Assembly (NCBI RefSeq): GCF_040364665.1
Contig: NZ_BAABWX010000010.1
Location: 1 to 64,000, forward strand
DNA length: 64,000 nt
DNA from: Cognatishimia sp. WU-CL00825
GTDB taxonomy: Bacteria > Pseudomonadota > Alphaproteobacteria > Rhodobacterales > Rhodobacteraceae
Direction: 5' to 3'
Within the stretch, counting starts at the first letter, position 1, and each line of letters starts with the position of its first letter. The notes under the pieces are model-generated. The model worked only from the letters and a program-made list of their open reading frames with translations. It was not told the DNA's origin and did no database searches. Below, piece after piece: positions 1-64,000 of this stretch. The position numbers and the translations under genes are program-made.

Positions 1-286
1 CACGCGTTATTCGGAGCAGGGAAAATCCAGACAGTTTCCTTCTTCAACCCAGAAACTCTGAAAACAGGTATATACTGTGCCGACGAAGGCTGAGCCGCAT
101 TCCATGCGCAGTTCACAACACTGAAACTTCTTTCAAAACGCTGTCAGAAAGATAATCGGTCTATGACACGGGAGCTTAGATTTCTAGGAGTTACCGGAGT
201 GGAAGTCGGTGATCGCGTCCTTTCCAAATTGTTTTGGAAAAAGGATGTTGAAAGGGTAATACACCTCGACTGAGCGGTTTTTACAA
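1..286. other. No gene seen at window start
   Basis: I see no coding region, RNA gene or clear repeat in these first bases. They lie downstream of the minus-strand DUF6634-like gene. Confidence 0.5.
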
Positions 287-750
287 TTAACGCTTCAGCA
301 ACTGCTTCTGAATTTCCCTAACCCTCTCGCTCCTGTGTTCGTCACCGAGAATTTCAACTTCGATAAGCAATAAATTGGGAATTGTCCTAGTCAAAGAAAT
401 TGCCTCTTCTACAGGCACTTCAACGCTATCCGGCCCAAAAACCACTGCTTCGTGGGACTGATCATTTTCATCCCGCAGCGGCGTGTCCAACCAGTACCAG
501 CGAGACCTCGTTCGCGCATAGCCGGATTCTGGATCGATGTAGAACAAAGGAGAGGTCATGACGTCCTGTTCAATGCGTTCCGGGTGACCCGTGACCTGGC
601 CCCACAACGCGACACGCGCTCCGTTTTTACGGTGATCCATTTATGGATGGTTGGAGCATGGCCAAGATTTCTGGAACGCTTCACCTCAACAACATCTCGC
701 AAGATATCTATGGCGTAGTCGATCTCATTTAACACCAATCTATCGTTCAT
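287..750 (-). pseudogene. DUF6634-like small protein, frameshifted
   Basis: Two overlapping minus-strand frames together make one small protein. The N-terminal frame starts at 750 (MNDRLVLNEIDYAIDILRD) and reaches HAPTIHKWITVK. The C-terminal frame, ending at 287, continues with ALWGQVTGHP, TSPLFYIDPE and ARTRSRWYWLD. From memory that is the conserved core of the Rhodobacterales family DUF6634, whose function is unknown. The two frames would join cleanly if a run of five T (plus strand 623-627) were six, so a single-base indel is the simplest reading. It sits next to a decayed AAA/M41 gene, so real decay is more likely than programmed frameshifting. If the downstream ATG at 640 is used, a shortened 117-residue protein could still be made. 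Confidence 0.5.
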
Positions 751-823
751 TTTACTCTCCTTGCTTTTGGGAATTGATTGACTTTCAATAGGTAGAATTT
801 CCGGTCAGCATTCTGAGGCTTGG

Positions 824-2812
824 TTAGAAGTGGGGCGCTGGTAACTTGTCGTTTGACAGCAAGTTGGTGAGACGATCACCCGCCAGTACACCTGATTTCA
901 TGAGCTCTTCGGCTGCGGTTACAATTTGGGGGACGAGTGGTTCGAGCAGCTGTTGCGCCGCCGTCTCGGCTCTCGACACGAGTTCCGCGACTTCGAGTTG
1001 GTGATTGCGCGCGACGACCTTGAACAAGTTGTCTAAGTAGCTGGCTCCCAACCAAATTGGACCATTTTGCCCCAACCCATAGGCGCCGATTTCATTAACG
1101 GCTGAGAACATGATCAGGCCCAGATCATGCGATCTCTGTACAGGGTTTCGGCAGTGTGGATGGGCAACTGCCCAGATACGTTGCACTGCGCGCTCTGTGG
1201 GTATGCACAAACGTATACGACCGTCAGCGCAGGAAATGCGTTTGCCGCAAAAGCATGCCCGCATTCATGAACCGCCATCCGGAAACGAACATCCTCGGGG
1301 TAGCTCATAATCTCGCCAATCAAGGCGCGCGTGATGCCCTCTGTCCTAAGCGGCCGATTTGACCGTCGAGCAGCAGCGCCCCTTGCGTATCGCTGCAGCA
1401 CAGTCTGCACCTGTCTTTCCAACAGCATGAACCGCACAGTTTTCAACGTCGATATCGCGTTCAGAAGGCCTTAAATGCTGGCGCGTGATCTCCGCCAGAT
1501 CGGCCAGGCTTGGCAATGGTATGTTCACAACGTCATCGAACCGTCCGGCCCGACGAATTGGTACTGGAATGGGCCCAAGCTGATTGGCAGCGGCAATAAC
1601 TACTATTCCTTCACGTCCACGGATACCGTCTAGCTGCTCCAGTAGGCCTTTGGTCGCCTTTTGATCGTAGCTTGAATTCTTCCCCAACAGATCTTGTTGA
1701 AAGCCATCCAACTCATCGATGAATAAAATACATGGTGCTTTTGCCTGGGCGTTCTCAAAGGAGTCAGGCATGGCCTTCAGGAAGGATCCGAGGTGATTTC
1801 CGCACTGCCATTCGGAATATGATGCCGCTTCAAAAGAAAGGCCCGCAGTTTGCGACATGGCTCGCGCAAGTTCAGTCTTTCCGGTTCCTGGATCGCCGAC
1901 AAGAAGGCCCTCGAGGAACATCTTGCCAATCTAAACGGCCCTCTAGATAAGCCTCAAGCGCAACGATAATGTCCTGAGCTGCGGTTTTAGCAGAGCCAAG
2001 CCCGACGATCTCATCGAGCGGCACAACGGCTTCTGCGATCTCATCCGCGCTAGCAGTTTTCTGGATTGGCGCATCTACGTCCATTTCTTGGAGTAGTGCA
2101 TTGATCAGATTAGCAGCGTCCAAAGCAGATTCCGCGCGGAATGCCAAGATCAAATCATCAAAAGACAGACGTGTAAGATCATTGTCTTCAGGTAATTGAT
2201 GCAGTGCTTCACCAACTGCATTTTGATCGAGGCCTGGGTATTCGAATGCAAGCGCAATGCCGACAATCTCACTGGGTATAGGTTGAAGCTCAATGACATC
2301 GTAGGAACACTGTGGGAGGAGACTCTCTGGCTCACCAGTTTGGTCTAAAATCAAAATGATTGGCTCCCTTCGCGCGAAGAGAGGTTTGAGCTCCTCACTC
2401 TTGCGCTCTGTACTCGGGTGCAGTCAATTTGGCGTAGGTAGATGCTGTCGCTTGAGTCCCTCATATCGTAGCGACAGCTTTTTATCCCTTTGCCTCTCTG
2501 GGCAAGGATCGCCAGCGCTTTGAAAAAGTCATCTAAAGGCAGATCCGTCCGGATGCATGTGACGGCTTTATCCCGGAAAATATCTCGCGGCTTTGCGGAG
2601 ATTGCACGGCTAAGAAGAAGAATGAAGAGCCTCGAGTCTATCTCTCCATTATGGAAGATTTCAAAATCCCCGATATTCTCCCCGTTCCGCCCGTTTGCCG
2701 ACGAAAGCGCGGGCATGTCGTTCTCTTCTGCAAGGAACTCCAAATACTCAGAGATCTTGGCAAAGGCCGTGCGAGGCCAATTCTCATTGGGCTGCTGATT
2801 AGGCATGTTCAT
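824..2812 (-). pseudogene. FtsH-like AAA ATPase / M41 peptidase, multiply frameshifted
   Basis: Pieces in alternating minus-strand frames spell a single AAA+ protease-like protein. The N-terminal piece is 2812-2351 (MNMPNQQPNENWPRTAFAKI). A second piece (2354 downward) ends near LDWQDVPRG. A third carries Walker A (GDPGTGKT), Walker B (CILFIDELDGF) and an AAA arginine-rich segment (RRAGRFDDVVNIPLP). A fourth carries the zinc motif HECGH of M41 peptidases. A fifth covers a C-terminal tail ending at 824. Frame changes fall near 2350, near 1910, in a C4 run at 1379-1382 and around 1110-1170. With at least four lesions, no full product can be made. Intact relatives would be ATP-dependent membrane or cytosolic proteases, but no membrane segment is obvious in the N-terminal piece. 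The neighbouring DUF6634-like gene is also frameshifted, which suggests a remnant of an integrated element. Confidence 0.75.
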
Positions 2813-4197
2813 CCTCCTTCAGGCAAAGCGATTGCGTTCACGAAAACCGTGTTTCAGACCAAACAATCTGTGGTGATTTGACGGCTGAGAATTCCCCTCC
2901 GCCGCACAGAACATAGTATGAACATTCAGGCCGGAAAAGAGGGTGCTCGCGAAATAGTCCAGGCAATAAATTGAAATTACATGACTTTCTCAGATTTTTC
3001 GCAAACGCACATCAATCGTAATTTTACAATGTGGTTGGGAAGATCGCAAAAAATCGCACGCAAAAAGCGGCGTTTTTCGCAAACGGGTTTTTGGTCAAAA
3101 TTAAAGTACAAATCTATTGGTCAGCGCGTCAAATCCGGCCCCGTGCGATAGGTGGGGAAGTGTCAAGAACAACGAACAGGGCAATTAGAGTAAGTGCTCC
3201 AAACCGTGATTCTTGTCGCCTATTTAGTAAGAATTTAAGCACTGGAGTTCGCATTCTTAACCCCCGATAGGGGGTCCTCCGATTTGGTTAGCACACCCTG
3301 ACATCGCAACATTCGAAGAAAAACAGACATTCTCTGCCGCCCTAGCAGATGGCGGCTATGCGGACGAAGCCGTCGTTCGCTGCGACTGCGCTATCGCAAA
3401 GGCACTACAAGTTTCTTCAGGTCAGCCGACCTTCGCTGCGGTCGCGAACCGGAAGGACAGGTGCAGAGAAGCAGACTCCGTCTCCGTCGAACACTCGCTA
3501 CGTTTTGCACGGCCGCCAGCCGACGGAGAGCCATTTTTTTCGATTTCTGCGGTTGGAGTGGTCCGCATCTCAATTCCTGGTCAGTAGGAGATTTACAGTG
3601 CACTTGTGAGGGTCTGGATCGCCAAAAACCAAGTAAGCGCGCCTTGGCGGTAACCTACCCTCGATCCGCGGCACCGAATAAATTACCTCCAACTGGAATG
3701 ACGGTAACAGTGTCATCCAGCCTTATGCAGCCAGGCTTCGGATGAAACACTGTTGTCTCGGCAGGAATCACCATTCCGCACTGCAGCTTTTCATCTGCGT
3801 CAGCAGTTTGCCAAAAAAACTTTGTAACAGGTGACTATCTGACGGGTGTGGAAGCAGTTTTCGAACCATATTCAGGTGGGTTTTGTCGCCGATCAGTAGT
3901 TCGATGAGCAGCTTTTGGTTCCGACGTTTAGCGATGCTTTTCAAACGGTTGACCGTCAAATTTGGTTCGACCCAAACCCAATGCGAGACTTTGGAAACGG
4001 AGCTCATAATATAACTGTTTTTCATATCCCGATGAAAATTTCGACCTTCTTAGAATAGCAAAGGCTGTAATATAGATGTGATGTAATCGGCGATTCGCAG
4101 ATTCCGGAGCCCACCGCTGTAACCGGTCTGCTTGCCGACAGGAGTTAGACCGTTAAACTCAGAGGAGACACGCGAAAGGAACTAGACGCAACCTGTC
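2813..4197. other. Long non-coding stretch
   Basis: No convincing gene is seen. Short ORFs on both strands have arginine/serine-rich or low-information translations and overlap each other. The stretch holds three TCGCAAA repeats (2999, 3044, 3077), with the longer direct repeat TTTTTCGCAAACG at 2995 and 3073. It also holds a perfect 6-bp stem around GATA (ACCCCC/GGGGGT) at 3261-3276. It looks like decayed or intergenic DNA between the broken AAA gene and the metabolic island. Confidence 0.4.
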
Positions 4198-4281
4198 TTA
4201 GGGCTTTGTGAAATTCAGCCAGAGCCATCGTTGCGGGGTTGAATAACCCAGAGCGCGATTGTTGCCGTGATTTATTACCAT
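4198..4281 (-). mobile_element. Possible IS3-type transposase C-terminal scrap
   Basis: Minus-strand translation from 4281 to the stop at 4198 gives MVINHGNNRALGYSTPQR and a short tail. The string NNRALGYSTP resembles the C-terminal end of IS3-family orfB/integrase-core transposases, which typically read like NxRPHSALGYxTP. Nothing intact remains and no terminal repeats were found. It could be chance similarity over a short string, so confidence is low. It would fit the decayed character of the first 4.5 kb. Confidence 0.3.
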
Positions 4282-4523
4282 CCGGCCACGCAACGATCTC
4301 ACTCAGTGTCGAGCATTTCGGCCAAACCGGCTCCTTCGGCGATCATGCTTGTCGTTTTGTTTTGGACCGACATGTGTCACGGATTCGGCGAGCGGGTTAG
4401 CAGTCGGTCGGGGGCCCCGCGGGATAGGCCAAAACGAATTGGTTGCTCCGAAAAATAGGTTGCCTCAACAAAACCGGTTCCTTTGGGAGCCCTGCGGATA
4501 CATATCAAATTGAAGGACATTAA

Positions 4524-5975
4524 ATGACATCCCTGGGAATCGACGTTGGCACATCCGGCTTGCGCGGCTTGCTCATTGGCGAAGATGGCGGGGTCGTAGG
4601 ATCCGCCGAACGCAGCTACAGTGCAACCTCCAAGCAGCAGGGTTGGTCTGAACAGGACCCCACCGATTGGATCGCCGCGCTGAACGAAACTGTCGATGAA
4701 CTGCGTCAGAAATTTCCAAGTTTCAGCCAATTGCGCGGGATTGGTGTGGCGGGCCACATGCACGGCGCGACGCTGCTTGATGCAGCCGGGGAAGTCCTGC
4801 GGCCTTGTATTTTGTGGAACGACACGCGGTCACATGTCGAGGCCGCCAGATTGGATAGCACAGAGGGTGTTCGCGCGACGTCGGGCAATATTGTCTTTCC
4901 CGGTTTTACAGCGCCAAAGCTCGAATGGGTGCGCAAACATGAACCGGAAATCTACGCCAAGGTGCACAAGGTCCTGCTGCCTGCGGCCTATCTGAATTAC
5001 TATCTGACCGGTGATTTTGTGGCAGATATGTCTGACAGCGCCGGAACATCCTGGTTGGATGCCGGGCAACGGGCTTGGTCGGATCACCTGCTCAATGCAA
5101 GTAACATGCGCCTTGATCAGATGCCAAGGCTCGTTGAAGGCAGCGAAGCCGCAGGCACGCTGCGTGCAAAACTTCAAAGCGATTGGGGGCTGGACGGAGC
5201 TGTCACCGTCGCGGGTGGCGCGGGCGATAACGCCGCCTCTGCCTGCGGTATCGGCGCGCTCAACGAAGGACAGGGGTTTGTGTCGCTTGGCACCTCTGGC
5301 GTGTTGCTTGCGGCGCGCGATGGCTATCGGCCCGCTCCGGAAACCGCCTTGCACACGTTTTGCCATGCTGTTCCGGATCGTTGGTATCAAATGGGGGTCA
5401 TGCTTTCAGCAACCGATAGCCTGAACTGGCTGTCCCGAATGGTTGGCAAGAAGCCCTCGGAATTGACCGCAGCCTTGGGTGAGACAATTCAGCCGCCTCA
5501 GAATGTTCGGTTTCTGCCTTATCTGTCGGGCGAACGAACACCGCACAACGACCCGGAGATCCGGGGAAGCTTTACAGGGTTGTCCATTGCAACGACGCAA
5601 GAAGACTTGACGCGCGCGGTTCTGGAAGGCGTGGCCTTTGGGTTAAGAGACAGCTTTGAGGCCCTGAAGGCGACAGATGCCAAATTGACGGATGTGTTTG
5701 CAATCGGCGGCGGAAGCGCGTCACGCTATTGGCTGCAAGTGATCGCGACCTTGATGGACATGCCGTTGAAATTGCCTGGGTCCAGCGAATTTGGCGGTGC
5801 CATGGGGGCCGCAAAGCTGGGCCAGATCGCGGCGACGGGCGCGTCGATTGAAGCGGTAATTTCGGTCCCTGAGGTGCAGGCCGAGATCGAACCAGTGCGC
5901 GCATTGAGCGATGCTTTTGAGGAGAAGTATCAGGCCTATCGCCGGGCCTACGGGGGCATCAAAGCCATACAGTAA
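4524..5975 (+). CDS. xylB: Xylulokinase (FGGY carbohydrate kinase)
   Basis: A 483-residue FGGY-family kinase, the usual length for XylB, which phosphorylates D-xylulose to D-xylulose 5-phosphate with ATP. The N-terminal phosphate-binding motif GIDVGTSGLRG is at residues 5-15. GHMHGATLLD, ILWNDTR and the C-terminal IGGGSASRYW match the family's conserved sugar- and nucleotide-binding segments. It is the first gene of the plus-strand island and is followed 42 bp later by an aldo/keto reductase. With a xylitol-type dehydrogenase, ribitol dehydrogenase, transketolase and transaldolase nearby, a pentulose kinase fits well. D-ribulose as substrate cannot be excluded from sequence alone. I chose ATG 4524 because the conserved N-terminus begins immediately after it. 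Confidence 0.9.
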   Translation: MTSLGIDVGTSGLRGLLIGEDGGVVGSAERSYSATSKQQGWSEQDPTDWIAALNETVDELRQKFPSFSQLRGIGVAGHMHGATLLDAAGEVLRPCILWNDTRSHVEAARLDSTEGVRATSGNIVFPGFTAPKLEWVRKHEPEIYAKVHKVLLPAAYLNYYLTGDFVADMSDSAGTSWLDAGQRAWSDHLLNASNMRLDQMPRLVEGSEAAGTLRAKLQSDWGLDGAVTVAGGAGDNAASACGIGALNEGQGFVSLGTSGVLLAARDGYRPAPETALHTFCHAVPDRWYQMGVMLSATDSLNWLSRMVGKKPSELTAALGETIQPPQNVRFLPYLSGERTPHNDPEIRGSFTGLSIATTQEDLTRAVLEGVAFGLRDSFEALKATDAKLTDVFAIGGGSASRYWLQVIATLMDMPLKLPGSSEFGGAMGAAKLGQIAATGASIEAVISVPEVQAEIEPVRALSDAFEEKYQAYRRAYGGIKAIQ

Positions 5976-6017
5976 ACACAGGGCAATCCAAGGGTTGCTG
6001 AAATTTGGAGACAGCGA

Positions 6018-6848
6018 ATGAACTCTATTCCCAATCTAACGATGGCTGATAGGCATACGTTGCCGCAAATCGGTTTTGGCCTGTGGCAGGTCGAGTCAGG
6101 CGGTGCAGCTGATGTCGTTCGCGGGGCGCTGCAGGCTGGGTACCGCCTGTTGGATGGTGCCTATAAATACATGAACGAAGAAGCGATGGGCGAAGGGCTG
6201 CGCGCGTCCGGCATTCCGCGCGACGATGTATTTGTGACAACCAAGATATGGAACAACGAGCACGGCAAAACCGCTGCCCGAGCGTCTGTTGAACGTAGCC
6301 TGCGCCAGATCGGCGTTGAGCAACTCAACTTGTGCCTCATTCACTGGCCTGTCCCGACACAGGACCTGTATGTCGAAACCTGGGAAGCATTGGTTGCGAT
6401 GCGCGGCGAAGGGCTGATCGCATCCATTGGGGTTTCAAACTTCAATGAGGACCATCTGGACCGCTTGATCGCCGAGACCGGCGAAACTCCAGCCGTCAAC
6501 CAGATCGAAGTGCATCCGCAGCTGCAACAACCTCAGATGCGGGCAGCAAATGCACAACGGGGGATTGTGACCCAAGCCTGGACGCCGCTTGGCAATGGGG
6601 CGTCCTTCGAGGCTCCACCGGTGGCAGATGTGGCCAATCGAACCGGCAAGAGCCCGGCGCAGGTGATCCTGCGCTGGCATTTCCAATTGGGCCACGCGTT
6701 TTTGCCACGGTCGTCAAACCCCGAACGGCAGATTCAAAATCTGGATATTTTCGACTTCGAACTGACAGACGCTGAAATGCAGAAAATGAAGACGCTCGAT
6801 CTTGGAATGCGCACCGGGCCGGACCCCTCTGTGTTCAAGATGATGTAG
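6018..6848 (+). CDS. Aldo/keto reductase
   Basis: A 276-residue NAD(P)H-dependent aldo/keto reductase of the 2,5-diketogluconate-reductase-like group, cytoplasmic. The catalytic tetrad is visible: Asp and Tyr in LLDGAYKYMNE, Lys in VTTKIW and His in LCLIHWP. GVSNFN and the C-terminal PRSSNPER (cofactor 2'-phosphate loop region) are also present. It follows xylB closely and probably shares its transcript. A role interconverting a sugar aldehyde and polyol (for example xylose and xylitol) is inferred from context. The exact substrate cannot be read from sequence. It ends 22 bp before the convergent LysR gene. Confidence 0.85.
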   Translation: MNSIPNLTMADRHTLPQIGFGLWQVESGGAADVVRGALQAGYRLLDGAYKYMNEEAMGEGLRASGIPRDDVFVTTKIWNNEHGKTAARASVERSLRQIGVEQLNLCLIHWPVPTQDLYVETWEALVAMRGEGLIASIGVSNFNEDHLDRLIAETGETPAVNQIEVHPQLQQPQMRAANAQRGIVTQAWTPLGNGASFEAPPVADVANRTGKSPAQVILRWHFQLGHAFLPRSSNPERQIQNLDIFDFELTDAEMQKMKTLDLGMRTGPDPSVFKMM

Positions 6849-6869
6849 CTTGGCAATCACCCGTTAGGG

Positions 6870-7772
6870 CTAAGGATTCGACATCAGATCAACAAGGTGA
6901 CCAATGGGGCCGTTGTTGTATTCTTCCGGCTTATAGACGACGGCCGAGTCTAGGTCCCACAACTCCCACGAGTTTGGCGGAATGCGGCTCAAGCCGAACT
7001 TTTCGGCTGTAGGACCAAAGTCGTCTGGCAGCACGACAACATAGTCGCCCATGCTGGCGAGGCTGAGGATCGTCGCCATCGAGCCGCTTCTCATTGGGAT
7101 TCTGGGAAGTGCCACGCCCTCAGCCGCACAGGCTTCCGCAACGCTGGTAGCAAACACTTTGTTGTTAAAGAATCCCATCCACGGAAAGTCAACGAGGTCG
7201 GCGAGCGAAACGCTTGGCTTTCGCGTCAAAGGGTGATCCGATCTGACATAGGGCCATTGCCGGACCGGGGAAAATCGGCGTTCCTTGAACCCGTTCGGAA
7301 GCTGCGAATCCGCGATCTCACCTACCGCAAGGTCGATGCGCCCAGCATCAAGTTCGTCGAGAAGTAGTTTCATCGGCGCGGTCATCAAATCGACGGTGAC
7401 ATTCGGGAAATCGGCCAGCATTTGATGCAGCACGCGGGGCATGCGCAGCCAGCTCCACATGGGGCCGGCCCCTATCCGGATATTCCCGCTGAGACTGTGA
7501 TCGAAACTGGACATGCGCAACAGGGATTGGCGGGTTTGCGCCTCGATCTTGATAGCACACTCATAAAGCTCGCGGGCCGCAAGAGTTGGCTCCAACCCGC
7601 GGTTCTTTCGCTCAAACAGGCGGATACCAATGTCGTCTTCGAGCCGCGACAGGCTTTTAGACATTGCGGGCTGCGTCATGCCCACGGCGTCCGCTGCGTG
7701 TTTCAGGTTCTTTGTCTCATAGGTCGCGACAAAGTTGGAAAGGCAACGGTCGTCAAGATAACGTATTGGCAT
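6870..7772 (-). CDS. LysR-family transcriptional regulator
   Basis: A roughly 300-residue LysR-type regulator. The winged helix-turn-helix occupies about residues 5-65 (NLKHAADAVGMTQPAMSKSL, then LFERKNRGL). The periplasmic-binding-protein-like effector domain follows. ATG at 7772 is preferred over an upstream TTG at 7784 because the family N-terminus fits it. It is transcribed away from the sulfatase gene at 7895, the classic arrangement for a LysR activator of the divergent operon. The shared intergenic region carries a repeated ATTTCAGT and a TTCA-N12-TGAA inverted repeat. It probably senses an intermediate of the island's pathway; the effector is unknown. Confidence 0.85.
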   Translation of the reverse strand: MPIRYLDDRCLSNFVATYETKNLKHAADAVGMTQPAMSKSLSRLEDDIGIRLFERKNRGLEPTLAARELYECAIKIEAQTRQSLLRMSSFDHSLSGNIRIGAGPMWSWLRMPRVLHQMLADFPNVTVDLMTAPMKLLLDELDAGRIDLAVGEIADSQLPNGFKERRFSPVRQWPYVRSDHPLTRKPSVSLADLVDFPWMGFFNNKVFATSVAEACAAEGVALPRIPMRSGSMATILSLASMGDYVVVLPDDFGPTAEKFGLSRIPPNSWELWDLDSAVVYKPEEYNNGPIGHLVDLMSNP

Positions 7773-7894
7773 TTCAGTACCCAAACTAAATTTCAGTTAT
7801 CACTGTATGAAGTTTTAGACGTTTAAGGAAGACCTGAACGCATGTAGGTTTGGAAAAACCGCCTCGGTCGCGGAAATTTTTTCAGGGGGAAAAC
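7773..7894. promoter_or_regulatory. Divergent LysR/sulfatase promoter region
   Basis: This 122-bp space between divergent start codons holds two copies of ATTTCAGT (7771-7778, overlapping the LysR start, and 7790-7797). It also holds an inverted repeat TTCA-N12-TGAA (7792-7811), which resembles LysR-type T-N11-A boxes. A good Shine-Dalgarno (AGGGGG) precedes the sulfatase ATG. Operator function is inferred. Confidence 0.4.
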
Positions 7895-9421
7895 ATGACC
7901 AAAACCAGCCAACCCAATATTTTGCTCGTCATGGTTGATCAGATGTCGCATTTTGTGCTGCCGATCGCGCAGCCGGAATACAGAACGCCCCATCACCAAG
8001 CCATTGCACCCAATATTGCCGCATTGGCCAAAGGTGGCATGACGTTCACGGACTGCTACACCGACTCGCCGCTCTGCGCCCCTGCGCGGGCGTCGATTGC
8101 CACCGGAATGCACGTTCGCGAACATGGCGTTTGCACCAACGGTGACGAATTTCATGCTTCAACGCCCACTTTCATGCACAGCTTGCAGGAACTGGGATAT
8201 CGCACGACGGTCTCGGGCAAAACCCATTCCATCGGCCCCGACCAATTGCACGGCTTCGATGATCGCCAGACAACCGACATCTATCCGTCTGATTTCATCT
8301 GGCAGCGCGACTGGTCGCAACCGGTTCAGCATGACCCCGGCACATCGGTCAAAAAGCTCTCTCAATCCGGGATCATCCGCACATCCATGCAGATGAACTA
8401 TGACACCGAAGCCAAGAACCGCGCGGTTGAATTCATGCAGGAGCACGTGCTGAACACCGACAATCAGCCGTTCATGATGATGGTGTCCTTTACCCAACCT
8501 CATGAGCCGTTTCAGGCGCTGAAAAAGCACTGGGATCTTTACGACGGTCAGGAGTTCGACGCACCAGGCCCCGAGTCGCGTGGCGACGGCGCGGATCATC
8601 CCTACAACAAGGGGCTGGAGATCTATCACGGCATCAACCTTGATCCCCCAGGCGATGACCGTATCAAGACTTCGGTGCGTGCGCATCTGGCCATGATCAG
8701 TCAAATCGATGATTTCCTTGGCGAAATGATGGACGCATTGGATCGGTTGCAACTGACCGAAGACACGATTGTTGTATTCACCAGCGACCACGGCGAGATG
8801 CTGGGCGCCCACCAGATGTGGTTCAAGCGATCCTTCATGGAAGAAAGCGCACATGTGCCGCTTGTGATGTCATGGCCGGGCAAGATCAAACCGGGTGTGT
8901 GCTCAGAGCCTGTCAGCCACGTCGACGTTGGCCCGACACTTGTAGATATGGCGGGTGGCACACCAGCAACCGTCAGCGTAAAATGGAGCGGCGACAGCCT
9001 GAAGACCATGTTGCTTGACGGTCAAGACTCCGACTGGCGTGGCACGGCCATGGTGGACTATTGGGGCGACGGGACGAACACGCCGATGATGGTTCTGCGC
9101 GAAGGCGATTTGAAACTCGCCTATTTCATCGATTATGAGCCGGTTTTGTTCAATCTGCGCGAAGACCCCTACGAGATGACAAATGTCGCGTCGGACCCGA
9201 AATATGCGGATCAGATGGCATCAATGATCGCCAAGATGACGGACGGTTTCGATCCGGCTGCCTTCAAGGAAGAACAGATCAGATTGCAAAAGAACCGCAT
9301 GATGATCCAGCGCGCACGCCTGAAATCTGACAGCGACAGGCTCGGCTGGGACTATCAGCCCAAGCGTGACGCAGGCAAGCAATACGTGCGTGCGGCTGTC
9401 AATGTCACTCCCGCTAAATGA
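7895..9421 (+). CDS. Type I sulfatase, choline-sulfatase (BetC)-like
   Basis: A 508-residue arylsulfatase-superfamily hydrolase that would cleave a sulfate ester. The formylglycine motif CAPAR is at residues 61-65 in SPLCAPARAS. The metal-binding MVDQ segment near the N-terminus and SDHGEMLG in the C-terminal half are present. Segments GPDQLHGF, TTDIYPSDF and WFKRSFMEESAHVPL closely resemble choline sulfatases as I recall them. The pentitol-metabolism context argues that the real substrate may be something else. No signal peptide is seen, so it should act in the cytoplasm. ATG 7895 is chosen over 7850 because AGGGGG lies just upstream and MTKTSQPNIL begins the family alignment. It needs an FGE, which is encoded at 15940. 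Confidence 0.88.
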   Translation: MTKTSQPNILLVMVDQMSHFVLPIAQPEYRTPHHQAIAPNIAALAKGGMTFTDCYTDSPLCAPARASIATGMHVREHGVCTNGDEFHASTPTFMHSLQELGYRTTVSGKTHSIGPDQLHGFDDRQTTDIYPSDFIWQRDWSQPVQHDPGTSVKKLSQSGIIRTSMQMNYDTEAKNRAVEFMQEHVLNTDNQPFMMMVSFTQPHEPFQALKKHWDLYDGQEFDAPGPESRGDGADHPYNKGLEIYHGINLDPPGDDRIKTSVRAHLAMISQIDDFLGEMMDALDRLQLTEDTIVVFTSDHGEMLGAHQMWFKRSFMEESAHVPLVMSWPGKIKPGVCSEPVSHVDVGPTLVDMAGGTPATVSVKWSGDSLKTMLLDGQDSDWRGTAMVDYWGDGTNTPMMVLREGDLKLAYFIDYEPVLFNLREDPYEMTNVASDPKYADQMASMIAKMTDGFDPAAFKEEQIRLQKNRMMIQRARLKSDSDRLGWDYQPKRDAGKQYVRAAVNVTPAK

Positions 9422-9431
9422 GGTATCCGAA

Positions 9432-10154
9432 ATGACTCTGACAGGTAAAATCGCGATCGTAACCGGTGCCGGAAAAGGCATCGGCCGGGCAACAGCAGTG
9501 CTTCTGGCAGAACGCGGTGCCGAGGTTGTCGCGATCAGCCGAACCCAGGCTGATCTGGACGGGCTGAGGGCCGATATTGGCGGGCGCTCGATTGCCGCAG
9601 ATCTGGGCAGTGCCAAAGGTGCCCACGCAGCAATGATCGAGGCAGGACGCGCGGACTTTCTGGTCAATTGCGCCGGTTTGAATGTTCCGGAAAGCCTGCT
9701 GGACCTGACGGATGACGGCTATGACCAGGTGATGGATATCAACCTGCGGGCTGCGCTTATCTGCATGCATCACTTTGCCAAACAGGCGGTTGCGGAGAAA
9801 ACCGGTGGTGCGATAGTGAATGTCACCAGCATTTCTGGGCACCGCGGATATCCCAATCATTTGGCATATGCCGCATCCAAGGCCGGACTTGAGGGCGCAA
9901 CACGGGTGGCAGCAAGTGAGCTTGGCGAGCATGGGATTCGCGTGAACGCGGTCGCGCCCACGGTGACGACTACCCGCCTGGCCAAAGCATGGATGATCCC
10001 CGAAAACCGTGATCGGATGATGCAGCGCCATGCAAGCGGGCGCTATGCCGAAGCCGAAGAAGTCGCCAGCGTGGTGGCCATGCTACTGACCCCGGATACA
10101 GCGATGGTCACCGGGGCTGTAGTGCCGGTTGATGGCGGGTTCCTGGCGCTTTGA
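9432..10154 (+). CDS. Short-chain dehydrogenase/reductase (SDR)
   Basis: A 240-residue classical SDR. The cofactor motif TGAGKGIG is at about residues 11-18. NCAGLN, the catalytic Ser in VTSISG and YAASK complete the active site. The C-terminus (VTGAVVPVDGGF) is typical. It starts 10 bp after the sulfatase stop with GAGGT upstream, so the two are co-transcribed. It most likely oxidises or reduces a sugar or polyol released by the sulfatase, with an unresolved specificity. The longer reading frame starting at 9366 would overlap the sulfatase and is less likely. Confidence 0.88.
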   Translation: MTLTGKIAIVTGAGKGIGRATAVLLAERGAEVVAISRTQADLDGLRADIGGRSIAADLGSAKGAHAAMIEAGRADFLVNCAGLNVPESLLDLTDDGYDQVMDINLRAALICMHHFAKQAVAEKTGGAIVNVTSISGHRGYPNHLAYAASKAGLEGATRVAASELGEHGIRVNAVAPTVTTTRLAKAWMIPENRDRMMQRHASGRYAEAEEVASVVAMLLTPDTAMVTGAVVPVDGGFLAL

Positions 10155-10184
10155 CACTCTCAAATTAAAAGGCAGTACGACGAA

Positions 10185-11234
10185 ATGAAATCTCTGGTCC
10201 TTGAAAAAGTAAACGAATTGTCTCTGCGTGATTTCCCGATCGAGAAATCCGAAGAGACGCTTGGCGCGCATGATGTGCGCATCAAGATGCATACGGTCGG
10301 CATTTGCGGCTCGGACGTGCATTATTATACCCACGGCAGCATCGGCCCCTTTGTTGTCAAAGACCCGATGATCCTTGGGCACGAGGCATCCGGTACGGTG
10401 ATTGAAACCGGTTCGGCTGTTTCGACCCTGTCCGTTGGCGACCGCGTCTGCATGGAGCCGGGTATTCCGGACCCAAATTCAAAGGCCACGCGCCTTGGCA
10501 TGTACAATATTGACCCGGCCGTCAGATTCTGGGCGACACCGCCGGTTCATGGCATCCTGCGTCCGACCTGTGTTCACCCCGAGGCGTTCACATTCAAGTT
10601 GCCCGACACTGTCAGTTTTGGCGAAGCTGCGATGGTCGAACCTTTGGCTGTCGGTGTGCATGCCGCCACAAAAGCGCAAGTGAAGCCCGGCGATATTGCT
10701 GTGGTTTTGGGAGCGGGGCCGATTGGCCTTGTCACTGCTCTCGCCGCAATCGCAGCAGGCTGTGCGCGGGTCTATGTGACGGATATCGTTGAGCGCAAAC
10801 TTGAAATCGCCGCCAGCTTGCATCCGGCCATCACCAGCGTGAACGTGGCGTCGGAAAGCATCGCAGATCGGGTGTCTAAGGATACCGGCGGCTGGGGTGC
10901 CAACGTCGTGTTCGAGGCCACGGGTTCGCCCCGCGCAGCCCAGGGCATTTTTGAACCGCTCTGCCCCGGTGGCTGTGTGGTTTTGATTGGCGGACAATCC
11001 GAGCCCATCGCATATGACGCAGGAGCAGCAATGGTGCGGGAAGCGCGGGTCGAGAATATTTTTCGCTATGCGCATGTGTTCCCGCGCTGCGTTGACATGC
11101 TGGCATCCGGCACCATCGACGTGAAACCACTGATCACTCGGACGTTTGAATTCGATCAATCGGTTGAAGCGTTCGAAATTGCGGCATCCGCTCCGCCATC
11201 TGATGTGAAGATGCAAATCCTGTTGCCGCAATAG
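10185..11234 (+). CDS. Zinc-dependent polyol dehydrogenase, xylitol/sorbitol type
   Basis: A 349-residue medium-chain dehydrogenase. The catalytic zinc site is seen as Cys41 ([10 protein letters not shown]) and His66-Glu67 (LGHEASG). The Rossmann motif is [23 protein letters not shown] is the signature of sorbitol/xylitol dehydrogenases. The structural-zinc cysteine cluster is missing: the lobe reads [17 protein letters not shown], as in several alphaproteobacterial xylitol dehydrogenases. Expected reaction: oxidation of a pentitol such as xylitol to D-xylulose with NAD+, directly feeding XylB. It lies 30 bp after the SDR in the same operon. L-iditol/sorbitol remains possible. Confidence 0.85.
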
Positions 11235-11328
11235 GGTTTGGGTCAACCGACTCAAGCCAAAGACGATAGCCGGCCCGTTACAAGAGCGGGTTGGTTGAAA
11301 CTGAAATAGAAAGTCAGGGAGGAAACCA

Positions 11329-12306
11329 ATGACGTTTTTCAAAACACTTATGGCGGCCGCAGTCGGTTCGCTTGTCACTTTTACCACCGCAGCGGTGGCG
11401 CAGGATGACTATCCGAACAAACCGATCACACTTGTGGTCTCGTTCCCGGCTGGCGGCAATGCCGACATCATCGCGCGGCTGAATGCCGAAGGTCTGAGTC
11501 AGGAACTCGGTGTGCCGGTCAATGTGATCAACGTGCCCGGGGGCGGCATGATCCCGGCTGTGATGAACGTCCTCGAAAAACCGGCAGATGGCTACACGCT
11601 CTTTCGCTGGACCACGCCGTCGGTTGTAATCGGTCCGCTTGTCCGCAACGCGCCCTATGATCCGATGGCCGACATGACCCCGATCTTTGCGGATGAAACG
11701 GTCGCAAACGCGCTTTACGTCAGCGCCGATTCTGAGATCGAAACGTTTGAACAATTCATCGAGGTTGCCAAAACCAAAAAGATGAAGATGGGAGTCAACA
11801 ACATCGGTGCGCCGCCCCATTTGTCCGCAGTGCAATTGGGCCAGGAATTCGATCTGGAATTCAACAATCTGGTCATGAAAACTGTACCGGCAAGCCTTCT
11901 GGGTCTGGTCGGTGGTCAGGTTGAGGTGGCCGTGGGACAGGTCGGCTCTTTCAAGACAATGGGCGATGAAATCCGTCCGTTGGTGATCCTTGATAACGAC
12001 CGCAAGGATTTCTACGAACGCGATCTGCCGGGTGTCTCTACAGTGGGCGAAGTGTTTCCGGCCAAGAACGCAGCGACGTGGATCAAGGGCGGAGTTGCGG
12101 TCAAGGCAGGCACCCCACAAGCCGTCATCGACAAGCTGGTTGCAGCCAGTGAAGCGGCCTTTACCACCGATGAATTCATTGCGCAGGTCAACAACCTGAC
12201 AGCTTACAGCTGGGTTATCGGTGTCGAGGATACGACCGCGACAATTCAGGAAGGCATCGATCTTTACAAGCCGTTTCTGGACGAACTTGGTCTTCTTGCC
12301 AAATGA
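11329..12306 (+). CDS. tctC: Tripartite tricarboxylate transporter binding protein (TctC family)
   Basis: A 325-residue periplasmic binding protein. A signal peptide covers about residues 1-24 and ends at AVAQ. YPNKPITLVVSFPAGG is the hallmark N-terminus of Bug/TctC proteins, and PAGGNADIIAR forms the ligand loop. A strong ribosome site (GGGAGG) precedes the ATG. TctB and TctA genes follow, giving a complete tripartite transporter. Family members bind small organic anions. Here, beside sulfatases, a sulfate ester is a reasonable but untested ligand. A 9-bp hairpin lies between this gene and tctB. Confidence 0.92.
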   Translation: MTFFKTLMAAAVGSLVTFTTAAVAQDDYPNKPITLVVSFPAGGNADIIARLNAEGLSQELGVPVNVINVPGGGMIPAVMNVLEKPADGYTLFRWTTPSVVIGPLVRNAPYDPMADMTPIFADETVANALYVSADSEIETFEQFIEVAKTKKMKMGVNNIGAPPHLSAVQLGQEFDLEFNNLVMKTVPASLLGLVGGQVEVAVGQVGSFKTMGDEIRPLVILDNDRKDFYERDLPGVSTVGEVFPAKNAATWIKGGVAVKAGTPQAVIDKLVAASEAAFTTDEFIAQVNNLTAYSWVIGVEDTTATIQEGIDLYKPFLDELGLLAK

Positions 12307-12328
12307 TCAGCAAGTCGGTCTGACACAG

Positions 12329-12352
12329 CCGCAGGCAGGGGTTTGCCTGCGG
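12329..12352 (+). other. Intercistronic hairpin between tctC and tctB
   Basis: A perfect 9-bp stem (CCGCAGGCA/TGCCTGCGG) with a 6-base loop and no T-run after it. Such stems between a binding-protein gene and its membrane genes often stabilise the upstream mRNA or attenuate read-through, which would favour TctC over TctBA. The function is inferred. Confidence 0.55.
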
Positions 12353-12378
12353 TCTTCGAGAAAACAGGTGGGGTTACC

Positions 12379-12837
12379 ATGCTATCGCAACGCGTTGCAA
12401 ATATTGTATTTTCGGTCTTTTTACTGGCGGCTTGCGGCTATTTCATCAATGCCGCGATTGGGTTTGATGACCTTAGCCTTCCGGGATCGACCCAACTTTC
12501 ATCAAAATTCTTTCCGATCACCATTCTGCTGTTCATCGCGGGCTGCTCGGGGATCGTTCTGGTGCAGTACATCCTCGACAAAGGCGATGGACTGCGGTCC
12601 GAAGAAACGGTTTTTGGCAGTAAGATGGGCGCTTTGCATGGTCTGTTGACCTTCGCCGTGATCGTTGGCTGCCACCTGATTTGGCGCAATTACGGCTTTG
12701 TCCCTGCGGCACTGGTCCTTGGACCGGCGGCGGCGCTGGCCATGGGCGTGCGCAAGCCCGCCATATACGTCGCCTTGGTTGTGATCAGCATGATCATCTA
12801 TTTCGCATTCACCCGGCTCCTGGCCGTTCAACTGTAG
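12379..12837 (+). CDS. tctB: Tripartite tricarboxylate transporter small membrane subunit TctB
   Basis: A 152-residue protein with four hydrophobic segments, matching TctB in size and position between tctC and tctA. Membrane stretches are visible at IVFSVFLLAACGYF, FFPITILLFIAGCSG, LLTFAVIVGCHLIW and the C-terminal VALVVISMIIYFAF. ATG 12379 is chosen over 12343 because a GGTGGGG sequence precedes it and the first membrane segment begins soon after. It forms the transporter's inner-membrane complex with TctA. It stops 9 bp before tctA. Confidence 0.88.
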   Translation: MLSQRVANIVFSVFLLAACGYFINAAIGFDDLSLPGSTQLSSKFFPITILLFIAGCSGIVLVQYILDKGDGLRSEETVFGSKMGALHGLLTFAVIVGCHLIWRNYGFVPAALVLGPAAALAMGVRKPAIYVALVVISMIIYFAFTRLLAVQL

Positions 12838-12846
12838 GAGACAACC

Positions 12847-14355
12847 ATGTTTGGTGGTTCTGAAGCAATCCTTGCAGCCCTCGCATCACTGGGCGATCCT
12901 ACCACGATCATGTTGATGGTCGGCGGCATCACGCTGGGTATCATCATCGGTATCCTGCCCGGTCTGGGCCCGCCCATCGCCATTACCATTGCCCTGCCAT
13001 TCACGTTCTACATGGACGCGGTACCGTCGATCATTCTGCTGCTTTCGATCTATTCCGCGGCGGTCTACGGTGGCTCGATTTCGGCCATTGCCGTGGGGAT
13101 ACCCGGCACCGGGGCGGCCATCGCAACTGTAATCGACGGTCACGCGATGTTCAAAAAGGGCCGCGGCGGCGAGGCGTTGGGCCTGTCCCTGACGGGGTCG
13201 ATCATCGGCGGCATCTTCAGCGTCATATGCCTTGCCTTCATTGCTCCGCTTCTCGCACAGATCGCGATCAAGTTCGGGCCGCGCGAGTTTCTGGCGATCA
13301 GCATCTTCGGGCTTGTCGTAGTTGTGCGGGTCGCTGGCGAGAACCTTTGGAAGGGGCTGGCAATCGGGGGTGTGGGCATTTTCCTGACCACATGGGGGTT
13401 GGACGAAGTCAACGGGACCGAGCGCTATACCTTCGGCTCCTACCACCTGTACGAAGGCATTCCCTTTGTCGCCTTCCTGGTTGGTGTGTTCGCCCTGTCC
13501 GAAGTCATGATGAACGCTGAAACCGCGCTCAGGAAAGTTGATTTCGACAAGTCGAGCCTATCGGTCAAGCTGCCCGGGATGAAGACGCTGGCAAAGCTCA
13601 AGGGCACGATCATGCGGTCTTCTCTTCTTGGCACTGTCATCGGCATCATTCCGGGAGAAGGGGCCGCTGTCGGCGCGTTCTTTGCCTATTCCGAAGCCAA
13701 GCGCAGGTCCAAGAACCCAGAGGCATTTGGTACGGGTGAGCCCGAAGGCGTGATCGCACCGGAAACCGCGAACAATGCCACTGTCGGCGGGGCCCTGGTG
13801 CCGACACTGACGCTTGGCGTGCCCGGCAGCCCCGCTGCAGCGGTCCTGCTTGGGGCATTCCTGATCCAAGGCCTTGCGCCCGGACCGCGGCTGTTTGCCG
13901 AACGCCCGGATCTGATGTACTCGATCTTCATTGGCTTGCTGATCATCAACGTTCTGATGATTTTCATTGGCCTGATTGCCATTCGATTTGCCGCGCAGCT
14001 GATCAAGGTGCCCACGTCGGTGATCGTGCCGAGCGTCGTGCTCCTGTGCTTTGTCGGGGTCTTCAGCGTCAGCAACAGCCTGTTCAGCGTCGGCGTCATG
14101 ATCGCATCGGGCTTTCTTGGCTACACAATCCGAAAGCTAGGGTATTCCATCGCGCCCCTCAGTATTGGCTTTGTGCTTGGCCCCATTCTGGAGCTGTCGT
14201 TGCGCCAGTCGGTGCAGATCAGCGATGGCAGCGTGTTCGAGTTCTTCGCAAGCCCGATAGCGCTTGGCATCTACGGCGTCCTTGCCTTGACGATCCTTTG
14301 GGGACCGATCCGCGCCCGGGTGAAAAAGCCGATGGAGGGTGTCGACGACGCCTGA
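12847..14355 (+). CDS. tctA: Tripartite tricarboxylate transporter large membrane subunit TctA
   Basis: A 502-residue polytopic membrane protein with the usual TctA length and about twelve hydrophobic segments. Family landmarks include GIIIGILPGLGPP near residue 40, YGGSISAIAVGIPGTGAA, and PGEGAAVGAFFAYSEAKR with the related NNATVGGALVPTLTLGVPG. It is the transmembrane channel subunit and is driven by an ion gradient in characterised relatives. A clear GGAG ribosome site precedes it. It belongs to the sulfatase operon and presumably imports that operon's substrate. Confidence 0.93.
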   Translation: MFGGSEAILAALASLGDPTTIMLMVGGITLGIIIGILPGLGPPIAITIALPFTFYMDAVPSIILLLSIYSAAVYGGSISAIAVGIPGTGAAIATVIDGHAMFKKGRGGEALGLSLTGSIIGGIFSVICLAFIAPLLAQIAIKFGPREFLAISIFGLVVVVRVAGENLWKGLAIGGVGIFLTTWGLDEVNGTERYTFGSYHLYEGIPFVAFLVGVFALSEVMMNAETALRKVDFDKSSLSVKLPGMKTLAKLKGTIMRSSLLGTVIGIIPGEGAAVGAFFAYSEAKRRSKNPEAFGTGEPEGVIAPETANNATVGGALVPTLTLGVPGSPAAAVLLGAFLIQGLAPGPRLFAERPDLMYSIFIGLLIINVLMIFIGLIAIRFAAQLIKVPTSVIVPSVVLLCFVGVFSVSNSLFSVGVMIASGFLGYTIRKLGYSIAPLSIGFVLGPILELSLRQSVQISDGSVFEFFASPIALGIYGVLALTILWGPIRARVKKPMEGVDDA

Positions 14356-14404
14356 GGCGTCCCGAAAACCACCCGTATGCCTTGGATAGATTCAGGAATG
14401 CTAA

Positions 14405-15910
14405 ATGACCAATACCGCTAAAAAACACCCCAATATTCTGATAATCTACCCGGATCAGATGCGTTATGACACCATGACCTGCAGTGGGAATCCGGTGATC
14501 AAGACGCCAAACATCGACCGTCTGTCGATGGAAGGCGTGCACTTTTCCGAGGCGTACACCTCTTATCCAATCTGTTGCCCGTTCCGCGCATCCATGCAGA
14601 CAGGCAAATATGCCCAAGGCCATGGCATGGTTCAAAACCATTTCCCGTTGCGCGGAGATCAGACGTTCTTGGCGGATTGCCTGAAAGGTGCAGGCTACCG
14701 CACAGGCTACATCGGGAAATGGCATCTGGAAGGTGGACCAAAGCCGGGTTTTGTGCCGCCCGAACGCCGGTTCGGCTTTGAGCACTTTGTCGGCTTTAAC
14801 CGTGGCCATGATTATCAGGGCTCGATCTATTTTGACGATGCCGGACAGGCCTATCATTCAAAGCGTTACGAGCCAGACTACCAGACCGATCAGTTGATGG
14901 AATTCATCGACACCGCCACCAAAGCAGATGATGGCAAACCGTGGTTTGGTTATGTCAGCTATGGCCCGCCGCATTTTCCGATGCAAATGCCCGACCACCT
15001 GCGCAAGATTTACAGCGCTGACGAGGTGCCCCTGCCGCCCGGTGTTCCCAACGCCGCATTGCAAGAAGAGTACCAACGCATCCGTAGCGAACAATATTGC
15101 AAAGGTGACCCGCGCAGCCCGCATAAAAGCCACGCCGCATATGATAAAAAACCCAAAGGCGAGCCCGAGACAGAGGACGAAATTCGTCAGTTTATCGCCG
15201 AATATTACGGGATGATTCACAATGTGGATTGGAATGTGGGGCGCGTTCTGAACCAGTTGGATGCACTTGGAATTGCCGATGATACGATGGTCATCTTCCT
15301 CAGCGATCATGGCGATATGTTGGGCCAGCAAGGGTCATTCTGCGGGATAAAGTGCGAAGGCTACAGGGCGGCGATGCATGTGCCGCTCATCATTCGCTAC
15401 CCTGCGCGATTCAAACCGCACCTGTCCGAGGCAATGATTGATGTTGGCGTCGATATGATGCCAACCCTATTGGATCTTTGCGGGATTCCAGGGCCGGATG
15501 ACATGCACGGGATCAGCTATCTGCCGGTTCTGGATGGCACGTCGGATCAGCATCGCGACACGATCTGGTTTCAGGTCTTTACCCAGGACGACGGACAGAT
15601 GGGGGAATTCACGCCCTATGCGCAACGTGGCGTGCGCACCCGCGACTGGCTTTACGTCCGTCACAAGGACCGTCGCGTGATGCTCTACGATCAGCGCGGT
15701 GATTATGACGAGCAGAACAATCTCGTCGACCGTCCCGAACATAGCGCTTTGATGGATGATTTCGACGCTCGGATCGCTGCACATATGGCGGCAACCGGCG
15801 ACGATTGGGACATGGCCGCAAATTTTCCGCCGCCAGACTTTATGAGCCACGCGGAGGCGAAGGAATATCTTGAGAACGTTCTGCTTCCAGCTGCAATTGA
15901 AGTTCCCTGA
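14405..15910 (+). CDS. Type I sulfatase (second)
   Basis: A 501-residue sulfatase with the formylglycine motif CCPFR at residues 57-61 (Cys57 is the predicted modified residue). Metal ligands are in IYPDQMR near the N-terminus and in SDHGDMLG. GKWHLEGG is the usual lysine/histidine segment. It differs clearly from the BetC-like enzyme at 7895, so it may act on another position or compound. No signal peptide is seen, so a cytoplasmic site is expected. It lies directly between the TctCBA genes and the FGE gene that should activate it. AGGA before ATG 14405 supports the start. Confidence 0.9.
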   Translation: MTNTAKKHPNILIIYPDQMRYDTMTCSGNPVIKTPNIDRLSMEGVHFSEAYTSYPICCPFRASMQTGKYAQGHGMVQNHFPLRGDQTFLADCLKGAGYRTGYIGKWHLEGGPKPGFVPPERRFGFEHFVGFNRGHDYQGSIYFDDAGQAYHSKRYEPDYQTDQLMEFIDTATKADDGKPWFGYVSYGPPHFPMQMPDHLRKIYSADEVPLPPGVPNAALQEEYQRIRSEQYCKGDPRSPHKSHAAYDKKPKGEPETEDEIRQFIAEYYGMIHNVDWNVGRVLNQLDALGIADDTMVIFLSDHGDMLGQQGSFCGIKCEGYRAAMHVPLIIRYPARFKPHLSEAMIDVGVDMMPTLLDLCGIPGPDDMHGISYLPVLDGTSDQHRDTIWFQVFTQDDGQMGEFTPYAQRGVRTRDWLYVRHKDRRVMLYDQRGDYDEQNNLVDRPEHSALMDDFDARIAAHMAATGDDWDMAANFPPPDFMSHAEAKEYLENVLLPAAIEVP

Positions 15911-15939
15911 AATCCAATCCCTGGAAGGATTGATGTCTT

Positions 15940-16896
15940 ATGACCGAGAGCGAGAAAAAGGGTTCAAGTGCGTGCTGCGGTCCCGCTCGGGTACGCGACG
16001 ACCACGCGCTTGGGCATCAGACCTTTCCTACCAGCGATGACTCCGTCGAACACGATATCGTCGACATTCCGGGCGGGACCGGGTTTCTTGGCACAGACAG
16101 GCCGGAACTTGCCATTGATGGCGAGGCCCCCTTTCGCCAAAGCAAGGTCAAGCCATTTCGGATCGACACGACAACGGTTACGGTTGCTCGCTTTGCCGCA
16201 TTTGTTGCCGCGACAGGCTATAAAACAGAGGCTGAACGGCTGGGAGATTCATTTGTTTTCAGGGGGTTCCTTTCCGGCAACGCATTGAATGCGCCATCCG
16301 TTCCAGGTGCGCCTTGGTGGCTGATGATTAAAGGAGCCACTTGGCGCGCCATTTACGGCCCCGGTTCCGAAGCGGATACCAACCCTGACCATCCCGTCGT
16401 TCATGTGAGTTGGAATGACGCAATTGCCTTTGCGTCCTGGGCTGGTGGCAGACTGCCGACAGAGGCCGAGTGGGAACATGCCGCACGCGGCGGACTTGGA
16501 GATATTCGTTTTCCTTGGGGTGACAAAGAGCCCGACGACACCAACTACTTTCCGTGCAACATCTGGCAAGGGCGTTTTCCAGACAAAGACATGGGCCGCG
16601 ATGGATATATCGGCACTGCACCGGCGCAGTCATTCGAGCCGAACCCTTATGGTCTTTTCAACATGGTGGGAAACGTCTGGGAGTGGACATCCCAGCCTTT
16701 CACCGTTCGGTCGCTCAAAAAGTCAGTGAAACGCGCCCATCGCGGCAAAGCCGGGTTCAAGATCACTAAAGGAGGGTCGTTTCTGTGCCACCTAAGTTAT
16801 TGCTATCGCTATAGAATAGCCGCGCGCACCGGGACTTCTCCTGACAGCGCTATGTCACATCAAGGGTTCAGGTTGGTCTATGATGTCAAAGCTTAA
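15940..16896 (+). CDS. Formylglycine-generating enzyme (sulfatase-modifying factor)
   Basis: A 318-residue SUMF1/FGE-family protein that would oxidise the CxPxR cysteine of sulfatases to formylglycine. The two catalytic, copper-binding cysteines are Cys283 and Cys288 in GGSFLCHLSYCYRYR, as in characterised FGEs. HPVVHVSWNDA, GRLPTEAEWE and NVWEW are fold landmarks. No signal peptide is present, matching the cytoplasmic sulfatases. The N-terminal tail is unusual: residues 12-17 read CCGPAR, so Cys13-Arg17 is itself a perfect CxPxR. It is the only FGE in the window and may serve all four sulfatases. Confidence 0.93.
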   Translation: MTESEKKGSSACCGPARVRDDHALGHQTFPTSDDSVEHDIVDIPGGTGFLGTDRPELAIDGEAPFRQSKVKPFRIDTTTVTVARFAAFVAATGYKTEAERLGDSFVFRGFLSGNALNAPSVPGAPWWLMIKGATWRAIYGPGSEADTNPDHPVVHVSWNDAIAFASWAGGRLPTEAEWEHAARGGLGDIRFPWGDKEPDDTNYFPCNIWQGRFPDKDMGRDGYIGTAPAQSFEPNPYGLFNMVGNVWEWTSQPFTVRSLKKSVKRAHRGKAGFKITKGGSFLCHLSYCYRYRIAARTGTSPDSAMSHQGFRLVYDVKA

Positions 16897-16907
16897 CACC
16901 CAGCGAA

Positions 16908-18725
16908 GTGCATAAGATGGATACCCGCCAACTCACCGCTAATTTCAGTCTGAGACGCCCCTGGTATGGGGAAGTAAATCGCGCCACGTTGAAAGACGAT
17001 GCGGTTGCAGGGCTGACCAATGCCGCAATCGTTTTGCCCCAAGGCGTGGCCTTTGCCGTTATTGCCGGTCTGCCGCCGGAATACGGATTGTTCACGGCGA
17101 TGATCACCCCGGTTATCGCGGCCATTTGGGGCACCTCAATGATCATGGTGTCGGGGCCGACGACGGCGATTTCCGCGGTCATGTTTGCGACCCTGTCTCA
17201 GATGGCCCCTGCCGGAACACCGATCTACATTCACATGGCATTGACCCTTACCATCATGGTCGGGCTGTTTCAGTTGCTCGCGGGTGTCTTTCGGCTTGGC
17301 GGTCTGATTTCTTTCATTTCCCATTCCGTCATGGTCGGGTTTACAACGGCCGCAGCACTGTTGATCGGTGCCTCACAGATCGGTGGCGCGCTTGGTATCC
17401 AAACCGAAGGGGGTGGTGGTGTCGTCGAGCGCATATGGCAAGTGGCCGAGCACTTGGAGGGCTTCAATCCTGTCGCCTTGCTGATCGCGGGGGGAACGCT
17501 TGCGACGATTGTCATAGTCCAGAAAATCAACCGCAAACTCCCGGCCTACCTTTTTGCGCTGGCTGTTGGGGCGGGCTTGGGTGAAATCCTGGACGCGCGC
17601 ACCTCTGGCATTGCGATGTTTGAGAGCCTGCCTTCGGTGATCCCAAGCCTGAGCATACCGGAAACGTCTATTTCTCAAGTTGTTTCGCTGCTTCCGAGTG
17701 CGGTTTCCATTGCGTTCATCGGTCTACTGGAAGCCATCAGCATCGGACGTGCATTCGCAATGCGGCGACACGAGCGATATGATTCAAACCAGGAGATTAT
17801 CGGCCAGGGGCTGTCCAATGCCGTGGCCGGTTTTTTTCAGGCCTATGCCGGGTCCGGATCGTTCACACGGTCTGCCTTGAACGCGGAAGGTGGTGCAAAA
17901 ACTCCGATGTCTGCCATCTTTGCGGCGGGCTTTTTGTTGATCATGTTGCTCGTGTTGGCGCCTTTTGTGGACCGGATTCCCAAGCCTGCGATGGCCGGGA
18001 TCATCATCTTTGTCGCGTGGCGTTTGATCAATTTCGCGGAAATCAGGCACCTGATTGCGAACAGTCGAAGCGAAACGCTAATCCTGCTGCTGACCTTTGT
18101 AACCGGGGTCGCTACCGAACTTGAAAATGCGATTTTTGTCGGCGTGGTTGCTTCGCTTGCTGTCTTCTTGCACCGTAGCGCCCGCCCGCATGTCGCGGTG
18201 CTTGCGCCGGTCATGTACCATGGTCGCCGTTTGATGCGCGGCGTGCCATTTCATAATCTCGAGCAGTGTCCGCAAGTCCTTGTGCAGCGGCTGGAAGGCC
18301 CTTTGTTCTTTGGCTCGGTCGAGCATATTGAACGTGAATTCCGCAGATATGAAACGGCCTATCCAGAGCGAGATTACAAGGTCCTCGCTTTGAAAGGGCT
18401 GGGCAAGATTGACTTGTCGGGTGTGGATTTGCTGATGGCAGAGGCTCTGCGCGCACGCAAGAACGGCGGGGATTTTCACCTTGTCGTCGCGTACATGGAG
18501 ACAGTGCGCGCTTTGGACGAGATGGGTCTTTTTGACGTGTTGGGCCGTGACCATATCCACCCAACCAAGGCCGAAGCCATCGCCGCAGTCGTCGCACAAG
18601 TGCGCGACAGTATTTGCCGGGACTGTACAATCCGGGCCTTTTCCGAATGCGGTGCCAAGCCTGCACCACAGGGGGCCGACAAACAGAAACCGCCCCCCGA
18701 AATTGAACAGATTTATCGGTTTTAG
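16908..18725 (+). CDS. SulP-family anion transporter with STAS domain
   Basis: A 605-residue SLC26/SulP permease. About ten to twelve membrane helices span residues 30-430. The start of the family is clear in AGLTNAAIVLPQGVAFAVIAGLPPEYGLF (given in short: PQGVAFA, PPEYGLF). A C-terminal STAS domain (about residues 455-570, with GKIDLSGVDLL) follows. The last residues contain three cysteines (CRDC and SEC). The start is GTG 16908 or ATG 16917, 12-21 bp after the FGE stop. In this operon it most plausibly moves the sulfate released by the sulfatases out of the cytoplasm, although SulP proteins can also carry bicarbonate or organic anions. Confidence 0.88.
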   Translation: MHKMDTRQLTANFSLRRPWYGEVNRATLKDDAVAGLTNAAIVLPQGVAFAVIAGLPPEYGLFTAMITPVIAAIWGTSMIMVSGPTTAISAVMFATLSQMAPAGTPIYIHMALTLTIMVGLFQLLAGVFRLGGLISFISHSVMVGFTTAAALLIGASQIGGALGIQTEGGGGVVERIWQVAEHLEGFNPVALLIAGGTLATIVIVQKINRKLPAYLFALAVGAGLGEILDARTSGIAMFESLPSVIPSLSIPETSISQVVSLLPSAVSIAFIGLLEAISIGRAFAMRRHERYDSNQEIIGQGLSNAVAGFFQAYAGSGSFTRSALNAEGGAKTPMSAIFAAGFLLIMLLVLAPFVDRIPKPAMAGIIIFVAWRLINFAEIRHLIANSRSETLILLLTFVTGVATELENAIFVGVVASLAVFLHRSARPHVAVLAPVMYHGRRLMRGVPFHNLEQCPQVLVQRLEGPLFFGSVEHIEREFRRYETAYPERDYKVLALKGLGKIDLSGVDLLMAEALRARKNGGDFHLVVAYMETVRALDEMGLFDVLGRDHIHPTKAEAIAAVVAQVRDSICRDCTIRAFSECGAKPAPQGADKQKPPPEIEQIYRF

Positions 18726-18798
18726 CGATCACAAAAGTCGCGTCAGCATTCAGCAATATCACAAGTCCAATGATCACCCCAATCAGGGAAGACCTAAT

Positions 18799-20850
18799 AT
18801 GAGCGAACCAGAAAAAGCCCAGTTGAGTTCCAGTCAGCTGCGAGTACAAGCAAATGTCATTCGTGGGTTGGCGATTGATGCCGTGGAAGAGGCCGGGCAC
18901 GGCCATCCCGGTGCTGCCATGGGAATGGCCGACATCGCGGCCGTTCTTTATGCGAAACATCTGCGGTTTGACGGGGCCAATCCGGATTGGCACGATCGCG
19001 ACCGGGTCATTCTGTCAAACGGACATGCGTCTATTTTTCTCTACTCGCTGCTCTACCTGACAGGGGTGCCGGGAGTCGAACTCGATGATATAAAAGCCTT
19101 TCGCAAAGCCGGATCCAAGACGCCGGGGCACCCGGAAGTAGGACATACGCCTGGTGTGGAAGTCACAACCGGTCCGCTGGGACAGGGGCTTGGGATGTCG
19201 GTCGGAATGGCGCTGGCTGAACGTCGTTTGCGCGACGAGTTTGGCGCCGACGTCTGTTCGCACCGAACCTGGGTTTTTGCCGGGGATGGTTGCCTGATGG
19301 AAGGCGTAGGTCAGGAAGCGGCATCTCTGGCCGGGCATCTGAAGCTGGGGCATTTGAACGTACTTTACGACATGAACAGCATCACCATCGACGGCAGTAC
19401 TGATTTGTCCTTTTCCGAGGATACAGCGGCAAAATTCAAAGCACTCGGGTGGCATGTTGTGACGGCCTGTGGTCACACACATGATGAAATTGATGATGCC
19501 CTGGCTGCCGCTATCGTAGAAACGACGCGCCCCTCGATCATCTTGTTTCGGACAACCATTGGCTTTGGCGCGCCGACAAAATCCGGTACATCGGGCGTGC
19601 ATGGATCAAAGCTTGGGTCAGATGAGGCGGCTGCGGCAAAAGCGGCTTTGAATCTTCCTGCTGCGAAATTTGAAATACCGGATGATCATTTGGCGACCTG
19701 GCGCGCCTTTGGCACCAGAAATGATGCCGAACACAATGCGTGGCGCAACAGGTTGGCGCAATTGTCAAAGGATACAGCGGCGTCTTATGACCGACGGATG
19801 TCGGGGCAGTTGCCGGACGATCTGGGTCAGCTGGCCCAAGACACAAAGGCAGAATGGGCGCAATCAAAACCCAAAGTCGCCACGCGCAAAGCGAGCCAAA
19901 TGGCGCTGCAAGTCCTGACCACACATTTGCCCGAGATGATTGGCGGGTCAGCCGACCTTTCCGGATCGAACCTGACAAAAACGACCGCGATGTCGACCGT
20001 GTTCAGCGCAGAGGGATCAGGGCGTTACGTCAACTATGGCGTCAGAGAGTTTGCCATGGCCGCAGCAATGAATGGCATCGCCATGCACGGCGGATTTGTG
20101 CCCTATGGCGGCACGTTTCTGGTCTTTTCCGACTACATGCGCAACGCGATCCGTCTCTCTGCCTTGATGCAGGCGCGGGTCATTTACGTCATGACGCATG
20201 ACTCGATTGGATTGGGTGAAGATGGTCCAACGCACCAACCCGTTGAGCACCTTGCCAGTCTGCGTGCCATCCCCGGACTTCACGTGTTTCGGCCGGCAGA
20301 CACCATCGAAACGCTAGAGGCATATGAGACGGCGTTGACGCTGAATGCACCGTCGCTTTTCGCGTTGTCGCGTCAAGGCACGCCAGCATTGCGCACCGAA
20401 GCTACCGCAGAAAACATGGTTTCCAGGGGCGGTTATCTCATTCGCAAACCGAGCGGAAAACGCGACCTTACAATTCTGGCGACCGGCACAGAAGTCGCCA
20501 TCGCGCTGGATGCGGCAGAACAACTCGCCAGGGAATCCTTCGAGGTTGCGGTCGTATCGCTCGCCTGTTGGTCCTTGTTTGATGCGCAACCCAAAGCCTA
20601 TCGCGATGAAATCCTGGGCGACGCGCCAAGGCTGGCCGTCGAGGCCGCGAGTTCTTTCGGTTGGACACGTTATGTGGAAAGCGAAGATCACGTCATCAGC
20701 GTGGATCGCTTCGGTGCCTCGGCAAGCGCAGAAACCCTTTACGAAGAATTTGGTATCACGGCGCAGGCCATTTCGGAGAAATGCCTGCGCCTTCTGAACA
20801 ATCATCGCGCACAGAAATCTGTGCAGCGTCAAACGGGAGAGCTCGCATGA
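18799..20850 (+). CDS. tkt: Transketolase
   Basis: A 683-residue ThDP enzyme of full transketolase length. It transfers two-carbon units between ketose and aldose phosphates (xylulose 5-P with ribose 5-P or erythrose 4-P). Visible motifs are GHGHPG near the N-terminus, the ThDP motif from GDGCLMEG to YDMNSIT, SADLSGSN opening the pyrimidine domain, and EDGPTHQPVEH with the catalytic glutamate region GVREFAMA. ATG 18799 is preceded by CAGGGAAGA. The reading frame open further upstream overlaps SulP and lacks family sequence. It takes XylB product into central metabolism and overlaps the transaldolase gene by ATGA. Confidence 0.93.
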   Translation: MSEPEKAQLSSSQLRVQANVIRGLAIDAVEEAGHGHPGAAMGMADIAAVLYAKHLRFDGANPDWHDRDRVILSNGHASIFLYSLLYLTGVPGVELDDIKAFRKAGSKTPGHPEVGHTPGVEVTTGPLGQGLGMSVGMALAERRLRDEFGADVCSHRTWVFAGDGCLMEGVGQEAASLAGHLKLGHLNVLYDMNSITIDGSTDLSFSEDTAAKFKALGWHVVTACGHTHDEIDDALAAAIVETTRPSIILFRTTIGFGAPTKSGTSGVHGSKLGSDEAAAAKAALNLPAAKFEIPDDHLATWRAFGTRNDAEHNAWRNRLAQLSKDTAASYDRRMSGQLPDDLGQLAQDTKAEWAQSKPKVATRKASQMALQVLTTHLPEMIGGSADLSGSNLTKTTAMSTVFSAEGSGRYVNYGVREFAMAAAMNGIAMHGGFVPYGGTFLVFSDYMRNAIRLSALMQARVIYVMTHDSIGLGEDGPTHQPVEHLASLRAIPGLHVFRPADTIETLEAYETALTLNAPSLFALSRQGTPALRTEATAENMVSRGGYLIRKPSGKRDLTILATGTEVAIALDAAEQLARESFEVAVVSLACWSLFDAQPKAYRDEILGDAPRLAVEAASSFGWTRYVESEDHVISVDRFGASASAETLYEEFGITAQAISEKCLRLLNNHRAQKSVQRQTGELA

Positions 20851-21791
20851 AAAGCGCATTGGAACAACTGCAAGAAATGACGGTCATCGTGGCGGATACG
20901 GGTGACGCTTCGCTCGTGAAACAACACAAGCCACAGGATTGTACGACAAACCCGTCATTGGTGCTGGCGGCGTTGAGCGCAGATGACGCACAGGGCCTCA
21001 TTGCCTCCGAAGTCGCGACGGCCAAGAGCCGGGGAATGGATGTGGCGACCCTGTGCAGGACGTTGACCGTTGCCATTGGTGCAAATCTCACAACATTGGT
21101 TCCAGGCAGGGTTTCAACCGAGGTGGATGCACGGCTATCGTTTGATGTCGAAGGCTCCATTCGTCAAGCAAATGAGATCGTTGAAGACTATGCAAACCGC
21201 GGCGTCGGCAGCGACCGCATCCTGATAAAGCTGGCGTCGACGTGGGAAGGCATTCGCGCCGCAGAGCAGTTGCAGAAAGCCGGAATTGACTGCAATCTCA
21301 CGCTTCTTTTTGCCATGGAGCAGGCTAAGGCTTGCGCGGATGCAGGTGTTTTCCTGATCTCGCCCTTTGTCGGTCGGATCACCGATTGGTACAAAAAGAC
21401 AACCGGGGTTGAAGACTATCTGCCTGAGGAAGACCCGGGCGTTAAGTCTGTTCGGGGGATCCATGAGTATTACAAATCACACGGAATCAACACGATTGTC
21501 ATGGGGGCATCTTTTCGCAACATCGATCAGATCAAGTCTCTGGCAGGCTGTGATCGTCTGACCATTTCACCCAAATTGCTTGCGGAGCTTGGAAAAGACA
21601 CGAACCCGGTCCCGAGGATGTTGAACGAGCTGTCAGCTTCGACAGAAGGAAACAAGACGGTTTTGCGCGAATCTGACTTCCGCTGGGGCATGAACCAAAG
21701 CGCGATGGCGACCGAGAAACTGTCCGAGGGCATTCGCAATTTCAATGCTGATCATCAAAAGCTTCTTGGGTTGCTCGCACAAAAAATTTAG
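20847..21791 (+). CDS. tal: Transaldolase
   Basis: A 314-residue class I aldolase of the TalA/TalB size class. It transfers dihydroxyacetone between sugar phosphates. The Schiff-base lysine is Lys128 in ILIKLASTWEG. DCTTNPSLVL near residue 31, LLFAMEQA, and SPFVGRITDW are also conserved. Its ATG overlaps the transketolase stop (ATGA at 20847-20850), so the two are translationally coupled. Together they complete the non-oxidative pentose-phosphate branch for the pentuloses made by the island. Confidence 0.94.
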   Translation: MKSALEQLQEMTVIVADTGDASLVKQHKPQDCTTNPSLVLAALSADDAQGLIASEVATAKSRGMDVATLCRTLTVAIGANLTTLVPGRVSTEVDARLSFDVEGSIRQANEIVEDYANRGVGSDRILIKLASTWEGIRAAEQLQKAGIDCNLTLLFAMEQAKACADAGVFLISPFVGRITDWYKKTTGVEDYLPEEDPGVKSVRGIHEYYKSHGINTIVMGASFRNIDQIKSLAGCDRLTISPKLLAELGKDTNPVPRMLNELSASTEGNKTVLRESDFRWGMNQSAMATEKLSEGIRNFNADHQKLLGLLAQKI

Positions 21792-21866
21792 GCGACCAAA
21801 CGGTTTTCTAACCCAAACAACCGGCCTGATTACCGGCAACAAGGCTTAGACGGTGCGATCAGATGT

Positions 21867-21916
21867 GCTGTCGTCAGGGGGACCCGCCGGCGCGGGAAAA
21901 CCCCCTGGCTGACAGC
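21867..21916. other. Large imperfect hairpin downstream of tal
   Basis: Inverted arms GCTGTCGTCAGGGGG and CCCCCTGGCTGACAGC pair over about 13 positions. A small inner stem (CCCGC/GCGGG) sits in the loop. It lies in the 214-bp space between the convergent tal and rbtD genes. There is no T-run, so it is not a textbook intrinsic terminator, but it could act as an mRNA 3'-end structure. Confidence 0.5.
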
Positions 21917-21950
21917 GCCAAAACTCCGATGTCGATGTTCTGGGAGGCAG

Positions 21951-21978
21951 CTCTGGCGCCGGATGTCCGGTGCCAGAG
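21951..21978. terminator. Probable convergent terminator hairpin
   Basis: A 12-bp stem with one G-T pair (CTCTGGCGCCGG/CCGGTGCCAGAG) around an ATGT loop, just before the end of the minus-strand rbtD gene. The position between convergent operons suggests termination for both, though neither side has a good T-run. Confidence 0.5.
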
Positions 21979-22005
21979 GCCAACGCCCGGTCCGAAAATG
22001 ATTGA

Positions 22006-22746
22006 TCAGATGTCAAAATTCGTGGGCAAAACCACTATGTCGCGAATGGTGATGTTGCGTGGCCTCGACAGCATGAAGACTATTGCCTCTGCCACATCGG
22101 ACGATTCGATAAGACTACCGTTTTCGCGTGCCTTTTTCAGGTTTTCTTCCGGCCAGTCGGCCAGCAACGCCGACACCACCGGACCGGGGGAAACCTGACC
22201 GACCCTGATCCCCTTTTGGGACAATTGACGTCGCATGATCTGTACAAAACTGGTCATCGACCATTTGGACGCCGAATAGACTGGCTCCCACCCGATGGCA
22301 GCGTGCCCGGCGACAGAGCAAGTGGCAATGATATCGCCCGCACCACGTTCCGTCATATGCGGGATCACGTCATGCACATTCTTGATCACAGCATTGATAT
22401 TGAGGTTCAACATCCGGTCGATCGCAGTTGATGTTGCTTCAATCAAATCCCCGCCGATATAGCTTCCTGCGTTGCAGTGAAGGATGTCAATCTGGCCGGT
22501 CTTTCCCAGAATTTCAGGCACCATGGCAGCGCAGTTGTCGGGATCAAGCAGATCCGTCACTTGCGCCAACGCCCGTCCGCCCAGTCGGTCGGTTTCCTTT
22601 TTTAATGCGGCCTCATCACGATCTACCAGCACAACCATCGCGCCTTCCGCAATCAGCGCCTCGGCGGTTGCCAGGCCGATTCCCGAAGCCCCACCAGTGA
22701 TTACTGCGATCTTTTTAGAAAAATATCCGGCCATCCGATTCTCCAT
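22006..22746 (-). CDS. rbtD: Ribitol 2-dehydrogenase (SDR)
   Basis: A 246-residue SDR that closely resembles Klebsiella ribitol 2-dehydrogenase as I recall it. Shared stretches include NAGSYIGGDL, LNINA, WEPVYSASK, SPGPVVSALLADWP and the ending RDIVVLP. The cofactor motif is TGGASGIG and the active site YSASK. Expected reaction: ribitol to D-ribulose with NAD+. The ATG at 22746 has GGAGA seven bases upstream; ATG 22734 is also possible. It faces the tal end of the pentitol island, so it probably belongs to that pathway but has its own promoter. Confidence 0.82.
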   Translation of the reverse strand: MENRMAGYFSKKIAVITGGASGIGLATAEALIAEGAMVVLVDRDEAALKKETDRLGGRALAQVTDLLDPDNCAAMVPEILGKTGQIDILHCNAGSYIGGDLIEATSTAIDRMLNLNINAVIKNVHDVIPHMTERGAGDIIATCSVAGHAAIGWEPVYSASKWSMTSFVQIMRRQLSQKGIRVGQVSPGPVVSALLADWPEENLKKARENGSLIESSDVAEAIVFMLSRPRNITIRDIVVLPTNFDI

Positions 22747-22908
22747 AAAATGATCTCCGCGTCTTACCATTTAGCCTGACATTCCATGAAGCTCGCAATA
22801 ATCATGAAGGAGTGAATTATTTTCATGCCAAGAAATTCTACACGCGGTCGCATGGGGGACGGGAAACAAGAGACAGTGTGACGTGCCAAACGGCAGAAAG
22901 GTCAGCGG

Positions 22909-23802
22909 CTACGTTTCCCGTGCAATCATCGCATTGCCAATTGCGGTTGCCAACGCCCGGACACGCCGCGGCTGGGCACGACCGGGCGGGAACATCATCT
23001 GGAGCGGATTGGCCGGCGGTGCATAGCCTTCCAGGAGGGCGACAAGTCTTCCGGACTCAAGATCAGGAGCCACGTCGAGTTCCGATTTCAGAATGATGCC
23101 ACACCCTTCCAAGGCCCATTGCCGTACCAAAGAGCCGTCGTTGACCGTCTTGTTGCCGCGCACGGTCACGGTTTGCGGTTTTTTGTCGGTTCCAAAGCGC
23201 CAGACATTGTCCAGGGTCGTCCCGAACCGCATGATCAGGCAGTTGTGCTGGGCCAGATCGGCCGGCTTTTGCGGCGCGCCATGCGCATCGATGTAGCTAG
23301 GTGACGCGCAGACAATCCGTCGGAAATGGCCCAGATTTCGCAATCGCAACGTGCTATCGGTGATCGTGCCAAACCGCAACGCCAGATCAAACCCTTGCCC
23401 GACGATATCCACATAGCCGTCCGACAAAAGCAACTCGATTGAAATCGCGGGGTTTTCGGTCGTAAAGCGTGAGATGACCTCCGACACGATACAGCGGCCA
23501 ATGTCGATTGGTGCACTGACCTTGATTGGCCCCGAAAGGGTATCGGCCCCGTGGCGGATACGCGTTTCTAGATCTTCGATTTCTCCCAGCACCAGCTTCG
23601 CCCCGCTCAACAGTGTGCGCCCCTCATCGGTCAGGCTGAGTTTGCGCGTCGTTCGGTTGAACAGCACAACACCGTAATGCGCCTCGAGGGCGGCCAGTCG
23701 CTCCGAGACCGTGGTGGCGGACAGCCCGGCCTCGCGCCCGGCGGCGACAAGGCTGCCCTTCTCGGTGATGGTCAGGAACAAGCGGATGTTATCGATCAAC
23801 AT
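22909..23802 (-). CDS. LysR-family transcriptional regulator
   Basis: A LysR regulator of about 297 residues. The N-terminal helix-turn-helix (GSLVAAGREAGLSATTVSER) and LFNRTTRKLSLT wing are clear. The effector domain ends with FPPGRAQPRRVR, typical of the CrgA-like LysR group. ATG 23802 (MLIDNIRLF) fits the family start; 23826 is an alternative. It is divergent from the quinol-monooxygenase-like gene at 23907 and is likely its regulator. Responses to quinones or electrophiles are common for such pairs, but that is family-level inference. Confidence 0.85.
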   Translation of the reverse strand: MLIDNIRLFLTITEKGSLVAAGREAGLSATTVSERLAALEAHYGVVLFNRTTRKLSLTDEGRTLLSGAKLVLGEIEDLETRIRHGADTLSGPIKVSAPIDIGRCIVSEVISRFTTENPAISIELLLSDGYVDIVGQGFDLALRFGTITDSTLRLRNLGHFRRIVCASPSYIDAHGAPQKPADLAQHNCLIMRFGTTLDNVWRFGTDKKPQTVTVRGNKTVNDGSLVRQWALEGCGIILKSELDVAPDLESGRLVALLEGYAPPANPLQMMFPPGRAQPRRVRALATAIGNAMIARET

Positions 23803-23906
23803 TGAACGGAATTTCCGGATTATCATTTCGAGTGTTGTCTGTTTATCCGCAAATACCCGCGCTGTATATCTCCCTCATCAGAACAGACATTCAAAGGAAC
23901 AACCCA

Positions 23907-24197
23907 ATGTCCAAGCTTACAATCGTCGCCAATATTCACGCCAACGCCGACAAGATCGACCTGGTCAAAGCCGAGCTGCAGAAGCTGGTCCCGATCACTC
24001 GCGCCGAAGAGGGCTGCATCAACTACGATCTGCATCAGGATAACGAAAACCCTGCGCATTTCATGTTCTACGAAAACTGGGAAAGCCGTGAACTCTGGCA
24101 GACGCATATGAACGCGCCGCATCTGGCCGCTTACATGGCCGCCACCGATGGGGCTGTTGCGGAATTCATTCTCAACGAGATGTCCCATATCGACTGA
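23907..24197 (+). CDS. Antibiotic-biosynthesis-monooxygenase (ABM) domain protein
   Basis: A 96-residue single-domain ABM protein of the YgiN-like putative quinol-monooxygenase type. The family pattern is visible in EEGCINYDLHQD, FMFYENWES and WQTHMNAPHL. It would form a ferredoxin-like dimer in the cytoplasm, and some relatives oxidise quinols without a cofactor. It is the first gene of a plus-strand cassette opposite a LysR gene. ATG 23907 follows AAAGGAAC, an adequate ribosome site. Confidence 0.85.
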   Translation: MSKLTIVANIHANADKIDLVKAELQKLVPITRAEEGCINYDLHQDNENPAHFMFYENWESRELWQTHMNAPHLAAYMAATDGAVAEFILNEMSHID

Positions 24198-24226
24198 GCG
24201 ACGCCACGACAACCGGAGACCGCATC

Positions 24227-24388
24227 ATGAAAACGACCCACGCCACCACAGCAGAAATCCAACCAAAGAACTTAAAACGCCCGGACGCGCGGCTGTCGCC
24301 ACATGACATAGCGGGTATCCGGAACCGTGGGTCAGCGGCATCCGCCGTCGATCTGGCGGGGTGGTTACGACGCGTCTTTCGCAAGTAG
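24227..24388 (+). CDS. Small ORF, 53 residues, unknown
   Basis: A 53-codon frame from ATG 24227 to TAG 24386-24388, with CGGAGA eight bases upstream. The product is basic (start MKTTHATTAEIQPKN, end GWLRRVFRK) with no hydrophobic segment. It sits 29 bp after the ABM gene. I do not recognise it. The good ribosome site and operon position make it plausible, but it could be non-coding. Confidence 0.4.
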   Translation: MKTTHATTAEIQPKNLKRPDARLSPHDIAGIRNRGSAASAVDLAGWLRRVFRK

Positions 24389-24417
24389 CCGTTTTACCGA
24401 CTAACACAAAACCCTTT

Positions 24418-24461
24418 CCCGTGATTACCAAAAATCTGGCACCTGCGTGCCGGATCACGGG
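24418..24461 (+). other. Two-tier RNA hairpin upstream of the beta-propeller gene
   Basis: An outer stem CCCGTGAT/ATCACGGG encloses an inner stem GGCAC/GTGCC with a CTGC loop. It lies between the small ORF and the gene at 24523. It could be a processing or attenuation structure; no T-run follows. Confidence 0.4.
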
Positions 24462-24522
24462 GAGGTGTGCCTCACATATCCCCACTCCGAAGTCCCAATC
24501 GCTCCTCTGAAAGGCACCTCCC

Positions 24523-25620
24523 ATGACACCGACAAAACTGCTCACATCCGCAATTGCTTTGTCCTTCGCATTCGTCGCGCAAACATCTGCCGATACCACC
24601 GCTGACCTAATAACCTTTGCGGAAATCAGCGACACGCGCCCCGGCAACATCACCGTGACACCGGACAACCGCGTGATCATCACACAGCAGCCGCTGGATG
24701 GCCCCACTTTGCGCGTTGTCGAAGTTCTTGAAGACGGCACCAAGGTTCCGTTCCCGACGCAGGACTGGGCAGATGGCCCCGAAGCGGGCGACGTCGGTAT
24801 TGCTGGCACCATCGGGATCAAATCGGATGCAAACGGCATCGTGTGGATCCTCGACATGGGTAGCGCGGACAGCGCACCGAAACTGGTTGGTTGGGATACA
24901 CAGGCCGACGCGTTCCATAAGATCATTGAAATCCCGTCCGACGTCGTCACACCGATCTCTTTCCTTCAGGATTTCGCCCTCGATGAAGAGCGCGGCAAAA
25001 TTTACATCGCCGACATGACTTTCACGGCACCAGCGGCCGACCTGAAGCCTGCGTTTATTGTGATCGACCTTGAAACCGGCACTGCACGCCGCGTTCTGGA
25101 AGCATCCGGGACACTGATGCCATCTGACGAGGATGTAGTCATCGATGGCAATCTGGTTGGCTTCAAAGACGCCGATGGCAACGCGACCCCCTGGCACCTG
25201 TCGATGAACGCGATCACAATCGACCCGACGTTCGATAACGTTTACTTCGGTACGATGAATGGCCGCGACATCTGGCGCATCCCCGCTGCCGCTTTGGCAG
25301 ATGCGGCGCTGGACGATGCCGCGCTGGCGGGCCAGATAACCCGCTACGCCGAAAAAGGCCCGAACGACGGCTTTATCATCGACGGACAGGGCCGAGTGTT
25401 CTCCGGCGACGTCACCCGCAATGCCGTGACGGTGTCTACACCGGACAGCTTCGAAATCTTTGCGCAGGACGACAAGCTGCTGCGGTGGGCCGATGGCTTT
25501 TCCTTCGCACCGGATGGCACGATGTACATCGTCGCCAACCAGCTGCACACGCACCCCGCGTTGAACATGGGCGACGATGGCAGCAACCACAGCTATGTCA
25601 TCCTGACCGCGAAACCCTGA
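24523..25620 (+). CDS. Secreted major-royal-jelly/yellow-type beta-propeller protein
   Basis: A 365-residue protein with a signal peptide at about residues 1-23 (cleavage near TSADT). The rest resembles the SMP-30/major royal jelly protein family: GIKSDANGIVWILDMG, FLQDFALDEERGKIYIAD, PDEDVVIDG-like loops and WADGFSFAPDGTMYIVAN are typical blade motifs. Bacterial members are often annotated as L-dopachrome tautomerase-related and have no firm function. It is periplasmic. It is the third gene of the LysR-controlled cassette and is followed by a perfect hairpin. Confidence 0.75.
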   Translation: MTPTKLLTSAIALSFAFVAQTSADTTADLITFAEISDTRPGNITVTPDNRVIITQQPLDGPTLRVVEVLEDGTKVPFPTQDWADGPEAGDVGIAGTIGIKSDANGIVWILDMGSADSAPKLVGWDTQADAFHKIIEIPSDVVTPISFLQDFALDEERGKIYIADMTFTAPAADLKPAFIVIDLETGTARRVLEASGTLMPSDEDVVIDGNLVGFKDADGNATPWHLSMNAITIDPTFDNVYFGTMNGRDIWRIPAAALADAALDDAALAGQITRYAEKGPNDGFIIDGQGRVFSGDVTRNAVTVSTPDSFEIFAQDDKLLRWADGFSFAPDGTMYIVANQLHTHPALNMGDDGSNHSYVILTAKP

Positions 25621-25631
25621 TCCAACACCTT

Positions 25632-25655
25632 GCGGCACCGGACAAACGGTGCCGC
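25632..25655 (+). other. Perfect intercistronic hairpin
   Basis: A 9-bp perfect stem GCGGCACCG/CGGTGCCGC with a short loop, between the beta-propeller gene and the alcohol-dehydrogenase gene. It lacks a T-run, so partial attenuation or mRNA stabilisation is more likely than full termination. Confidence 0.5.
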
Positions 25656-25684
25656 TCCGATTATTCCAGTCTCGGAGAATGAAG

Positions 25685-26698
25685 ATGAAAGCCATCGGCT
25701 ATACCACCAACGGCGCCATTGATCGCGCCGACGCCCTGATCGACCTTGAGATCGAACAACCGACCGCAAAAGGCCACGACATCCTAGTCAAGGTTGCGGC
25801 GGTGTCGGTCAACCCCGTCGACACGAAGGTTCGCCAGAACCGCCCTGCAGAAGGCGACACGCCCGTGATCCTCGGCTGGGATGGCGTGGGTGAGGTTGTT
25901 GAAATTGGCGGCAAGGTCAGCCAGTTCAAAACCGGCGACCAGGTCTGGTTCGCGGGCGCGATCAACCGCTCCGGCACCAATGCCGAATATCACCTCGTCG
26001 ATGCCCGTATCGTCGGGCACGCGCCAAAGACAATCGAAACCTCTGCCGCCGCCGCGCTGCCGCTGACCACGCTCACCGCGCAGGAGATGATTTTTGACCG
26101 CCTGAAGGTTACCGATCCGGTGCCAGGTGCTGCGAATGCCATTGTGATCATTGGCGGCGCGGGAGGCGTTGGATCCATCGCGATCCAGCTTTTGCGCCAG
26201 CAGACGGACCTGACGATCATCGCGACAGCCTCGCGTGCCGAAACCCAGGACTGGGTCAAGGAACTGGGTGCGCACCACATAGTAGACCATTCCAAACCGC
26301 TGCCCGAACAGATTGCCGCGCTAAACATAGGCGCACCTGCCTTCGTGTTCTCGACCAACTATTCTGAAACCTATGTATCGCAGATCGCCGAATTCATCGC
26401 GCCGCAGGGCCGCTTTGGCCTGATTGACGACCCCAAGGGCTTTGACATCATGCCGTTCAAGGGCAAAGCCGTGTCGATCCACTGGGAGTTGATGTTTACC
26501 CGCTCGCTGTTCACTACCGACGACATCGCGCGTCAGGGTGAAATCCTCGATACCGTGGCTGGCCTGATCGACGCAGGCAAAGTGCGCTCTACCGCGACCG
26601 TGAGCTTCGGTACAATCAATGCCGAAAACCTGAAGCGCGCCCATGCACTGATCGAAAGTGGCAAGGCAAAGGGCAAGATCGTACTGGAAGGCTTCTGA
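25685..26698 (+). CDS. Zinc-type alcohol dehydrogenase family / quinone oxidoreductase
   Basis: A 337-residue medium-chain reductase of the ZADH1/quinone-oxidoreductase type. It lacks catalytic zinc ligands: the GHE motif is replaced by ILGWDGVGEV. The Rossmann motif is GGAGGVGSIA. VNPVDTKVR is the usual N-terminal substrate loop. It would be an NADPH-dependent cytoplasmic reductase of quinones or enones. ATG 25685 is chosen because GGAGA lies seven bases upstream; two upstream ATGs are too close to that site. It ends 7 bp before the broken VOC gene. Confidence 0.85.
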   Translation: MKAIGYTTNGAIDRADALIDLEIEQPTAKGHDILVKVAAVSVNPVDTKVRQNRPAEGDTPVILGWDGVGEVVEIGGKVSQFKTGDQVWFAGAINRSGTNAEYHLVDARIVGHAPKTIETSAAAALPLTTLTAQEMIFDRLKVTDPVPGAANAIVIIGGAGGVGSIAIQLLRQQTDLTIIATASRAETQDWVKELGAHHIVDHSKPLPEQIAALNIGAPAFVFSTNYSETYVSQIAEFIAPQGRFGLIDDPKGFDIMPFKGKAVSIHWELMFTRSLFTTDDIARQGEILDTVAGLIDAGKVRSTATVSFGTINAENLKRAHALIESGKAKGKIVLEGF

Positions 26699-26705
26699 GA
26701 TCCAG

Positions 26706-27080
26706 GTGCGCAGACTTGATCACGTCAACATCCAAACCACCCAGGTCGAAGCGTTGGTGGCCTGATACGGCGACATATTGGGCCTGCACACCGGCCCGCG
26801 CCCGAACTTTCCATTCCCGGGCGCCTGGCTTTATGCTGGCGACGCCGCTGTCATCCATCTGGTCGGGCATGGCGGTGATCCGGCGGACGGTTCCGAGGTG
26901 AAACTCAAACTCGAACATTTCGCCCTGACCGCGACAGGCAAAGCAGATTTTGAGGCAAAATTGAGTCACAGAGCCGTTTCTCATCAGCGCTTCGAACTGG
27001 ACGAGATCGGAGTTGTGCAGTTCCACCTCCGCAGTCCCGATGGCAATCACGTCTACATCGATTTCATTTCGCAAGAATGA
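26706..27080 (+). pseudogene. VOC/glyoxalase-family protein with internal TGA
   Basis: Translation from GTG 26706 gives VRRLDHVNIQTTQVEALVA, then TGA (26763-26765), then YGDILGLHTGPRPNFPFPG and an uninterrupted frame to 27080 ending HVYIDFISQE. The two halves together form a complete vicinal-oxygen-chelate domain (H6, central HLVGHGG, C-terminal FHLRSPDGNHVYIDF). Relatives usually read VAWYxDVLG here, so TGA replaces a TGG tryptophan codon by one base. This is a nonsense mutation of the last cassette gene. Internal restart at TTG 26778 would lose the first strand. Confidence 0.8.
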
Positions 27081-27779
27081 CGAGCAATGGCGGTCGGCAG
27101 TTTTATTAAGGTATCCTGCGCCGTGAAAGCGAAGCAATTTTGGATGTCACAGATTTAGTCCCGACGAAAACAAATATGGCCCGCCATCCTATTTATACGT
27201 TTTAAAGCAACAAGCTGAATGGTTCCGCCTAGTATAGTTTGGTGCCTGTGAGTGATCGCGCTTCAGAAGCCCGGTGCAGCACAAAACAGCCATTGCTACG
27301 GGGCGGAGGGCCTTCTGCATCGGCGATAGCCACTCCGGAGATATGTCGGATTTTTCCGCGCAACCGTTATCGAGCCTGTAAGAATGCTGTGCGATGGATG
27401 AATGGCTGGAATGCGAAAGCTGCGGTGCGGCGCTCGACGTGGAGGTGAGTGACCGGTCTGAGCCGTCGAGGCCTAAGTGTTTTTCTGTGTTTGCAACATT
27501 CTGCAGCTGCGAGCGTGGTAGGTATGGGCTCATTTTTCTCTTTCGCCGCGCTCTGGTCGAAGGTCCGCTTTCACAAAACAACTGGCAAATCCGCTTTTGC
27601 TCGGAAGCTCCATAATGGTATCAAGCGTGCGCGAGGCTATGGGCGTAACGTGCTGTCTAAAATATTCTAGGAATCAAATATTTTTGGTTGTCCTATAAGT
27701 TGAGATCAAAAAATCGATCGGCTAAGACATCAAGTGTCTGACGTCATCGCTTATGGGTCCAATTAGGGCAATTTGATAA

Positions 27780-27856
27780 GAGCGTGTTCTTGGCTCATCG
27801 TAACCACCAAGGAGTGGACGATGAGAAAGACAAGTAAGAGCCCCGGCGAGAAGTTC
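27780..27856 (+). mobile_element. 5' remnant of an IS3-family orfA
   Basis: ATG 27821, preceded by AAGGAGTGGACG, starts MRKTSKSPGEK. This matches the N-terminus I associate with IS3-family orfA transposases (xRKTxKxPGEKIVKDIKRAT). The similarity stops abruptly after GEK, where IVKDI is expected. A different frame then opens. It is probably the left edge of a deleted insertion sequence. No terminal inverted repeats could be confirmed. Confidence 0.35.
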
Positions 27857-27993
27857 TTTATGAGCAACTGCGTCAATGGGCGAAGGAACCAGTGAGCCGA
27901 AGCGCACTAACTATCGAAGAGATCAATCAGATAATCTCATTTCTTTCATCGCTCGAGTATGTCTCAAGGGTCGAGGTTATTAGCCCGAAATAG
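27847..27993 (+). pseudogene. Truncated 3' end of an unknown gene
   Basis: From about 27847 a plus-strand frame reads REVLYEQLRQWAKEPVSRS, then ALTIEEINQIISFLSSLEY, and ends VEVISPK at the TAG 27991-27993. The composition looks like a real soluble protein. It has no start codon of its own: an upstream in-frame stop sits within the IS3-like remnant. It is best read as the tail of a gene whose 5' part was lost. I do not recognise the family. Confidence 0.35.
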
Positions 27994-28227
27994 CGATCAA
28001 ACCCAAGCTGGATCAGAAACTACCTTTCGCCCTAAGCGGCCGTTGATGTTTAACGGAGCGAATACGGAAGTCTGCTTTTGCGCATTGCCGACATTTGTTC
28101 AGACCGCAGCAAAAGACCGCTTTCCGCCCCATGAGTTACGGTTAGTCGATCGCTGCAATGCCACTAATAAATATAGGATCTCTAGTAGTTTTCGGTATTC
28201 TGTATCAGCAAGTACTTTACTTCCGAT

Positions 28228-29061
28228 CTACGGTTCAGCCATGAGCCATCTTTCCAACGATCTACCGACCGTTGTCATTCGACAAACCGAGGGCTGTCTA
28301 CCGATATAGCCTTCGACCATATCCAGTGATGAATCGGAAATGGCAACAGTCCGATCAATTCCTATGCCCAGACTTGGTGCAGCTCTCTCGACGAATTCCA
28401 TAACGTCGTCGACAGCCTGAAACATTGATCCATCCTCATTGAGCGGTAAAAAACGCCGGGTAGCTAAATCAATTAACTCCGGCCAATAAACAAGGTGGCG
28501 CCAAAGTGTAGGTACCGCCGGGTTACGACGTTCAGCACCAATGAACGTTGTTCTTTCAAGGATGTTCCAGTTTTCCGATGAAATTTGGTCTTTTTCCAGC
28601 AAAGGTTTCAAAGCAGAGCATTCTGGTCTGGCTGATACCATTTCTTTAAAATAAAATGCCTTTCCGGGAGTGCGCGCGAGAGCGGTCAGAGCAATCAAGG
28701 ACAGGGCGTTAGCTCTGTTATAGGCTCGAACAATCATCAATATTTCTGATTGATCGGCTTTGAGACAATCAAAGGAAGCCAATTCTTCTGATGCAGTATT
28801 CGAAGGCGTAGGAAAAACAACGTCCTTCTCTAAAGCCAATATGAACTGATCAGCTTGGCCATTTTCTATTACTGGGCGAACAGCGGTCCAAACTGCTTCT
28901 AGATCACCATCGACACCGGCCAAACCACGCCAGATTGCCGTGACTATGGGCACGTTCATCACCGATCTAATATCCGCGAAGATTTCGGCGGTACGGCCCG
29001 TCGCACCGGCTTCGGAGATCGCCCCAACTGGATCGTGTTCGTGATTTTGGCTTGAACTCAC
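28228..29061 (-). CDS. DehI-family halocarboxylic acid dehalogenase-like protein
   Basis: A 277-residue protein resembling the DehI (group I haloacid dehalogenase) family. The N-terminal EAGATGRTAEIFADIRSVMN and VTAIWRGLAGVDGDLEAVW match the first repeat of that alpha-helical fold. A second, similar repeat follows (PTLWRHLVYWPELIDL). Characterised members hydrolyse D- and L-2-haloacids. It overlaps the preceding HAD-type dehalogenase gene by 4 bp (ATGA), so the two are translationally coupled. It is the last gene of a long minus-strand sugar operon. Whether it truly dehalogenates anything is unknown. Confidence 0.7.
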   Translation of the reverse strand: MSSSQNHEHDPVGAISEAGATGRTAEIFADIRSVMNVPIVTAIWRGLAGVDGDLEAVWTAVRPVIENGQADQFILALEKDVVFPTPSNTASEELASFDCLKADQSEILMIVRAYNRANALSLIALTALARTPGKAFYFKEMVSARPECSALKPLLEKDQISSENWNILERTTFIGAERRNPAVPTLWRHLVYWPELIDLATRRFLPLNEDGSMFQAVDDVMEFVERAAPSLGIGIDRTVAISDSSLDMVEGYIGRQPSVCRMTTVGRSLERWLMAEP

Positions 29062-29786
29062 GCGCCCATCTTTTCTGCAAAATCGATGAAGTCAGTGGCA
29101 TGAACATCGATACGCTCATCACCCACCAGATCGGGTTCACGGTCGCTGTCGCCGAATTCATCTGGGCGTACGATGAAACCCGCCCGCAGACCGTTTTTAC
29201 GTGCGTTATAAAGATCAGAGAGATGGCAAGCAGCAACCATGACCTCATGTGTTTCATATCCAAGGAGATCAACAGCGCCCAAGTAGACTTTTGGATCTGG
29301 TTTGTAAGACCCAAAATTTTCGGCACCCATAATAACATCCCACGGCAAGCCGGCGTTTTTTGCCATATGCACCAAGAGGCCGTTGTCGCCGTTGGACAGC
29401 GTACCAATCATATATTTTTGCTTAAGACGGGTCAGCCCTTTAACACTATCCTTCCAAGGGGTAAGTCGGTGCCAGGCTTTGTTCAAATGGCGCAATTCGG
29501 CTTCGGACAGTCGATCCAGACCATAGTTTGCTTTCAGCAGGTTCAAGCGTTCCCAATGCAGCAGGTCCGCCTTTTTCCACGGTTGTTTCTCCAGCAAAAA
29601 GGCCCGCGAGCCCTCGTTGTAGCCGGCGCGCCACTTGTCTGCGAATTCTGACCAGTTGGCATCAATGCCATGGGTCTGGCCGACCTCTTCGAGTTCACGC
29701 AGGATAGAGCCTCGCCAATCCACGACAGTGCCGAAGACATCAAAGATTATGGCTTTTACTTGGCCGAGTGCATCACTCATGAGCAT
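29058..29786 (-). CDS. HAD-type (S)-2-haloacid dehalogenase-like protein
   Basis: A 242-residue HAD-superfamily protein of the type II haloacid dehalogenase group. The nucleophile is Asp16 in FDVFGTVVDWR. Motif II is LSNGDNG, motif III lysine is in YKPDPKVYL, and motif IV is in VAACHLSDLYNARKNG. GFIVRPDEFG is typical of this group. Expected chemistry is hydrolytic removal of halide from a 2-haloacid, although close relatives can be phosphatases. The start is ATG 29786 or 29780. It follows the SDR gene by about 24 bp and is coupled to the DehI-like gene. Confidence 0.8.
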   Translation of the reverse strand: MLMSDALGQVKAIIFDVFGTVVDWRGSILRELEEVGQTHGIDANWSEFADKWRAGYNEGSRAFLLEKQPWKKADLLHWERLNLLKANYGLDRLSEAELRHLNKAWHRLTPWKDSVKGLTRLKQKYMIGTLSNGDNGLLVHMAKNAGLPWDVIMGAENFGSYKPDPKVYLGAVDLLGYETHEVMVAACHLSDLYNARKNGLRAGFIVRPDEFGDSDREPDLVGDERIDVHATDFIDFAEKMGA

Positions 29787-29809
29787 TCGCTTTCTTTATA
29801 AAGAGTTTG

Positions 29810-30559
29810 TTAGACAACACCGCCGTCAACGATCAGGGTTTGCCCCGTCACGAAACGCGCGTCAGAAGACCCAAGCCAAAGCGCAGCTTCGGCAATGTCA
29901 TTAGGCTTGATCAGGTCTGGAACACATTGAATTTGACGGGTTTCGTCATACCATGCTTCATCCACATCATCTGCGACCCGTTCCGTCAGCACGCGCCCAG
30001 GGGCAATCGCATTCACCGATACTCCTTTGCCGCCCAAATCACGCGCCAAACCACGTGTCAAACCGATGATCCCGGCTTTTGCAGCATGATAGGCGGCAAG
30101 GTTTCCAGCCAGTTTCATCCAAGCCGAAGACGATAGGTTCACAATTGCAGCGTGGCCGGATGCCGTGTCCATTTGTTCTGAAACCGCAGAGCTTAGAACC
30201 GCGTAGTGATCAAGGTTCAACGCCATCATGCGCTGCCAGTCTTCTGCGGACAGTTGATCAAAGGCGATCCGACGATCCACACCTGCGTTATTGACCAGAA
30301 CTTTAACGGGACCATGGGCAGAGATCGCTGCATCCGCAACGTTTCTTAACCCGCCTAAATCGGTCACGTCACAGGGCTGCGAGACGACGTACCCCTCGGC
30401 TTGCTCAGCTGTCTCAGCCAAGCCTGCTTCATTGATGTCAATCGCTGTGACTATTGCGCCTTGTTGCGCATAGGCAATTGCAATCGCGCGTCCAATGCCC
30501 GCCGCAGCGCCTGTGACAATCACATGGCTGCCGCGGAAATCGTCATAGATTACAGCCAC
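29810..30559 (-). CDS. Short-chain dehydrogenase/reductase, sugar dehydrogenase candidate
   Basis: A 249-residue classical SDR. The cofactor motif TGAAAGIG is at about residues 17-24, NNAG follows, the active site is SSSAW with YHAAK, and the C-terminus is VTGQTLIVDGG. Its start overlaps the stop of the IclR/SMP-30 gene (30550-30559), so they are translationally coupled. In context it probably oxidises an aldose to its lactone, which the SMP-30 domain would open. That assignment is inferred from neighbours, not from substrate-binding residues. Confidence 0.85.
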   Translation of the reverse strand: MAVIYDDFRGSHVIVTGAAAGIGRAIAIAYAQQGAIVTAIDINEAGLAETAEQAEGYVVSQPCDVTDLGGLRNVADAAISAHGPVKVLVNNAGVDRRIAFDQLSAEDWQRMMALNLDHYAVLSSAVSEQMDTASGHAAIVNLSSSAWMKLAGNLAAYHAAKAGIIGLTRGLARDLGGKGVSVNAIAPGRVLTERVADDVDEAWYDETRQIQCVPDLIKPNDIAEAALWLGSSDARFVTGQTLIVDGGVV

Positions 30560-32229
30560 GCGCGGACCTCGTGGATTGGCTGACCCGCGATATCAACGTC
30601 GATCGCGAACAGACCGCCGGACAATGGGGCCTCTTCCAAAACATCCGCAGGAAGACGGATAGACGCGCTGGTGATGTAGAGCGTTTTTAGATCATCACCG
30701 CCAAAACACAGGCTGGTTGGTCGTGGAACGGGCATATTGATTTTGCGCAGCAACTGACCCTGTGGATTATAGTAGTTCACACACCAAGCATCCCACAGCG
30801 CGACCCAGATATTACCAGCGCTATCAACGCACAGGCCATCCGGTTTGCCTTCGTGTGGTTTGAAATTCAGGAACACTTCACGATTGGTGGCTATGCCGGC
30901 TTCGCTGTCAAAGTCATAGACAAACACATTGCCCACGGCACTATCGACGAAATAGAAACGTTTCTCATCCGGGCTCCAGCCCAGACCGTTAGCAACCTGT
31001 AAGCCGCCATCGACAGCCCGTGCGCTGGTGGCATCATCAAAACAGTACAAAGATCCCGACGGCATCGAAGCATCAAGGCTCATCGTACCTGCCCAAATAC
31101 GCCCTTTACTGTCAGTCTTGGCATCATTGAAACGGTTCGTCGATATATGGGCTTCGGGGTTGTATAGCGTGCGGAAGCTTTGTGTTTCAGCATTGTAGCT
31201 TTCCGCCCCGTTTTGGGTGATGGCCACAAGCTTGTTGTTTTCAGCTGGCAAGATCGCACTCACCAGATAGGGCACCGGATGGGCAGCATCTCGGCCCGTT
31301 TGGGGATCAAAGGCATGCAACGCTGGCGCAGCCAAGTCGGCCCAACGCAACAGACCTTCGCGTTTATCCCAGACCGGACCTTCACCAACAACTGCGCCAA
31401 CAGGGGCCACACATCGTAGGTCTTTCTCGACAGGCTCGACTGGACGTGAGTTAGGCATAATACTCAATGGTGCGCTCCCGATGAGGCCCATAATGCGGCG
31501 TGATGCTTCCATAAGATCACGACCGATAATGTGACGACGCTCAAGCGAGATACGATCCGCAAGAGCAGTGACAAGGATGGCACCGTTGCCCATATCAGGC
31601 CCGCCAATGATCGGCGCGGCGATGATAAGGACGCCATCAAGCGTCGCAGACGGTGCGATGGTGTATCCGCGGGCACGGCTTATGGCAAACTCAGCATCCA
31701 ACTCGGCACGTTCTTCTTGGGAGAGACCAGAAAGGAACCGGTTGGTTAAGTTTGGCGGCATGCCCGCGAGGATGGCGCGGCCCGCTGCGCTAACGACAGC
31801 AGGCAGACCACTTCCGATTTCGACGCCAATGCCCAAGCGATTGCTTGAGCGACGCACATCAACGCAGATCGACCGGTCCTTTTCCAATTTGGCAAGGCTA
31901 ATCGTTTCATTGATGTCCTCAGACAGGCGCGTCAATTCATCTGCAGCTGCACTTCTCAAATCGATGTTTGCAAGTGAGTTGCTTCCGAGTTCGACAAGCC
32001 TGTGACCGAGGCTATAGGTTTTCAGTCGTTCATCATGCAGAACATATCCAAATTCGATCAATGCATTGAGAAGCCGGTACAGGGTCGCTTTCGGCAACTT
32101 CGTTTGACGTAAAAGTTCTGCCGAAGTGCACGGCTTATCTGCTTCGTAAAGGTACTCAAGAATTTGAATACCTTTCACCAGCGTGCCTGCTCCAGGATAT
32201 TTCTCCGCAATATTTTCAAATTTGTTCAA
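30550..32229 (-). CDS. IclR regulator fused to SMP-30/gluconolactonase
   Basis: A 559-residue fusion. Residues about 12-75 form an IclR winged helix (TSAELLRQTKLPKATLYRLL). Residues about 85-255 form an IclR effector domain (ETISLAKLEKDRSICVDVR, SAAGRAILAG). Residues about 285-555 form an SMP-30/regucalcin beta-propeller (GEGPVWDKREGLLRWAD, RFNDAKTDSKGRIWAGTM, GLGWSPDEKRFYFVDS, KPDGLCVDSAGNIWVALW), which in relatives hydrolyses sugar lactones with a divalent metal. The frame is continuous, with no stop or obvious second start between domains. It may couple lactone sensing and hydrolysis. It lies at the end of the ABC transporter genes and probably regulates this operon. Confidence 0.88.
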   Translation of the reverse strand: MNKFENIAEKYPGAGTLVKGIQILEYLYEADKPCTSAELLRQTKLPKATLYRLLNALIEFGYVLHDERLKTYSLGHRLVELGSNSLANIDLRSAAADELTRLSEDINETISLAKLEKDRSICVDVRRSSNRLGIGVEIGSGLPAVVSAAGRAILAGMPPNLTNRFLSGLSQEERAELDAEFAISRARGYTIAPSATLDGVLIIAAPIIGGPDMGNGAILVTALADRISLERRHIIGRDLMEASRRIMGLIGSAPLSIMPNSRPVEPVEKDLRCVAPVGAVVGEGPVWDKREGLLRWADLAAPALHAFDPQTGRDAAHPVPYLVSAILPAENNKLVAITQNGAESYNAETQSFRTLYNPEAHISTNRFNDAKTDSKGRIWAGTMSLDASMPSGSLYCFDDATSARAVDGGLQVANGLGWSPDEKRFYFVDSAVGNVFVYDFDSEAGIATNREVFLNFKPHEGKPDGLCVDSAGNIWVALWDAWCVNYYNPQGQLLRKINMPVPRPTSLCFGGDDLKTLYITSASIRLPADVLEEAPLSGGLFAIDVDIAGQPIHEVRAWL

Positions 32230-32234
32230 GGTTC

Positions 32235-33359
32235 TTAGTCCAAAGCCACGTATGTATTAGGATCAAATACGTGTATTTTCTCTTTCGGGAAACCCATAGA
32301 AACCGATTGATCAATCGCGTACTCTAGATCATCGATCACTCGGATCAGCATAGACTTCACGTCACGATCCGCATCATCTGGTCCGAAATCCGCTTCTTCA
32401 CTCTTCAAGCTTTGGCTCTCAGGCGTGTCGAAATGCAGGATTTTCTCCGTACCAAGAGTCTCAACCAGCGTGAGTTTGGACGGCAGGCGACCACCTCCGA
32501 TTTCGATATGTTCAGGACGGATCCCAAAGATCGCCTCCTGCCCCACTAGACGCTCTGCAGCTTGTGGGATTTCCACGTCATGGCCCGCGAAAGTCGTCGT
32601 GACTTTTCCATCGGCGGATTTAACCGGCCCACGGAAAAAGTTCATACCTGGCGAACCGATGAACCCTGCCACGAAAATATTGCGCGGATGGTGGAACAGA
32701 TCATGTGGTGTCCCGATCTGCTGCACAACGCCGTCACGCATAACAACGATCTTATCGGCCATTGTAAGCGCTTCGGTTTGGTCGTGTGTCACGTAAATCG
32801 TCGTTGTGCCGATCCGTTTCTGCAGGTTCACGATTTCAGAACGTGTCTGAACCCGAAGCTTCGCATCGAGGTTTGACAGTGGTTCATCCATCAAGAAGGC
32901 GCTTGGTTCACGGACAATCGCACGACCCAGAGCAACACGCTGACGCTGACCGCCAGAAAGCGCCTTTGGACGGCGATCCAGATAATTTGTCAGCTCCAGA
33001 ATTTTTGCAGCTTCTTCTACCCGTTCGTTGATCTCTGCAGAGGACATGCCCCGCATTTTCAGACCAAAACCAATGTTCTTGCGCACTGACATATGCGGAT
33101 AAAGCGCATAGTTCTGGAAAACCATCGCGATGTCGCGTTTGCCAGGCCCCAGATCCGTGACATCACGGTCACCGATCCGGATAGAACCTGATGTGGCAGG
33201 CTCAAGGCCAGCCAGCATCTTAAGGGTGGTGGATTTACCGCAGCCCGAAGGCCCGACGAACACACAGAACTCTCCATCTTCAACGGTAAGATTGAAGTTT
33301 TTTACCGCCTCGAATGAGCCGTATGTTTTGTGGATATTTTCAAATTCAACTACAGCCAT
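32235..33359 (-). CDS. Sugar ABC transporter ATP-binding protein (UgpC/MsmK type)
   Basis: A 374-residue ABC ATPase. Walker A is GPSGCGKST, the Q-loop is FQNYALYPHM, the signature is LSGGQRQRVALGRA, Walker B is FLMDEPLSNLD and the switch histidine is in VTHDQTEA. A C-terminal TOBE-like regulatory domain follows (FGIRPEHIEIG). This is the class that energises carbohydrate importers of the MalFGK2 type. It follows the two permease genes by about 10 bp. The C-terminal extension with EEADFGPDDADRD is an acidic insert in the TOBE region. Confidence 0.93.
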   Translation of the reverse strand: MAVVEFENIHKTYGSFEAVKNFNLTVEDGEFCVFVGPSGCGKSTTLKMLAGLEPATSGSIRIGDRDVTDLGPGKRDIAMVFQNYALYPHMSVRKNIGFGLKMRGMSSAEINERVEEAAKILELTNYLDRRPKALSGGQRQRVALGRAIVREPSAFLMDEPLSNLDAKLRVQTRSEIVNLQKRIGTTTIYVTHDQTEALTMADKIVVMRDGVVQQIGTPHDLFHHPRNIFVAGFIGSPGMNFFRGPVKSADGKVTTTFAGHDVEIPQAAERLVGQEAIFGIRPEHIEIGGGRLPSKLTLVETLGTEKILHFDTPESQSLKSEEADFGPDDADRDVKSMLIRVIDDLEYAIDQSVSMGFPKEKIHVFDPNTYVALD

Positions 33360-33368
33360 GATAGTTCC

Positions 33369-34199
33369 TTATTTTTCAGCACCGGAGGCGAGACCGCCAA
33401 CGAGAAAGCGTTCCAGGACGAGGAAGACAAGAAGGATTGGAAGTGACGCCATGAGCGAGGCCGCCATAATGACGTTCCAGTCGGTCACGAATTCCCCCTT
33501 CATTGCTGCAATCCCCATGTTCAGTGTCCATTTTGATTCAGAGGTCTGCAGGAACGTCCGTGAGAACAGAAAGTCCGACCAGCTGATCACAAAGGCATAG
33601 AGTGCGGTAGCTGCGAGGCCTGGGGCCGCCACTGGCAGAACGATCCGCCAGATTGTGCCCAAGGGTGAACAGCCATCAACAAGTGCCGCGTGCTCCAATT
33701 CTTCGGGAATGGTGTCGAAGTAACCTTTCAGCATCCATGTGCAGAAAGGCACGATCAACGTGGCCTGCGTGATCACGACGGACCAAAGCGAGCCAACCAT
33801 CCCCATCGATCTAAAGATCGCAAAGAACGGGATCACAAGCAGCGTTGCCGGCAGCATTTTTGAGGTCAGAATGAACAGACCAATCGTTGTGCCACCGCGC
33901 AGACGGTACCGAGACAGTGCATAGGCCGCGAAAATGGACACAGACAGTGCCAGGATCATCGTCGCGATCGCGATGGTGACCGTGTTTTTCAGCCACAAAC
34001 CAAAGGGTTGGTTTGCCAAGAGCGTGGAAAACACATCCCATTGCGGGGATTCCGGCCAGAAGGACGGCGGAAAGCTACGCAGTTGGTGAACAGGAGACAG
34101 CGCGGTCACCACCATCCAGTAGATCGGGAACAGAAGTATGGCGATCACGAGGATGACAGTGATATAAATGGCCGCCTGCCGAAGTTTTGAGTCTTTCAT
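33369..34199 (-). CDS. Sugar ABC transporter permease (MalG type)
   Basis: A 276-residue membrane protein with six predicted helices and the permease EAA loop (EELEHAALVDGCSPLGTIWR). The N-terminus has the usual YWMVVTALSP segment of MalG-like subunits. It forms the channel with the neighbouring permease and docks on the ATPase encoded downstream. Gene spacing of 10-11 bp on both sides supports one operon. Confidence 0.92.
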   Translation of the reverse strand: MKDSKLRQAAIYITVILVIAILLFPIYWMVVTALSPVHQLRSFPPSFWPESPQWDVFSTLLANQPFGLWLKNTVTIAIATMILALSVSIFAAYALSRYRLRGGTTIGLFILTSKMLPATLLVIPFFAIFRSMGMVGSLWSVVITQATLIVPFCTWMLKGYFDTIPEELEHAALVDGCSPLGTIWRIVLPVAAPGLAATALYAFVISWSDFLFSRTFLQTSESKWTLNMGIAAMKGEFVTDWNVIMAASLMASLPILLVFLVLERFLVGGLASGAEK

Positions 34200-34210
34200 C
34201 GGTCCTATCC

Positions 34211-35104
34211 TTAATGCGGAGAGTTAGCGAAACGGCCCACCAGCGCGCGGCTGATGAATGCACAGATGATGAGCGTAACCACACCCACAGCGGCACCTTG
34301 GCCCATGCGGAAGAAGCTAAACGATTGCTCATATGTCATGATCGACAGCGATGTTGTCGCACCAAGCGGACCACCTTCGGTCAGAACGTGGATAATCGCA
34401 AAGTCACGGAAGACCCAAAGCGTTGTCATAACGAGCGTCACACCGATCACAGGCATCAAGTTCGGGATGGTCACATACCAGAAACGCTGGAATGGTCCGG
34501 CACCGTCTACTTTGGCAGCCTGATATTGCTCTTCTGGAATGGATTGCAGACCTGCGAGCAGCATGATCGACATCAACGGATAGCCTTTCCAGATCATCAC
34601 GAAACACACAGCAAAGAAGGCTGCATTTGCATCGGAGGCAAACTGGATCGGCTGATCGATCAACCCGACCTGCAACAGGCCCCAGTTAATCACACCAAAG
34701 GAACTGTCGAGCATCCAAGCCCAGACGACGGTCGCAACAACTTCGGGCACGGCCCAAGGCAGGGCTACGAAAAGACGCGCAGCTGCGCGGCCTTTGAAGC
34801 GTTGATTGACGAGCATTGCCGTTGCGAGGCCGATCACCAATGCTGTGCCACCAACAAAAAATACCATTTTTGCGGTTACCCAGCCGGCGCGCCAGAATTC
34901 ATGTGATCCAAACAGCCAACGGTAGTTATCAAGGGTACGCGGTTTTGCGTCTTCGCCGATTCTGGCGATACGAACATCCTGCAATGACACGTCTACCGAC
35001 AATAAGATCGGATAGACAATGATTGCAGCCATCAGGATTACCGCTGGAGCCAGCAGCAAATATCCGAAGGTTTTGCGGTTCTTAGGGGCGCTAAAGTCAA
35101 TCAT
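34211..35104 (-). CDS. Sugar ABC transporter permease (MalF/UgpA type)
   Basis: A 297-residue membrane protein with six helices and the EAA loop EEQYQAAKVDGAGPFQRFW. The N-terminal helix (YLLLAPAVILMAAIIVYPIL) is typical of MalF/UgpA subunits. It lies downstream of the binding-protein gene, from which it is separated by a strong hairpin. Confidence 0.92.
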   Translation of the reverse strand: MIDFSAPKNRKTFGYLLLAPAVILMAAIIVYPILLSVDVSLQDVRIARIGEDAKPRTLDNYRWLFGSHEFWRAGWVTAKMVFFVGGTALVIGLATAMLVNQRFKGRAAARLFVALPWAVPEVVATVVWAWMLDSSFGVINWGLLQVGLIDQPIQFASDANAAFFAVCFVMIWKGYPLMSIMLLAGLQSIPEEQYQAAKVDGAGPFQRFWYVTIPNLMPVIGVTLVMTTLWVFRDFAIIHVLTEGGPLGATTSLSIMTYEQSFSFFRMGQGAAVGVVTLIICAFISRALVGRFANSPH

Positions 35105-35136
35105 TTCCGGGACCGATCTTGCGAATGTAATGAGTA

Positions 35137-35167
35137 AGGTAAGGCCACCAGAATAGTGGCCTTACCT
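35137..35167 (-). other. Hairpin between binding-protein and permease genes
   Basis: A perfect 12-bp stem (AGGTAAGGCCAC/GTGGCCTTACCT) with a 7-base loop, just downstream of the binding-protein stop. There is no T-run. As in other ABC operons, it probably protects the upstream mRNA or limits read-through so that the binding protein is made in excess. Confidence 0.65.
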
Positions 35168-35186
35168 GCTAGTGAAGTGCGTTGGG

Positions 35187-36452
35187 TCACTTTTTGATGG
35201 CCAACACGCGTTCTTGGATTGTCTTGCCTGTCACGGCTGGATCGATGTCTTCGATCAGCATGCGCTGAACTTCTTGGAGAACAATCTTACCCACTTCTGG
35301 GAATTCGATCTCTAGGCCGCGTGGCAGGCGATCAACGCCAGCTGCTGCCGCTGCATTGGCTTGCTCAGCGATCAGCTCGAAGTAAGGCTCAGCTGCGATT
35401 TCCGCAGAGTAGTCCAGACCTGGACGTGGTGCCGGTGAGCTAGAGATCGCGGAGAAACGCTGCTGATACTTCTCAGAGGCTGCGATTTGGATAAAGTCCC
35501 AAACCAGATTTTTGCGCTCATCTGAAATGTCGCTTGGGATCGCTAGAACATTGGACGTACCGCCGACAGGAGGCGAGAACGGCGTTTTGGCAAGCTTCAG
35601 GTTAGGAAGCATATCTTCTGCAGCGCGTTTCTGTACGCCACGAACCCAGGGACCATCGAGTAGCATCGCGATGTGGCCTTCGATGTGCAATTGACGCATG
35701 TCGCTGGTGCCTAAGTCCCGGGGAGTTAGCCCCTCGTCAAACAGCTGTTTCCAGCGACGCAACCCTTCAATTGTGCCTTCGGAGTCGAACGTCGGTTTTC
35801 CGTCAACAGTCCAGTCGCCACCGGCACCCAGAACGAAATTCAGAATGCCGTGCATCACCGAAGATGCGCCTTTTGTCGGCATGCCCACGCCGAACTTATC
35901 GGTCACGCCATCGCCATCTGTGTCTTTTGTCGCAGCCCGCGCTGCGGCCAAAAAGCTTTCCCAATCAGTTGGCGGGGTGGTGACACCGGCATCTGCCAGA
36001 AGCGCTTCATTATACGCCATGACATAGCCAGCATAGAGAAGCATCAGGCAGGATGTGTTGCCATCCCATTCGCATGTCGCCTGACCTGCCCAACCGGTTA
36101 GATCCAGACCTGACTCGGCGATGTAAGGATCGAGAGGCTCCAGCCAGCCCTCAGCCGCGAATGGCTGATATTCGAAAGCCGCCAAATGTACGATGTCTGG
36201 CGGAGCTGCGCCTGCAAACATTGTAAACATAGATGTGGCGTATTCGTTACGTGCCACACGTGTCATTTCGATGTCGACACCCTCATGAGTGGCTTCGAAT
36301 TCGGCGATGACCTCATCCCACCAAGCACCAAAGCTTGGGTCATCTTTTTGCCAGCTCACGAAAGTTAGGGTTTCAGCAGAAACCGACAGCGCTGAGAGCG
36401 TTGTTGTCAGCGCCAGCGCGGTCGTTGCCGCTATTCTGGACAATCGCTTCAT
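35187..36452 (-). CDS. Extracellular sugar-binding protein of ABC transporter
   Basis: A 421-residue periplasmic binding protein of the family-1 carbohydrate class. The signal peptide is at about residues 1-26 (cleavage after SVSA). TLTFVSWQKDDP and a mid-protein ATKDTDGDGVTDKFG loop are visible. The calcium-loop-like DTDGDGVTD is common in this class. It would deliver a mono- or oligosaccharide to the permeases encoded downstream. A good ribosome site (GGAGGA) precedes the start. The operon order (lyase, dehydratase, binding protein, permeases, ATPase) suggests the imported sugar or sugar acid is what those enzymes degrade. Confidence 0.92.
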   Translation of the reverse strand: MKRLSRIAATTALALTTTLSALSVSAETLTFVSWQKDDPSFGAWWDEVIAEFEATHEGVDIEMTRVARNEYATSMFTMFAGAAPPDIVHLAAFEYQPFAAEGWLEPLDPYIAESGLDLTGWAGQATCEWDGNTSCLMLLYAGYVMAYNEALLADAGVTTPPTDWESFLAAARAATKDTDGDGVTDKFGVGMPTKGASSVMHGILNFVLGAGGDWTVDGKPTFDSEGTIEGLRRWKQLFDEGLTPRDLGTSDMRQLHIEGHIAMLLDGPWVRGVQKRAAEDMLPNLKLAKTPFSPPVGGTSNVLAIPSDISDERKNLVWDFIQIAASEKYQQRFSAISSSPAPRPGLDYSAEIAAEPYFELIAEQANAAAAAGVDRLPRGLEIEFPEVGKIVLQEVQRMLIEDIDPAVTGKTIQERVLAIKK

Positions 36453-36471
36453 TGTTAGTCCTCCTCCATTG

Positions 36472-37644
36472 TCATAAGAAAACGAGTTCAGTTAGATGGG
36501 CAAGCCCATCCGCATTCGGGGTAACACCGTGACCTAGTGTATCCGGAATTTCGAAGGCGCCTGATTGGCAGGCCGTAGCCCCATCCAATAATTCAGCGTT
36601 GCGCCCAAATATCGTGTGTTGGAATTCATGGCTTTCCGCACCGGCGGCAACGCTAGCGCGCAGACTGGCGGACATAAAGATGCCCAAACCAATTGTCGCA
36701 TGTGGGATCAATCGGCTACTCGCCTTGACCGCACGTTTCGCCATGCGCATGAACTGCGTTACTCCGGTATGCCCCATCTCTGGTTGTACGATCGAACATG
36801 CGCCAACACGTGGAATGTAATCCCACTCACTTCGCCATTCTTCACCCAAGGCGAGCGGCGCTTTGATCGAGCGACCAACAGCGACCTGAGCCTGAATATC
36901 TTCAGGTTTAACAGGCGCTTCCAAGAACCAAGGATTATATGGTTCCAAATCTTGATCCATCTCTGTCACTTCAGACACAGAGAAGGCCCAGTGCAAATCT
37001 AAGGCAATGCGGTGATCGTCACCCAGTGCTTCCCGCAGGGCTGCAAACTCGCCAACCACGTCGCCATCGTCTGTCGCGCTGACCGGTATCTTAATGGAAT
37101 CAAATCCAAGGCCTTTCCAACGCAGTGCTTCTTCGATCCGCCCAGCGCGGGTTTTCTGAGGCAAGCCAGAAACATAGCCATGCAGTTTATACGCTCCTGG
37201 TTTTCCCAACACAGCCTGAAGGCTTTTCCCGCATTTGCGCGCGTGAATATCCCAAAGCGCGATGTCGATCGCGGCCAAGGCGTCGGCAAGATAGCCCCCC
37301 CAATAGCCGCGCACGCGTTGCAGATCGTATAGCGCGTCCCAAACCTTGGCCGGGTCGCTGCAATCAAGCGTTTTCAGGTAAGGGCCGATCAAATCTTCGA
37401 TAATCGCGAGGATGGTTTTCGGAGCGACCAAACCATAGGTTTCACCCCAGCCAACAACCCCATCCGCATCGGTCAATTTCAAAACGACAGAGCGATCTTG
37501 GCGCGGATAAATCGTGCCGTTGAAATGGCGCACGACATGGTGATCACCAATCGCCTGCTCGCCTTTCGCGACCTCGCCCAGATAGTTCTCATCTCTTTGA
37601 CGTTCAAAGACGAAAACCTGGATATGTTCAATCCGGTCAGTCAC
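36472..37644 (-). CDS. Mandelate racemase/enolase superfamily sugar-acid dehydratase
   Basis: A 390-residue enolase-superfamily enzyme. The candidate base lysine is in DSIKIPVS, metal ligands are in ALDLHW (Asp), FLEAPV (Glu) and LGEEW (Glu), and a histidine is in IPHATIGLG. The Lys/His pair is that of the mandelate-racemase subgroup, which includes galactonate, fuconate, gluconate and related dehydratases. It probably dehydrates a sugar acid to a 2-keto-3-deoxy acid. GTG 37644 is taken as start because it overlaps the preceding stop by 8 bp and the conserved N-terminus follows; a longer frame from 37683 is less likely. The exact sugar acid is unresolved. Confidence 0.82.
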   Translation of the reverse strand: MTDRIEHIQVFVFERQRDENYLGEVAKGEQAIGDHHVVRHFNGTIYPRQDRSVVLKLTDADGVVGWGETYGLVAPKTILAIIEDLIGPYLKTLDCSDPAKVWDALYDLQRVRGYWGGYLADALAAIDIALWDIHARKCGKSLQAVLGKPGAYKLHGYVSGLPQKTRAGRIEEALRWKGLGFDSIKIPVSATDDGDVVGEFAALREALGDDHRIALDLHWAFSVSEVTEMDQDLEPYNPWFLEAPVKPEDIQAQVAVGRSIKAPLALGEEWRSEWDYIPRVGACSIVQPEMGHTGVTQFMRMAKRAVKASSRLIPHATIGLGIFMSASLRASVAAGAESHEFQHTIFGRNAELLDGATACQSGAFEIPDTLGHGVTPNADGLAHLTELVFL

Positions 37645-38542
37645 TTGAGGCCTCAGAAGTTTTGTAAGACATGGCCTCTTCATAGAATTCTATGATCAGC
37701 ATTTTAAGCGCATCATCCATGTCTGGAAGTCTTTCGCGAACGATATCGGTTTCAACCAACCCGCGGTGTTTCAATATCAGCTTGGTCAAGCGCATCCGAA
37801 ACGGGGCTTGGGTCAGCAAGATCGGCAAGCTGCGCACATAAAGCGCCTTAGCCGTGTCGCGATCTCCGCTCAGATAGGCCTGCATCAAATCAACATGCAG
37901 TTCGAGCAACTCAATCGCAGGCATGGTTGCGACAGCGCCGCGATCAAGCTCTTCAAGTAAATAGCGCGCGCCGCCTCCGCCGATCACCGCATCCAGATCC
38001 GGGCCGCATGCTGCGACAAGCTCTGACACTTTGATCCCTGATGGCACGCCTTCTTCTTTGACATAACGAATAGAGGGCACAGCTTTCGCCAAAGCAATCA
38101 TCTCTTCCGCGCTTAGATCCGCGCCGCGCGGCGCAAATAGGTTTTGCAAAATAATAGGCAGCCCACCTGAGGCCTCTTCGATCTTGTGAAACCAGCCAGC
38201 GTAGTCCGGACGCATATCAGGCACGGCCATCGCCATAATCGCCTGCACGTTCTGCGCAGCAACCTTGCCTGCCAACGCCACCATCTCTGCTGGATCAGCA
38301 GTGTTCACCCCTGCGATCACTGGGACACGACCATTGGTACGGCTCACCACCACATCCAGACATGCCATCCGCTCCTCAGAGGTCAGATGAACATCCTCAC
38401 TGGCGACGCCGGGGTAAACCAGCGCCGCTGCGCCAAAAGCGATTGCATCATCAACCACTTTGGCCAGGGAGGAGTGATCTGGCGTGCCATCCACCGCGAA
38501 GGGTGTTGGCACAATAGGAAGTACGCCGGTCAGTGTTTTCAC
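37637..38542 (-). CDS. DHDPS/N-acetylneuraminate-lyase family protein, atypical active site
   Basis: A 301-residue TIM-barrel lyase-family protein. The Schiff-base lysine is Lys162 in IRYVKEEG. Two usual features are changed. The phosphate/carboxylate loop GxTGE reads GVASED (about residues 45-50). The catalytic tyrosine of the YNxPxRTG motif is Gln133 (ILQNLFAPRG). Family chemistry covers pyruvate aldolases and dehydratases such as 2-keto-3-deoxy-sugar-acid aldolase. The missing tyrosine suggests altered or different chemistry. It is the first gene of the minus-strand operon, next to the sugar-acid dehydratase, so cleavage of a 2-keto-3-deoxy acid is the leading guess. Confidence 0.8.
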   Translation of the reverse strand: MKTLTGVLPIVPTPFAVDGTPDHSSLAKVVDDAIAFGAAALVYPGVASEDVHLTSEERMACLDVVVSRTNGRVPVIAGVNTADPAEMVALAGKVAAQNVQAIMAMAVPDMRPDYAGWFHKIEEASGGLPIILQNLFAPRGADLSAEEMIALAKAVPSIRYVKEEGVPSGIKVSELVAACGPDLDAVIGGGGARYLLEELDRGAVATMPAIELLELHVDLMQAYLSGDRDTAKALYVRSLPILLTQAPFRMRLTKLILKHRGLVETDIVRERLPDMDDALKMLIIEFYEEAMSYKTSEASSD

Positions 38543-38810
38543 ATCAGTCCCTATAATTGCAACTCGTGTTTCATACTTGAAACTAGCTTATGTTATGGGT
38601 ACCTTGTCAACAACTTTTCCAGATTTCAGGAACCGAGATGCCGCAACCTACTAATTTTATGAGTGATGAACGCAAAGCGGCGCCTTTGCCTTTTGTCGCT
38701 ACGTCAGTAGTGCGAGGCTCCTGCGATTCGATTCGCCACACTGAAATTGGGAAATCCCTTTATTTCATTCGCCTTAAAGGCGTTTCGAGCGCGATTCTGG
38801 GGTCAATGCA
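38543..38810. promoter_or_regulatory. Divergent promoter region with candidate operator
   Basis: This 268-bp space separates the minus-strand lyase/transport operon from the plus-strand sulfatase operon. A perfect inverted repeat GTTTCA-TACT-TGAAAC lies at 38568-38583, 26 bp from the lyase start. It resembles IclR/KdgR-type operators. A short plus-strand frame in this space (from 38590) is probably leader sequence, not a gene. The IclR/SMP-30 fusion is the likely ligand-responsive binder, by inference. Confidence 0.5.
38568..38583. promoter_or_regulatory. Perfect palindrome GTTTCA-N4-TGAAAC
   Basis: A 16-bp inverted repeat in the divergent space between the lyase gene and the third sulfatase. 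IclR-family KdgR sites have GAAAC/GTTTC halves, so this may be the operator for the IclR/SMP-30 fusion. I did not find a second full copy by eye. Confidence 0.45.
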
Positions 38811-40235
38811 ATGAGTCAGAATCTGGTTGTCATAATGTCTGACCAGCATCGGCGCTCTGCATTGGGCTGTTATGGGCACCCAGTTGTTGAAACCCCGGCA
38901 CTAGATGCATTGGCACAATGCGGCACGCGATTCTCGCGCGGTTATTGCAATGCACCTATATGTGTCCCTTCGCGCGCGAGCATGGCGACTGGGCTTCATA
39001 TCAATGAGGTCTCTGCCTGGGATAATGCAGCCCCCTATCGTGGGCAGCGCCGGTCTTTCATGCATCGCGCGCAGGATACCAAGCGCGAAACAGTGTCCAT
39101 CGGCAAGCTGCATTTCCGGAATACCGAAGACGACGTTGGCTTTGATCAGCAAATCCTGCCGATGCATGTTGTGAACGGCACCGGTACCTTTACGTCGCTT
39201 TTGCGCAATCCGCTGCCAACCGTTCAAACAGCCGGAGACTTGCTGCGCAATGCTGGTGCGGGCGCATCCCCTTATGCGGCCTATGATCAGTCGATCTGCG
39301 ATGCCGCGGTGGATTGGCTAGAAAATCGCAGCGCCGACGACGCGCCATTCTTATTGTTTGTGTCGTTCACAAACCCGCATCCGCCATACCTGGCCGAACA
39401 AGAGCTCTTTGACATATATATGTCACGTGATCTGGCGGAACCTAATGTGAGAGATGCCGCGCATCTTGATCACCAAACCCTGCAGAACCTCAGAACTTAT
39501 TTTGACATTGATCTTGATGCGCTGTCCGCAGAGCAGATCAAATCCATCACCGCGGCGTACTATGCCAATATCACTGCGCTGGACCGCCGTATTGGCAAGG
39601 TTCTGGACGCGCTGCGCAACAGCCAAGTCGGTGACGAAACACACATTATATATACAAGCGACCACGGAGAGGCGCTTGGCACCCATGGGCTCTATGGAAA
39701 ATGCAGCCTGTTAGAGCCCTCTGTGGGTGTCCCGTTGATCATGGCGGGCCCGGATATGCCCTATGGCAAAACCGTCAATACTCCGGCGCAACTGCTGGAT
39801 ATTTACCCAACCGTTCTGGATCTTTTTGACGCCACCCCGCAGCCACTGGATAAACGTCGCCGTGGCCGCTCGTTGCGCCAGATCGCACAAGAACCCAGCA
39901 CGCAACGTCCCATCGTGGCGCAACAACATTGTGCGGGGGCAACATCGGGCGTCTATGGCGTGACCGAAGGGCGTTGGAAATATATCTGCACGCCAGATGC
40001 AGACCCGCTGCTGTTTGATCTGCTCAAAGATCCCACAGAAAGCCAAAACCTGCACGGCACGCCAGAATTGGCACAGACCGAGGCCTCTCTGTTGAATGAA
40101 ATCCGCAAAGTCGCCGACCCAGTCGCGACGGATATCGCCTGCAAGCAATCGCAGATGGAACGCATTGTAGCGACAGGTGGTTACGAGGCCATCACGCAAA
40201 CACCAAACGCCGGGTTCACTCCGGCCCCGTCATGA
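38811..40235 (+). CDS. Type I sulfatase (third)
   Basis: A 474-residue sulfatase. The formylglycine motif CVPSR is at residues 51-55. IMSDQHRR near the N-terminus supplies metal ligands, GKLHF holds the usual lysine-histidine, and SDHGEALG supplies C-terminal ligands. No signal peptide is seen. It opens the plus-strand operon opposite the sugar ABC operon and overlaps the next gene by ATGA. No FGE gene lies in this operon; the one at 15940 would have to supply the modification. A sugar sulfate is the probable substrate class. Confidence 0.9.
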   Translation: MSQNLVVIMSDQHRRSALGCYGHPVVETPALDALAQCGTRFSRGYCNAPICVPSRASMATGLHINEVSAWDNAAPYRGQRRSFMHRAQDTKRETVSIGKLHFRNTEDDVGFDQQILPMHVVNGTGTFTSLLRNPLPTVQTAGDLLRNAGAGASPYAAYDQSICDAAVDWLENRSADDAPFLLFVSFTNPHPPYLAEQELFDIYMSRDLAEPNVRDAAHLDHQTLQNLRTYFDIDLDALSAEQIKSITAAYYANITALDRRIGKVLDALRNSQVGDETHIIYTSDHGEALGTHGLYGKCSLLEPSVGVPLIMAGPDMPYGKTVNTPAQLLDIYPTVLDLFDATPQPLDKRRRGRSLRQIAQEPSTQRPIVAQQHCAGATSGVYGVTEGRWKYICTPDADPLLFDLLKDPTESQNLHGTPELAQTEASLLNEIRKVADPVATDIACKQSQMERIVATGGYEAITQTPNAGFTPAPS

Positions 40236-41107
40236 GCAAGCACATGCCTCTGACACAAACCCACCGCAGCCAGGGCCTGGCGCTCTTTTCGATTTTCTCG
40301 GCGACCGCGTCTTCGGTTTTGCTGAAAACCGTTGACGTTACCCCAATAAGCGAGGCCGTCGCCATTCGCTCGGTCTTTGGTTTCATCGTTTTGGGCTTCA
40401 TCATTCTGGCGTGGTCAACACCAAATGCCGCTCCAATCGGCCGCAGCGCCGTATTCCGCGCAGCGCTGGATGCTTTGGCGGCACTCACGCTGTCCTTCTC
40501 AATCTTTCTTTTGCCGCTGAGTTTGCTGGCCAGTATTCACGCGACATTACCAATTCTTTCAATTGTGCTGTCTGCGATCATGCTCTCTGAGCGCATGTCG
40601 ATCCAAAGCTGGGTCGCCTTGATCCTCGCACTGGCAGGCACGCTTCTTATTTTGAGCCCCGGCATCGACTATTCGATTGCGGGTGTGCTGCTGGCGATCA
40701 TTTCGCTTTTCGCCTACGCCTTCCGGGATGTCGTAACGCGCCGCATGCCGCAAGATCTCGACCTGCGTAAAGTCACCCTGATTTCCTTGGCGTTTGTTTC
40801 GCTTTCCTCATTGGCTGTGTCTGCACAGCAACCTTGGGTGAAACCGGCCACACCGGAATTGTTGGCGATTTGCCTGGCCGGGCTGACCTTCCTTGTCGCC
40901 AACTTCATGATCGTTGCGGCCCTGCATCGCTGTGCCGTGAACCGGATCGCCCCCCTGCGCTACACCGCCATACTTTGGGCTCTGATCTTTGACTGGGCTG
41001 TATGGGGCTACCTGCCAGAACCTATCGCCTGGGTCGGCATCGGTTTGATCATGGCAGCTGGCCTTTTGTTGATGCTGCAACCTCATCCTGCGGAGCAAGT
41101 TGAATGA
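40232..41107 (+). CDS. EamA/DMT-superfamily transporter
   Basis: A 291-residue membrane protein with about ten helices in two EamA repeats. The first repeat is recognisable in FSIFSATASSVLLK and the second in GVLLAIISLFAYAFRDVVTRR. It overlaps both sulfatase genes by ATGA, so the three are translationally coupled. Family members export or exchange metabolites. Here it could export a by-product or import the sulfated substrate; the direction is not visible in sequence. Confidence 0.88.
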   Translation: MSKHMPLTQTHRSQGLALFSIFSATASSVLLKTVDVTPISEAVAIRSVFGFIVLGFIILAWSTPNAAPIGRSAVFRAALDALAALTLSFSIFLLPLSLLASIHATLPILSIVLSAIMLSERMSIQSWVALILALAGTLLILSPGIDYSIAGVLLAIISLFAYAFRDVVTRRMPQDLDLRKVTLISLAFVSLSSLAVSAQQPWVKPATPELLAICLAGLTFLVANFMIVAALHRCAVNRIAPLRYTAILWALIFDWAVWGYLPEPIAWVGIGLIMAAGLLLMLQPHPAEQVE

Positions 41108-42552
41108 GTAAACATCCCAATATTCTGTTCATCCTACCGGATCAGCTGCGCGCAGATTTTCTGGGGTGCTATGGCGCGGATTTCCTGAAGACCCCGCATG
41201 TCGATGGGCTGGCAGAAATCGGCACTCGGTATGACGCCGCCATCTCCCCGAGCCCGATTTGCGTTCCAGCCCGCGCCTCTATGCTGACCGGTCAAGATGC
41301 CCATGAGACCGGCGTGGTGCATAACCTTGCCTGGCTGCGCCCGGACCGCCGCGAGATGGGCATTGAAACCTGGCCTGAGCGTTTAAACGCCGCCGGGTAT
41401 CACACGTTGGCCATCGGCAAGATGCATTTCTACCCGTGGGACATCAACGAAGGATTCCAAACGCGCGTGATCGCCGAAGACAAACGCCACATCCACATTC
41501 ATGACGACTACCATGATGCATTGGCCTCAGAGAATTTTGAAAAGCTGCACGGCATTGATCAAGAAGGTTACGCTGAGCAAAAAGGTGCCTCGATCAACGC
41601 ACTACCAGATCACTTGCAACCAGACCGCTGGGTTGCTGATCAGGCCATTCAAGCGCTGAAATCCCATGATCCGGATCAGCCATTTGCGATGATGGTTGGC
41701 TTTCCGGGGCCGCATTGCCCCTATGATCCGCCAGCAGAAGCGCTGAAGGATGTCGATGCAGGCGCTATGCCTTCAGCAATCCCGCAAACGGACGAGGCAC
41801 GCACACATCACGCGGAATTTGTGGCGTCTTATAAACGGCCTTGGGCGGACATTGATTATAGCAACCTGTCTGCCGCTGAAATTGAAACCATCCGCCAATA
41901 TTACTGCGCCTCCGTAGAGCGCATTGACTCGGATGTGGGTCGCCTGCTTAACACGCTGCGCGAGACTGGCCAGCTGGACAACACCATAGTGGTGTTTTCC
42001 TCAGATCACGGCGACTACCTTGGTGACTTTGGCCTGATGGGCAAAGGCTATTTCCACGAGCCGTCTATTCGCGTGCCGCTGATCGTAGCTGACTTCCGCG
42101 CGCCAACGCAGGCAAAGGTCGACAACAGTGTTGTTTCGCTCACCGATCTACATGCAAGCTTTGCAGCCTGGGGCAGCATCACGCCAAGCGCTGCGGCCAC
42201 TGGCCCGACATTGGGGTCTGCACCTGCTGATCGCGTTGTCATCGGTGTCACAAGCCAAGGCATGATGGCGCGTTCGCAGCGTTGGAAACTGGTGCGTTAC
42301 AAGAACGGTATGCAGGCGCTGTTTGACCTATCAAACGATCCGACAGAACAGATCAACCAGATCGCCGAACACCCCCAAATTCGTGAAGAATTGGATGCGG
42401 CCCTCACGGCAAGCCTGCTGGAGGCCACAAAGACATCCTTTGCGGATCGCTATGTGGCGGAAGCAAAGTCGCCCCCCGATCACCCATTTCACCGGCGCGA
42501 TTGGCGTCGTGATTTCCCAAGCAGAATTGGACAGGACGCCAGCAAGCTTTGA
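41104..42552 (+). CDS. Type I sulfatase (fourth)
   Basis: A 482-residue sulfatase. The formylglycine motif CVPAR is at residues 53-57, with FILPDQLR near the N-terminus, GKMHFYPWD and SDHGDYLG. No signal peptide is present. Its ATG overlaps the transporter stop. It is similar in overall plan to the sulfatase at 38811 but not a recent duplicate, as judged from many differences outside the motifs. The two may remove sulfate from different positions of one molecule. Confidence 0.9.
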   Translation: MSKHPNILFILPDQLRADFLGCYGADFLKTPHVDGLAEIGTRYDAAISPSPICVPARASMLTGQDAHETGVVHNLAWLRPDRREMGIETWPERLNAAGYHTLAIGKMHFYPWDINEGFQTRVIAEDKRHIHIHDDYHDALASENFEKLHGIDQEGYAEQKGASINALPDHLQPDRWVADQAIQALKSHDPDQPFAMMVGFPGPHCPYDPPAEALKDVDAGAMPSAIPQTDEARTHHAEFVASYKRPWADIDYSNLSAAEIETIRQYYCASVERIDSDVGRLLNTLRETGQLDNTIVVFSSDHGDYLGDFGLMGKGYFHEPSIRVPLIVADFRAPTQAKVDNSVVSLTDLHASFAAWGSITPSAAATGPTLGSAPADRVVIGVTSQGMMARSQRWKLVRYKNGMQALFDLSNDPTEQINQIAEHPQIREELDAALTASLLEATKTSFADRYVAEAKSPPDHPFHRRDWRRDFPSRIGQDASKL

Positions 42553-42599
42553 CTTGCGCAGCCTGAACGAAAGACGAATTAACAGGAGTTCCAGAAGAT

Positions 42600-44969
42600 A
42601 TGGACCACAAAACACGCGAATATGATCTGGTTGTCGCCGGCGGCGGCATTTCCGGCTTTTGCGCGGCTATCACAGCTGCACGGGAAGGCATCCGCGTTGC
42701 CCTCATCGAACAACGTCCACTTTTGGGTGGGAACTCCAGTAGTCTTGCCCTTGTTCCACCTCATGGTGCGGCCTCTTTCTGGCACAACCGGATGGCGCGC
42801 GAAGGTGGTATTCTCGAAGAGATCATCATGGAATACGCGAACCGCTCTCAGCAAGCGGATAACCGTCGTATTTGGGATCTGATCCTATCTGAATGGTGCT
42901 TGCGTGAACCGACGCTCGATCTGTTTTTGAACGCGCGCCTTGGTAGCGCAGTCACCGAAGACGATCGCATCAAAAGCGTGCAGGTCACTCAGCACTCGAC
43001 AGAAACCGTATTCACCATGCATGCGCCGGTGTTCCTGGACGCAACAGGTGACGCGCTTCTGTCTGACTTTGCTGGGGCGGAATTCACCATCGGTCGCGAA
43101 GGCACAGCGGAGTTCGGCGAACGCCTGGCACCGCCGGAAGGGGATTCAAAAACCCTGCCAAGCGCACTTTATGTGATTGCGCAACGCCGCAGCCGCCCTG
43201 TGGAATACACGCCGCCACCTTGGCTGAAGCGCCGCCTCGGCTGCGAAGATTTCCCGCACCGTCCACATATCATCGACAAATTCTCGAAATCAAAAGCTCT
43301 GAGTGAAGATGGATCAACCATCCAGCTTTTCTGGTGGTTCTCGCTGGGTGGAGACAAAGACACCATTAAAGACAGCGAAGAGATCTACAACGACCTTCTG
43401 GCTGAATCTATGGCCGTTTGGGATCACCTCAAGAACCACTGTACGCCGGAAACTCAAGATGCTCTGAAATACTACGAAGCCACATGGTGGTCCCCGTTCC
43501 CGCTGCGCCGTGAATCCCGCCGGGTTGTTGGTGACTATATGCTAACCGAAGGTGATATTTTCGAACCTCAACTCTTTGAAGACCGTGTGACTTATGGTGG
43601 TTGGCCTGTGGATGTTCACCCACCAGAGGGCATGCACAGCAAAGAGCCACCTTGTGATCAGAGTTTTGTGAACGAACTCTACAGCGTGCCTTACCGTACC
43701 ATGTATTCACGCAATGTCTCCAATCTGTTCCTTGCTGGCCGTTGCCTCAGCGTTAGCCACGTCGCGATGGGATCCATCCGCGTGATGAACAGTCTGGGTG
43801 CTGCGGCGCAGGCTGTTGGTATGGCTGCTGTACTCTGTAAGCGTCACGGCGTTGATCCGCGTAAGGTGGGCACCTCCCACATGCGCGAGCTTCAACAGGA
43901 ACTTCTGCGCGTAGATCACCACATCATTGGTGTATCTGGCGATGACGCCGACGATCTGGCGCGTCAGGCAACAGTGGAAACCTCAAGCGCTTTGGTCGAT
44001 ATCGTCGACGAAGCCGATGACTTTCTTGATCTGGTCTATGACACCGCTCAGCAGGTTCCTGTACAAGCGGGCCCATTGGATCAGGTCTCGATTCGTCTGA
44101 AATCGGCAGCGGATGCCGACACAGACGTCAAAATGCGCTTTATCCTCAGCGATACGCTGGGCCGTTTTGATCACAAGAACCCAGTGGCCGAGCATACACA
44201 TTCGATTGCTGCGGGTGCTGAGGAATGGGTGGATTGCCCAATCGATACAACGCTCGACAAAGATCAACTGCTGTGGATCTGCATCGACGAAACACCGAAT
44301 GTGCAGTGGGCTTATCGCCGCAAAGAAGCCTTCACCACACGCTTTGCCGTGCGCTTTGAAGGTGAGCTGGTGCCGCGGCCATCCCATGGTAAGGCCCGTA
44401 TCGCGCCCACAAACGACGATTGGTTCCCGATCAACCACAACGGCCGTTTGCCACACGAACTGCACGATTGGATTTCTGAAACCGTCGGTATAGATTTTGA
44501 CCGCAAGGTACGCGCCACCATGTGTCATCGCATCACCCCAATGCCCCAACCATATGGCGGCGAAAACGTTCTAAACGGAATTTCCCGCGCGGAACATTGG
44601 CCAAACATCTGGATTTCCGACCCGAAAGCAAAAGGCAATGACCATCTAACATTGAAATGGGACGAGACCAAAAAGGTTTCCGAAATCCGCCTGACCTTTG
44701 ACACGGACCTTGACGCGCCTGACCGCTGCTACGGCTGGCCGCGCGAAGAACACCGCTTCCTCTTCCCGGTTGCGGAATGTGTGCGCGACTACCGTGTGAT
44801 GGGTCTGTTCAACGGCGAATGGCAGGAGCTGGACTCTGTTGAAGGCAACTACAACCGCCACCGCATCCACACGCTGGACGAACCAGCCATGCTGGATGCC
44901 GTGCGCGTCGAAGCCTTGGAAAGCAACGGCGCCGACACCACCCGCCTTTATGAAATCCGCGTCTACTAA
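42600..44969 (+). CDS. Large FAD-dependent oxidoreductase with extra C-terminal domain
   Basis: A 789-residue flavoprotein of the FAD_oxidored (pfam12831-like) group. The dinucleotide motif GGGISGFCAA is at about residues 15-24. NSSSLALVPPHG and the late FAD segment LAGRCLSVSHVAMGSIRVM (about residue 375) define the catalytic half. About 300 further residues follow. Their end (HLTLKWDETKKVSEIRLTF, later DAVRVEALESNG) resembles a beta-sandwich, discoidin-like carbohydrate-binding fold. No signal peptide is seen. It lies between the sulfatases and the GrdB-like gene. The substrate is unknown; oxidation of a sugar or organic acid is plausible. Confidence 0.8.
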   Translation: MDHKTREYDLVVAGGGISGFCAAITAAREGIRVALIEQRPLLGGNSSSLALVPPHGAASFWHNRMAREGGILEEIIMEYANRSQQADNRRIWDLILSEWCLREPTLDLFLNARLGSAVTEDDRIKSVQVTQHSTETVFTMHAPVFLDATGDALLSDFAGAEFTIGREGTAEFGERLAPPEGDSKTLPSALYVIAQRRSRPVEYTPPPWLKRRLGCEDFPHRPHIIDKFSKSKALSEDGSTIQLFWWFSLGGDKDTIKDSEEIYNDLLAESMAVWDHLKNHCTPETQDALKYYEATWWSPFPLRRESRRVVGDYMLTEGDIFEPQLFEDRVTYGGWPVDVHPPEGMHSKEPPCDQSFVNELYSVPYRTMYSRNVSNLFLAGRCLSVSHVAMGSIRVMNSLGAAAQAVGMAAVLCKRHGVDPRKVGTSHMRELQQELLRVDHHIIGVSGDDADDLARQATVETSSALVDIVDEADDFLDLVYDTAQQVPVQAGPLDQVSIRLKSAADADTDVKMRFILSDTLGRFDHKNPVAEHTHSIAAGAEEWVDCPIDTTLDKDQLLWICIDETPNVQWAYRRKEAFTTRFAVRFEGELVPRPSHGKARIAPTNDDWFPINHNGRLPHELHDWISETVGIDFDRKVRATMCHRITPMPQPYGGENVLNGISRAEHWPNIWISDPKAKGNDHLTLKWDETKKVSEIRLTFDTDLDAPDRCYGWPREEHRFLFPVAECVRDYRVMGLFNGEWQELDSVEGNYNRHRIHTLDEPAMLDAVRVEALESNGADTTRLYEIRVY

Positions 44970-44976
44970 GACGCGG
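44957..44976 (+). other. Hairpin overlapping the stop codon of the FAD gene
   Basis: A 7-bp stem CCGCGTC/GACGCGG with loop TACTAA, which contains the TAA stop. It may affect ribosome recycling or mRNA stability at this gene boundary. Confidence 0.35.
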
Positions 44977-45016
44977 GCTTTCAGCAAAACTAACGAAACC
45001 ATAACGAGAGACACTC

Positions 45017-46264
45017 ATGGCATTTATTACAGATATGACAGAGAAGGCTCAGCGCGGCATCCGTAATCTTGAAACGCCCACTTTCGACAACAAACCTTGG
45101 GTTGTCGGCCCGTCAATGTCGGAACGCAAAGTGACAATGATTTCCTCTGCGGGCCTGCACCTGCGTAGTGATCAACGCTTTATCGGCATGGACAGCAGCT
45201 ATCGCGCGATCCCATCCTCTGCGGATCCAAGCGATGTGTTGATGGGCCATGTTTCCACCAACTTTGATCGCACGGGCTTTATCCAAGACATCAACGTTGC
45301 TTACCCGATTGAGCTGCTGCGGTCCTTGGTGGACGAAGGCTTTATCGGTTCCATGGCAGATGCGCATTACTCCTTCATGGGCGGCGCATATCCGATGGAT
45401 ATGGAAGACCACGCGCGCGCATTGGCGGCGAAGCTACGCGAAGAAGGTGTCGATACGGCCCTCTTCGTTCCAACCTGCCCGCATTGTACTCGCGCGGTCA
45501 GCGTTCTGGCACATTTCCTTGAAGAAGAAGGTATCGCAACCACGGTCGTCGGTCTGCTGCGCGAGCTTATCGAACGTGCGGCACCTCCGCGTGCAATTTG
45601 GGTGCCATTTGAAATGGGCCGCCCATTGGGGAACCCGTTTGATCGCGACACGCAGATGTCCGTGATGAAAGCAGCGCTTGGCCTCTTGGACCGTCAAGAT
45701 GGCCCCGGCATCATCGAAGACTTCGACGGTGACATCAGCAAGAAAACCTCGGATTGGAAACCTGCTGTCGTCACCTCGCGCACAGATGCGCCGGCCAGCG
45801 ATATTGATGCGTTCCGCGTTGCATTGGCTGCCGAACTTGAAACGGTTGCGCCGCATCGCGCGGCAGCACTTCAGCGTCTGGGCCGTTCCAGCTTTGGCAA
45901 CAGCGCCTTGCTGATCGAAAAGATCAACGAACTCTTGTTGTCCTATTTGGCAGAAGCCCCAATCGAAAATCCGAACGAGGATTTCTCACCGCTTCTGACA
46001 CTGCGCTTTGCGATGGACGACATTAAAACTTTCTACTTTGAGGCTGCCGTCAGCGAGACAAGCAGCCCACAAAGTGTCCCAATGGAAGATTGGTTTTGGA
46101 AGCACACTGTCGCAGGTCAGTTGCTAATCGAACTGCGCGACCTCGGTCTGCGCGGCTCTGATCCAAAATTCGAGCGTGTGAGTACGAATTTCACAATGCC
46201 CCACAAGTACGTGGTGGAGCTCAACTTGCGGTCTGTCGACAACGCCCCCCTCCCCGGGAAGTAG
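45017..46264 (+). CDS. GrdB/PrdB-like protein with CxxC in place of UxxC
   Basis: A 415-residue protein whose N-terminal half resembles component B of glycine/betaine/sarcosine reductase and D-proline reductase. Matching features are GHVSTNFDRTGFIQDINVAY, GFIGSMADAHYSFMG and the redox loop VPTCPHCTRAVS. Cys154 and Cys157 stand where the selenoenzymes carry UxxC. The C-terminal half (DIKTFYFEAAVSE, VSTNFTMPHKYVVEL) is unfamiliar. No in-frame TGA is present, so it is not a selenoprotein. Characterised relatives are anaerobic reductases; this operon has flavin and ThDP enzymes instead. Its reaction is not known. It is 47 bp after the FAD gene. Confidence 0.7.
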   Translation: MAFITDMTEKAQRGIRNLETPTFDNKPWVVGPSMSERKVTMISSAGLHLRSDQRFIGMDSSYRAIPSSADPSDVLMGHVSTNFDRTGFIQDINVAYPIELLRSLVDEGFIGSMADAHYSFMGGAYPMDMEDHARALAAKLREEGVDTALFVPTCPHCTRAVSVLAHFLEEEGIATTVVGLLRELIERAAPPRAIWVPFEMGRPLGNPFDRDTQMSVMKAALGLLDRQDGPGIIEDFDGDISKKTSDWKPAVVTSRTDAPASDIDAFRVALAAELETVAPHRAAALQRLGRSSFGNSALLIEKINELLLSYLAEAPIENPNEDFSPLLTLRFAMDDIKTFYFEAAVSETSSPQSVPMEDWFWKHTVAGQLLIELRDLGLRGSDPKFERVSTNFTMPHKYVVELNLRSVDNAPLPGK

Positions 46265-46277
46265 ACAGACAACCAAC

Positions 46278-46307
46278 CGCCACTGGGGGGCATTGTTCCC
46301 CCGGTGG
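46278..46307 (+). other. Hairpin between the GrdB-like and ThDP genes
   Basis: An 11-bp stem with one T-G pair (GCCACTGGGGG/CCCCCGGTGGC). No T-run follows. It probably modulates expression of the downstream genes relative to the upstream ones. Confidence 0.45.
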
Positions 46308-46337
46308 CCTTAGCTAGATAGACAATTGGAAAGTCAG

Positions 46338-48017
46338 ATGACTAAGTCAACCAAACCCACCGGCGCAACGATCATCGCAGATGTGATCGAAAAACATGAA
46401 AAGGTAGATACCATTTTCTTCGTCGATGCAGTTCTGCGCTACACCCTGCTGCAACTGGAAGAGCGCGGCATCAAGCGTATTCTGGCGCACAGCGAAAAAG
46501 CTGCGGCCTATATGGCCGACGGCTACGCCCGTGTGTCCGGCAAAACTGGCGTCTGCATGGCGCAGGCTGTTGGCGCTGCGAACCTGGCCGCTGGCCTGCA
46601 GGACGGCTACCTTGATCGTGTTTCTATGTTAGCGCTGACGGGCCGCAAGGCAGACACCCATCTGGATCGCAACGCCTACCAAGAGGTTGCGCATGGTCCA
46701 ATGTATAGCTCTGTCACCAACTACACCGCGCAAGTACGCACCGTTGAAGAGCTGCCACGCATGCTGGGCAACGCCCTGCGCGCGACCCGCACCAACACCC
46801 CACGCCCGGCGCATTTGGACCTTGATGGCTTGAAAGGCGACAAAGTCGAAGAGGCAACTTTCGAAGGAAATGCTGCGCTTCTGGACTTCCCTGCATCTGG
46901 TATCAGCAAGCCGGGTCTGCCGCATGTAGACGCGCTGAACGAAGCGGCTGAACTGATCAAAAACGCGAAGAAACCGATGCTGGTTGCAGGCGTTTCCAGC
47001 CTCTATTCCAAAGCAGGCGCAGGCCTCAAAGCCCTGGCCGAAGCGGCAGGCATCCCGGTGGCGACCTCTGTGGGTGGCCGTTCCGTGATCGAGACCTCGC
47101 ATCCAAACCACTTTGGCATTGTGGGCACCTACTCTGCCCCTTACGCGAACGAGCTGCTGGCCGAAGCTGATCTTGTGATCTACGTCGGTTGTCACATGGG
47201 TGACCAAATCAGCTGTGACTGGACCATCCCGGCGCTGGGGACAAACATCATTCAAATCGACACCGATGCAGCAGAGCTGGGTCGTGGCTATCCAAACGTT
47301 CTGGGCCTGTGTGGTGATCTGAACGACACCTGTCAGGCACTGTCTGGCATTTCTGGCGAGGCCACATCAGACGATTGGCTGACAAAATGTACCTCTGCAG
47401 CACAAACATGGTTGGAAACATCCATGGCGGGCATCCGTACCGAAACCGGCCTGATCCCTGCGCCACGCTTGGCGTATGAAGTGGGTGAAGCACTACCAGA
47501 CAACGGTGTGGTAGTGGCTGACACAGGTTTCTCTGCAACATGGACTGCGCAATACACGGCCTTTGACAAGCCGGGCCAGACTTATCTGCGCGCTGCGGGC
47601 TCTCTGGGTTGGGCCTTCCCAGCGGCATTAGGGGCGGCGCTTGGCGCACCTGATCGCCCGGTGGTCTGCTTCACCGGTGATGGCGCGCTTTACTATCACA
47701 TCGGCGAGCTGGAAACGATGCGCCGCTGGAACATCCCAATGGTCTTGGTTGTGAATAACAACTCTGCCCTCGGTCAGGGGCTGCGCAGCGTCAAGAAACT
47801 CTACTCGGAACGCGATGGTAACCTAGGTGATCTGGTAGAATTCCAGAAAAACAACTTCGCGGATATGGCCAAGACCTACGGCATCAAATCCTTCCGCGTT
47901 GAGAAGGTCGAAGACATTCGCCCAACCATCGAACAAGCCATCGCTCTGCGCGAGCCTGTGGTTGTCGATGTGGTCACCGACCCAGACAGCAACCCAGAGC
48001 CAGCGTGGTTGGTCTAA
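46338..48017 (+). CDS. Thiamine-diphosphate-dependent enzyme (acetolactate-synthase-like)
   Basis: A 559-residue ThDP enzyme with three domains. The activating glutamate is Glu53 in HSEKAAAYMADGYAR. The central domain has GVSSLYSKAG and VGGRSVIE. The ThDP motif runs from GDGALYYHIGE to NNNSALGQG. The family includes acetolactate synthase, carboligases and 2-keto-acid decarboxylases. ATG 46338 is chosen over TTG 46326 because GGAAAG precedes it. It overlaps the next gene (TAATG). Its partners, the GrdB-like and FAD proteins, suggest a specialised carboligase or decarboxylase rather than branched-chain biosynthesis. Confidence 0.85.
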   Translation: MTKSTKPTGATIIADVIEKHEKVDTIFFVDAVLRYTLLQLEERGIKRILAHSEKAAAYMADGYARVSGKTGVCMAQAVGAANLAAGLQDGYLDRVSMLALTGRKADTHLDRNAYQEVAHGPMYSSVTNYTAQVRTVEELPRMLGNALRATRTNTPRPAHLDLDGLKGDKVEEATFEGNAALLDFPASGISKPGLPHVDALNEAAELIKNAKKPMLVAGVSSLYSKAGAGLKALAEAAGIPVATSVGGRSVIETSHPNHFGIVGTYSAPYANELLAEADLVIYVGCHMGDQISCDWTIPALGTNIIQIDTDAAELGRGYPNVLGLCGDLNDTCQALSGISGEATSDDWLTKCTSAAQTWLETSMAGIRTETGLIPAPRLAYEVGEALPDNGVVVADTGFSATWTAQYTAFDKPGQTYLRAAGSLGWAFPAALGAALGAPDRPVVCFTGDGALYYHIGELETMRRWNIPMVLVVNNNSALGQGLRSVKKLYSERDGNLGDLVEFQKNNFADMAKTYGIKSFRVEKVEDIRPTIEQAIALREPVVVDVVTDPDSNPEPAWLV

Positions 48018-48967
48018 TGTCTCACTACGCGAAAGTCACTGTTGCAGGTGCAGGAACGATGGGACATGCCATCGCGCTTGTGCATGCAATCGGCGGGTGT
48101 CGGGTCACACTGACCGACCTCTCTCCCACCCAGCTAGAATGGGCTGGCACCCGCCTCCAAGAATTGGCGGTCGAATTGGTGGACCTTGGTTTGATCAAAG
48201 CCGAAGAAAGTGCCTCTGTCTTAGATAGAGTCACTTACACCACCGATCTGGCAGCTGCGCTCAAAGGCAGCAATCTGCTGATCGAAGCCATCATTGAAGA
48301 CGCTGACATCAAAGAAAAGTTCTTTGCTCAGGTTGCAGAGCTCATGGATGAGACCTGCATTCTGGCTAGCAACACATCCTTCCTGGATGTCTTTCCTCTG
48401 CTGCCAGAAAGCCTGCGTCACCGTTGCTTGATCGTGCATTGGTACACCCCGCCTTATCTGATCGACCTGGTGGATGTGGTTGCAGCCCCCGATACCCCGG
48501 CACAAGTTGCGCTGGATATGAAAGCCTTTTTGCAAGGTCTTGGTAAGAAGCCGGTGATCTTGAAAAAGTTTGTCCCAGGTTACATCGCCAACAATGTGCA
48601 AATGGCCATTGAAAGCGAGATTTTCCGCCTGCTGGATGCGGGTGTCGCAGATGCCTCTGACATCGACGAAGCCGTGCGCTTTGGCCTGGCGCACCGTCTT
48701 GGCCTGATGGGTCAATTCAAAAAGATCGACTACACCGGCCTGCAGGTGGTGCGCGATATCCACGAGATGCGGCTTTATACGCCGCCGTCCAAACCAACCG
48801 GTTCCAAGAAGCTCGAAGAGCTGCTGAACAATGGCGACAAGGGATTGCTGACCGGACGGGGTTTTTACGATTATTCCGATGAGGATGCGTCAACCTACCT
48901 TAAACGCCGCGATCGCAAGCTTCTGAAGGTTAAGAAAGCTTTTGAGGGTGACGATGAACCTCTCTAA
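48017..48967 (+). CDS. 3-hydroxyacyl-CoA dehydrogenase-family NAD enzyme
   Basis: A 316-residue two-domain NAD-dependent dehydrogenase. The Rossmann motif is GAGTMGHA at about residues 10-17. The candidate catalytic histidine is in IVHWYTPPYL. The C-terminal helical domain has FVPGYIANNVQ and RFGLAHRLGLMG. This family also includes L-gulonate 3-dehydrogenase and L-carnitine dehydrogenase, so the substrate need not be a CoA ester. ATG 48017 shares bases with the preceding stop, so the genes are tightly coupled. In this sugar-acid setting a hydroxy-acid dehydrogenase is likely. Confidence 0.83.
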   Translation: MSHYAKVTVAGAGTMGHAIALVHAIGGCRVTLTDLSPTQLEWAGTRLQELAVELVDLGLIKAEESASVLDRVTYTTDLAAALKGSNLLIEAIIEDADIKEKFFAQVAELMDETCILASNTSFLDVFPLLPESLRHRCLIVHWYTPPYLIDLVDVVAAPDTPAQVALDMKAFLQGLGKKPVILKKFVPGYIANNVQMAIESEIFRLLDAGVADASDIDEAVRFGLAHRLGLMGQFKKIDYTGLQVVRDIHEMRLYTPPSKPTGSKKLEELLNNGDKGLLTGRGFYDYSDEDASTYLKRRDRKLLKVKKAFEGDDEPL

Positions 48968-49892
48968 GACCAACCAATGGCCGATTGCAGTGTTTGATTG
49001 GGGCACAACAAACCTAAGGGCACATGCGGTTGATCAGGGCGGGAATATCCTCAGAACGATCACCTCGCCCAGTGGCATTAAATTCATCGAACCAGGCACC
49101 TGCCCCGCTCGATTTGCTTCTATCATGGGCCAATTGCGAGAAAGCCACCGCTGCAAACACGCCTATCTAGTTGGCATGATTGGCAGCGCACTGGGTTGGC
49201 ATGAGGTTCCGATGCAACCGGGTCCGATGAATGCACGGCAGATCGCCCAAAACTTGTCACCCGTGCAAGGATTGCCCGCCGTGATTGTACCGGGTGTTAC
49301 CGCACCATCTATTGCAGGTCTGCCAGACATGATGCGTGGGGAAGAAACCCAGATTTTTGGTGCCTGTAGAATAATTAACCGTGAATCCTTCCACCTGTGC
49401 CTTCCTGGCACCCATTCAAAATGGGTATTTCTGAAAGATGGCGCGATCACGAACATCACAACAGCCATGACTGGCGAGCTTTTTGAGCTGCTTACCAACG
49501 CAAGCATTCTGAAACAACAAGTTGCCAAGGAACTTCATTCTGTTGATTTGCAGGCCTTCAAAGAAGGCCTGGCTGTAGCGAAGACAGGCCTGGGCGCACA
49601 GATATTGGCGTTCTCGACGCGACCAAGAAGTCTTGTCGCGGGGAAGCCTGAAGGAAACAATGCGGCGAACTATTTGTCGGGCATTCTGATTGGGTCAGAA
49701 ATCCATGCGATGTGTAATGCGCTGAAAACTCCGGTATCGGAGATCGCATTAATTGCGGAAGATTCGATTTCTCGTCTCTATGCTTTGGCATTTCAAGAAC
49801 ACGACATCAAAGTGCGCCGCATCGATGGAGCACATGCTGTGGCCATGGGTGCAGCCATGTTGCACCGAAACGCAATCCAAAAAGCAAAATAG
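48954..49892 (+). CDS. dgoK: 2-dehydro-3-deoxygalactonokinase (DgoK family)
   Basis: A 312-residue kinase that phosphorylates 2-keto-3-deoxygalactonate (or a related acid) with ATP. The N-terminal phosphate loop is FDWGTTNLRAH. MIGSALGWHEVP, LPGTHSKW and the C-terminal SGILIGSEIHA fit the DgoK family. Its start (48954, preceded by GAGGG) lies inside the 3' end of the previous gene. It suggests that the pathway passes through a 2-keto-3-deoxy sugar acid, which the divergent operon's dehydratase could produce. No terminator hairpin was found after it. Confidence 0.88.
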   Translation: MNLSKTNQWPIAVFDWGTTNLRAHAVDQGGNILRTITSPSGIKFIEPGTCPARFASIMGQLRESHRCKHAYLVGMIGSALGWHEVPMQPGPMNARQIAQNLSPVQGLPAVIVPGVTAPSIAGLPDMMRGEETQIFGACRIINRESFHLCLPGTHSKWVFLKDGAITNITTAMTGELFELLTNASILKQQVAKELHSVDLQAFKEGLAVAKTGLGAQILAFSTRPRSLVAGKPEGNNAANYLSGILIGSEIHAMCNALKTPVSEIALIAEDSISRLYALAFQEHDIKVRRIDGAHAVAMGAAMLHRNAIQKAK

Positions 49893-50236
49893 TCCAAGCA
49901 ACTTAAACCAGCGTTAGAATTAGAATAGGTAATTCGGGCAAAAAAAAAGAATTTTCCACTTTTGGTTTTGGTCACTAATGCCGGCTCGCTACACTTCGAC
50001 CAAGTGACCTAATTAGGAATTCCGGAAGCGAGCCAAACGCTGCTGTAAACGGTCAGATAATATTGCCTTTTATGGGTCAGAGATTCAGGCTTTGCTCTCT
50101 GAAATTCTGTCCTCGCCGAAGTTTTGCGACCGATCCGCGCAGGCGGTTCTAGCTGCATAATCGGCGAGAAACAGCTCTTCGCTGCAATTGCAAGCAACTG
50201 GTTTTCGAGATTCAGTCACTCCGCCCAACCGCACAA
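49893..50236. other. Intergenic region between convergent operons
   Basis: This 344-bp AT-rich stretch contains a nine-A run near 49940 and no recognisable gene. Short ORFs on both strands lack family resemblance. It separates the plus-strand sugar operon from the minus-strand betaine block, whose last gene ends at 50237. I saw no convincing terminator in it. Confidence 0.5.
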
Positions 50237-51577
50237 TCAATCATTGCCGGCCTTCCATTCACGGTATCGTAAGACACTATTTGCACCGAAAGAGAAGAAG
50301 GGCTCTGGCAATAAACACTTTGGGCGGTGCTCGTTTCCAAAGTGATCTGAAATTTCAGATCGCGTACCCGCGGCCATTTCGGCTGCGGCAATTCCGGTAA
50401 GGGTTCCGCGGGTGGTTCCCAAACCATTCTGCACGCAGCCGGAAAAGACGCCTTTATCGATCTCTCGGGTCACCGAAACACCATTTAGGCTCAGGCAAAG
50501 GTGGCCCGCCCAACTATGTTCCATTTCCAACCCTGCCAATTGTGGAAAGCGCCGATCAAATTTACGGCGCATGACCTCTTTTGCACGCGCCAAATCACCT
50601 TTTCTGGTGGTCATACACGACCGAACCACGGCACAAGTACGCGTTATGATGCGATTTCCACCTTGCAGTTCATCGATCTTACGCATGGTGGTGCCCATAG
50701 GATCAGATGGTGTTATCCCCCATCGGGAATGACCACCAAGCAATTTCAGCGCTTCGGCGTCCAGCTTTGGCGTCATATTGGCGAATAGAAATAGTTGCAT
50801 AAGGCGGCCACGTTCCAAACCAAAACTCGCAAGGTGACCGTTAACCGTCAATATGACTTTAGGCGTCGAAACGACAGCGTTTTTGGTCTTAACATCCCAA
50901 CCTATTTTATTTGGCGAAAACTTGATAACGCCACTGTTTTCAAATAGTTGCACACCATCTCGCTTTAGGCCACCTGCAATTCCGCGCATTAGCCCTGCCG
51001 GCTGCAGCATAACTGTCCCTGCGGTATATAACCCGCCGAGATAATGTCGACTTCCCGTCATCTCCTTCATCTGCTGTGCATCAAGCATTTGGGACGCTTC
51101 CCCCAAAAATCGAAGATGTGCTGCATAGTTGATATTATGCCTAATGGCGGCCTGACTTGCAGCGCCATTCACTTTTCCAGCGCGGTCGAAAAAATCAGCC
51201 GATATGTCGTAATCGCGAACTGCATCTCCCACGAATTCAATGGCTTTTCGGTTCAATCTGATGATCTTTTTGTCATCACCTTCGCCAGCATAATCCTCTG
51301 AAGTGAGCTCGTGAGGCAGATCAATCATAAAGCCCGAATTTCGCCCAGATGCACCTTCAGCGAATCGTCCGGCTTCTAGAACCACAATCCGACTATTCGG
51401 CATCAACTGCACCAGCCGGCGCGCCGCTGCCATACCGGCAAATCCAGCGCCGATCACGACAAAATCTGCTGATGTGTTCGCGGTCAACTCAACCGGAGCG
51501 CTTTGCGGTTCCAATATGGAATTCCATCCTGCTGGTCCGCAATGCTTAGGTTGACGCTTTGCTACATAGCCCGTCAA
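50237..51577 (-). CDS. FAD-dependent amine/D-amino-acid oxidase (DAO family)
   Basis: A 446-residue flavoprotein of the glycine/D-amino-acid oxidase class. The dinucleotide motif GAGFAGMAAARRL is at about residues 43-55, followed by ASGRNSGFM, the loop typical of gamma-glutamylputrescine oxidase-like members. Late motifs are WAGHLCLSLNG and GTTRGTLTG. It overlaps the aldehyde dehydrogenase gene by ATGA. With a DHDPS-family enzyme in the same operon it could oxidise D-hydroxyproline (or D-proline), as in the HypO/HypD/KGSADH route. A polyamine role with a PuuC-like partner is the main alternative. Confidence 0.82.
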   Translation of the reverse strand: MTGYVAKRQPKHCGPAGWNSILEPQSAPVELTANTSADFVVIGAGFAGMAAARRLVQLMPNSRIVVLEAGRFAEGASGRNSGFMIDLPHELTSEDYAGEGDDKKIIRLNRKAIEFVGDAVRDYDISADFFDRAGKVNGAASQAAIRHNINYAAHLRFLGEASQMLDAQQMKEMTGSRHYLGGLYTAGTVMLQPAGLMRGIAGGLKRDGVQLFENSGVIKFSPNKIGWDVKTKNAVVSTPKVILTVNGHLASFGLERGRLMQLFLFANMTPKLDAEALKLLGGHSRWGITPSDPMGTTMRKIDELQGGNRIITRTCAVVRSCMTTRKGDLARAKEVMRRKFDRRFPQLAGLEMEHSWAGHLCLSLNGVSVTREIDKGVFSGCVQNGLGTTRGTLTGIAAAEMAAGTRSEISDHFGNEHRPKCLLPEPFFSFGANSVLRYREWKAGND

Positions 51578-53070
51578 GCAACAACCTCATCTGCATCATC
51601 AGCCAAATCAATCCAGATGGTTTTCAACTGCGTGTATTGATCATGAGCATGAACAGAATTGTCACGACCGCCGAAGCCAGACTGTTTGTAGCCACCAAAT
51701 GGCGTGGAGATGTCGCCTTCGCCAAAGCTGTTGACTGTGACGGTTCCAGCCCGCAACGAACGGGCACCGCGAATCGCGCGCTTGGTGTTTGCCGTGAAAA
51801 TCGAAGCGCATAAACCATATTCGGTGTCATTGGCGATCTGAATAGCCTCATCGAAACCTGAAACTTCGATTACGGTCAGAACTGGGCCAAAGATTTCTTC
51901 GCGCGCCAAAATGGAGTCATTGCTTGGGACACTCACAACCGTCGCGTCCACAAACCCGCCCTTGGCATTGCCACCTATTACCACATTTTCGGCCTGTGCA
52001 ATGTAGCCTGCAACCTTGTCGAAGTGAGCTTGGGATACAAGAGCCCCTAGCCGAGTTTCAGGATCTAATGGATCACCAACATTCCATTCCCTTGCGTGAT
52101 ACGCGATGCGATCCAGAAGATCGACTTTTACATCTTTGTGGACAATCAAACGCGAGCTTGCAGAACAGTTCTCTCCCATGTTCCAGAAGGCACCATTCAC
52201 GATGTGCTGCGCCACACGGTCCAGGTTTTCTGCGTCATCCATCACGACAGCTGGATTTTTCCCACCCATTTCCAGCACCACCTCTTTAGCGTTGCTTTCC
52301 GCCGAATATGTCAAGAATCGTTTACCGGTAACGGTTGACCCGGTGAAGGAAACCATGTCGATATCCATATGGCGCCCAATCGGCTCGCCGACATCAGCAC
52401 CCCCACCCGGAACAATATTCAGTACCCCCTTGGGTAAGCCCGCTTCGGAAGCGAGTTCAGCCAATCGAAGCGTGGTCAAGCTGGTTTCCGCGGCTGGCTT
52501 CACCACAACAGAACAGCCCGCTGCCAAAGCTGGTCCAATTTTCCAAGCCAACATCAATAACGGGAAATTCCAGGGGAGAACCAATCCGACCACACCGATG
52601 GGCTCGCGCACCACCATCGCAATATGGTCATCCGAAGCAGGAGCGACCTGATCGTAAATCTTGTCGATTGCCTCTGCATGCCATTTTAAGCAGTGAATAG
52701 TCTCTGGAACGTCTACCGTTTCACAGTCGAAAATAGTTTTGCCGCTGTCGATGCTTTCCATTACCGCCAACTCACGTGCATTACGGGCTAGCAATTTACT
52801 CAAACGTATCAGAACATCTTTGCGTTCGCTTGGATGTAATTTACTCCAACGGCCGTCATCAAAAGATTCGCGTGCTTTCAAGACTGCAAAATCCACATCT
52901 TCTTGAGCGCAGGCAGCAATATCGGCGATTATTTCACCCGTAGCGGGGTTCACAGAGCTAAACGTTTTGCCCGAAATCGCGGGGCGGTAGCCACCATCAA
53001 TGAATGCGTTGGTTGGTAGTATCAGATCCGCAGCAATTGCGCGGTATTCGTCTTGAGTCAGCAGGCTCAT
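51574..53070 (-). CDS. NAD(P)-dependent aldehyde dehydrogenase
   Basis: A 498-residue aldehyde dehydrogenase of full length. The cofactor loop is SFTGSTVTGK (residues 241-250). The catalytic pair is Glu267 (LEMGGKNP) and Cys302 (MGENCSASSR). PWNFP at residues 166-170 and TPFGGYKQSG near the C-terminus are conserved. It is close to PuuC-type and alpha-ketoglutarate-semialdehyde dehydrogenases. Between an oxidase and a DHDPS-family deaminase it most likely oxidises an aldehyde formed from an imino acid or amine. It overlaps both neighbours by 4 bp. Confidence 0.9.
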   Translation of the reverse strand: MSLLTQDEYRAIAADLILPTNAFIDGGYRPAISGKTFSSVNPATGEIIADIAACAQEDVDFAVLKARESFDDGRWSKLHPSERKDVLIRLSKLLARNARELAVMESIDSGKTIFDCETVDVPETIHCLKWHAEAIDKIYDQVAPASDDHIAMVVREPIGVVGLVLPWNFPLLMLAWKIGPALAAGCSVVVKPAAETSLTTLRLAELASEAGLPKGVLNIVPGGGADVGEPIGRHMDIDMVSFTGSTVTGKRFLTYSAESNAKEVVLEMGGKNPAVVMDDAENLDRVAQHIVNGAFWNMGENCSASSRLIVHKDVKVDLLDRIAYHAREWNVGDPLDPETRLGALVSQAHFDKVAGYIAQAENVVIGGNAKGGFVDATVVSVPSNDSILAREEIFGPVLTVIEVSGFDEAIQIANDTEYGLCASIFTANTKRAIRGARSLRAGTVTVNSFGEGDISTPFGGYKQSGFGGRDNSVHAHDQYTQLKTIWIDLADDADEVVA

Positions 53071-53990
53071 TTCGTGCCCTCCGCTGTGATGTTTGCTATT
53101 GTTGCTTTCAAAACGCGAACCACTTGTTCAAGCGTGCGTTTATCGTCTTTGTTCAGCCCCTTGAGCGGAGGGCGCATAGCGCCCGTTTCCAGCCCATTCA
53201 GTGCAACACCATGCTTGATGGTTTGGATGAATTTTCCGCCTTGTTCCAAGACGCTCATCAAGGGGAGCATGGCCGACATGATTTTGCGCCCTTTGGCATA
53301 ATCCCCATCGATCACACAGGCTTTGTAAAGCGCGATGTGTTCCTCTGGAAGGAAGTTAGATCCTCCACACACCCAAAATGGTGCGCCCCAAGCAAAAAAC
53401 TCCAGCGCTTGATCGTCCATGCCGCAGCCCATTTGGATATGCGGGTAATTCCGCGCCAGAAGGTGCACCCGGTTGATGTCGCCAGAGCTTTCTTTGATAC
53501 CGCAGAAATTCCGGCTGCGACCCACGCGATCAAGAAAGTCTTCTCCCATCATGGTGCCTGTGCGATGCGGGTAATTGTAAAGCATAATTGGCAGATCAGC
53601 TGCCTTGTCGATCGCAAGCGCGTTCAGCGCGTTTTCGCGGTCCGTCGGAACGGAATAAGCAGGCGAGGCCAAAAGAATGGCTTCAGCTCCAATATCCTTG
53701 GCACCTTGAGCCAAAGCAATTGAATCGTCAGTGATCATCGCCCCCGTCCCTACGACCAAGGGTATACGACCTTTGATACGCTCTTTGGTGAACTTTGCCA
53801 CCGCGATGCGTTCCTCAACAGTTTGAGCGTAGTTTTCACCAGTGGAGCCGCCTGAAATCAGACCATGAACACCTTTTTCAACAAGGTATTCGATTACGTC
53901 CGCTAGGGCGTCCCAGTTAAAGGCACCGTCTTCGTTAAACGGCGTCACGACAGGAGTATAGATCCCATCAAAGTTAAATATCGGAGTCAT
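53067..53990 (-). CDS. DHDPS-family lyase/deaminase, HypD-like candidate
   Basis: A 307-residue class I lyase of the DHDPS family with an intact active site: GGSTGE at residues 47-52, Tyr138 in YNYPHRTG and Schiff-base Lys166 in GIKESSGD. Family chemistry includes dihydrodipicolinate synthesis, sugar-acid aldolases and 1-pyrroline-4-hydroxy-2-carboxylate deamination. With an amino-acid oxidase and an aldehyde dehydrogenase in the same operon, and betaine genes alongside, the last (D-hydroxyproline route) is the preferred reading. It is the first catabolic gene after the GntR gene (7 bp gap). Confidence 0.82.
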   Translation of the reverse strand: MTPIFNFDGIYTPVVTPFNEDGAFNWDALADVIEYLVEKGVHGLISGGSTGENYAQTVEERIAVAKFTKERIKGRIPLVVGTGAMITDDSIALAQGAKDIGAEAILLASPAYSVPTDRENALNALAIDKAADLPIMLYNYPHRTGTMMGEDFLDRVGRSRNFCGIKESSGDINRVHLLARNYPHIQMGCGMDDQALEFFAWGAPFWVCGGSNFLPEEHIALYKACVIDGDYAKGRKIMSAMLPLMSVLEQGGKFIQTIKHGVALNGLETGAMRPPLKGLNKDDKRTLEQVVRVLKATIANITAEGTK

Positions 53991-53997
53991 TCGTTCC

Positions 53998-54708
53998 TCA
54001 TGCAGAAGTAGATTTCGAGAGCGTCCCTAATGGCACTTCCAGCGCCTCTGGCATGACGAAAACCTCGATCTGCCCACGGGACAGATTCCAATGTTCGTCA
54101 GCCAATGTTCCGGCCAGCTGCTCATTTCGTGTTTCAATTGCCGAAATGATCTGATCGTGCTGATCGCTTGCTTTGGCGAGGTTTGAGACCATTTCTGTAT
54201 TCTGTGGTTGGTAAAACGTCGTACCGATCCTTGCGTGATCGATCAGTAAACGCTGGAAAGAAGGCTGCAAAAAAATATTTCCAGCCATATCCCCGGTCAC
54301 TTCATGGAAATGGTTGTTCGCCAAAGCACGGTCCCCTGCGGATCCGATGCGAAGGGCTGCTTTGAACTTCTGCTGTGCTTCCTTGAGCTCATTGAGTTGG
54401 CTGTTGGATGCGTTCAACGCGGCGAGTCGAAGGATCGCTCCATAGATCATGGGAGCGGCGAGGAAAAAATCACGGAGTGTCCGGTAGGACAAATCTGAAA
54501 CGCGCGCGCCTTTGTTAGCACGCAATTCCAGATATCCGGCACCACTCATTTCGCGAAAAACCTCTCTAAGAGGCGTGCGGGATAGGCCAAATGCTGCGGA
54601 TAGCTCCGCCTCATCTAGGTCTGAACCAGGAAGAAGTTGCTGCGTAAGAATCGACACCTTCAAGTGTTCGAACAAATCTGCCTTGCGCCGACGTGCTTCT
54701 TCTTTCAT
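53998..54708 (-). CDS. GntR-family regulator with FCD domain
   Basis: A 236-residue FadR-subgroup GntR regulator. Residues about 10-75 form the winged helix (LSRTPLREVFREMSGAGYL). The remainder is an FCD-type helical domain with candidate metal histidines (NHFHEVTG). It is the first gene of the minus-strand block and is divergent from proV, so it likely regulates both. A TTGT-GT-ACAA palindrome lies between the two start codons. The ligand may be a pathway intermediate. Confidence 0.88.
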   Translation of the reverse strand: MKEEARRRKADLFEHLKVSILTQQLLPGSDLDEAELSAAFGLSRTPLREVFREMSGAGYLELRANKGARVSDLSYRTLRDFFLAAPMIYGAILRLAALNASNSQLNELKEAQQKFKAALRIGSAGDRALANNHFHEVTGDMAGNIFLQPSFQRLLIDHARIGTTFYQPQNTEMVSNLAKASDQHDQIISAIETRNEQLAGTLADEHWNLSRGQIEVFVMPEALEVPLGTLSKSTSA

Positions 54709-54806
54709 CCCATCACCTCGATTTCACTCATTTTTTTCAACCTTCGACGGCTACAACTATTGGCCACCTGTAGGGGGTATCTCAATCATCTTTTCAAAAA
54801 TACATC

Positions 54807-54816
54807 TTGTGTACAA
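54807..54816. promoter_or_regulatory. Candidate GntR operator in the GntR/proV intergenic region
   Basis: The palindrome TTGT-GT-ACAA lies midway between the divergent starts. It resembles FCD-type GntR operators built on a TNGT-ACNA core. The match is short, so this is a suggestion only. Confidence 0.35.
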
Positions 54817-54862
54817 TCAAAAAACATGCAGCATACTAAAAAAAATGCTCAGGGAGATGACA

Positions 54863-55948
54863 GTGACTGACGCTTTGGCAGATCCGGTGATTGATTGCCG
54901 AAATCTATGGAAGATTTTTGGGAAGCAAGCCGACGCAGCGATGAAGGCCGTGCAAGAACAAGGGCTTGGAAAGTTAGAAGTACGGGATCAATTTGACTGC
55001 ATCGTCGGCGTCCAAGATGCATCCTTCACCGTAAGACGAGGTGAGATATTCTGCATTATGGGCCTCTCTGGTTCAGGAAAATCAACGTTGATTCGTCACG
55101 TAAACCGTTTGATCGAGCCAACGACAGGTCAACTCTTTATCGAAGGCGAAGACGTAAACGCCCTTTCTGCGAAAGACCTCCGAGAGCTGCGCGCCGAAAA
55201 AATCGGAATGGTCTTTCAGAACATGGCGCTAATGCCACATCGAACCGTCATCGATAACGTATCGTTCAGCCAAGAGGTCCGAGGGTATGAACCTGACAAA
55301 CGCCGCGAAAACGCGATGCGCGCGATTGATGCCGTAGACCTGAATGGCTGGGATCAGAAATACCCTGATGAGCTTTCAGGCGGCATGCAGCAACGTGTCG
55401 GCCTTGCGCGCGCGATTGCTGCTGATCCATCTATTTTGTTAATGGACGAACCGTTCTCAGCGCTTGACCCGCTTATTCGGCGCCAATTGCAGGACAAGTT
55501 TATGTCGCTTTCTGCAAATATGAACAAAACCACCTTATTCATCACCCACGATCTGGACGAGGCGATTCGGATCGGAGACCGCATCGCCATCATGAAAGAC
55601 GGTGCATTGGTGCAAGTCGGAACACCTGAAGACATTGTCACCAACCCAGTCGACGACTACGTCGCAGATTTTGTAGCAGGCATCTCAAAACTAGATCTCG
55701 TTTCGGCAGGAAAAATTATGGAATCGGTTGAAGCGTATGAAGGTCGCCGTGGCCCCATTGATGATCCCGCTACTTGGCCTGAGGCACATCCAAGCCAATC
55801 ACTGGATGACTTAGTGAACCTCTCCATCTCAACACAGAACCCGATCATGGTCAAAGTGGACGGTCGTCCGATTGGCGTGGTGACCAAAAATGCTCTGCTG
55901 CGCGGCATCCAGGGTGATGTCGATGACGAAGCAGCAGTGAAACACTGA
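54863..55948 (+). CDS. proV: Betaine/proline ABC transporter ATP-binding protein
   Basis: A 361-residue ABC ATPase of the ProV/OpuAA type. Walker A is GLSGSGKST, the signature LSGGMQQRVGLARA, Walker B LMDEPFSALD and the switch histidine is in ITHDLDEA. Two C-terminal CBS-like segments (about residues 275-345) follow, as in ionic-strength sensing ATPases. GTG 54863 has AGGGAG six bases upstream; ATG 54857 is also possible. The large upstream open frame is not family-like. It energises uptake of a betaine with ProW and ProX. Confidence 0.93.
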   Translation: MTDALADPVIDCRNLWKIFGKQADAAMKAVQEQGLGKLEVRDQFDCIVGVQDASFTVRRGEIFCIMGLSGSGKSTLIRHVNRLIEPTTGQLFIEGEDVNALSAKDLRELRAEKIGMVFQNMALMPHRTVIDNVSFSQEVRGYEPDKRRENAMRAIDAVDLNGWDQKYPDELSGGMQQRVGLARAIAADPSILLMDEPFSALDPLIRRQLQDKFMSLSANMNKTTLFITHDLDEAIRIGDRIAIMKDGALVQVGTPEDIVTNPVDDYVADFVAGISKLDLVSAGKIMESVEAYEGRRGPIDDPATWPEAHPSQSLDDLVNLSISTQNPIMVKVDGRPIGVVTKNALLRGIQGDVDDEAAVKH

Positions 55949-55958
55949 GGAGCCCATC

Positions 55959-56894
55959 ATGGACGAAAAAAAATTTAGTATCCTTGATCCATTTTCTTCT
56001 GTTGACCTTGGCATCGCTGAATCTGCCGACGGAGTGAAACAATGGGCGATTTCCAATCGTGGGGTCATCCAGCCGATCAAAAATGTCTTCAACGAATTCA
56101 TCGTTGGCATCGACACCGCTTTGAATGCGGTTCCGCCGTTGATCATGTTGATCTTACTGGCCTTGATTGCATGGCAGGCCGCGGGTCGTCGCGTGGCTAT
56201 ACTGGTCTCGGTAAGCCTGTTTGTTTTGGGCTTCTTAGCACCAAATGCTTGGACCCTTGCGATGACCACACTGGCAATCGTAGTCTCTTCGGTTCTCTTG
56301 TGTTTCATCATCGGTTTGCCGTTAGGCGTTTTGGCCGGAAAGAATGACCGTTTCGAAACCACCATTCGCCCAGTGTTAGACACGATGCAGACCATTCCAG
56401 CCTTTGTTTACTTGGTGCCTGTGGTGATGCTGATCGGCATCGGCAATGTATCTGGCGTGATCGTCACTATCATCTTTGCATTACCACCCTTGGTTCGCCT
56501 GACCTCGCTAGGAATTCGAGGCGTGAATGAATCTGTGGTCGAAGCGGCGAAGGCCTTTGGTGCCAGCCCACGTCAGATCCTTTTCAAGGTAGAACTCCCA
56601 TTGGCCACCCCTACCATTCTGGCAGGCGTGAACCAAACCATCATGCTGTCACTTTCAATGGTTGTGATCGCCTCGATGATCTCGGTCAAAGGGCTTGGAA
56701 ACGAAGTTTTGCGCGCAATGGGGCGCCTTGATGCGGGCAAAGCGCTCGTGGGCGGCCTTGGCATTGTAATTCTCGCAATTGTTCTGGACCGGATCACACA
56801 AGGGATGGGCCAATCAGGACGAGAACGCGGGCACCGCCATTGGTGGCAAGGAGGGCCAATCGGCTTAGTCCTGCGCTCCATCGGAAAAGCATAA
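55959..56894 (+). CDS. proW: Betaine/proline ABC transporter permease
   Basis: A 311-residue permease with about six to seven membrane helices and the EAA loop ESVVEAAKAFGASPRQILF. LDTMQTIPAFVYLVPVVM is the typical ProW membrane segment. It starts 10 bp after proV and its end is 23 bp before proX. The N-terminal ~60 residues are hydrophilic, as in ProW. Confidence 0.93.
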   Translation: MDEKKFSILDPFSSVDLGIAESADGVKQWAISNRGVIQPIKNVFNEFIVGIDTALNAVPPLIMLILLALIAWQAAGRRVAILVSVSLFVLGFLAPNAWTLAMTTLAIVVSSVLLCFIIGLPLGVLAGKNDRFETTIRPVLDTMQTIPAFVYLVPVVMLIGIGNVSGVIVTIIFALPPLVRLTSLGIRGVNESVVEAAKAFGASPRQILFKVELPLATPTILAGVNQTIMLSLSMVVIASMISVKGLGNEVLRAMGRLDAGKALVGGLGIVILAIVLDRITQGMGQSGRERGHRHWWQGGPIGLVLRSIGKA

Positions 56895-56917
56895 TAAACC
56901 AACAGAGGAAAACCAAA

Positions 56918-57907
56918 ATGTTCAAGAAAACTGCAATCTCAAGTTTGCTTGCCACCACACTCATAAGTGGCACGGCCTTCGCAGAAAGCATGCCAGGTGA
57001 AGGCGTTACCGTTCGTCCCGTCATGCAGTCCTACTTGGAAGAATTCTTCCAGCACCGCATCCTATTCCGCGCACTCGAAGATCTTGGTTATGAAGTTGCC
57101 GAACCACAAGAAGTTGAGGCACAAACTGTGCACCTCGCCCTTGGTACGGGTGATGCCGATTTTACCGCCGTGCATTGGAACACTCTGCACGATACGTTTT
57201 TCCAAGAAAGCGGAGGTGACGAGGTTCTTGAAAAAGTTGGCACTTTGATCGAAGGCGCGCTGCAAGGATATCTGGTCAGCAAATCGGCCTATGATGCAGG
57301 TGTTCAAAACCTCGGTGATCTGAAAGACCCGGATGTGGCCAAGATGTTTGACGCCGACGGCGACGGCACTGCCGATCTGGCTGGCTGTGTTCCTGGCTGG
57401 GGCTGCGAACGCGTCATCGAGCACCAACTGACAGAGTTTGGCCTGCGCGAAACCGTATCCCACAATCAAGGTGCATATAATGCGATCATCGCTGACACGA
57501 TTGCGCGCAACGGGTCTGGAGAAAACATTCTGTATTACACTTGGACGCCGTATTGGGTTTCAGGCGCGCTTGTCCCAGGTGTCGACGTAGAATGGCTGGC
57601 GGTTCCATATAGTTCATTGCCTGATGGCAATACTGCCAACACCGAATTTGACGGCAAAGACCTTGGCTTTGCAGTTGATAGTATTCGCGTCGTTGCGTCT
57701 GATGATTTCCTGAATGCAAACCCAGCAGCAGCGAAATTATTTGAACTCGCGAAGATTTCAATCAATGATATCTCAGCGCAGAACAAACTGATCTCTGACG
57801 GCCAAGACAGCTCTGATGATATCGACAGGCACGTGAGCCAATGGATCGCGGATAACCAAGAAAGCTACGGCAACTGGCTGAAAGAAGCGCGCGCTGCGGC
57901 ACAATAA
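56918..57907 (+). CDS. proX: Betaine-binding periplasmic protein (ProX/OpuAC family)
   Basis: A 329-residue periplasmic binding protein with a signal peptide at about residues 1-22 (cleavage near AFAES). Tryptophans and tyrosines of a cation-binding cage are plausible in AVHWNTLHDTFF and YYTWTPYWVSG. GKDLGFAVDSIRVVAS is a family segment. ATG 56918 follows AGAGGAAAACC; the longer frame from 56840 overlaps proW and lacks a signal peptide. An intrinsic terminator lies 17 bp after the stop. The ligand could be glycine betaine, proline betaine or hydroxyproline betaine. Confidence 0.92.
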   Translation: MFKKTAISSLLATTLISGTAFAESMPGEGVTVRPVMQSYLEEFFQHRILFRALEDLGYEVAEPQEVEAQTVHLALGTGDADFTAVHWNTLHDTFFQESGGDEVLEKVGTLIEGALQGYLVSKSAYDAGVQNLGDLKDPDVAKMFDADGDGTADLAGCVPGWGCERVIEHQLTEFGLRETVSHNQGAYNAIIADTIARNGSGENILYYTWTPYWVSGALVPGVDVEWLAVPYSSLPDGNTANTEFDGKDLGFAVDSIRVVASDDFLNANPAAAKLFELAKISINDISAQNKLISDGQDSSDDIDRHVSQWIADNQESYGNWLKEARAAAQ

Positions 57908-57923
57908 GCTTTGCAACTTTTGG

Positions 57924-57954
57924 GGGCGGAGCGACATTGGCGCTTCGCCCTTTT
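57924..57954 (+). terminator. Intrinsic terminator after proX
   Basis: A 10-bp stem with one G-T pair (GGGCGGAGCG/CGCTTCGCCC), loop ACATTGG and TTTT tail. It ends the proVWX transcript just upstream of the GlxA-type regulator. Confidence 0.75.
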
Positions 57955-57972
57955 CTATGCAGAAAGCGAAAC

Positions 57973-58911
57973 ATGACAAAACACGTTGTCTTTTTAATGA
58001 TCGAAGATTTCGCCAACTTGGCGTTTTCCTGTGCGGTGGAACCGTTGCGCATCGCCAATATGATAAGTGGCGACGCGCTATATAAATGGACCCTACTTTC
58101 TGAAAACGGCCAGACTGTCACTTGTTCGGGGGGCGTTGTGATGCAGGTGGACGGTGGGTTTGATGATATTCCCAAATGCGACCAGCTGTTTGTTTTGTCT
58201 GGTTCCAATATGCAAAACCATGTCAGGTCAGAACTTCTAAATCCACTCAGGAGACAGAGGACTTTGGGCACACCAATTGGTGCCCTTTGCTCAGGTGCAT
58301 GGATTCTTGCAAAGGCAGGCCTGCTGAATGGCATGCAGGCTGCCATCCACTGGGAATATCACGATGCGTTCATGGAAGAGTTTCCAGATGTAAATCTTGT
58401 GCGGAACGTTTTTGTGGCGGACGAAAAATTTCTCACCGCCTCTGGCGGGACAGCAACAGCAGATCTTATGCTGCACTGTGTTGAAATGGACCACGGTAGC
58501 AGCCTGGCAATGGATGTTGCAGACCAAATGGTATACTCCGGCGTAAGGAATGCAACAGCAGAGCAGCGGGTCTCTCTGCAGGCGCGGAATGGGATGCGGA
58601 ACCGACATCTCGCGAAAGCATTGCAAATTATGCAAGATTCATTGGAGCATCCAATTTCGCCGACCAAAATTGCGAAGGAAATTGGCATCTCATCGCGACA
58701 ATTGGAACGGTTGTTCGGTCGCTATCTGAATTCCTCTCCGAAACGTTTCCATCTGGAAATGCGCCTTGAACGGGCTCGCCATTTGTTGATGCAAACCGAG
58801 GCCAGCGTCATCGACGTCGCCATGGCTTGCGGGTTTGAAACAGCTGGGCATTTTTCACGTGTCTATCGCACAGCCTATGGCATCAGCCCATCGATGCAGC
58901 GCTACAAGTAA
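57973..58911 (+). CDS. GlxA-family AraC regulator (GbdR/CdhR-like)
   Basis: A 312-residue regulator. The N-terminal half (about residues 1-170) is a DJ-1/PfpI-like domain (VVFLMIEDFANLAFSCAVEPL, GALCSGAWILAKAGLLNG). The C-terminal half is an AraC-type double helix-turn-helix (EIGISSRQLERLFGRYL, FETAGHFSRVYRTAYGISPS). Relatives control glycine betaine, carnitine and choline catabolism. Between proVWX and mttB it is a natural activator of the betaine genes. ATG 57973 is chosen because the domain starts there and the frame from 57937 begins inside the terminator. Confidence 0.88.
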   Translation: MTKHVVFLMIEDFANLAFSCAVEPLRIANMISGDALYKWTLLSENGQTVTCSGGVVMQVDGGFDDIPKCDQLFVLSGSNMQNHVRSELLNPLRRQRTLGTPIGALCSGAWILAKAGLLNGMQAAIHWEYHDAFMEEFPDVNLVRNVFVADEKFLTASGGTATADLMLHCVEMDHGSSLAMDVADQMVYSGVRNATAEQRVSLQARNGMRNRHLAKALQIMQDSLEHPISPTKIAKEIGISSRQLERLFGRYLNSSPKRFHLEMRLERARHLLMQTEASVIDVAMACGFETAGHFSRVYRTAYGISPSMQRYK

Positions 58912-59012
58912 CAACCTTTATCTAAGAAATGTCGGTTTCTGCAAAGAGTCTTCGCCTCTCAACACGAGGTCTCAGGTGAAATCCGCGACTCTGCGAACAA
59001 AGGAGACCTTGA

Positions 59013-60566
59013 ATGACCCAGAAAACAGCTATGCGCTCGCGCGCCGGAGGCCGCTCTGCACGTCGCGCAGTTCGCAGCGCCATGAATTTTGACATGCTGC
59101 CCGGCCTGACAAATAAGTTGCCGATCTGCGAGGTCATGGACGGCTCTCAAGTGGAGCGCATTCACAATGCATCTATGGACATCTTGGAAAACGTGGGCGT
59201 TCTATTTCGCGATCCAATCGCCTTGGAAGATTGGAAAAAGGTTGGGGCCAAAGTCATCGATGAGATGGTCTATCTAGACCGTGGCCTAGTGATGGATTTG
59301 ATCTCCACCATTCCTGCCGAATTCACCTACCATGCTCGTAACCCTAAAAATAACCTGAAACTGGGTGGTCGGAATTCGGTATTCGTTCCAATGACCGGTG
59401 CGCCGTTTATCCGAGATCTCGATAATGTTCGTCGCAACCCAATGATGGAAGATTTGGCGACATTCCACAAGTTAAGCCACATGATGCCAGCCCTCAACAG
59501 TTCAGCGCACCATATCGTTGAACCTTACGATCACCCGATTAGCCAACGCCATCTGCGCATAACCTATTCGTCAATGAAATACTCTGACAAAATGTTCATG
59601 GGCATGACCACAAGCCCGAAGAACGCTGAAGATGTTATGGATATGTGTGCCATTCTTTTTGGCGAGGAATTCATGGAAGATAACCCGGTCACTACCGGGA
59701 ATTGCAACGGTAACTCTCCGCTGGTTTGGGACGAAACCATGCTGGGAGCAATGCGTGCCTTCTGTAAGCGCAAACAACCAGTGCTTTGCTCACCGTTTGT
59801 TTTGGGCGGCGCTAATACCCCGGCCAGCGTTCCTGCAACGGTTGCACAGTTGAATGCCGAAGCATTGAGCGCACTCGCCTACACACAGGTGATCCGTAAA
59901 GGTGCGCCGGCTATTTATGGTCATTACTTGTCCACCGTCAGCATGAAATCTGGTGCCCCTATGGCAGGCACTCCAGAAATCAGCCTCATGAACTTCATGA
60001 TTGGTCAGATGGCGCGGTTTTATGATGTGCCTTGGCGGACGTCGAATACGCTGGGCGGTGCAAAAACATTTGACGCGCAAGCGGGTTATGAAAGCGCAAC
60101 CACGCTCTCTGCAGTAATTCATTCAGGGGCGAACTACATCTGGCATTCCGCAGGGTGGAATGAAGCTGGCATGCATTGCTCAATCGCAAAATTTGTTGTC
60201 GACGCCGAGCAATGTGCGATGGCTCATCGCATGGCATCTGGCCCACAGTGGCACGACTTTGATCAAGCGGTGGCCGCGGTTTCTGAAGTGGGTCCAGGTG
60301 GTCACTACCTTGGCCACGAGCACACGCAGGAAAATTTCCAAACTGCGTTCTTCATGCCCGAGCTGTTTGACAATAACTCAATCGAACAATGGGCCGCAGA
60401 AGGTGAAGTGGAAATTACAGAGCGTGCGCTTAAGCACGCGCGCCATCTGCTGGGCGAATACCAAGAGCCACATCTTGATGTTGCCAAAAACGAAGAACTT
60501 CTGGAATACATCGCACGTCGCGAACGCGAAATTCCGGCCGTCGCTGAGCTTAACCAAGATTACTAA
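59013..60566 (+). CDS. MttB-family (trimethylamine/betaine methyltransferase), non-pyrrolysine
   Basis: A 517-residue member of the MttB superfamily (COG5598-type). DMLPGLTNKLPICEVMDG near the N-terminus and TTSPKNAEDVMDMC, GNCNGNSPLVWDE and GPGGHYLGHEHT are characteristic. The frame is uninterrupted, so there is no pyrrolysine TAG. Non-Pyl homologues transfer a methyl group from a quaternary amine such as glycine betaine or proline betaine to a corrinoid protein. No corrinoid protein gene is visible in the window. It is placed beside betaine uptake and epimerase genes, so betaine demethylation is the leading role. AAAGGAG precedes the start. Confidence 0.87.
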   Translation: MTQKTAMRSRAGGRSARRAVRSAMNFDMLPGLTNKLPICEVMDGSQVERIHNASMDILENVGVLFRDPIALEDWKKVGAKVIDEMVYLDRGLVMDLISTIPAEFTYHARNPKNNLKLGGRNSVFVPMTGAPFIRDLDNVRRNPMMEDLATFHKLSHMMPALNSSAHHIVEPYDHPISQRHLRITYSSMKYSDKMFMGMTTSPKNAEDVMDMCAILFGEEFMEDNPVTTGNCNGNSPLVWDETMLGAMRAFCKRKQPVLCSPFVLGGANTPASVPATVAQLNAEALSALAYTQVIRKGAPAIYGHYLSTVSMKSGAPMAGTPEISLMNFMIGQMARFYDVPWRTSNTLGGAKTFDAQAGYESATTLSAVIHSGANYIWHSAGWNEAGMHCSIAKFVVDAEQCAMAHRMASGPQWHDFDQAVAAVSEVGPGGHYLGHEHTQENFQTAFFMPELFDNNSIEQWAAEGEVEITERALKHARHLLGEYQEPHLDVAKNEELLEYIARREREIPAVAELNQDY

Positions 60567-60645
60567 CGGAATACCTGGTCGCAGATCTATGCGACCAAGC
60601 CCTCACAGACCTGCGACGCAAGACCATCGAAGAAGGTGCAACAAA

Positions 60646-60682
60646 ATGAAGGCCCTGGCAGTCGTTGCCAGGGCCTTCATTT
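60646..60682. terminator. Bidirectional intrinsic terminator
   Basis: A perfect 16-bp stem (AATGAAGGCCCTGGCA/TGCCAGGGCCTTCATT) with loop GTCGT, flanked by TTTTC on the plus strand and by AAAA on the other side. It sits between the convergent mttB-like (plus) and epimerase (minus) genes and should stop both transcripts. Confidence 0.9.
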
Positions 60683-60713
60683 TCAGTTTCATAAATGGAG
60701 CGAAACAATCAGC

Positions 60714-61817
60714 TTAAAAGGAGGCAATCGGATCACCAAACTCGGCCTCATCAGGGGTCACGCCCAATCCCGGTCCTGTCGGTCGTCTTATTTGGCCATC
60801 CACAATCTTGATACCGTTTTTCCGATCATAATGACCCTCGATGTACGGAGCTGCCAACCAGACACCTTCGCATAGATCCGGCCTGATGGTGGATCCCATC
60901 TGGGTACAGGCAGCAGCAATAATATCTCCTCCCCAACTGTCATCGCAGGAATGCGGAAGGTTTTTAACCTCGCAAATATCGCGGAAGATACGCATATTCT
61001 GCATACCGCCGATCCGGGTTATCTTCATGCTGAAACCATCGACCAGACCCGAATCTGCGGCCGAAAGAGCTGTGTTCAGATCGATGGCGTTTTCATCCAT
61101 GTACAGTCCATGACATATCAATGGCCGAATTTTCTTAAGGTCCTGAACAGTGTTGCAGGGCTGCTCTAAGACAAAGGGGATATTTGAACATTCTCTGCTC
61201 ACACGCAAGGTGTCGCGGGTGTTCCATCCTCGATTGGCATCTACCGCCAGACGCATCCCGGTGCCCTTGATCGCCTCCCAAACTTTGCGAATGGTTTCTA
61301 TGTCGATTTCAATCGGCCGCCCTCCGACTTTTATTTGCAAGCGTGGGTAGCCTTCAGAGCGTTTCTCCTTTGCCAATCGCGCAATTTCGTCAGGTGCGCC
61401 GATGCCAGTGGCGAAATAAGACGGTACATTATCCGTCATTGCACCACCCAATAAGTCCGCGACACTGACGCCAAGGCATTTGCCCATTAAGTCGTATGCG
61501 GCGATGTCGATCGCTGCCTTGGCATAATTGTGCCCGTTTAGCAGGCCAGCCATGGCGCGGTTCAAAGAGGTGGGCCAAATCTCAGTCCCTATCAGGCCTT
61601 TGGCCATTTCAATCAAAGCAGCGCGCGCTCCAAGGACATGTGCTTCGGCGTAAGTTGCGCCAATGGGGCAGGTTTCACCCCAACCGACTGTTCCGTCTTC
61701 TGCCACCAACTTAATCAATGTGGAGTCTAAGCTGCTTACCGTACCGCTTGCCATGACATAAGAGCCGCCCTTCACGGGCAGTTTGTGGCTATAAATGTGT
61801 AGCTCACGAATTTTCAT
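60714..61817 (-). CDS. hpbD: Hydroxyproline/proline betaine 2-epimerase (HpbD-type, enolase superfamily)
   Basis: A 367-residue enolase-superfamily enzyme closely resembling HpbD of Pelagibaca bermudensis as I recall it. The two catalytic lysines are at the same numbers, Lys163 (LQIKVGG) and Lys265 (SMKITRIGG). Metal ligands are Asp193, Glu218 and Asp241. The aromatic residues of the betaine-binding cage, Tyr56 and Trp320, are also in register, and Asp292 is present. It would interconvert L- and D-forms of hydroxyproline betaine and/or proline betaine in the cytoplasm. ATG 61817 ([10 protein letters not shown]) is the family start; the 17 residues further upstream are not. It precedes no demethylase of the Rieske type in this window. 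The BCCT gene lies upstream in the same direction. Confidence 0.9.
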
Positions 61818-61875
61818 GATTGGGAGATTTCTCTTGGTTTTGAGGAGGGATACACTTTGGGCATTCACAAGGACG

Positions 61876-61910
61876 AGGCCCGCACCAAAATTCTTAATCG
61901 GTGCGGACCT
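61876..61910 (-). terminator. Hairpin downstream of the BCCT gene
   Basis: An 11-bp stem with one wobble pair (AGGCCCGCACC/GGTGCGGACCT) and a 13-base loop lies between the BCCT stop and the epimerase start. It has no strong T-run and may cause partial termination, leaving the epimerase on a mixed or own transcript. Confidence 0.5.
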
Positions 61911-61922
61911 TGGTTTTGAAGC

Positions 61923-63749
61923 TTATTCTGCCGGGGCAGTTCCTTTAGCGTCCAGTTTTTCACGCTGGCTATCGCGATACAGAGCCTTGCCCAGAGAAAC
62001 CATCATTAAGGCCATCACCAGAGTGAATGGCAAAGCGCCAATAATCATAGCATTTTTAAGCGCATCAAGAGGGTTGTTTTCACCCGCAGCAATGATCAAA
62101 ACACCGATAACTGCCGTGAGGATCAAACCCCAGATGATCCGATGTTTGATCCCGGTCTCCTGAGCGCCGCCCGACATGATAGTATTCATAACGAGAATTC
62201 CCGAGTCAGCTGATGTCACGAGAAAAGTCATGATCAGAACAACACACATTACAACGACGATGCTATAGAGCCCCTCACTTAGGATGTTCTCCAGCGCCAC
62301 GAACAATTTGTTGGTGGTTGAAGCTGCCGCAATCGAAGGATCTGCTAGGCCAGCGACTTCAAGATCAACTGCAGTGCCACCAAGGATGGTCATCCAAGCA
62401 AAGCAGACCAAAGCAGGTGCAATCACACAGCCTAAGATGAACTCACGGACGGTACGACCCTTGGAAATGCGGGCGAGGAACAAACCAACGAACGGCGAGA
62501 AAGCAATCCACCATGCCCAGTAGAAGGTCGTCCAACCTGCTTGCCAACCAAAAAGACGACCATCAGCACCTGCGGTATAAACCGCCTGCAACGTGGTCTC
62601 ATCCAGTTCTGCAGCAGCACCTTCTAAGCCGGACTTAAATCCGTCAAAGCTCCCCCATGCATTGGTTGCCCCAGCGATCAAATCATCTGCGAATGGTTTT
62701 GCAACACCAGGCAAAGCATCAGAAAATTCGCTGGCACTTTGCGGGCCATAGGCCTCAAAGGACAGAGATATGAAATTCAGGATATAGTCCGCCATTGCGG
62801 TGGCGTAGGTGGTCATCGCAAACAAGAACGAACCAAAGATGACGAAGATTAGCAGCAAGATCAATGAGAGGACCATATTTAGGTTTGAGAGGTATTTCAC
62901 CCCACGGCCCACTCCAGAAACTGCCGACAAAATCGACAGGCTCATGATGATGACCAAGGCTGTTATCAATCCAACAGTGCTTGGTGCTGGGACATCACCA
63001 TTCGTGGTCACCAGCCAGCTCATGTTAGTTACCGCGTATAGACCGTCAACAAACTGTGAAACTCCGAAACCGATCGTCACAGACACACCTAAGATCGTCG
63101 CAACAACGCCAAGAACATCAACAATGTGACCCAATACGCCGTTCGCAGCAGATCCAAGCAATGGTGTCAAAGCCGAGCGAATGGTCAGTGGCATATCGCG
63201 CGTATAAGCGTAGTAGGCCAATGAAAGGCCTGTGATGACATAAATCGCCCAAGCGTGGAAACCATAGTGCAAGAATGTGTAGCGGAACGCAGATTGAACT
63301 GCGGCCTCAGAACTGCCTTCAACCGCTCCGGACACAACAACAGGGTTAGACCCCCAAAGACTCATTGGTTCGGCTGTAGCATAAACCATAAGGCCCACAC
63401 CCAGACCAGCGCCAAACATCATCGAGAACCATGAAAAGTTTGAAAATTCCGGATTTTCCCCCGGAGTTCCCATGACTTTCCGACCTGAATACGGCAGTGC
63501 TGCAACAATAAACAAAAAGAAAGCAAACAGCCCGACGATGATGATATAGAACTGGTTAAAGCCCTCGAGTAAGGACCAGTTCAAGCTACCCAACGTGCTG
63601 TTAGCATTCCCGGGCCAAATCAGGGCCCAAAGCACCAGTGCAACCATGATACCTTTGGATACCAAGGCAATTGGCAAGCTGGCATTTTCATAAAACCCTT
63701 TCTCTTCAGTTTTTATTTCTAGTTCCGTAAATGGAGGTTTTATTGACAT
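61923..63749 (-). CDS. BCCT-family betaine/carnitine/choline transporter
   Basis: A 608-residue secondary transporter with about twelve helices. Family hallmarks are the GAGLGVGLMVYATAEPM segment (helix 3), WAIYVITGLSLAYYAY and the signature WTTFYWAWWIAFSPFVG, whose tryptophans form the trimethylammonium-binding site. ATG 63749 has GGGAG seven bases upstream; an adjacent TTG upstream is less likely. It would import a betaine-type osmolyte with sodium or protons. It is the promoter-proximal gene before the epimerase, so uptake and first metabolic step are linked. Confidence 0.93.
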   Translation of the reverse strand: MSIKPPFTELEIKTEEKGFYENASLPIALVSKGIMVALVLWALIWPGNANSTLGSLNWSLLEGFNQFYIIIVGLFAFFLFIVAALPYSGRKVMGTPGENPEFSNFSWFSMMFGAGLGVGLMVYATAEPMSLWGSNPVVVSGAVEGSSEAAVQSAFRYTFLHYGFHAWAIYVITGLSLAYYAYTRDMPLTIRSALTPLLGSAANGVLGHIVDVLGVVATILGVSVTIGFGVSQFVDGLYAVTNMSWLVTTNGDVPAPSTVGLITALVIIMSLSILSAVSGVGRGVKYLSNLNMVLSLILLLIFVIFGSFLFAMTTYATAMADYILNFISLSFEAYGPQSASEFSDALPGVAKPFADDLIAGATNAWGSFDGFKSGLEGAAAELDETTLQAVYTAGADGRLFGWQAGWTTFYWAWWIAFSPFVGLFLARISKGRTVREFILGCVIAPALVCFAWMTILGGTAVDLEVAGLADPSIAAASTTNKLFVALENILSEGLYSIVVVMCVVLIMTFLVTSADSGILVMNTIMSGGAQETGIKHRIIWGLILTAVIGVLIIAAGENNPLDALKNAMIIGALPFTLVMALMMVSLGKALYRDSQREKLDAKGTAPAE

Positions 63750-64000
63750 CAAATTACTCCCTATTTTTTAGTATTTGCCCCTAAACAGGGGTTCGTTTTG
63801 TCTCCTTGCAATGCGATCCGAGCCGATTGCTTTGTCCGAGTCGATTGCTTTGATGGAACGATTTGCTGCATACGGACCGATTTTGCATCTGCATGCCGAC
63901 AAATATTACGTTCAAGGCTCACCCAAGCTGGCGGCGGCTCTATCTGTTTGAAACCCGCGGTAAAATCAGCAAATTCTCTCGATGATTAGCATTGGGCGGG
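63750..64000. other. Upstream region of the BCCT gene
   Basis: This stretch ahead of the BCCT gene has a G/C-poor start and no gene I can support; short frames are unconvincing. It presumably holds the BCCT promoter. The window ends here. Confidence 0.45.

Follow-up and report, generated by a model that had tools for sequence, protein, structure and literature searches.

A cysteine form of a long, two-domain PrdB-like selenoprotein family among sulfatase genes of Cognatishimia sp. WU-CL00825: a candidate stand-alone reductase

What does a protein resembling a component of selenium-dependent amino acid reductases do among sulfatase genes, and does it act together with the genes that flank it? 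The gene lies in a 64 kb stretch of Cognatishimia sp. WU-CL00825 DNA (contig NZ_BAABWX010000010.1, positions 1 to 64,000), which is referred to as the window. The initial annotation described a GrdB-like protein with the motifs STNFDRTGFIQD, SFMG and CxxC, lying between an FAD oxidoreductase and a ThDP enzyme with sulfatases and DgoK on the same strand. The reading frame and its motifs are real: the 415-aa protein carries STNFDRTGFIQD at residues 80-91, SFMG at 119-122 and C154-P-H-C157, the complementary frame of 45017-46264 is interrupted by stops, and the described neighbours were confirmed by Pfam matches. The features are as follows.

38811..40235, + strand: sulfatase
40232..41107, + strand: EamA-family transporter
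41104..42552, + strand: sulfatase
42600..44969, + strand: FAD_oxidored (PF12831) protein of 789 aa, the upstream neighbour (Pfam 271.9 bits)
45017..46264, + strand: long PrdB-like gene, Cys form, with an ATG start and a product of 415 aa
45017..45745, + strand: PrdB-like core, residues 1-243, a predicted Rossmann-like alpha/beta domain (from alignment with two annotated PrdB proteins; the fold rows cover residues 32-243)
45476..45487, + strand: CxxC codons, Cys154 (TGC) to Cys157 (TGT), in place of UxxC; relatives have TGA at the first
45770..46261, + strand: helical C-terminal domain, residues 252-415, without a Pfam family or PDB match
46326..48017, + strand: three-domain ThDP enzyme of the acetolactate-synthase superfamily, the downstream neighbour (TTG start listed; ATG at 46341)
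48005..48967, + strand: 3-hydroxyacyl-CoA-dehydrogenase-type (3HCDH) enzyme
48942..49892, + strand: DgoK, 2-keto-3-deoxy-galactonokinase family (PF05035, 250.9 bits)

The genes run on one strand in the order sulfatase, EamA, sulfatase, FAD_oxidored, PrdB-like gene (the fifth), ThDP, 3HCDH-type and DgoK, with successive gaps of -4, -4, 47, 47, 61, -13 and -26 bases, and the shared strand and gaps of -26 to +61 bases suggest that they likely form one operon. The window holds four sulfatases (7850-9421, 14405-15910, 38811-40235 and 41104-42552) and an FGE-type sulfatase-modifying protein (15940-16896); with two sulfatases and the FGE-type protein lying outside the operon, the setting is probably one of sulfated-carbohydrate use. 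At 29058-29786 and 28228-29061 of the window, a HAD hydrolase, which we take to resemble 2-haloacid dehalogenases, adjoins a 276-aa protein without a Pfam match (E <= 1e-5).

The best-scoring NCBIfam model for the protein was PrdB TIGR04483 (residues 33-225, 123.4 bits, E 9.8e-36), the cut-off of 300 being missed, and GrdB-type models gave 30-42 bits against cut-offs of 65-800, with neither TIGR01917 (30.4 bits, cut-off 602.2) nor TIGR01918 (34.1 bits, cut-off 65.45) reaching its threshold. The Pfam GRDB family PF07355 matched residues 82-152 with 22.9 bits, just passing its gathering score of 22. Judged by these scores, the similarity to the GrdB/PrdB group is above chance and the protein is nearer to PrdB than to GrdB. 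Two annotated PrdB proteins align at full length with residues 1-240 at 31-32% identity, and R63, H78, D84, D91 and N93 are invariant between them and the window protein. The PrdB selenocysteine (U151), encoded by an active-site TGA in both PrdB genes, aligns with Cys154 of C154-x-x-C157, in agreement with the earlier view that CxxC replaces UxxC.

Structure prediction with AF2 gave a pLDDT of 92.3 and a pTM of 0.91 for the whole protein, and 92.7 and 0.87 for the C-terminal domain alone, which is helical in the model. The N-terminal part is modelled as Rossmann-like in overall shape, with C154 placed between a strand (147-151) and a helix (155-170). The protein belongs to a group of proteins with a PrdB-like core followed by a helical C-terminal domain, called here the long PrdB-like family as delimited in the present analysis, for which 58 members were aligned (alignment A3: 53 of 80 loci with P0001-P0004 and P0043) along with 54 C-terminal parts. 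All 58 aligned members match TIGR04483 (E <= 0.01). The C-terminal half had been called unfamiliar, and this is borne out across the family: no Pfam family was found in any of the 54 members scanned (E <= 0.01), and no PDB match was found for the domain.

The relatives identify what the window gene is an exception to. In a contig scan whose search patterns left the Cys154 site untouched, TGA occupies exactly the Cys154 position in 80/80 GTDB-contig relatives (the best 80 of 247 stretches), 78 of which read as a single frame of 370-460 aa with a median of 406. A second sample, drawn from whole genomes, has TGA in 29 of 32 distinct loci and Cys (TGC or TGT) in three; eight further rows were the same places repeated, and its organisms may overlap with those of the first sample. 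A survey of 385 genomes of the class gave a match at E <= 1e-10 in 50; by hand count of the listing, the long form is present in 33, with an inner TGA in 29 and no inner stop in four, including the window's genome. A protein-database search returned 41 entries, namely four full-length Cys proteins (the query included) and 37 of 229-281 aa (P0005-P0041), all of which start where the query has residue 156-167. Starting just past the Cys154 position, the short entries look like C-terminal selenoprotein pieces left by gene callers after the UGA; one of them, P0007, is encoded in locus L157 with a TGA in front. The window gene, with TGC where the family has TGA, is by this comparison a rare selenium-free copy, and cysteine appears as the exception within a selenoprotein family. 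Three loci (L029, L032 and L086) carry a tandem pair of PrdB-like genes. One locus with the Sec form, L058, comes from Reyranella sp. CPCC 100927, a record other than a MAG.

The sequence just past the TGA bears a mark of its own. Codon 159 has a third-base entropy of 0.45 bits and codon 160 one of 0.17 bits, whereas 55 other conserved columns average 1.64 and go no lower than 1.24, and C is the third base in 67/74 and 77/79 cases; a synonymous-constraint test over codons 155-166 (6 columns) gave a Mann-Whitney p of 0.016. These codons lie 13-18 bases past the UGA, presumably about the expected place of a bacterial SECIS loop, and the strong synonymous constraint is what a SECIS would be expected to impose. 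The window gene reads ACT CGC GCG GTC at codons 158-161, where the commonest third bases among relatives are G, C, C and G. Folding of 48-nt windows past the UGA gave no SECIS hairpin signal better than six control offsets (mean z -0.34), and RNAalifold on 63 of the 80 loci returned a consensus with 3 pairs and no covariation.

A tRNA-Sec of at least 58 bits is present in 42 of 45 Sec-carrier genomes, the remaining three scoring 51.5, 50.5 and 43.2, and one of these three also lacks SelB. Tested for SelB, 9 of 10 Sec carriers score above the cut-off (5/6 and 4/4), and none of four Cys carriers does (the window's genome, G000, and G276, G480 and G270). At E <= 1e-8, no tRNA-Sec was found in these same four genomes, and one was found in G326 and G419. 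The best tRNA-Sec match in the window's genome scores 49.0, above the gathering score of 47, yet falls on a tRNA-Ser, and its best SelB match (184 bits, in a 394-aa frame) covers the first 266 of 581 model positions. ARAGORN placed a tRNA-Sec inside loci L015, L016, L157, L158, L045, L024 and L020, and the four best-scoring Sec relatives (L015, L016, L157 and L158) have divergent selA and selB beside the PrdB-like gene. Together with L045, these four show a compact grouping near the Sec form, resembling a selenocysteine cassette, of tRNA-Sec with selB and selA; in L024 the tRNA-Sec accompanies selB and selD, and in L020 it accompanies selB and, farther away, selA. SelD-type genes are near the PrdB-like gene in 8 loci and far from it in none.

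In a tree of 85 rows (tree 1) the Cys label needs two changes, and again two in a tree of 45 rows with a PrdB outgroup (tree 2), where a very long branch (2.89) leads to the outgroup. As both outgroup PrdB proteins contain Sec, two replacements of Sec by Cys are simpler to assume than the reverse. Cysteine arose at least twice, each time in genomes without a SelB match, and the replacement may have followed because the host could not read UGA as Sec. The Cys forms L154, L155 and L156 constitute one clade in tree 2, and the long branch of P0001/P0002 sits beside L015/L016 in tree 1 (85/87) and branches first in tree 2.

Could the protein nonetheless be a true component B of a D-proline or glycine/betaine-type reductase, its partner being encoded elsewhere in the genome? 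The core is homologous to PrdB, and the relative P0003 is labelled 'D-proline reductase (dithiol) PrdB' in one source; in an annotated neighbourhood, prdB has prdA and a gene for a component B subunit next to it. The initial annotation had noted that GrdE is absent from the window, and this holds for the whole genome: PF09338, which we take to be the family of PrdA and GrdE, has no match anywhere in it. PF09338 is also rare among carriers: of 45 Sec carriers, four give a score above its cut-off and a fifth has a match beneath it, and since this set contains positives the search itself works. A second set gave 0/33 (30 Sec and 3 Cys carriers), where the controls were also silent and the genomes may overlap with the first set. 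GrdA (PF04723) was found in 0/24 genomes, the window's included, and equally in none of the controls. Set against the shared core, the missing PF09338 partner, the score of 123 bits against a cut-off of 300 and the 165 additional residues make the component B reading very improbable. The long PrdB-like proteins would instead constitute a stand-alone family and not a component of D-proline or glycine reductase.

A second possibility is that the protein is a subunit of an enzyme system formed with its FAD and ThDP neighbours, as the initial annotation had proposed. The three genes follow one another on the same strand, separated by 47 and 61 bases; the initial annotation had named co-occurrence elsewhere as the test of the proposal, and the result over 90 loci goes against it. 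By tblastn, the FAD protein has a homolog in 0/90 family loci, many of which are short and ended by contig edges, and searches of 15 other carrier genomes gave one weak match. The ThDP enzyme recurs in L019 only, as a remote homolog (25% identity) together with DgoK (35%), and the sister locus L030 has a piece of DgoK (39%). On named plasmids, FAD and ThDP homologs have carbohydrate-type surroundings with no GrdB-like gene annotated alongside, and more distant FAD homologs adjoin sugar transport or sulfatase genes. In these loci and genomes the trio does not recur and looks like a local assembly inside a sulfatase/sugar operon, and membership in a three-protein system is accordingly improbable.

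A PrdB-like match was found in 0/8 other members of the window's genus, a full-length match to the FAD protein exists among 146 relatives in the window's genome only, and the FAD relatives of 57-67% identity that carry an organism name (among 120 of 1786 proteins listed) are from Synoicihabitans and Planctomicrobium, presumably of other phyla than the window's organism. Taken together, the operon looks assembled by transfer, and the PrdB-like gene and its FAD neighbour would have separate origins. Among plasmid records, P0001 matched 24 (20 listed) over at most 55% of the query, the annotated ones being prdB, and no near match to the window operon DNA was found.

Across the family, neighbours were counted by scanning 105 of 117 operon genes, 12 having been removed by hand (near-duplicate L064, pieces of the target gene, over-long ORFs and a few others); ORFs came from a custom ORF caller, and the sets A5 and A6 pool unrelated proteins as input to the Pfam scan and are no true alignments. 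TauD (PF02668) is the commonest family among same-strand operon neighbours (10/105), and in a random 105 distal genes it has at most one member, being absent from the 25 families shown, which reach down to one member. By HMM, TauD was found in 13/473 close and 1/399 far genes (Fisher p 0.0023) and in 11/90 loci, an enrichment that is favoured because the operon TauD genes served to build the HMM and is weakened further by related loci; the TauD of L076 is counted as a locus and was dropped from the gene count by an overlap filter. In L154 and L155, of the Cys clade, TauD is directly 3' of the PrdB-like gene, and it is absent from the window operon. TauD/TfdA dioxygenases are thus recurrent neighbours of the long PrdB-like family. 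Enrichment of CoA-transferase, 2-hydroxyacid dehydrogenase and SDR neighbours was not significant.

A sulfatase link of the Cys forms was also considered. Sulfatases lie near all three Cys forms L154, L155 and L156, near the Sec loci L041 and L076 among the first 80, and near none of L157-L163; the HMM count is 1/473 close against 3/399 far genes and the three Cys loci are one clade, leaving the link as a lead. The window (40232-41107) has an EamA gene close to the PrdB-like gene, as do L157 and L158, two of the four best-scoring Sec relatives; EamA genes are common.

These varied surroundings, with 32/90 loci having no operon partner, are also what would be seen if the protein were a general thiol-disulfide or peroxide/electrophile reductase serving redox housekeeping, with incidental neighbours, and not a catabolic cleavage enzyme. 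A UxxC or CxxC at a helix start and the frequent proximity of sel genes fit such a role, whereas the over-representation of TauD among operon partners, the conserved Arg63, His78, Asp84, Asp91 and Asn93, which suggest a specific small-molecule pocket, and the restriction of the long form to 33/385 class genomes count against it. We regard this housekeeping role as unlikely, though it is the alternative to be taken most seriously.

The explanation that best fits the evidence, and that we hold to be on balance probable, is that the window protein is the Cys form of a two-domain long PrdB-like selenoprotein family acting as a stand-alone reductase. In the mechanism envisaged, the PrdB-type Rossmann-like domain would hold the reactive Sec or Cys154 at a helix start, followed by the family-specific helical domain. 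By analogy with PrdB and GrdB, residue 154, as selenolate or thiolate, may attack an activated substrate, perhaps at the carbon next to a carbonyl or at an S-X bond; the leaving group would be expelled, Cys157 would resolve the adduct, and thioredoxin or glutathione could restore the 154/157 pair. Arg63, His78, Asp84, Asp91 and Asn93 are putative binding or acid-base residues, and the C-terminal helices may seal the pocket at the place taken by PrdA in D-proline reductase. The substrate would vary by pathway: in many cases it would be a compound of pathways with a neighbouring TauD-type dioxygenase, and for the window perhaps one released in sulfated-sugar breakdown. The suggestion of an undescribed redox or cleavage enzyme made for this locus at the outset probably stands.

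A broader proposal is put forward more tentatively: the 'PrdB' selenoprotein of databases and marine surveys may, in most of these carriers, be another selenoenzyme that acts alone, binds its substrate through a domain of its own and catalyses a new reductive reaction, often one coupled to TauD-type dioxygenases. Some lineages would keep tRNA-Sec, selB and selA beside the gene, as though selenocysteine were retained for its sake, and others would have exchanged Sec for Cys and brought the enzyme into sulfatase regions. Since most carriers examined have no PrdA/GrdE match and the proteins have an extra domain, the name 'PrdB' probably misdescribes many of them. The natural Cys form needs no selenium machinery and can therefore be produced in ordinary E. 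coli, which makes the function of the family directly testable, and the Sec/Cys pairs are suited to asking what a reductase gains from Sec.

No mention of a PrdB-like family that is long and independent of PrdA was found in the literature, as covered by titles and abstract openings among the matches listed and by excerpts of PMC1088965, PMC2398784, PMC13188914, PMC1794560, PMC9312934 and PMC5029168. Excerpts of a 2026 review equate TIGR04483 with D-proline reductase and name no split into such a family. In its excerpted text, the 2006 survey does not list a Sec-to-Cys event for proline reductase (PMC1794560), and the GOS survey, likewise in excerpt, gives 110 Cys homologs of PrdB (PMC2398784).

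Compared with known systems, the window protein is closest to PrdB (TIGR04483), whose whole length matches residues 1-240, including the UxxC position and the five invariant residues. PrdB, however, is a single domain of about 240 aa, whereas the window protein has 415 aa with an extra helical domain of ~165 aa, falls short of the PrdB model's cut-off, has Cys for Sec and resides in a genome without a PrdA/GrdE-family match. Component B of glycine, sarcosine and betaine reductase (GrdB/GrdF/GrdH; PF07355, TIGR01917 and TIGR01918) shares the region around STNFDR...UxxC, but the match falls towards the C terminus of the models and towards the N terminus of the window protein. Short PrdB-like Sec proteins (L006 and L014, with frames of about 290-300 aa) share the PrdB-like core, with UPVCHQTV or UPLDHQTV, but lack the C-terminal domain and form a separate, shorter group; many shorter rows of the 385-genome survey also belong to this group, and several genomes have more than one such row. 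The 'proline reductase PrdB' counted among the most numerous marine selenoprotein families in the excerpts of two metagenome surveys (PMC1088965 and PMC2398784) resembles the present family in being UxxC-bearing, marine and abundant, and probably corresponds to it or to a mixture that includes it; in those excerpts it differs in being named after D-proline reductase, with neither an extra domain nor an absent PrdA mentioned.
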